IMG/VR virus record: IMGVR_UViG_3300006917_000170
Location: 1 to 22,512 of that record
Source: a virus
DNA length: 22,512 nucleotides
Direction: 5' to 3' (one strand)
Within the stretch, counting starts at the first letter, position 1, and every line of letters begins with the position of its first letter. A model generated the notes under the pieces. The model had not been told where the DNA came from and did not search any database. It saw only the letters and a list, made by a program, of their open reading frames with translations. Below are positions 1 to 22,512 of the stretch, piece by piece. Made by a program: the position numbers and the translations under genes.

Positions 1-22
1 CTCAGCCGCAGGTTTTTTTCTC
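1..22. other. 5' edge, T-rich leader before the small terminase gene
   Basis: A run of seven T residues (positions 13-19) follows a short GC-rich stretch just ahead of the first start codon. It could be the tail of an upstream terminator or a leader, but the stem, if any, lies outside the window. No convincing ribosome binding site is visible; the only purine-rich piece is CAGG at 9-12. Confidence 0.2.
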
Positions 23-502
23 ATGGGCGTGATTTTTGACCTGTTCGGCGATCCGGTTCCTGAGAACCACGGACGCCGCGGTCGTCCCCAGCACATTCCA
101 ACTCAAGAAAACCGACGCAAGGTCAACATGATGCTGGCGTGGGGCTGGAACAACGAGCGGATCGCCGCAACTTTGCGCATCACGCCGCCCTCGCTGCGCA
201 AGCATTATTTTTCGGAGCTCAAATTCCGGGACGTCGCCCGCGATCGGCACGACGCCAAGATCGGCATGATGCTTCTGGATCAGGGTGAGGCCGGCAACGT
301 GGCGGCGACCAAGGCTTACCTCAAGCTGGTCGAGCGCAACGATTTGATGCGCTACGGCCAGGCCGCGCCGCCCGAACGAACGGAGAAGCAGGCGCGGCTC
401 GGCAAGAAGGAACAGGCGGCTCTCGCTGCACAGAATCCGGACGTCGGGACGCCGCTCGGCGAGCTGATGGCCCGGCGCCAGCAGCAGGGTCGCCCGAATT
501 GA
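23..502 (+). CDS. terS: terminase small subunit-like DNA-binding protein
   Basis: Likely the small terminase subunit, which recognises phage DNA and hands it to the large subunit for packaging. The 159-residue protein has a basic N-terminal region (GRRGRP, about residues 18-23). A helix-turn-helix-like stretch follows at about residues 41-66 (GWNNERIAATLRITPPSLRKHY), in which a small-residue turn separates two helices. The C-terminus is charged and Gln/Arg-rich. The call rests on this HTH, the size, and the position one base upstream of an unmistakable large terminase gene (stop TGA 500-502, next ATG at 504). No strong Shine-Dalgarno is seen before ATG 23; GTG at 29 is an alternative start. 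Small terminases diverge fast, so the family is inferred mainly from context. Confidence 0.72.
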   Translation: MGVIFDLFGDPVPENHGRRGRPQHIPTQENRRKVNMMLAWGWNNERIAATLRITPPSLRKHYFSELKFRDVARDRHDAKIGMMLLDQGEAGNVAATKAYLKLVERNDLMRYGQAAPPERTEKQARLGKKEQAALAAQNPDVGTPLGELMARRQQQGRPN

Positions 503-503
503 G

Positions 504-2195
504 ATGTGGGACCTGAGCTGCCCGGACTGGGAGGACCGCATTCGGGAAGGGCGGTCAATCCTCCCGGATATGCCGCTGAACAGGGAAGAGGCCGATCTGG
601 GCCTCGCCATGTTCGATGAGTTGCGTCTGCCAGACGTGCCTGGCCTACCGAAAATGCGGACCCACTGCGGGCCATGGTTCCGCGATATCGTGCGGGCAGT
701 CTTTGGATCTTGGTTTCCGGAAGAGCAGCATCGCTATATCCGCGACATCCTGGCGATGCTGCCGAAGGGGCAGAGCAAGACGACCTACAGCGCCGGCCTG
801 CTGCTGATCATCATGCTGATGAACAACCGGCCGCGATCGGAAGCGTTGTTCGTTGCGCCGACGCAGGCGATCGCGGAGAACGCTTACGAAAAAGCGGTTG
901 GCATGATCGAGGCCTCGCCTGATCTGAAGCGCCGCTTCCTGCCGCGCGATCACCTGAAGACGATCGTCGATTTGAGGCCGGACAACCAGTCGGAGCTGAA
1001 GGTCCGTACGTTCGACGTCAACATTCTGACCGGATCGATCCTGATCGCGGCCATGGTCGACGAGCTCCATCTGCTCGGACGCAACCGGCATACCCAGAAA
1101 GTGTTGCGCCAGATCCGCGGCGGTCTGGAAAAAACGCCGGAAGGCGTGCTGCTGATCACGACGACGCAGAGCGACGACATCCCGGCCGGCGCGTTTCAGG
1201 AAGAGCTGATCAACGCCCGCAAGATCAGGAACGGAGATTTTCGCGGCAAGGTGCACCGGCCGCTCCTGCCGGTGCTGTACGAATTTCCGGCCGATATCGC
1301 CAGGGACAAGGACAAGTGGCAGAACCCCGAGAACTGGGGCCTCGTCATGCCGAACCTCGGACGTTCGGTACACCTCGCAAGCCTTGTCGCCGACTGGGAA
1401 ACGGAAAAGGCCAAGAACGACCAGGCCATCCGCATCTGGGCCAGCCAGCATCTCAATGTCGAGATGGGTGTCGGCCTGCAAACCGACGGTTGGCCGGGTG
1501 CTGCACATTGGTCCGACGCCGAAGACGAGACGATCACGATCGAGACGATGCTGCAACGCTGCGAGGTCATCGTGGCGTGCGCCGATGGTGGCGGGCTCGA
1601 TGACCTCTATGGGTTCGGGTTGATCGGCCGCGAGCGCGGCACCGGCATCTGGCTGACGTGGTCGCATGCCTGGTGCCATCGCGGTGTGCTGGAGCGCCGC
1701 AAGAGCATCGCGGCGCAACTCGAGCAGTTCGCCAAGGACAAGGAACTGACGATCGTCGACAACAAGCTGGACGACGTCGTCCAGATGGTCGAGATCATCA
1801 AGCAGGTCAACGAAGCGGGGCTTCTGGGCTGCGTCGCGCTCGATCCGGAGGGACCTTACGGCGAGCTGGTCGATGCGCTTGACGACATCGGGATCACGGA
1901 AGAAGGCGGACAGATCGTCGGCGTGCCGCAAGGCTACAAGCTGATGAACGCGATCAAGACGACGGAGCGGAAGCTCGCCAACGGCACCATGAAGCACGCC
2001 AAGTCCGGGATGATGGACTGGTGTGTGCAGAACGTCCGGATCGAGCCGACGGCCACCGCGATCCGCGCCACCAAGGCAAATGCCGGCGACGCGAAGATCG
2101 ACCCCTGGGCCGCCCTGATGGACGGGGCAACCGTGATGATCAAGAACCCGGAAGCCGTCACCAAGCCCAACTACGAACTGTTCTTCGTTGCTTGA
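504..2195 (+). CDS. terL: terminase large subunit, HK97-type
   Basis: ATP-driven DNA packaging motor and endonuclease that docks on the portal and cuts the concatemer. The 563 residues carry an N-terminal ATPase with a Walker A-like loop at about 86-93 (LPKGQSKT, the deviant lysine arrangement common in terminases). Walker B is ILIAAMVDE at about 179-187 (D186, E187), followed by a Thr-rich coupling motif at about 219-221. The C-terminal RNase H-like nuclease has candidate metal-binding acids in CADGGG (D361), ALDPEG (D447) and KIDPWAALMDGA (D533). The last matches the C-terminal KxDxxxAL signature of this family. Length is normal. It starts one base after the small-subunit stop, so the two are probably translationally coupled. 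Base composition is high GC, in contrast to the gene that follows. Confidence 0.95.
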   Translation: MWDLSCPDWEDRIREGRSILPDMPLNREEADLGLAMFDELRLPDVPGLPKMRTHCGPWFRDIVRAVFGSWFPEEQHRYIRDILAMLPKGQSKTTYSAGLLLIIMLMNNRPRSEALFVAPTQAIAENAYEKAVGMIEASPDLKRRFLPRDHLKTIVDLRPDNQSELKVRTFDVNILTGSILIAAMVDELHLLGRNRHTQKVLRQIRGGLEKTPEGVLLITTTQSDDIPAGAFQEELINARKIRNGDFRGKVHRPLLPVLYEFPADIARDKDKWQNPENWGLVMPNLGRSVHLASLVADWETEKAKNDQAIRIWASQHLNVEMGVGLQTDGWPGAAHWSDAEDETITIETMLQRCEVIVACADGGGLDDLYGFGLIGRERGTGIWLTWSHAWCHRGVLERRKSIAAQLEQFAKDKELTIVDNKLDDVVQMVEIIKQVNEAGLLGCVALDPEGPYGELVDALDDIGITEEGGQIVGVPQGYKLMNAIKTTERKLANGTMKHAKSGMMDWCVQNVRIEPTATAIRATKANAGDAKIDPWAALMDGATVMIKNPEAVTKPNYELFFVA

Positions 2196-2200
2196 ATTTG

Positions 2201-2210
2201 GTGAATTCAC
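2201..2210. repeat. 10-bp perfect palindrome after terL
   Basis: GTGAATTCAC is its own reverse complement and lies six bases after the terL stop, at the edge of the AT-richer tract holding the homing endonuclease. It might be a protein-binding site or simply chance; no T-run follows, so it is not a convincing terminator. Confidence 0.25.
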
Positions 2211-2240
2211 ATTTCCATCGGCTTGTTGCATACTGTCCGT

Positions 2241-2990
2241 ATGCAGTGCTTGTTTTCGTATAACGAAGGTCGACGGGCTGGCATCTACGAGATTTTCAAT
2301 CTCGTGAGTCGAAAGCGCTATATAGGTAGCGCGTTGAAGATTTCTCAAAGAGCGCGGCTGCACCGGTCACTTCTTGGGCGAGGCAAGCATCACAGTGCGC
2401 GTTTGCAGCAGGCGTGGGAAAAGCATGGACCGGCCGTGTTCGTGTTTAGAATAATTGAGGTTTGTGATCCACCTCAGCTAATTGCCAAAGAGCAAGCCGC
2501 GTTTGATCGCTTGCGACCGGAGTACAACGCCGCGCCCAACGCAGGAAATTGTTTGGGTGTGAAGCTGAGTGCCGAGGCGCGGGCCAAAATTTCAGCCTCA
2601 AGAATGGGAAACCAAGTTTGGCTTGGGCGAAAACACTCAGCAGAGACGCTTGCGCTCATGTCGGAGGTGCATAAGGGTAACACTAGAACCAAGGGAAAGC
2701 CTCGTAGTCCAGAGGCTGTCGAGAAGACGGCCGCTGCACATCGCGGAATGAAGAGGTCACTAGAAACGCGCGCCAAAATATCTGCGGCAATGCGTGGGAA
2801 AAAGCGCGCTCCGCGCTCCAAAGAGTGGCGCGAAGCTATCTCAGCGGCCTTGCAGGGCAAGGCCAAATCGGCATCTTCGATTGAGAAGATGCGAGCAACC
2901 AAACGCGGTCGGCAGTTAACTGCAGAGCATCGCGCCAAGATCGGTCTTGCCTCAAAAGCTGCATGGGCGGCCCGCAAGTCCGCTGGTTAA
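2241..2990 (+). CDS. GIY-YIG homing endonuclease with NUMOD3 repeats
   Basis: A selfish homing endonuclease that cuts an allele lacking it and is copied in by repair. Numbered from ATG 2241 (249 residues), the N-terminal domain shows GIY at 14-16 and YIG at 27-29. It continues with the expected Arg/His segment, the H50-H51...LQQAWEKHG block, catalytic Glu in AKEQ (E84) and the closing YNAAPNAG. From about residue 108 come five to six NUMOD3-like DNA-binding repeats of the form S-E-x-R-A-K-I-S-A-x-x-x-G-N/K (for example 108-124, 131-147, 155-170, 172-187). An in-frame TTG at 2223 would add six residues; neither start has a clear ribosome binding site. The gene lies between terL and the protease-capsid gene and is AT-richer than terL (27/60 G+C at 2281-2340 against 37/60 at 1081-1140), indicating transfer. 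It looks intact. Confidence 0.9.
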   Translation: MQCLFSYNEGRRAGIYEIFNLVSRKRYIGSALKISQRARLHRSLLGRGKHHSARLQQAWEKHGPAVFVFRIIEVCDPPQLIAKEQAAFDRLRPEYNAAPNAGNCLGVKLSAEARAKISASRMGNQVWLGRKHSAETLALMSEVHKGNTRTKGKPRSPEAVEKTAAAHRGMKRSLETRAKISAAMRGKKRAPRSKEWREAISAALQGKAKSASSIEKMRATKRGRQLTAEHRAKIGLASKAAWAARKSAG

Positions 2991-3015
2991 AAACCCCATT
3001 TTGTTCTTCATCTTC

Positions 3016-3021
3016 GGAGGG
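3016..3021 (+). promoter_or_regulatory. ribosome binding site of protease-capsid gene
   Basis: GGAGGG lies eight bases before ATG 3030, a near-ideal Shine-Dalgarno for a highly expressed structural gene. It fixes the start of the protease domain. Confidence 0.75.
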
Positions 3022-3029
3022 CGTTCGTC

Positions 3030-5012
3030 ATGGAAAAAGTGACTGACCGCGCATATTCTATTCTAGAGATCAAATCCCTCGATGATGACAAGCGCATCAT
3101 CACCGGAATTGCCACTACTCCCTCACCCGACAAGATGGACGATATCGTCGAACCGTTGGGCGTGGAATACAAACTGCCAATTCCGTTTCTGTGGCAGCAC
3201 AACGCCGACAAGCCAGTGGGTAACGTCACCAAGGCGAAAGTTACCGCTAAGGGTATTGAAGTCGAGGTTCAGATCGAGAAAACCGAAGAGCCCGGTCCTG
3301 TTAAAGATCGGCTCGATGGGGCGTGGCAAGACATTAAGTTGAGACTAGTGCGCGGCTTATCAATCGGTTTCATGGGGCTGGAAACCTCGCGCATTGAGGG
3401 CACTTTTGGCGTTAGGTTTATCAAATGGCTGTGGCTTGAATTGAGCGCTGTGACTATCGCAGCGAACGGCGACTGTTCGATTGCTACCATAAAATCAGTA
3501 GACAGGGCCCTGCGCAATGAACGCGGGACCACATCATCCGGAACGAAGACCCCTGCGGGTCCGGCTCGTTCCGTATCATTGGCCGGCTCGGCATCGAAAC
3601 AGAAAGGATCGGCTACGATGCCGAAGATGACCATTGCCGAGCAGATTGCCGGCGCCAAGGACCAGCGCGAGAAGAAGCTCGCGGAAATGAACGCCATCAT
3701 GGAGAAGGCGGTCGAGGATGGCGTGACCCTCGATGCGGCGCAGAAGGAAGCTTCCGACACGCTGGAAGCCGAGATCGCCGAACTCGACGATCACATCAAG
3801 CGCCTCGAGAAGCACGACGCGCTGAACCGCAAGGCGGCGGCGCCTGTCGGTGACGGCAAGTCGCAGGACGATGCCAGCAAGGCGCGCGGCGGCGACAAGC
3901 CGGGACGCGCCATGGTGATCGACAAGAAGCTTCCGGTCGGCACCATGTTCACCCGCTTCGTGCTGGCGCTGGCGCGCTCCAAGGGCGACCTCGTGCTGGC
4001 CGAACGCCATGTTCTCGGCAACGAGCAGTGGATGGCGGAGACGCCGGAGATCGCCGAGATCATGAAGACGGCGGTCAACGCCGGCACCACCTCGGATTCC
4101 ACCTGGGCGGCGCCGCTGGTGAACTACCAGATCATGGTGTCCGAATTCATTGAGTATCTGCGTCCGCGCACCATCATCGGCCGCATCCCGGGCCTGCGCC
4201 GGGTGCCGTTCAAGATCAAGATCCCTCGCCAGACCGGTGCGGCGACCGTCAACTGGGTCGGTGAAGGCAAGGTGAAGCCGCTGACCTCGATGGCGTTTGA
4301 TACCGTGACGCTGGAATTCGCCAAGATCGCCGGCATCATCCCGCTGACGGAGGAACTGGTTCGCTTTTCCAATCCTTCGGCGGAAGCGCTGGTGCGCGAG
4401 GAGCTCGCGAACGCGATCATCCAGTTCATGGACTCGCAGTTCGTCGATCCGACCAAGGCCAGCAACGATGTCTCGCCGGCCTCGATCACCTATGGCGTTA
4501 CCCCGGACGCACCGTCCGGCACCACGGCGGCGGCGTTCCGCGCCGACGCGAAGACGCTGCTCGGCAACATGTACGCCGCGGGCCATGCCTCCAGCCTGGT
4601 CTGGATCATGACCCAGCAGCAGGCGCTGGCGCTGTCGCTGATGCAGAACTCGCTGGGTCAGGCGCAATTCCCGGGCATCACGCCCGAGGGCGGCACGCTG
4701 CTCGGCTATCCCGTCGTCGCGTCTGAAAACATCCCGGCCGCCGGCGGATCGCCGACCGACGGCTATCCGATCATCATCGCCCGCGCGCCGGACATCCTGC
4801 TCGCGGACGACGGTCAGGTCACCATCGATGCGAGCCGCGAGGCCTCGCTGCAGATGGAGACCGCGCCGGACTCGCCGCCGACCGCGTCGACCAACATGGT
4901 CTCGCTGTGGCAGCACAACATGATCGCGATCAAGGCCGAGCGCTACATCAACTGGGGCAAGGCGCGCTCGACCGCTGTCGACCTGATCCAGGGCGCCCGC
5001 TACGCCGAGTAG
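3030..5012 (+). CDS. fused prohead protease / major capsid protein, HK97 family
   Basis: One 660-residue reading frame joins an S78-type prohead protease to an HK97-fold major capsid protein. Protease (about 10-160): catalytic His in FLWQHNAD (H57) and nucleophile Ser in VRGLSIGF (S111); E137 in LELSAV may be the third residue. A Ser/Gly/Thr-rich linker (about 163-196) follows. Then comes a charged, coiled-coil scaffolding (delta) region (about 197-300), probably removed during maturation. The capsid fold spans about 300-660 (GRIPGLRRVPFKIKIPRQTGA, VNWVGEGKVKPL, ITPEGGTLLGYPVVAS, AIKAERYINWG). The roughly 103-residue delta segment matches the length known for HK97. Protease-capsid fusions occur in other phages. 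An internal start at 3618 could supply capsid without protease. The 3030 to about 3530 part is AT-richer (28/60 G+C at 3061-3120) than the capsid part (39/60 at 4081-4140). Confidence 0.93.
   Translation: MEKVTDRAYSILEIKSLDDDKRIITGIATTPSPDKMDDIVEPLGVEYKLPIPFLWQHNADKPVGNVTKAKVTAKGIEVEVQIEKTEEPGPVKDRLDGAWQDIKLRLVRGLSIGFMGLETSRIEGTFGVRFIKWLWLELSAVTIAANGDCSIATIKSVDRALRNERGTTSSGTKTPAGPARSVSLAGSASKQKGSATMPKMTIAEQIAGAKDQREKKLAEMNAIMEKAVEDGVTLDAAQKEASDTLEAEIAELDDHIKRLEKHDALNRKAAAPVGDGKSQDDASKARGGDKPGRAMVIDKKLPVGTMFTRFVLALARSKGDLVLAERHVLGNEQWMAETPEIAEIMKTAVNAGTTSDSTWAAPLVNYQIMVSEFIEYLRPRTIIGRIPGLRRVPFKIKIPRQTGAATVNWVGEGKVKPLTSMAFDTVTLEFAKIAGIIPLTEELVRFSNPSAEALVREELANAIIQFMDSQFVDPTKASNDVSPASITYGVTPDAPSGTTAAAFRADAKTLLGNMYAAGHASSLVWIMTQQQALALSLMQNSLGQAQFPGITPEGGTLLGYPVVASENIPAAGGSPTDGYPIIIARAPDILLADDGQVTIDASREASLQMETAPDSPPTASTNMVSLWQHNMIAIKAERYINWGKARSTAVDLIQGARYAE
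3601..3620 (+). promoter_or_regulatory. candidate internal ribosome binding site and start for capsid alone
   Basis: AGAAAGGA at 3601-3608 precedes an in-frame ATG at 3618 by nine bases. This ATG (residue 197 of the fusion) sits exactly where the linker ends and the delta/scaffold coiled coil begins (MPKMTIAEQ). Initiation here would give a 464-residue capsid precursor of ordinary HK97 size. The position and spacing are seen; use of the site is inferred. Confidence 0.5.
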
Positions 5013-5040
5013 TGATCGCTTCAACTGTGCCGAGATGGGA

Positions 5041-5063
5041 GGGCCGGAGCAATCCGGCCCTTT
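5041..5063 (+). terminator. hairpin after major capsid gene (terminator-like)
   Basis: A perfect 8-bp stem (GGGCCGGA at 5041-5048 with TCCGGCCC at 5053-5060) closes on the GNRA tetraloop GCAA and is followed by only TTT. It lies between the capsid stop and the ribosome binding site of the next gene. The short T-run suggests a partial terminator or an mRNA-stabilising hairpin rather than a full stop, since the following genes appear to be in the same unit. Confidence 0.6.
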
Positions 5064-5082
5064 CCATGTGTAGGAGGGCTTC

Positions 5083-5322
5083 ATGCCTCAGCTTGTCTGC
5101 ACCATCGATCATCTGCCCTATGGCGGGGTGGTCTACCGTCAGGGTGATCGCTTCTTTGCCTCCGATGAGGACGCGCGTCTATTGAAGGGATTCGGCAAGG
5201 CGAGGGATTCGGCGCCTGCGACCGATGCGGCGTCATCGCCGACGGATGATCTGCTCGGCGCCAACCAGCCGCCGCGACGTCGCGGCCGCTACAACCGCGC
5301 CGACATGCGCGCGGAGGACTGA
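5083..5322 (+). CDS. small hypothetical phage head-region protein
   Basis: A 79-residue protein with a compact, possibly beta-rich N-terminal half (MPQLVCTIDHLPYGGVVYRQGDRFFASDEDARLLKGFGKA). A low-complexity tail rich in Ser, Ala, Pro and Arg (RRRGRYNRADMRAED) follows. It is supported by a strong ribosome binding site (AGGAGGG at 5072-5078, four bases before the ATG) and tight spacing to the portal gene (stop TGA 5320-5322, next start 5328). Function is not recognised. Its place between capsid and portal makes a minor head role possible, but this is inference. Confidence 0.75.
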   Translation: MPQLVCTIDHLPYGGVVYRQGDRFFASDEDARLLKGFGKARDSAPATDAASSPTDDLLGANQPPRRRGRYNRADMRAED

Positions 5323-5327
5323 TCCAC

Positions 5328-6722
5328 TTGCGTATTCCGTTCACAAATCTGGAGATTGTGTTCGGCAGCAAGGCTGCTCCCGCGGGCTCGGAGTCGCCGG
5401 GCTCCGGCGGCTGGTTTCCGCTGGTCGTGCACGAGCCATTCACCGGCGCCTGGCAGCGTAACAAGGAAATCCGCACCGAGACCGCGCTGGCCAATCATGC
5501 CGTGTTCTCGTGCATGACTATCATTGCGTCCGATGTCGCCAAGTGCCGTCCGATGCTCAAGGAAGAGGACGCAAACGGCATCTGGACCGATGTCAAGGTC
5601 CCTGCTTATTCGCCGGTGCTGGCCAAGCCGAACAATTACCAGACCATCATTCAGTTCATCGAGAACTGGGTGATGTCGAAGCTGGTGGCTGGCAATACCT
5701 ATGTCCTGCTCGAGCGCGACAACCGCAACGTCGTGGTGGCCATGTACGTGCTCGATCCGCTGCGGACCAAGCCGCTGGTGGCGCCCAATGGCGAGGTGTA
5801 CTACCAGCTTGCCAAGGACAACCTCGCGGGGATCGACGAGGACATTACGGTCCCTGCCAGCGAGATCATCCATGACCGCTGGCCGGTCACCCTGCATCCG
5901 CTGGTCGGCCTGTCGCCGCTGATGGCGTGCAAGCTGGCGGCGGCGACGTCGGAGAACATCCAGGGCCAGTCGGAGGCGTTCTTCCGCAACGGCGCGCGGC
6001 CCGGCGGCATCCTGACGACGTCGGGAAACATCAGCAAGGAAGATGCCGAGCGCATCAAGACGCATTGGGAGAACAACTACAAGGGCCAGAGCTATGGCCG
6101 CGTCGCGGTCATGGGCAATGGTCTGGAGTACAAGGCCATCGTCGAGAGCGCGGTGAATTCGCAGCTGGTCGAGCAGCTCGGCTCTGCCGGCAAGATCGTC
6201 ACCACCGCGTTCAACATCCCGGCCTACATGGTCGGCATCGGCGATCCGCCTGCGTACAACAACGTCGAAGCGCTGAACCAGCAGTATTACTCGCAGTGCC
6301 TGCAGAAGCTGTTCGAATCGATCGAGGAGCTGCTCGACTGGGGCCTTGGGCTGAAGAAGCACGCCGATCACGTCTATGGCGTAGAGCTCGACCTCGACAA
6401 CCTGCTGCGCATGGATACCGCGACGCGGATCAAGTCGTACACCGACGCCATCAAGGGCGGCCTGATGAAGCCTGACGAGGGCCGTTTGAAGATGAACCTG
6501 CCGCCGGTCGAAGGCGGCGACGAGGTCTACCTGCAGCAGCAGAACTACAGCCTGTCGGCGCTCGCCAAGCGCGATGCCAAGGAAGACCCGTTCGCGTCGT
6601 CGTCAAAGGATTCGGCGTCGGCGCCGGCCGCAACAGATGCCGACAACGACAATTCCCCCGAAGCGGTTGCCGCGACGCGCGCCATGGCTTCGTGGATCGC
6701 CCGCGACATGTTCGCGGCATAG
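5328..6722 (+). CDS. portal protein, HK97 family
   Basis: Forms the dodecameric ring at one capsid vertex through which DNA enters and to which the connector attaches. The 464-residue protein has normal portal length. Hallmarks include HAVFSCMTIIASDVAKCR near residues 61-78, then NTYVLLERDNRNVVVAMYVLDP and ASEIIHDRWP. The HPLVGLSPLMACKLAAATS helix, the RPGGIL turn, IPAYMVGIGDPPAYNNVEALNQQYY and the C-terminal ALxKRD segment follow. The TTG start at 5328 is chosen because GGAGG (5313-5317) lies ten bases upstream, inside the end of the preceding gene. A disordered Ser/Ala/Asp-rich tail ends the protein. In HK97-like phages portal normally precedes protease and capsid; here it follows them. Confidence 0.93.
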   Translation: MRIPFTNLEIVFGSKAAPAGSESPGSGGWFPLVVHEPFTGAWQRNKEIRTETALANHAVFSCMTIIASDVAKCRPMLKEEDANGIWTDVKVPAYSPVLAKPNNYQTIIQFIENWVMSKLVAGNTYVLLERDNRNVVVAMYVLDPLRTKPLVAPNGEVYYQLAKDNLAGIDEDITVPASEIIHDRWPVTLHPLVGLSPLMACKLAAATSENIQGQSEAFFRNGARPGGILTTSGNISKEDAERIKTHWENNYKGQSYGRVAVMGNGLEYKAIVESAVNSQLVEQLGSAGKIVTTAFNIPAYMVGIGDPPAYNNVEALNQQYYSQCLQKLFESIEELLDWGLGLKKHADHVYGVELDLDNLLRMDTATRIKSYTDAIKGGLMKPDEGRLKMNLPPVEGGDEVYLQQQNYSLSALAKRDAKEDPFASSSKDSASAPAATDADNDNSPEAVAATRAMASWIARDMFAA

Positions 6723-6730
6723 GAGCCCCG

Positions 6731-7735
6731 ATGCATCACGCGCACATCAAGGCGATCCTGGAAGGCGTCGTGCCGGAGATGAAATCGGCGATCGCGGCCG
6801 CAGTCGATTCGGCGACCAAGCCGCTGTTGGAGCGCATTGCGGCGCTGGAGGGGCGGTCGGCTACCAAGGGCGATCGGGGCGAGAAGGGTGAACCCGGCGC
6901 CGACGGCAAGGACGGCGCGCCAGGACGCGACGGGATCGACGGCAAGGACGGCGCGGCCGGCGCAGAAGGTCCGCCAGGCAAGGATGGCCGCGATGGCGTT
7001 GACGGCAAGGACGGCGCGCCGGGCAAGGACGGCGCCGACGGCAAAGATGGCCTGCCGGGCACCGATGGCCAGCCCGGCAAGGATGGTCGCGATGGCATCG
7101 ACGGCAAGGACGGCGCGCCCGGGCTGAATGGCAAGGATGCACCGCCGCCGACGATCGCGCAGATCACCGAGGCCCTGCTGCCCGAGCAGCCGGGTGTGAT
7201 CTCGCCTCTCAAGAAAGCGGTGCGGGACTATTTCGAGGCGTTTCCGGTGCCTGCCGGCAAGGACGGCGCTGACGGCAAGGATGGTGCCCCGGGCCGCGAT
7301 GGACAGCCGGGCGCGCCGGGCGCTGCGGGCCGCGACGGCAAGGACGGCGCCGACGGCAGGGACGGCAAGGACGGCGCTGCGGGTCGCGACGGTCTCGGCT
7401 TCGACGACCTGTCGTTCGAGTATGATGGGGAGCGCACCGTCACGCTGCGCTTCGCGCGCGGCTCGGACGTCAAGACATTCCCGATCGATCTGCCGATTCC
7501 GATCTTCCGCGATGCCTGGACGGAAGGTCAATACAAGCGCGGCGACATGGTGATGTGGGGCGGTTCGCTGTTCTGCGCGACCCGGGACACCAGGGCGAAG
7601 CCCGACAGCAACGACGACTGGAAGCTTGCAACGCGCCGCGGCCGCGACGGCAAGAACGGCGTCGACGGCAAACATGGCGAGCGCGGCTTGAAGGGAGACA
7701 AGGGTGACATCGGCCCTCGCGGCCTGCCGGCCTGA
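6731..7735 (+). CDS. collagen-like (Gly-X-Y) phage structural protein
   Basis: A 334-residue protein with a helical N-terminus (1-45, ending in a coiled-coil-like segment LLERIAALEG) that could trimerise it. Three collagen-type Gly-X-Y blocks follow: about residues 47-136 (30 Gly), 176-221 (16 Gly) and 304-331 (10 Gly), with Asp/Lys/Arg-rich X-Y positions and many GKDGAP-like units. Block 1 and 2 are split by a helical segment (140-172). Block 2 and 3 are split by a beta-type domain (223-300) containing DAWTEGQYKRGDMVMWGGSLFCA...DDWKLA, which resembles small carbohydrate-binding or fibre-tip modules. ATG 6731 is chosen over GTG 6692 because AGGAG (6721-6725) sits just upstream and avoids overlap with portal. 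Phage collagen-like proteins form fibres or capsid decorations; which applies here is unknown. Its 3' end overlaps the first glycan-cassette gene by 32 bases. Confidence 0.88.
   Translation: MHHAHIKAILEGVVPEMKSAIAAAVDSATKPLLERIAALEGRSATKGDRGEKGEPGADGKDGAPGRDGIDGKDGAAGAEGPPGKDGRDGVDGKDGAPGKDGADGKDGLPGTDGQPGKDGRDGIDGKDGAPGLNGKDAPPPTIAQITEALLPEQPGVISPLKKAVRDYFEAFPVPAGKDGADGKDGAPGRDGQPGAPGAAGRDGKDGADGRDGKDGAAGRDGLGFDDLSFEYDGERTVTLRFARGSDVKTFPIDLPIPIFRDAWTEGQYKRGDMVMWGGSLFCATRDTRAKPDSNDDWKLATRRGRDGKNGVDGKHGERGLKGDKGDIGPRGLPA
6869..7138 (+). repeat. Gly-X-Y coding repeat, block 1
   Basis: About 30 consecutive triplets coding Gly-X-Y, built from imperfect 9- to 18-base units around GGCAAGGACGGC. 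Such repeats can expand or contract by recombination, so length variation between related phages is expected. Confidence 0.85.
7256..7393 (+). repeat. Gly-X-Y coding repeat, block 2
   Basis: Sixteen Gly-X-Y triplets of the same GKDGADGRDG style as block 1, separated from it by a non-repetitive helical segment. The similarity at the DNA level suggests internal duplication. Confidence 0.8.
7640..7723 (+). repeat. Gly-X-Y coding repeat, block 3
   Basis: Ten Gly-X-Y triplets ending the collagen-like protein. The ribosome binding site (AAGGGAG, 7691-7697) and GTG start (7704) of the next gene lie inside this block, coupling the two genes. Confidence 0.75.
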
Positions 7736-8390
7736 CGCCCCGGTCTGGTTTCCGGACTGGTCCGGTGCGGCCTGCGCGATTGTCGCGACCGGTCCATCCG
7801 TGAAAGCGCAGCGCGCGGAAATCGATCGGCTGTGCGGGCGCATCAAGGTCATTGCCATCAAGGAGGCGGCGGTTGACCTCTGTCCATGGGCGGACGTCGC
7901 CTATGGCTGCGACGCCGCGTGGTGGGTGCATCGGCGAGGTCTGCCGGAGTTTGCGGGCCTCAAGATCGGCTGGGATCGATCCATCGGCAAGCAGTTTCCG
8001 GCCGTGCATCTGATCGAGATTTGCCGGGCGAAAAACTACACGCTGCATCGCCCGGAATATGTCGACCGGATTTTGACCGACCAGCCCGGGATGATCGGGT
8101 CCGGGCGCAACTCAGGCTTCCAGGCCATCAATCTGGCCGTGCAGTTCGGTGCGATCCGCATCATGCTGATCGGCTTCGACCTGCAGGGCTCCCACTATTA
8201 CGGGCGCAATAGTTGGCTGCGGGCCGGCAACCCGGACGAACACCAGTTCGACCGCTGCCGTCTGGCCTATCAGCAGAACGCGCCGCGTTTGAAGGAATTG
8301 GGCGTCGACGTCGTGAACGTCTCGCCGGTCTCGACCATCAACTGCTTTCGCCGCTCGACCATCGAGCGCGAACTCCCAAACTGGTGCTGA
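7704..8390 (+). CDS. DUF115/MptE-like (Maf-type) Rossmann protein, copy 1
   Basis: A 228-residue protein of the DUF115 type, the Rossmann-like domain found in Maf-family flagellin glycosyltransferases and in MptE-like enzymes. Visible motifs: PDWSG at 17-21, nucleotide-binding-like ATGPS at 28-32, WADVAYGCDAAWW at 62-74 and the family block GSGRNSGFQAINLAVQFGA-RIMLIGFD at about 132-159. GTG 7704 is the start because AAGGGAG (7691-7697) lies six bases upstream within the collagen-like gene. The following gene begins at the base after its stop. A clear paralogue lies at 15503-16168. Likely role: transfer or processing of an activated sugar, possibly onto a virion protein; the substrate cannot be read from sequence. 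Confidence 0.78.
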   Translation: MTSALAACRPDAPVWFPDWSGAACAIVATGPSVKAQRAEIDRLCGRIKVIAIKEAAVDLCPWADVAYGCDAAWWVHRRGLPEFAGLKIGWDRSIGKQFPAVHLIEICRAKNYTLHRPEYVDRILTDQPGMIGSGRNSGFQAINLAVQFGAIRIMLIGFDLQGSHYYGRNSWLRAGNPDEHQFDRCRLAYQQNAPRLKELGVDVVNVSPVSTINCFRRSTIERELPNWC

Positions 8391-9176
8391 ATGGATTCGA
8401 TCTGGATTGGCTTTGATCCGCGGCCGGCGGAAGTCATGGCGTTCGCAGTAACTCGCGAAAGCGTGAAGCGGCACCTGTCGCGACAGATTCCCGTGTTCGG
8501 CCTCGTGCTCGATGAATTGCGTGCCGCGGGCCTCTACACGCGGCCGACGGAAGTGAGGGCCAGCGCGGCCGATCGCCCGGTGCTGTGGGACGTGATTTCG
8601 GATGCGCCGATGGCAACCGAGTTTGCCATCTCGCGCTTCCTGGTGCCGTATCTGGCGCGGCAGAAGCAGGTGCAGACGTTCCGCCCGCTCTCGGGTGGAA
8701 GCCGCTCGGTGCAACTTCCGGCAGGTTGGGCGCTGTTCATGGATGGCGACATGCTGGCGCGGGTCAACCTGGCGCGCCTCACCGAACAGATCGACCGCAC
8801 CAAGGCGGTTTACTGCGTGAAGCACAACCACGTTCCCTCCGCTGACGTCAAAATGGACGGGCAGGTGCAGACGGCCTATTCCCGCAAGAACTGGTCGTCG
8901 TTCATGCTGTTCAATTGCGGCCATGAAGCCAACAAGGAATTGACCGTCGATATGGTCAACCGCCTGCCGGGCCGCGACCTGCACCGGTTCTGCTGGCTCG
9001 ACGACAGCGAGATCGGCGAGCTTGATCCGTCCTGGAATTGGCTGGTCGGTCACTCCGACCCGTTCATCGATCCGAAGGTGGTGCACTTTACCGACGGCTG
9101 CCCCAACATGGCCGGCTATGAGAACGTGCGGTTCGCCGACGAGTGGCGGTCCATGCTCGGAAGGTGGGCCGCCTGA
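8391..9176 (+). CDS. putative GT-A glycosyltransferase (DGD motif)
   Basis: A 261-residue protein with the layout of a retaining GT-A/GT8-like glycosyltransferase: an N-terminal beta strand (IWIGFDPRPAEVMAF), helix SRFLVPYLAR, then a strand leading into the metal-binding DXD motif FMDGDM (D118-D120). Later elements are NWSSFMLFNCGH (about 168-178), LDPSWNWLVG (about 211-220) and VVHFTDGCP (about 230-238), which resemble the acceptor and second metal-binding regions of this superfamily. It follows directly on the DUF115-like gene (TGA 8388-8390, ATG 8391) and its stop overlaps the next ATG by one base. It belongs to the glycan cassette; donor and acceptor are unknown. Confidence 0.75.
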   Translation: MDSIWIGFDPRPAEVMAFAVTRESVKRHLSRQIPVFGLVLDELRAAGLYTRPTEVRASAADRPVLWDVISDAPMATEFAISRFLVPYLARQKQVQTFRPLSGGSRSVQLPAGWALFMDGDMLARVNLARLTEQIDRTKAVYCVKHNHVPSADVKMDGQVQTAYSRKNWSSFMLFNCGHEANKELTVDMVNRLPGRDLHRFCWLDDSEIGELDPSWNWLVGHSDPFIDPKVVHFTDGCPNMAGYENVRFADEWRSMLGRWAA

Positions 9177-9940
9177 TGCTGCGCGTCGTCACCACCATGA
9201 ACCGGGCCGGCTGGAAGCAGACCGGCGCGCGCATGGTGGAATCCTTCCGCAAGCACTGGCCTGCGGATGTCGAGTTCCTGCTCTATGCCGAGGACTTCGA
9301 TCCGAACGTGTCAGGCGTCACTGTCAAGGCGCTGCCGGCATGGCTCCGCGAGTTCAAGGCCCGGCACAAGGACAACCGCGTCGCGCACGGGCAGATGCCG
9401 ACGCGCTATGACTTCCGCTTCGATGCGGTGAAGTTCTCTCACAAGGTGGCGGCGGTGACGGACGCCGGCCTGTCTCAGGATGATGGCGTGATGATCTGGC
9501 TCGATGCCGATACGTTCACCCATGCCAACGTCACCCATGAGTGGCTGGCGTCACTATTCCCGGAGCCGTCCTACATCGCCTGGCTCGACAGGGTGAATCA
9601 TTATCCGGAGTGCGGCTTCGTCATGTACCGCTGCTCGCACCGGTCGCACCGGATGGCGATGGAGGCCTTTCGCGATCTCTACATCAGTGACCAGCTGTTC
9701 CGGCTGGGCCAGACCCACGACTGCATCGCGCTCCAGCATTTGATCGAGAGCATGGCGCGCGCCGGCGATATCGAGGCGCCCGTGAGTTTGTCCGGCAGCG
9801 GAAGGCGCGCCAGCCATGTGCTCGCGAACTCACCCTTGTCGAGCAGGATAGATCACTTGAAGGGCAGCAGAAAGTCTGTAGGACGCACCCCGAAGAGCGA
9901 GCGTTTTCTGGTGCACGACGGTAATCCGTATTGGTCATGA
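9176..9940 (+). CDS. putative GT-A glycosyltransferase (DAD motif)
   Basis: A 254-residue protein starting MLRVVTTMNRAGWKQTGARMVESFRKHWP, a common opening for GT-A enzymes of capsule or phage clusters. The DXD motif is WLDADTF (D110-D112), followed by ECGFVMYR (about 145-152) and a late acidic HDCIALQHLIE helix. ATG 9176 is chosen over an upstream in-frame start at 9143: it overlaps the preceding TGA as TGATG, with GGAAGG about eleven bases upstream. The C-terminus (about 203-254) is basic and Ser-rich. It is likely a sugar transferase in the same cassette as its neighbours. Confidence 0.72.
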   Translation: MLRVVTTMNRAGWKQTGARMVESFRKHWPADVEFLLYAEDFDPNVSGVTVKALPAWLREFKARHKDNRVAHGQMPTRYDFRFDAVKFSHKVAAVTDAGLSQDDGVMIWLDADTFTHANVTHEWLASLFPEPSYIAWLDRVNHYPECGFVMYRCSHRSHRMAMEAFRDLYISDQLFRLGQTHDCIALQHLIESMARAGDIEAPVSLSGSGRRASHVLANSPLSSRIDHLKGSRKSVGRTPKSERFLVHDGNPYWS

Positions 9941-9955
9941 ATTCTGTGAGGATGG

Positions 9956-10534
9956 ATGACGCTGCTGTTGAACTCCGAAAACAAGCTGATGCGGCGCGTG
10001 GCCGGATATCACGACATCCGCATGGATGGGATGACCGATCTTGTCCTGCGCGCCCGCGACGCCCGCGTGCTCGACATCGGTTGTAACCGCGGGCTGGTGG
10101 GTTTCGAGTTCGCCAACAACGGCGCCAGCCTGGTGCATGGTTGCGATATCGACCAGGAGTGCATCGCGGTGGCGCGTCACCTGTTCTGCGACCTGCGGGC
10201 GGTGACGGCCAAGTTCGAAGTGGTCGATCTCGTCGGCGGGCCGAAGGCCTTTGCGGCGGCGTTCGGCGATCAGAAGTATGACATCATCGTCATGCTGGCG
10301 ACCTATCACAAGCTCAAGCGGGTGATGGCGGACCATGATCTGGCGGCCCTGATCAAGGACTGGGGCCAGCGCTGCGAGAAGTATTTCGCCTGGCGCGCCA
10401 CCTCCGACAAGCCGCACGAAAACGACCAGGAAATGCGCAATCTCGATCGGGACCTAGGCGCCGTCGGCATGAAGCGCATCCACACCTCGCACATCTCGCT
10501 GCAGCTCGGCATCTGCGCCGTCTGGTCGAAATAG
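9956..10534 (+). CDS. class I SAM-dependent methyltransferase
   Basis: A 192-residue Rossmann-fold methyltransferase. Motif I is VLDIGCNRG (38-46), the SAM-binding acidic loop is HGCDIDQECIAVAR (about 61-74), and KYDIIVMLATYHKL (about 107-120) is the motif IV/V region. It resembles enzymes placed in sugar or glycan clusters, so O-methylation of a sugar is the best guess. DNA or protein methylation is not excluded; no target-recognition domain is seen. ATG 9956 follows a purine-rich GTGAGGATGG. Stop TAG at 10532-10534 is one base before the GTG of the next gene, consistent with one transcript. Confidence 0.78.
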   Translation: MTLLLNSENKLMRRVAGYHDIRMDGMTDLVLRARDARVLDIGCNRGLVGFEFANNGASLVHGCDIDQECIAVARHLFCDLRAVTAKFEVVDLVGGPKAFAAAFGDQKYDIIVMLATYHKLKRVMADHDLAALIKDWGQRCEKYFAWRATSDKPHENDQEMRNLDRDLGAVGMKRIHTSHISLQLGICAVWSK

Positions 10535-10535
10535 C

Positions 10536-11216
10536 GTGCTGACGGTCGTCACCTATTGGTGGGGCGCCAAGTATGGCGCACACGAAGTCCGCAAGCTGAT
10601 GGCTGGCCTGCATCGGGGGATGCAGGAACCGTTTCGCTTCATGGCGATCACGGATAATGTCAACCGCGAACCGGATATCCCGAAGTGGGAGATCCCGGAG
10701 CAGGACCTGCACCTGACGAAAATCCCCGGGTGCCTTGCAAGGCTACGTTTGTTCGACCCCGAGTGGCAGCAGCAGAACGGCATTCTTGAGGGTTCGCGGA
10801 TCGTCTGCATCGATCTAGACGTGGTGGTGACCGGCGATCTCTACCCACTGCTCTATCGCGCGGAAAACTTCATGATCCTGCAGGGGGCGAATGCGTCGAA
10901 CCCTTGCCCCTACAACGGATCGATCTGGATGCTGCGGGCCGGCTACCGACCTGACGTGTGGTCGGACTTTTCGCTGGAGGCGGCCGACAAGGTCAAGCAC
11001 GCGCCGTTTGCTGACGATCAGTCCTGGTTCGCGCACAAGCTGCCGAATTCCGGCGGATGGCAGGCCGGTCCCTCCAGCGGCGTCTATGCGTTCAAGAAGC
11101 CGGGCTGGCCTGAAGGCGACGATCTTCCGAAGGGGGCTGCGCTGGTGGTGTTTCCGGGCTGGCGGTCGCCGGACAAGTTCACGCATCTGCGGTGGATAAG
11201 AGAGCATTGGCGATGA
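10536..11216 (+). CDS. putative glycosyltransferase (DLD motif), copy 1 of a pair
   Basis: A 226-residue GT-A-like protein: MLTVVTYWWGAKYGAHEVRKLMAGL, then PFRFMAITDN (about 32-41), GSRIVCIDLDVVV with DXD at D93-D95, YNGSIWML (about 126-133), DDQSWFAHKL (about 160-169) and VVFPGWRSPDK (about 204-214). The order and spacing fit a small family of phage/rhizobial glycosyltransferases. The gene at 13470-14105 shares the EPFRF-like segment, the DLD-like strand and the terminal basic W-I-K/R-H-W ending, so the two look paralogous. GTG 10536 is the only reasonable start; its stop overlaps the ATG of the epimerase (ATGA). Confidence 0.75.
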   Translation: MLTVVTYWWGAKYGAHEVRKLMAGLHRGMQEPFRFMAITDNVNREPDIPKWEIPEQDLHLTKIPGCLARLRLFDPEWQQQNGILEGSRIVCIDLDVVVTGDLYPLLYRAENFMILQGANASNPCPYNGSIWMLRAGYRPDVWSDFSLEAADKVKHAPFADDQSWFAHKLPNSGGWQAGPSSGVYAFKKPGWPEGDDLPKGAALVVFPGWRSPDKFTHLRWIREHWR

Positions 11217-11842
11217 GGATCGTCGTTACCGGTTCGGAGGGGTTCATCGGCAAGCACCTGGTGCGCGCGCTGCAGAAAGCCGGGCACGAGGTGATCGGGC
11301 TCGACATCAAGAGTGGCCAGGACGTCCGCACCTGCGAACTGCCGGATGCCGATATTGTCTACCACCTTGCGGCGCAGACGGATGCGACCTGTACCGATGC
11401 GCGGGCGGATGCCGACGTCAACGTGATGGGCATGCTGCGGCTGCTGTTGCACTACCAGACCGCTATGGTGTTCGTCTCATCGGCGATGGTGTCATATCCC
11501 GTGACGCCCTATGCCATCGCCAAGTTCGCCGGCGAGATGTACTGCAAGATTTACGGCGCATCCGTTGTCCGACTCTGCAACATCCATGGCCCGGGCGGTC
11601 ACAGCGTGATCGACCGGTTCGCGCGGGATGAAGTGCTCACGGTCTATGGGTCTGGCCGGCAGTCCCGCGAATATGCGCATGTCGACGCGGCCGTGGCCAT
11701 GCTGATGGAGGAACTGAAGGAGCGGCAACCGATGCGGCTTCTCAACGGCGAGCGGCTGTCGGTGCTGGACGTGCTCGCACGTCACCCGAGCAAGCCCTAC
11801 GCTTTCGTGCCGGAGCGTCCGTTCGATCCGGTGCTGGCTTGA
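11213..11842 (+). CDS. short NAD-dependent sugar epimerase/dehydratase (extended SDR)
   Basis: A nucleotide-sugar modifying enzyme of the extended short-chain dehydrogenase family. Visible: the NAD-binding loop TGSEGFIG (6-13), acidic D31 at the end of strand 2, DIVYHLAAQT (47-56), the Ser/Tyr/Lys catalytic set VSSAMVS...YAIAK (S89/S90, Y100, K104), and REYAHVDAAVA (152-162). At 209 residues it is about 100 shorter than the usual 310, lacking most of the C-terminal substrate domain. ATG 11213 is chosen over 11192: it forms an ATGA overlap with the preceding stop. Its 3' end abuts an AT-rich insertion-like segment and overlaps the antisense Arc-like gene by 101 bases. It may therefore be truncated, or a genuine minimal form. 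Confidence 0.78.
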   Translation: MRIVVTGSEGFIGKHLVRALQKAGHEVIGLDIKSGQDVRTCELPDADIVYHLAAQTDATCTDARADADVNVMGMLRLLLHYQTAMVFVSSAMVSYPVTPYAIAKFAGEMYCKIYGASVVRLCNIHGPGGHSVIDRFARDEVLTVYGSGRQSREYAHVDAAVAMLMEELKERQPMRLLNGERLSVLDVLARHPSKPYAFVPERPFDPVLA

Positions 11843-12086
11843 TTTTGTTGTCTGGAGGATTTTGTTCTTTGCGCCATATGATCTGTGTCGGATTCATGTA
11901 CGCGATAAAATCCCTGGCCGCGATGTCGAGTTTTTGTTTCGCAAAACTCCAGGTTAGCCGTGCAACAATCTCAGCATTCATCGAGACGCCATTACGTTTT
12001 GCGGACTGAGTGATCATACGGTTCAGTTCTTTGCTCATTCGGACGCCAGTTTGCACTTTGAAACGGCTGAATTTCTTTATGGGCAC
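11742..12086 (-). CDS. Arc-family ribbon-helix-helix repressor
   Basis: The only convincing minus-strand gene. The N-terminal 50 residues match the Arc/MetJ ribbon-helix-helix pattern. A basic beta strand (KKFSRFKVQTGVRMS) is followed by helix KELNRMITQSAKRNG, then SMNAEIVARL, the Arc signature S-x-N-A-E-I. Such proteins dimerise and repress promoters. The GTG start (12084-12086) has AGGAG eight bases upstream on this strand. The remaining region (about 82-114) is Pro/Arg/Lys-rich and is read antisense through the 3' end of the epimerase, so it is probably an accidental tail after loss of the original stop. DNA here is AT-richer (28/60 G+C at 11881-11940). Likely role: autoregulation or control of the cassette or another phage promoter. 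Confidence 0.8.
   Translation of the reverse strand: MPIKKFSRFKVQTGVRMSKELNRMITQSAKRNGVSMNAEIVARLTWSFAKQKLDIAARDFIAYMNPTQIIWRKEQNPPDNKIKPAPDRTDAPARKRRACSGDVRARPAPTAARR
11841..11866. repeat. 9-bp direct repeat at the island boundary
   Basis: GATTTTGTT occurs at 11841-11849 and again at 11858-11866, straddling the stop of the short epimerase and the start of the AT-rich segment. It may mark the junction of a recombination event, but short T-rich repeats also arise by chance. Confidence 0.25.
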
Positions 12087-12094
12087 TGGTTGTT

Positions 12095-12099
12095 CTCCT
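12095..12099 (-). promoter_or_regulatory. ribosome binding site of the Arc-like gene
   Basis: AGGAG on the minus strand, eight bases before the GTG start at 12086. It decides the start and supports the antisense gene being expressed. Confidence 0.65.
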
Positions 12100-12121
12100 G
12101 GTGGTAGGGGCTAATAGTGGG

Positions 12122-12149
12122 GTTATATCTTAAATGATCAATCCTGCAA
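12122..12149 (-). promoter_or_regulatory. candidate sigma70-type promoter for the Arc-like gene
   Basis: On the minus strand TTGCAG (12144-12149) and TATAAC (12122-12127) are separated by 16 bases, about 36 bases upstream of the GTG start of the repressor. The -35 box lies within the first codons of the + strand gene that starts at 12134. It would give the repressor its own transcript, independent of the late operon. Confidence 0.35.
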
Positions 12150-12946
12150 AGGCCTGCCTCTTCATTCCGGAGGGGCTGAAGAAGTTCAAGCTCGACTTGT
12201 TCAACCGGATCGGCGGGTACATCGAGAAGCAGGGCGGGCAGGTGGTTCGCCATGATGCGTCGAGGCTGGCGGCCTTGCCGGATGACATCATTCCAATTGT
12301 CGGCTGTCAGCCGGAATCGACCGACCTAATCATCGAATGGCGCAAGCGCAGGCGGGACTGGATTTACTGGGACAGGGGCTACTTCCGCAGGTGGTTTGCG
12401 GTCGATCCGTCCAATAAGGCCGGCTCCCTGGAGGAGTCCTACTACCGCTGGCATCTGAACAGCTTCCAGCTGCGCTCCGTGCCCAAGGTTTCGGACGACC
12501 GGTGGAAGAGGCTCAAGATCGAGCCGCGGCCGTGGCGCAAGCAGGGCCGGCACATCGTGATCGCGGCGCCGTCAAAGACCTATGTGAAGTATCACCGTTG
12601 CGAGAACTGGCTCGAGGAGACGCTGGACACCATCGCCCGGATTACCGACCGGCAGCTGGTGATCCGGCACAAGGAACAGGTTTTGACTCGTCCCTTGTCT
12701 AGGGATTTGGAGGGCGCGCACTGCCTGATCGCGCATGCCTCGATCGCGGCGGTAGAGGCCGTGATGTTCGGTTGCCCGGTGTTCGTTCATCCGGACAGTG
12801 CTGCGGCTTTGGTCGGTAAGACCAACCTGAAAGAGATCGAAAAGCCGGCCTGTCCCGACCGGGAAGGCTGGTTTCACGCTCTGGCGGCATCGCAATGGAG
12901 CGAGCTGGAGCTGGTGGACGGAACGCTATGGCGCAGCATTACATGA
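12134..12946 (+). CDS. GT-B-like capsule/glycan synthesis protein (putative)
   Basis: A 270-residue protein whose C-terminal half ends strands and helices in a GT-B manner. RHIVIAAPSK (about 139-148) is a strand with a phosphate-type loop. RQLVIRHKEQ (about 173-182) and HCLIAHASIAAVEAVMFGCPVFVHPDSAA (about 196-224) match the nucleotide-sugar binding end of capsular polysaccharide and glycerophosphotransferase-like enzymes. The N-terminal half (WRKRRRDWIYWDRGYF) is unusual and not recognised. No good ribosome binding site precedes ATG 12134, because the region upstream is the divergent repressor segment. Its stop overlaps the following acyltransferase frame. Probable role: sugar transfer in the cassette. 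Confidence 0.65.
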   Translation: MINPAKACLFIPEGLKKFKLDLFNRIGGYIEKQGGQVVRHDASRLAALPDDIIPIVGCQPESTDLIIEWRKRRRDWIYWDRGYFRRWFAVDPSNKAGSLEESYYRWHLNSFQLRSVPKVSDDRWKRLKIEPRPWRKQGRHIVIAAPSKTYVKYHRCENWLEETLDTIARITDRQLVIRHKEQVLTRPLSRDLEGAHCLIAHASIAAVEAVMFGCPVFVHPDSAAALVGKTNLKEIEKPACPDREGWFHALAASQWSELELVDGTLWRSIT

Positions 12947-13470
12947 TCGACCACACGGCGCGCATCCATCCGCGCGCCGAAGTGCACGACTCGATCATCG
13001 GCGCGCGCACGAAAGTGTGGCAGTTTGCAACCGTGATCCGCGACGCGCATGTCGGCGAGGACTGCAGCATAGCATCCTGTGCCATTGTGGACGGCGCCGA
13101 TCTTGGCGACCGCACGATTGTCAGTCACGGCGCGTTCATCGATCCCGGCATTGTCATCGGGTCGGATGTGTTCATCGGTCCCGGCGTGAAACTCTGCAAC
13201 GACGCATGGCCGCGCGCCGACAAGACGGGTTTCGACATGGCCGCACTGATCAGTCATGATCTCGTGACGACGCGGATTGAGGATGGCGCAAGCCTTGGCG
13301 CCGGCGTGATCGTGCTGCCGGGCATCGTGATTGGCAGGGATGCGATGATCGCGGCCGGTGCCGTGGTGACGCAGAACGTGCCGGCCAATCACCTCTACAA
13401 GCGCGACGGGTCGATGGTGCCGATTGACCCTGCCCGCAAGGTGGAGCGGATGCGCCGGGCCGGTGCCTGA
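12928..13470 (+). CDS. left-handed beta-helix acyltransferase (WbpD/WlbB/QdtC-like)
   Basis: A 180-residue hexapeptide-repeat enzyme that probably N- or O-acetylates a nucleotide sugar. Hexapeptide turns (I/V-G-x-x-x-x) run from about residues 12 to 90 and 115 to 150. These flank the loop KLCNDAWPRADKTGFD (88-103), which contains the ND-x-x-PR signature of amino-sugar N-acetyltransferases of the WbpD/WlbB/QdtC type. A C-terminal helix (PARKVERMRRAGA) ends it. ATG 12928 is chosen as the start; in-frame ATGs at 12895 and 12943 are alternatives, the last overlapping the upstream stop as ATGA. The stop overlaps the next ATG (TGATG). It implies an acylated amino sugar in the product, though no aminotransferase is present in the window. 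Confidence 0.83.
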   Translation: MAQHYMIDHTARIHPRAEVHDSIIGARTKVWQFATVIRDAHVGEDCSIASCAIVDGADLGDRTIVSHGAFIDPGIVIGSDVFIGPGVKLCNDAWPRADKTGFDMAALISHDLVTTRIEDGASLGAGVIVLPGIVIGRDAMIAAGAVVTQNVPANHLYKRDGSMVPIDPARKVERMRRAGA

Positions 13471-14105
13471 TGCTGCATGTGGCGTGCTGTCTGTGGGATG
13501 CGAATAGCCACTCACAGTCCTTCTCGACGATGTACGACGAGTCCTGGGTCGAGAAGCTGTACCGTGGTTTCCGGCGTCATCTGACCGTTCCTTTTCGGTT
13601 TGTGTGTTTTACGGATCGCGACCGGCGGTTCGGTGAGGCGGAAATCGTGCAGGAACGGCTCGCGACCGCCGAGCCGCACTATGGATGCCTGATCGAGCCG
13701 TTCCGGCTGAACGAGCCCACCATCATCTGCGGCCTCGACATGATCGTGGTGCGCAACATCAATCATTTCGCGGAGTATTGCCTGACGGCGCCGACCGTGG
13801 CCCTGCCTGCCCACCCGACCAATAAGGCAAAGTTCGGGTTCATCAATCCGGTGGTATTCGTGCCGGCGGGCTTTCGATGGCTTGCCGAACAATGGTGCGG
13901 CGAAAACGACATGAAGTTCCTGCAGGGCAGGGGCTTTGCGGATGCGCAGGAATTATGGCCGGCACAGATCCTCTCGCTCAAGCTCAACGCTGTGCCTTAC
14001 GGATCGAACCCTCCGGCGGCGGCGCGGATCATTTACATGCACGGAAACAAGAAGCCGCACGAGTTGGTCGACCGCGTGCCCTGGATCAAACAGCATTGGG
14101 TGTAA
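13470..14105 (+). CDS. putative glycosyltransferase-like protein, copy 2, degenerate DXD
   Basis: A 211-residue relative of the protein at 10536-11216. Shared are the KLYRGFRRHLTVPFRFVCFTDRD opening (about 29-51), a strand leading to a D-containing turn, and the final WIKQHW. Where copy 1 has DLD, this copy reads CGLDMIVV, so the first Asp is Gly (G88) and only D90 remains. KFGFINPVVFV (about 121-131) and MHGNKKPHEL (about 190-199) resemble the later metal and acceptor motifs. It may be a transferase using another metal ligand, a partner subunit, or inactive. It is the last gene of the accessory island; the connector gene follows three bases later. Confidence 0.65.
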   Translation: MLHVACCLWDANSHSQSFSTMYDESWVEKLYRGFRRHLTVPFRFVCFTDRDRRFGEAEIVQERLATAEPHYGCLIEPFRLNEPTIICGLDMIVVRNINHFAEYCLTAPTVALPAHPTNKAKFGFINPVVFVPAGFRWLAEQWCGENDMKFLQGRGFADAQELWPAQILSLKLNAVPYGSNPPAAARIIYMHGNKKPHELVDRVPWIKQHWV

Positions 14106-14108
14106 GCC

Positions 14109-14741
14109 GTGGCGCTGACCATCTCCTCGCCTAATACCGACCGCTCGCTGCTGACGGCAGCGGAGCGTCGTGCTGCGGCCGGTCTTGCCGCATCCGACAC
14201 CAGCAAGGATGCCGTCCTGGTGCCGCTCGCCAACTACGTCGACGCGATGATCACCAAGGCCTGCAATGTTGCCGCCGCCGGCGCAATCCCGCCGACGCTG
14301 CGGCTGGAAAGCGTGGTGGAGACCTTCGACTTCAAGTCGGCACAGAACGGCCTGTTTCTCGCGCGCCAGCCGGTGACTGAAGTCACGGCGGTGACCGAGG
14401 CGGGGTCGGAGTTGTCGAGCGGCGACTGGGAGCTCGAAGGGCGTGGTCTTTATCGGTCGACCGGCAGCGAGCGCATGACGTGGTCGGTGGGGCAGGTCTC
14501 GGTGTCCTACGGTGCGGGATATTCGACCGTGCCCTATGACCTGAAGTATGCCGCCATCAAGTTCATGCAGGCGGAATTGAACACAGCCGGCCGCGATCCG
14601 CTGCTGCGGCGGGTTTCAATTCCCGACGTGATCGACAAGGAGTTCTGGGTCGATCCGACCAAGAGCGAGATCGTGCCGGCGGAAGTGCTCTCGATCCTTG
14701 AGCGCGGCGGCTTCATCAACAAATGGGACTGGATGCGATGA
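14109..14741 (+). CDS. head-tail connector protein (gp6-like)
   Basis: A 210-residue protein in the place of the HK97 gp6-type connector that binds under the portal. Typical elements: RLESVVETFDFKSAQNGLFLARQPVTEVTAVTEAGSEL, a beta segment (WELEGRGLYRS), VSVSYGAGYSTVPYDLKYAAIKFMQAELNTAGRDPLLRRVSIPDV, and a C-terminal amphipathic stretch. The GTG start at 14109 comes three bases after the preceding stop. An ATGA overlap joins it to the next gene. Resumption of structural genes here marks the end of the glycan island. Confidence 0.78.
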   Translation: MALTISSPNTDRSLLTAAERRAAAGLAASDTSKDAVLVPLANYVDAMITKACNVAAAGAIPPTLRLESVVETFDFKSAQNGLFLARQPVTEVTAVTEAGSELSSGDWELEGRGLYRSTGSERMTWSVGQVSVSYGAGYSTVPYDLKYAAIKFMQAELNTAGRDPLLRRVSIPDVIDKEFWVDPTKSEIVPAEVLSILERGGFINKWDWMR

Positions 14742-15178
14742 ACAATCCCGGCACCAAATCGCTAGGCGACCGCGCAATCACGACCGCGTTGACGGGCGAG
14801 GTCATCACGTCGTCGCCGGACATCCAGGGGCAGACGCAGGAATATCTCGACAACCTCGAGGGCATGCTGGCCGCGACGCTGTCGGTCAATTTTGTCTATG
14901 GCTCCGGTGGTACGACCTGCATCGTGACGGTTGAGACGACCCTCGACCAGGGTACGACATGGACCGAGGTGGCGCGCTTTGCATTTGCTACCGCGAGCGA
15001 GCACAACCAGGTCAACCTGTCAGGATTGACGCCGGTCACCACGGTTTACACGCCGGCCGCGCTTTCGAGTGACAGCGTCAAGGACGGCATCATGGGCGAT
15101 CGCTGGCGGGCCAAGGTCACAAGTACAGGGACGTATGCTGGCAACACATCAGTCAGCGTGAGGCTGAACGCGCGATGA
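14738..15178 (+). CDS. beta-rich neck-region protein, unknown function
   Basis: A 146-residue protein with alternating hydrophobic beta strands (SVNFVYGSGGTTCIVTVETTLDQGTTWTEVARFAFA; VNLSGLTPVTTVYTPA; WRAKVTSTGTYAGNTSVSVRLNAR), suggesting a small sandwich fold. Start ATG 14738 overlaps the preceding stop (ATGA) and is preferred to an in-frame upstream ATG at 14723. It also overlaps the following gene by four bases. No family is recognised. Position between connector and head-closure genes makes it probably a neck or decoration component. Confidence 0.72.
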   Translation: MNNPGTKSLGDRAITTALTGEVITSSPDIQGQTQEYLDNLEGMLAATLSVNFVYGSGGTTCIVTVETTLDQGTTWTEVARFAFATASEHNQVNLSGLTPVTTVYTPAALSSDSVKDGIMGDRWRAKVTSTGTYAGNTSVSVRLNAR

Positions 15179-15525
15179 CGCCTGCCGAGATCAGGGCGCA
15201 GTACGCGCAAGAACTCAAGGAGGTAGTGATCGTTCGTCGTTACACCGGCGCGGGCGCAAGCCGTCCGAAATTCGATGCGGCGGTGCGCGGCAAGGCTTGG
15301 GGCTACGGGCCGAAGGAACTGACGGGCGCAATCCAGCAGGGCGATACGCGCGTGCTGGTGCTGGTCGAAGACCTGATCGCCAAAGGCATGACGCTGCCGC
15401 TGACGCCGGCCGACAAGCTGTTGGTCGAGGGCCGTCCGGGCGTCGAGCTCGCCGTCATTGCGCCTCGGCTGCGCAAGGCCGAGGACGGGACGGCAATTGC
15501 CTATGATGTCCAAGCACGCGGTTGA
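15175..15525 (+). CDS. small head-closure/neck-type protein (putative)
   Basis: A 116-residue protein (MTPAEIRAQYAQELKEVVIVRRYTGAG...). Strands such as RVLVLVEDLIAKG and PADKLLVEGRPGVELAVIA fit a small beta-barrel head-closure protein of the kind between connector and gp10-like protein. Identity is from position and shape, not a clear motif. It overlaps its upstream neighbour by four bases and the second DUF115-like gene by 23 bases. Confidence 0.65.
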   Translation: MTPAEIRAQYAQELKEVVIVRRYTGAGASRPKFDAAVRGKAWGYGPKELTGAIQQGDTRVLVLVEDLIAKGMTLPLTPADKLLVEGRPGVELAVIAPRLRKAEDGTAIAYDVQARG

Positions 15526-16168
15526 ATGGCCGGACTGGTCTGGCGAGACGGCGCTGATCGTTGGCACGGGGCCATCGGCGGCAAGCCTGCCGCTGCATTT
15601 GGCGGCCGGGCGCTGCAAGTGCATCGCTGTCAAATCGGCCTGGAAGTTCGTCGACTGGGCAGACGTTCTCTACGGCATCGATCAGGGATGGTGGCTCGCC
15701 AACCGCGGCGTGCCGGAATTCAGGGGGCTGAAGGTAACGCCATCGCCGACTGCCGCTCGGGTCTACCGGCTGCGTCAGACGAGGACGAAGCTGGGGGCGA
15801 GACTGATCCTTGGCCCCAAGGGAACGCTCGGCTGTGGCCTCAAGGACGGCGGCGGGCATTCCGGATGGCAGGCTATCAATCTTGCCGTGCAATTGGGGGC
15901 CAGGCGCATCGTGCTCGCCGGCTTTGAAATGCACGGGCGGCGGTTCAGCGCATCAGAGCGTGGCGTTGCCAAGATTGACGCCGGGCGGATCGAGCGCTGG
16001 CGGCGCGAGATGGATGACGCCGCCGGGGAATTCGAAGTCATCGGCTGCGAGGTGATCAACGCCACGCCCGACTCGGCGCTCACGGCCTATCCTTGTCAGC
16101 CTTTCGAGGAGGTATTTGCGTGGCGGTCAAAACGAAGGTCGAAGCGATCGACCGCGACATCGCCGTGA
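15503..16168 (+). CDS. DUF115/MptE-like (Maf-type) Rossmann protein, copy 2
   Basis: A 221-residue paralogue of the protein at 7704-8390. Shared blocks: PDWSG (10-14), GTGPS (21-25), WADVLYGIDQGWW...RGVPEFRGLK (52-77) and HSGWQAINLAVQLGARRIVLAGFE (119-142), in the same order and spacing. Copy 2 differs in the C-terminal third (basic, RRSKRSTATSP). The start is ATG 15503 (a second ATG at 15506 is possible). Longer in-frame starts would run far into the upstream gene. It overlaps the preceding gene by 23 bases and the following one by 49 bases, so it is embedded in the neck operon rather than simply inserted. Likely a sugar-transfer or glycan-linked role, by family; exact reaction unknown. Confidence 0.76.
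   Translation: MMSKHAVEWPDWSGETALIVGTGPSAASLPLHLAAGRCKCIAVKSAWKFVDWADVLYGIDQGWWLANRGVPEFRGLKVTPSPTAARVYRLRQTRTKLGARLILGPKGTLGCGLKDGGGHSGWQAINLAVQLGARRIVLAGFEMHGRRFSASERGVAKIDAGRIERWRREMDDAAGEFEVIGCEVINATPDSALTAYPCQPFEEVFAWRSKRRSKRSTATSP
16106..16112 (+). promoter_or_regulatory. ribosome binding site deciding a GTG start at 16120
   Basis: GAGGAGG lies seven bases before GTG 16120, inside the 3' end of the DUF115-like gene. This supports the GTG as the start of the gp10-like protein, rather than an in-frame ATG at 16093. Confidence 0.6.
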
Positions 16169-16758
16169 TCCTCTCCGATACGCTCTCGCCTGCGGCGCAG
16201 AGCAAGGCGCTGGCGGCGTTCGCCGGCGAGACGATAGAAGCCGCAACGCGGGCCAATAGGCAGATCCTTGGTCGCGACGCGCCGCGGACGATCTATGTGG
16301 ACGGCAAAAAAGGCGCACCGCTTGCTTCCGTCAGGCCGGACGGCTCCATCGTGGCCGAGTTTGACGTGGTGTCCGATGCGCTGGCGTGGATCGGAGAGCA
16401 ACTGGAGTTGCATTCGCCGAAGGCAAGCCCCGATCCCAATCCAAGCGTGGTCTACAAGCGCTCGCATGAACTGTTCGCGGACGGCACCGCGGTCCCGATC
16501 GGCGAGCCGGTGCCGAGCGCCGAAGAGTACATCTTCATCAACACGCTGCCCTATGCACGGAAGATCGAAACAGGTTCGTCGTCGCAGGCGCCGGATGGTG
16601 TTTTTCAGGCGGTTGCCACGCTGGGGCGTCGCCGGTTCTCCAAGGTTGCGCGCATCGCCTTCAGTTACCGGGCAGCGGTGTCCGGCGCCATCGTGAAGGG
16701 TCGGGCCGGGAATAAGTCGAGCGGCAGGTATCCTGCCATCGTCGTGAAATTGAGGTAG
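16120..16758 (+). CDS. HK97 gp10-like neck/tail-completion protein
   Basis: A 212-residue protein (GTG start). Its C-terminal part has the gp10-like signature: YIFINTLPYARKIETGSSSQAPDGVFQAVATLGRRRF, then SYRAAVSGAIVKGRAGNKSSGRYPAIVVKLR. Proteins of this family connect the head-closure ring to the tail or complete the tail tube. The N-terminal half is longer than in compact family members and contains DGKKGAPLASVRPDGSIVAEF. The stop TAG (16756-16758) is three bases before the next start, which is preceded by GAGG. Confidence 0.72.
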   Translation: MAVKTKVEAIDRDIAVILSDTLSPAAQSKALAAFAGETIEAATRANRQILGRDAPRTIYVDGKKGAPLASVRPDGSIVAEFDVVSDALAWIGEQLELHSPKASPDPNPSVVYKRSHELFADGTAVPIGEPVPSAEEYIFINTLPYARKIETGSSSQAPDGVFQAVATLGRRRFSKVARIAFSYRAAVSGAIVKGRAGNKSSGRYPAIVVKLR

Positions 16759-16761
16759 GCC

Positions 16762-17181
16762 ATGCCTGCGGATGCTGTGGACGTTGCCATCAAGGCAAGG
16801 CTGCATGCCTCGTGGACCGTAAGTCCGGTCGTGGGCGGTCTCGACGGCGTGTTGCCTGAGACCATCACCGAGCCGCCGCAGGGCTACGACGCCTTCCTGG
16901 TCGTGCAGTATCCCGTCGTCAACGGCGAGAAGCCTGTGCTGCATGGCAAGTTCTTCGAGGATGGCACGGCCCGCCTGGTGCTCAACGTCAAGCGCGAGAT
17001 AGGGCAGACCCAGTCGGTGGCCTGGGCCAATACGCTTGCCGGACTGTTTCGCGAGTACCGGCCGGGCTCTGGCTTCGAGACCTTTGTGCCGTCGGGGCCG
17101 ATCGTGAATGACGCCAACGACGACGCCAATTGGGTAGAATATTCTGTTATAGTTCCGTATCGCTACCAGTTCAGCGGCTGA
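16762..17181 (+). CDS. tail terminator-like protein (DUF4128 type)
   Basis: A 139-residue protein in the tail-completion position. Features: VDVAIKARLHASW N-terminal helix, YDAFLVVQYPVVNGEKPVLHGKFFEDGTARLVLNV central beta sheet and VEYSVIVPYRYQFSG at the end. The last is typical of DUF4128/tail terminator proteins that cap the tail tube. GAGG (16752-16755) precedes ATG 16762. A hairpin region follows before the tail tube gene. Confidence 0.72.
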   Translation: MPADAVDVAIKARLHASWTVSPVVGGLDGVLPETITEPPQGYDAFLVVQYPVVNGEKPVLHGKFFEDGTARLVLNVKREIGQTQSVAWANTLAGLFREYRPGSGFETFVPSGPIVNDANDDANWVEYSVIVPYRYQFSG

Positions 17182-17210
17182 CCTATTCAAAAAGTTTGTG
17201 CGTTCGCGTT

Positions 17211-17232
17211 CCCGGATGAACCCGCATCCGGG
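17211..17232 (+). terminator. hairpin upstream of the tail tube gene
   Basis: CCCGGATG (17211-17218) pairs perfectly with CATCCGGG (17225-17232) across a 6-base loop, followed by CTTAATCATCATT. It lies 30 bases after the tail-terminator stop and could attenuate or process the transcript before the highly expressed tail tube gene. The T content downstream is weak, so terminator strength is uncertain. Confidence 0.45.
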
Positions 17233-17268
17233 CTTAATCATCATTGCTGTCTGGGCGGCAGCTCCGGC

Positions 17269-17284
17269 GCGTCATGAATGACGC
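17269..17284. repeat. inverted repeat ahead of the tail tube gene
   Basis: GCGTCAT (17269-17275) and ATGACGC (17278-17284) are inverted repeats separated by two bases, about ten bases upstream of the tail tube ribosome binding site. A cruciform, or a structured 5' end of a processed mRNA, are possibilities; no function is shown by sequence alone. Confidence 0.3.
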
Positions 17285-17308
17285 CCACATCTCAAAGGAG
17301 CATGCGCC

Positions 17309-17785
17309 ATGGGTGACATCATCACGGCGTCTGGAACGAGGTTTTATATCGGTGCAGCGGCTACGTCGACCGTCGACAGCATCGAGGAGTTCGAGGCCAC
17401 GTCGGGCTGGGTCGAAGTTGGACTGATTGAATCGCTCGGCGAATACGGCGACCAGTCCAACGACGTGACATTTGCCGCCATCGGTGACAGTCGCATGCGG
17501 CACGCCAAGGGCGCGCGTGATGCCGGCACGCTGGCGGTGACCTGCGCGCACGATCCGCTCGACGCGGGGCAGGCGGCTCTCGAAGATGCGGAGGGCACCA
17601 ACAACAACTACCTGTTCAAGGTGGTGCTGCCCGATGGTCCGGCCGGCTATTCCGACACCATCCAGTATTTCCGGGGCCTCGTGATGTCGAAGCGCAAGAA
17701 CGTCGGCAGCAACGACAACGTGGTGCGCAACAACTACAACATCGGCATCAACTCCGAGATCTACGAGAACCCGGCGTCGACCTGA
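17309..17785 (+). CDS. major tail tube protein
   Basis: A 158-residue tail tube subunit that stacks in hexameric rings around the tape measure. The sequence has the usual pattern: GTRFYIGAAATSTVDSIEEFEATSGWVEVGLIESLGEYGD, then the beta sandwich RMRHAKGARDAGTLAVTCAHDPLDAGQAALEDA. It continues with NNNYLFKVVLPD, IQYFRGLVMSKRKNVGSNDNVVRNNYNIGINSEI, which matches the C-terminal fold of siphovirus tail tubes. A strong AAAGGAG (17294-17300) sits eight bases before the ATG. It is flanked by hairpins at 17211-17232 and 17801-17827, consistent with separately controlled, high expression. Confidence 0.88.
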   Translation: MGDIITASGTRFYIGAAATSTVDSIEEFEATSGWVEVGLIESLGEYGDQSNDVTFAAIGDSRMRHAKGARDAGTLAVTCAHDPLDAGQAALEDAEGTNNNYLFKVVLPDGPAGYSDTIQYFRGLVMSKRKNVGSNDNVVRNNYNIGINSEIYENPAST

Positions 17786-17800
17786 TCGATGTTCTTCATC

Positions 17801-17827
17801 TCCCGCACGGGTGTGGCCCGTGCGGGA
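17801..17827 (+). terminator. hairpin after the tail tube gene
   Basis: A perfect 11-bp GC-rich stem (TCCCGCACGGG at 17801-17811 with CCCGTGCGGGA at 17817-17827) and a 5-base loop lies just after the tail tube stop (17785). The following bases are not a T-run, so full intrinsic termination is doubtful. mRNA 3'-end stabilisation or partial termination after a highly expressed gene is more likely. Confidence 0.5.
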
Positions 17828-17854
17828 CACTATCAACCGACAACGAGGTGATGC

Positions 17855-18262
17855 ATGGAGTTGGGCGAGCAGAGAGTAGACCCGAAGCTGCGTGAAGAAG
17901 GCGCGTGGGTCAGCGATATCCCGGAGATGGGCGATCTCCGGCTCAAGGTGCGTGGTGCCAATAACAAGGCGTGGGAGAAGCGGCAGGATGCGCTGATCTC
18001 CGCCGTGCCGCGCAAGATGCGGATCAAGGGGCTCGACCCGAGCGAGCGTCGGCGCATCAACGCGATCTGCTGCCGCGACCACGGCCTGATCGACTGGGAG
18101 AATCTGACGATCGACGGCGTCGCCGTGCCCTACTCCAAGGAGAAGGCAAACGAGCTTCTGACCGATCCGCAATGGGCGATGTTCCACGATGCCGCGATCT
18201 GGGCATGCAATGTCGTCGGCACCCAAATGAGGGCGGAGGTCGAGGAGGACGCGGGAAAGTAG
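17855..18262 (+). CDS. tail assembly chaperone G (pre-frameshift product)
   Basis: A 135-residue protein in the gene-G position between the tail tube and tape measure. It begins MELGEQRVDPKLREEGAWVSDIPEMGDLRLKVRGANN and ends AAIWACNVVGTQMRAEVEEDAGK. GAGGTG (17845-17850) just upstream of ATG 17855 supports this start. Its last codons are GCG GGA AAG TAG, so the slippery heptamer is immediately before its stop. Known role of G: with the longer GT form, it coats the tape measure during tail assembly. Most ribosomes should make this short product. Confidence 0.83.
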   Translation: MELGEQRVDPKLREEGAWVSDIPEMGDLRLKVRGANNKAWEKRQDALISAVPRKMRIKGLDPSERRRINAICCRDHGLIDWENLTIDGVAVPYSKEKANELLTDPQWAMFHDAAIWACNVVGTQMRAEVEEDAGK

Positions 18263-18708
18263 TCGAACTGCTCCGCTGGCAAAACAAGTGGAGCAAGTTC
18301 TTCGACGGCTGGGAGTTGATGATCCAGCGCGGCGATGATCCGCCGCGGCAATACTTCGAGCGCCCGCTGATCGACGACGTTCCCCATCTTCAAATCATCT
18401 TTCGCGCATTTAGTGATCTTGCCAGCGAGCGCTCGTTTGGCATGGGGCCTGGGCCGATCCCGAGGTCGGTTATCAGGGACTATGTCCTCGTCGAGATGGA
18501 TTACCTCGGCGAGGACGATTCCGAACAAATGATCCAGACATTGCGCGCCATCGACGACGGATGGCTCCGGCTTCAGACGGAGGCCCCGGAGCCTGAAGTC
18601 GAAGAAGGTGCAAACGATCCGGAGTCACCCGACCGAAAAGCGCATCCGGTCGGGCGCCTGCTGAAAAACATCTCCAAGAAGCAGAAGACCACCAAGAAGA
18701 GAGGCTGA
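17855..18708 (+). CDS. tail assembly chaperone GT by -1 frameshift
   Basis: The fused form made by -1 slippage at 18253-18259. After the G part, the -1 frame continues as K-V-V-E-L-L-R-W-Q-N-K-W-S-K-F-F-D-G-W and runs to TGA 18706-18708, a 284-residue product with a 149-residue T part. The T part contains conserved-looking DVPHLQIIFRAFSDLASERSFGMGPGPI, a helical ALRAIDDGWLRLQTE and a basic Lys-rich tail. The T frame has no credible start of its own at the junction, which supports frameshifting rather than a separate gene. In lambda the same arrangement gives gpG:gpGT of about 30:1; the ratio here is not known. Confidence 0.8.
18253..18259 (+). promoter_or_regulatory. programmed -1 frameshift slippery heptamer GGGAAAG
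   Basis: G GGA AAG in the zero frame, directly followed by the G stop codon TAG. It is the same heptamer used in lambda G-T. The frames are in the correct relation: gene G frame to -1. A weak stem-loop follows at 18267-18298. Confidence 0.9.
18267..18298 (+). other. possible stimulatory stem-loop after slippery site
   Basis: ACTGCTCC (18267-18274) can pair with GGAGC(A)AGT (18290-18298, one bulged A) across a 15-base loop, starting seven bases after the slippery site. An outer GTCGA/TCGAC pair (18262-18266 with 18302-18306) may extend it. The spacing suits a frameshift stimulator; the fold is inferred by eye. Confidence 0.4.
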
Positions 18709-18714
18709 TCTTTC

Positions 18715-21700
18715 GTGGACCTCAATGTCGTTCGCCGCATCTCCATCGAGGCCCAGGTCAAGGGCGTCGACCAAGCCTCTGCCGGGCTGAACAGGCTTGC
18801 GCAGGCGCAGGGCGGCGTCGCGGACGCCGCGGAAAAGCAGGAGAAGTCGGCTCGATCGATCGAGCAGGCGATGGAGCGTCAGCGGCGGTCCATCGAGCAG
18901 AGCATCCGATCGCAGCAGCAATATGCCGATATCATCACCCAGCAATCGCGGGCATCGCAGCAGCTAGTTGCGGCCAACGATAACGTCGAGGAAAGTTTCA
19001 CCTTGATGGGTATCGAGGCCGCGGAGGCGGCGGGACACATTCGCACCGCTGCGGCGGCAGCCTATGCGTTTTCGCCGGCGTTCCGCGAAGTCGTCAACGG
19101 CATGGCAAAGCCGGCTCTGAGCGCCGCAGCAACGGCCCTGGCCGCGGTTGCGACGGGGATGGTGCTCGCGACCAACGCGGCCGGACGCGGGTTGATCGAA
19201 CTCGGATTGATCGCGGCGCGCAGTTCATCTGCGCTTGCGCCACTCGGCGGCACGATTGCGATGGCCGGTGCGGCGATGGCGGCGTTCAATCCGACAGTGG
19301 CCGCGGTGTCCGCTTCGATTTTGACGCGATTCATGCCGGCGATCCGCGCGCTGAGCGGCATCGGTATCGTGATCAATATCGCGCAGATGATCGGCGAGGC
19401 CTGGGAGCTCGGCGGCAAGCAGCTGGAGGAGTACCGCCAGATCGCCGAGAAGGCCGCGGCGGTCGACCTGTCGACCACGTTCTACCAGCGTCTGATCAAG
19501 GGCGCGGAGGCGGCAAAGGTGCCGGTGGAGGATCTGACGCGCCTGCTGCAGAACCTGCAAAAGGCGGCTGGCGATGCCCTTGGCGGCAGCGCGCTCGATC
19601 AGCAGCTGCGGAAGCATCTCGATGCCGGCAATTTCGGCGGCAATCCCGGCGTACAGATGCTGAGCCAGGCCAACACGACACAGCAGCGCTTCGAGGCCAT
19701 CGTCACCCTGATCAACAAGGCGATGCAGGACGGTCAGCGCCTGGCCGCGCTCGATCTTGCCAAGACGGCCTTCGGCCCGGAAGTCTCCGACCGGCTGCGG
19801 CAGGATTCCGAGTACCTCGACAAGATCCTCGAACAGTCAAAGAAGATTGCCGAAACCGAGCTGGTGTCGGCCGCCGATATCGGCCGCGCCGTGGAGCTGC
19901 AGGCGCGCTATGACGCCGCGATCAAGCTGCTGGAGCAGCGCTGGCATCCGATCCAGGACTTGCTGACGCAACTCGGCGTCCGGATGCACGCGGCATGGGT
20001 CGGCATCGTCGAGGCCATCGCACAGGCCTTTGACGGCGCCGCTCGGCTCGTCACCAAGATTGGCGAGATCACGCCGGCGTTCTGGGATTATGTCAAGCGT
20101 GGGGCCAATGCGGTCGGGACCGCCGCTGCCGTCGTCGGGCCAAGCGTGCCAGGCGTCGGCACGGGCATCGGTATCGGCGGGCGGCTGCTTGCCGGCGCTA
20201 CGGCGCCGGAGGAGGCGCGGGCGACCGATGCCTATACGCAGGCGCTCGACCGTCTGCGCGCCGGCCTGCAGAATACCAAGGGCGTCCAGCAGGCGGTCAA
20301 CGAGACCGCAACGCTCGCCAATCGCGTCTATGGCGACAACTCCAAGACGCTCGACAAGGTGACGGCCGCAGCCGCGGCACAGAAGGATGGCTTCGACCGG
20401 GCCGTAGATTCTGCAGAAAAGCACATCGCGCGGATGCAGGCGGACGCCAAGGCGGTCGGCCTTGGCGCAGCCGCGCTGGAGGAAAGCCGGACGCGCGCCA
20501 TGTTGTGGACGGCTGCAATGCAGGCTGGCATACCCGTCGTGGGCAAAGTGGCGCAACAGATCGACGATCTCGCCAAGCGCGCGGCCGAAGCGGCAACGGA
20601 ACTCGCCAAGGCGCGCATCGACCAGAACATCAAATTTCAGCGTGACACCGTTGGGCTGTCCTCCGAGGACGTCCAGATCGCCCAGCAATTAAGTGCGATC
20701 TATCCCAAGGTGGCCGATGCACTCGGCAGCGTCGAAGCGCAGGCGATGCGCGTTACCAATGCGCAGAAGATGCTGGCGGACGGATTCCGGGAGGTGGGCA
20801 AGTCGATTGTGACCGCGTTCGTCACCGGCAAGAACGTCATGGATGCGCTGGTGCAATCGCTGGACGCCTTCGCCGGCAAGCTCGCGAGCGAGGGCTTTAC
20901 CAATCTGGTCAGTGGCAACCCGATGCAGATGGGTATGGGCGCGTTGCAACTCGGGGCGTCAGCGCTGATCTCCGCCTTCACCGGCGACCAGAAGGCCAAG
21001 CGGGCGTTGGAGGAGGCGCAACAGCGCTGGAAGGACATGGCCGACCAGGTCGACGCCTTTAGCCGCGCGGCCTCCGGCGTGGATCTCGGCCCCTTGACCA
21101 ACAGCCTGATGCAGCTGCGCGCCACCTATGAGCAGCTGGCAATGGCAGCGCTGGAGGCGCGGGACCGTAGCGCCATCTCCAATCTGCAGGAGACCTTCAA
21201 CCGCGGCGTGGTCCGTACCATGCTGCAGTTCGAAACCGCCTCCGCGGTCTCAAGCGACCTTGCCAACCAGATGAAGGCGGTCGCCGACGAAGGCGCCGGA
21301 CTGCTTGAATTCCTCAAGCAGTACGGGCTCGCAAACCAGGGGTACATCGACAGCATCTCGGCGTCGATTGCGCGCCAGCAGCAGGAATTGCGCGACACGT
21401 TCGAGCGCGGGCTCGTCGCCGACGTCCGCAACAATTCCGGGGTCGGCTACCTCAACACCATCGCGGACGCGATCAGGAAGGTGTCGGAGGCCAGCGCCGC
21501 CGGCGTCAATCCGAACGTGCTGCAGGCGTGGCTGATCTCGACCGCGCAGACCGCGGTCAACAGCGCCAAGCTGACCGGCGATGCGTTCAACGACATGATC
21601 GCCCAGTTCCCGCAACTTACCGGCCTGGTGCATCAATTCGTGGATGCGGCGGCCGAGGCAAGCCAGAAACTGTCGCTGCAGCTGCGGCTTCTCACCGCCA

Positions 21701-22485
21701 CGACCGATAGCTCCACGTTGGGGGGGGCGCTGACGCTGTTCGACGCCAAGGCGACGCAGGAGCGAAATGCGGCGCTTGCCGCCGGCATTTCGATGGAGAA
21801 TCTCGCTCTGCTCGACCAGGCCGTGGCGGCCGAACGTCTCAACGTCGTCAAGGACTTCTCACAGCGGGCCATCGACGAAGAGAAGCGGCTCGCCGATGCG
21901 CGGATCGGCCAGATGCAGCGCATCCAGGATTATCTCAACAACCTTACCGGCGGATCGAATTCGACGCTTTCGCCGCAAGGCCGTCTCGATGCGGCGCGTT
22001 CGCAGTTTGCAACGCAGCTGGGACTTGCGCAGGGCGGCGATCAGAACGCGCTGTCCAGCATCACGCAGTATTCGGACAATTTCCTGCAGGCAAGCCGAGC
22101 CTATAATGCCTCGTCTGTCGCGTTCCAGAATGACTTTGCCTATGTGCAGTCCGCGCTTGCGGGACTGATCTCGCTGGTGGGCGGCACCAGCACTTCGGCG
22201 ATCACGGGAGGAACGGCGTCGGTTGGCGGGGTGTCGGCGATCTCGTCGGTTGCGAACGTCTCGGCCGCGAACGGCAATTCATGGGCCGGCGTCATCGATG
22301 CGGTGAATTCGCTAAAGGCGGAAGTCGTGATTCTGAAGGCGGCGCTAAAGGAAGCTGTCGACAACAACACCAAGGCGATTGCAATCGCGCACACGGAGGA
22401 AAACGATAACCTCGAAGAGATCGTGGACGAACTGAAAGCCATCCACTCGTCCAACGGCAACCTGGCGCTGGCAGGGCCGACCTGA
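18715..22485 (+). CDS. tail tape measure protein
   Basis: A 1256-residue protein that sets tail length and later helps DNA entry. The N-terminus has Gln/Ala-rich coiled coil (about 20-85: AQAQGGVADAAEKQEKSARSIEQAMERQRRSIEQSIRSQQQYADIITQQS). It is followed by long hydrophobic Ala/Gly-rich segments at about 105-230, probable membrane-insertion helices. The centre and C-terminus are helical and Ala/Gln/Asp-rich. The GTG at 18715 is seven bases after the GT stop, with GAGAGG upstream. By the known rule of about 1.5 angstroms per residue the tail would be near 190 nm. A run of eight G (21720-21727) falls in-frame as Leu-Gly-Gly-Ala. No lytic domain motif was noticed. Its stop overlaps the next ATG. 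Confidence 0.93.
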   Translation: MDLNVVRRISIEAQVKGVDQASAGLNRLAQAQGGVADAAEKQEKSARSIEQAMERQRRSIEQSIRSQQQYADIITQQSRASQQLVAANDNVEESFTLMGIEAAEAAGHIRTAAAAAYAFSPAFREVVNGMAKPALSAAATALAAVATGMVLATNAAGRGLIELGLIAARSSSALAPLGGTIAMAGAAMAAFNPTVAAVSASILTRFMPAIRALSGIGIVINIAQMIGEAWELGGKQLEEYRQIAEKAAAVDLSTTFYQRLIKGAEAAKVPVEDLTRLLQNLQKAAGDALGGSALDQQLRKHLDAGNFGGNPGVQMLSQANTTQQRFEAIVTLINKAMQDGQRLAALDLAKTAFGPEVSDRLRQDSEYLDKILEQSKKIAETELVSAADIGRAVELQARYDAAIKLLEQRWHPIQDLLTQLGVRMHAAWVGIVEAIAQAFDGAARLVTKIGEITPAFWDYVKRGANAVGTAAAVVGPSVPGVGTGIGIGGRLLAGATAPEEARATDAYTQALDRLRAGLQNTKGVQQAVNETATLANRVYGDNSKTLDKVTAAAAAQKDGFDRAVDSAEKHIARMQADAKAVGLGAAALEESRTRAMLWTAAMQAGIPVVGKVAQQIDDLAKRAAEAATELAKARIDQNIKFQRDTVGLSSEDVQIAQQLSAIYPKVADALGSVEAQAMRVTNAQKMLADGFREVGKSIVTAFVTGKNVMDALVQSLDAFAGKLASEGFTNLVSGNPMQMGMGALQLGASALISAFTGDQKAKRALEEAQQRWKDMADQVDAFSRAASGVDLGPLTNSLMQLRATYEQLAMAALEARDRSAISNLQETFNRGVVRTMLQFETASAVSSDLANQMKAVADEGAGLLEFLKQYGLANQGYIDSISASIARQQQELRDTFERGLVADVRNNSGVGYLNTIADAIRKVSEASAAGVNPNVLQAWLISTAQTAVNSAKLTGDAFNDMIAQFPQLTGLVHQFVDAAAEASQKLSLQLRLLTATTDSSTLGGALTLFDAKATQERNAALAAGISMENLALLDQAVAAERLNVVKDFSQRAIDEEKRLADARIGQMQRIQDYLNNLTGGSNSTLSPQGRLDAARSQFATQLGLAQGGDQNALSSITQYSDNFLQASRAYNASSVAFQNDFAYVQSALAGLISLVGGTSTSAITGGTASVGGVSAISSVANVSAANGNSWAGVIDAVNSLKAEVVILKAALKEAVDNNTKAIAIAHTEENDNLEEIVDELKAIHSSNGNLALAGPT

Positions 22486-22512
22486 TGGCTGTTGCGAAGT
22501 CAAATACCGCCA
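22485..22512 (+). CDS. start of next tail gene (partial)
   Basis: ATG overlaps the tape-measure stop as TGATG and opens a frame MAVAKSNTA that runs off the window. In siphoviruses the distal tail or tail-tip genes follow here. Nine codons are too few to name it. Confidence 0.55.

Follow-up and report, generated by a model that had tools for sequence, protein, structure and literature searches.

Does a homing endonuclease gene (HEG) bring its essential neighbour with it when it enters a phage genome? The question is raised by a viral locus in which a HEG lies between the large terminase gene, terL, and a gene that fuses a prohead protease to a major capsid protein, and in which G+C is low over the HEG and the protease half of the fused gene. 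Homing endonucleases are suspected drivers of phage mosaicism, a view for which T4 crosses have supplied most of the direct evidence. The window, by which we mean the whole stretch of DNA analysed, is a viral record from a metagenome, linear and 22,512 bases long.

Gene order and the low-G+C tract

The fused protease-capsid gene of the window is preceded by terS and terL and followed by portal. The parts of the locus are:

504..2195, + strand: terL, large terminase; normal composition, GC3 0.82
2196..2240, + strand: short spacer between terL and HEG; left edge of the low-GC tract
2241..2990, + strand: free-standing GIY-YIG/NUMOD3 homing endonuclease gene (Pfam, PHROG 314, alignments)
2991..3029, + strand: spacer between HEG and protease; strong SD GGAGG at 3016-3020 for the protease start
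3030..3530, + strand: prohead protease domain (Peptidase_S78) of the fused gene; GC3 0.58-0.59
3531..3617, + strand: linker; GC3 still low, changepoint at 3615; similarity switches from protease kin to capsid kin
3603..3608, + strand: internal SD-like AAAGGA, 9 nt before ATG 3618; kept across relatives
3618..5012, + strand: major capsid part (Phage_capsid), HK97-type; GC3 0.89; probable own translation start at 3618

The HEG starts at ATG 2241, with an alternative TTG at 2223 also open. Its product matches PF01541 (2.6e-6, 28.1 bits, cut-off 22.6) and PF07460 (3e-13, 49.8 bits, cut-off 20.4), and the key GIY-YIG residues are invariant in alignments with relatives. The terL gene upstream is complete, as is the protease downstream, which has its own SD and start, and an Rfam scan of the window at the gathering score finds no intron. 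By its predicted domains and its stand-alone position, the gene is of the free-standing homing endonuclease type. Among the relatives recovered in a search with the window HEG, none is close enough to name a donor. The fused ORF, 3030-5012, matches PHROG 617 over nearly its full length (2e-151, residues 3-657) as an S78 protease joined to an HK97-type capsid. Further downstream, between portal and head-tail adaptor, the structural cluster of the window contains a collagen-repeat gene and about nine other genes (6692-14105), including an NAD-dependent epimerase (PF01370) and, by eye, probable sugar-transfer, methyltransferase and acetyltransferase genes.

G+C is 0.530 over 2196-3530, compared with 0.624 over the whole window; no 1335-bp segment of the record is lower than the one beginning at 2168 (0.524), and away from this region the minimum is 0.576. 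GC3 is 0.551 in the HEG and 0.579 in the protease part, compared with 0.806 +/- 0.035 in the other genes (z -7.4 and -6.5, respectively). A codon table trained on the HEG fits the protease better than does a size-matched table from the remaining genes; such a better fit is confined to the HEG and the protease, and the reverse holds for every other gene of the window. Sliding G+C, GC3 and codon tables thus confirm the island that an earlier sequence-only reading had placed over the HEG and the protease half of the fused gene, and the fall in G+C that it set at the terL stop codon (2193-2195) is, within resolution, the left edge. On the right, its claim that the boundary lies inside one reading frame holds, but the exact place it gave, the end of the protease domain at 3530, does not. 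The best GC3 changepoint in the fused ORF is at codon 195, position 3615, about 85 nt further right (GC3 0.58 before and 0.89 after; log-likelihood gain 37.5, compared with a maximum of 11.0 in 1000 permutations).

The changepoint lies three bases before an in-frame ATG (3618-3620) with AAAGGA upstream, indicating that the edge corresponds to the capsid's own start and not to the end of the protease domain. Among fused relatives (n=128), the capsid start coincides with an in-frame ATG in 119, and an SD-like sequence precedes that ATG in 108 of the 128 fused ORFs, compared with 9% at other in-frame ATGs. This conservation suggests that the fused gene is probably a two-start gene, making both a protease-capsid fusion and a separately started capsid, with translation of the latter predicted to begin at ATG 3618. 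A breakpoint at the capsid's internal start preserves both the fusion and the free capsid products, and it can fall within one reading frame because it sits at that conserved start.

An assembly chimera, or a misjoined metagenomic contig, is a highly improbable source of this arrangement. The record consists of one linear contig of a metagenomic virus, and a search for a near-identical record found none; however, protease and capsid are joined without a frame break, by a linker that carries the conserved SD and ATG, and the order terL-HEG-protease-capsid is found in 14 other non-redundant loci, one of them a Devosia MAG contig. The genome-contig search returned no matches with the window protein alone and did return matches with an alignment query.

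Ancestry of the protease and comparison with HEG-less loci

The terL, protease and capsid of the window have different closest kin. In the nearest relatives of terL (61-67%), terL is followed by portal and not by a protease gene. The window protease is most similar to that of L069 (73% identical), followed by those of L072, L050, L334 and L051 (69-72%). The capsid is closest to that of L002 (67%), while protease identity to L002 is only 51%. Along the fused protein, similarity switches between these kin sets in the linker, at 3495-3630. The protease and capsid trees are incongruent: for the protease, two groupings taken from the capsid tree are rejected, that of the window with L002 (AU p 0.002) and that of the window with L002 and L241 (AU p 0.0005). 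L069 and L072 have no endonuclease, and their protease GC3 is normal (0.78 and 0.75), indicating that the window protease is unlikely to have inherited its low GC3 from an ancestor shared with them. The protease next to the window HEG is donor-like and phylogenetically discordant with the rest, the pattern of a co-conversion tract.

All loci retrieved were scanned with profiles of terL, protease, capsid and endonuclease. Non-redundant loci with both protease and capsid number 164, and in 15 of them a GIY-YIG gene separates terL from the protease; for GC3, with the window omitted, 14 HEG-bearing loci were compared with 143 HEG-less loci. Capsid minus protease GC3 is 0.106 in HEG-bearing loci and 0.013 in HEG-less loci (p=2.8e-5), with a maximum of 0.17 among the latter, compared with 0.29 in the window. 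Similarly, terL minus protease GC3 is 0.108 versus -0.005 (p=2.6e-6), and capsid minus terL GC3 is alike in the two groups (p=0.48). The deficit is 0.15 in the first 40 protease codons, on the HEG side (p=1.5e-7), and 0.08-0.09 over the remaining protease, and no terL or capsid bin differs; it is strongest beside the HEG and bounded, as is expected of co-conversion. The possibility that any insert in the terL-protease gap accompanies low protease GC3 was rejected, as non-HEG inserts in that gap (25 loci) have no effect on protease GC3. Two HEG-bearing loci, L219 and L371, are exceptions with no deficit, and L384 has the divergent protease type of a clade described below and low protease GC3, yet no HEG. 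The effect remains when five related proteases are collapsed to one (p=5e-4). Phylogenetically independent pairs on the capsid tree run 7:1 in the same direction at a 0.10 threshold, with a median p of 0.07, so that relatedness among loci may still contribute.

These comparisons also bear on whether the HEG and the protease could have become AT-rich separately, the HEG as a selfish, poorly codon-adapted gene and the protease through weak expression or constraint on its 5' part, with no joint transfer. Such an origin is disfavoured and improbable. Capsid GC3 (0.888) is the highest among the genes of the window, and protease GC3 in HEG-less relatives is on average marginally below that of the capsid, by the 0.013 given above; however, in the same 143 loci protease GC3 equals terL GC3 (mean difference -0.005). 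Moreover, the window protease lies 6.5 SD below the other genes, its nearest HEG-less counterparts have normal GC3, and the protease and capsid phylogenies conflict.

Sequence divergence gives a further comparison. In pairs of loci with similar terL (at least 50% identical) and capsid (at least 60% identical), protease identity is 46% when one of the two carries a HEG, four HEG-bearing loci contributing, and 68% when neither does (p=1e-6; per locus, p=0.002). L295 and L215, for example, are 77% identical in terL, 77% in capsid and 42% in protease. In tree tests with 62 loci, the HEG label requires nine changes on the protease tree, with 0/500 shuffles as low, and 15 changes on the capsid tree, no better than chance; HEG presence clusters by the protease tree and not by the capsid tree.

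The sequence-only reading had proposed that the protease was acquired with the endonuclease, and it named congruent protease and capsid trees, or HEG-less relatives with the same protease composition, as outcomes that would speak against this. The trees conflict, the HEG-less relatives have normal GC3, and the arrangement recurs in the 14 other loci, all of which supports the proposal; protease divergence, which it suggested comparing with that of HEG-less relatives, is, where flanks are alike, greater in HEG-bearing/HEG-less pairs than in pairs without a HEG. The island, 2196-3617, is probably one recently acquired tract, consisting of the HEG and the adjoining protease from a phage of lower GC3 and replacing the recipient's protease up to the capsid start, most likely via homing and co-conversion. 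In this mechanism, which we infer from sequence from the cleavage onwards, the predicted endonuclease would cut HEG-less relatives at a putative site near the start of the protease gene. Double-strand-break repair on the HEG-bearing genome would copy the HEG and convert the downstream protease. The tract would tend to resolve in the variable linker ahead of the capsid start, where an in-frame join would preserve both the fusion and the capsid made from the internal start.

Interrupted protease starts, possible HEG turnover and the HEG leader

Four HEG-bearing loci keep the first codons of another protease between the terL stop and the HEG. These stubs read MNRMYSVLTVK* in L315, MTVTRRAYSSLTIKAVDHV* in L338, MTLTRAYSLLG in L219 and MQDRAYRLG in L231. 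At the position of the L315 stub, the HEG-less locus L168, whose terL is 79% identical to that of L315, reads MNRMYSILTVKAVEE, identifying the stub as the resident protease, broken within codons ~7-17. L315 ends inside the protease and is outside the 15 loci of the composition test. In the stub loci, the protease after the HEG, which has its own SD, reads as the incoming copy. The window spacer, 2196..2240, contains no stub of a resident protease.

The proteases of the HEG-bearing loci L227, L230, L231, L295 and L338 lie downstream of the HEG, form one divergent clade (stem 1.13, support 100) and are 73-77% identical among themselves, whereas their capsids lie in different lineages (capsid clade rejected, AU p<1e-60). 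L315 carries the same divergent protease type, and the stub is kept in three of the divergent-protease loci, L231, L338 and L315. As a tentative reading, these loci could represent a natural 'home and rescue' element, in which the endonuclease invades the start of the essential capsid-protease gene and brings an altered protease that restores function and may be resistant to cutting. The altered 5' codons of one HEG-bearing clade suggest such cleavage resistance of the carried protease. Over 27 nt, mismatches to the HEG-less consensus number 10.2 in HEG-bearing and 8.0 in HEG-less loci (p=0.005), mainly owing to the five-member clade; an altered target site was accordingly rejected as a general sign of resistance, and the window keeps RAYSILEIK at the protease 5' end. 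The replacement of the common VTIPAN by VT[IV]AAN, considered as a mark of HEG-bearing proteases, was dropped, as it is also present in five HEG-less proteases.

Endonuclease genes of another type occur in two loci. An HNH-type gene, recognized by eye, lies in the terL-protease gap of L392 (1989-2736), beside the divergent protease, and another, likewise by eye, lies between protease and capsid in L064 (5120-6145).

HEG and protease distances among HEG-bearing loci are uncorrelated (Mantel rho 0.03-0.07), the HEG tree being poorly resolved, and HEG divergence is strong even between loci whose proteases are 73-77% identical, indicating that the two do not evolve together as a single stable cassette. 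A strict cassette, with one HEG lineage bound to one protease lineage, was rejected on these distances and on the divergent, HEG-less protease of L384. Across loci, HEG and flank trees lack the congruence expected of a shared donor lineage; turnover of HEGs around a constant cargo would give the same incongruence.

The mismatch between HEG and protease trees fits ordinary modular exchange, by homologous or illegitimate recombination at conserved gene boundaries, in which the HEG would be a passenger in the donor's terL-protease gap and not the driver. Protease and capsid are commonly shuffled without HEGs (in this set of loci, gathered mainly through the protease, 534 HEG-less pairs have protease at least 65% and capsid below 45% identical), which leaves this alternative real weight, and the different closest kin of the three window genes also fit it. 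We nevertheless consider it rather unlikely: the composition difference between HEG-bearing and HEG-less proteases, with no effect of other inserts in the same gap, the replaced protease between alike flanks, and the stubs of the resident protease start immediately 5' of the HEG all speak against it. Homing with co-conversion remains the reading that we prefer.

A structured leader lies just 5' of the GIY-YIG gene in 12 HEG-bearing loci and comprises an outer 7-bp stem, an inner 4-bp hairpin, a TAACCA tail and an SD. Its positions are:

L334:2203-2277; L231:3413-3488; L050:2379-2456; L241:2979-3057
L227:3419-3494; L230:3367-3446; L295:3416-3494; L338:3663-3739
L051:4306-4383; L219:4256-4331; L315:3791-3866; L322:3908-3985

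Covariation is strong, with 95.5% of cells paired compared with 76% after shuffling and a score of 0.61 compared with 0.20 (0/500), and an Rfam search of eight of the 12 loci gave no match for the leader. The leader model also matches L232, L288, L268, L286, L264, L266, L343, L377 and L252, mostly just 5' of a GIY-YIG gene; it has no match in the window, including the spacer 2196..2240. By analogy with the T4 HEG hairpins, the leader is possibly a new RNA family controlling HEG expression. Separately, an int-alpA RNA (Rfam RF02996) lies 3' of the capsid gene in L050 (5577-5642).

Relation to known systems

It is established that free-standing phage endonucleases bring about co-conversion and marker exclusion (PMC2988022), as in the intronless homing and localized marker exclusion of T4 SegF and SegG (reviewed in PMC2988022). 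As with SegF and SegG, a free-standing GIY-YIG gene lies beside an essential gene, and the donor's neighbour gene is expected to replace that of the recipient. Unlike in those systems, the neighbour here is a prohead protease fused to a capsid, the evidence for the tract is compositional and phylogenetic and does not come from crosses, and in some loci, as the stubs reveal, the HEG sits within the first part of the gene it targets.

In the HEG islands of Barth et al. 2023, HEGs mark the limits of genetic exchange close to terminase, capsid and protease genes, and they are interchangeable around constant cargo in islands of >10 kb that are highly identical at the DNA level (PMC10448857). The mismatch of HEG and protease trees described here likewise suggests that cargo is kept while HEGs interchange. 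In contrast to the islands, the cargo here is a single gene or half a fused gene with defined edges, and a quantitative comparison of HEG-bearing and HEG-less loci is added. The window has one HEG, whereas essential cargo with HEGs on both sides, as in HEG islands, is found in L310. In L310 (3995-6179), a ClpP-type protease (PF00574) takes the place of the S78 protease between terL and the same capsid family, flanked by two GIY-YIG/NUMOD3 genes with ATGA/GTGA overlaps in a compact HEG-protease-HEG cassette.

In the literature searched we found no earlier case of a protease exchanged within a gene that fuses protease and capsid, for which the two edges and the stubs are described and a controlled comparison is made. 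In the 15 non-redundant loci compared, the foreign gene is the one adjoining the endonuclease, and only that one; the disrupted resident gene is caught in four phages, and both edges of the tract are located. The loci offer a testable system with defined donors, defined recipients and a candidate cleavage region (the codons for RAYSLLEIK).

Another point of comparison is mobE, a free-standing HEG inside nrdA of Aeromonas phage Aeh1, where the gene is in pieces and both pieces are used. Both systems place a free-standing HEG inside an essential phage gene; unlike in nrdA, the 5' stub here is dead, and the protease downstream of the HEG is whole, with an SD and a start of its own. A review covers both mobE and Aeh1 (PMC2988022). 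A design parallel to the tentative home-and-rescue reading is HomeR, a synthetic drive which directs a homing nuclease against an essential gene and carries a functional replacement (PMC7968924). On that reading, the loci described here would share with HomeR a nuclease aimed at an essential gene and a carried replacement; they differ in being natural and phage-borne.
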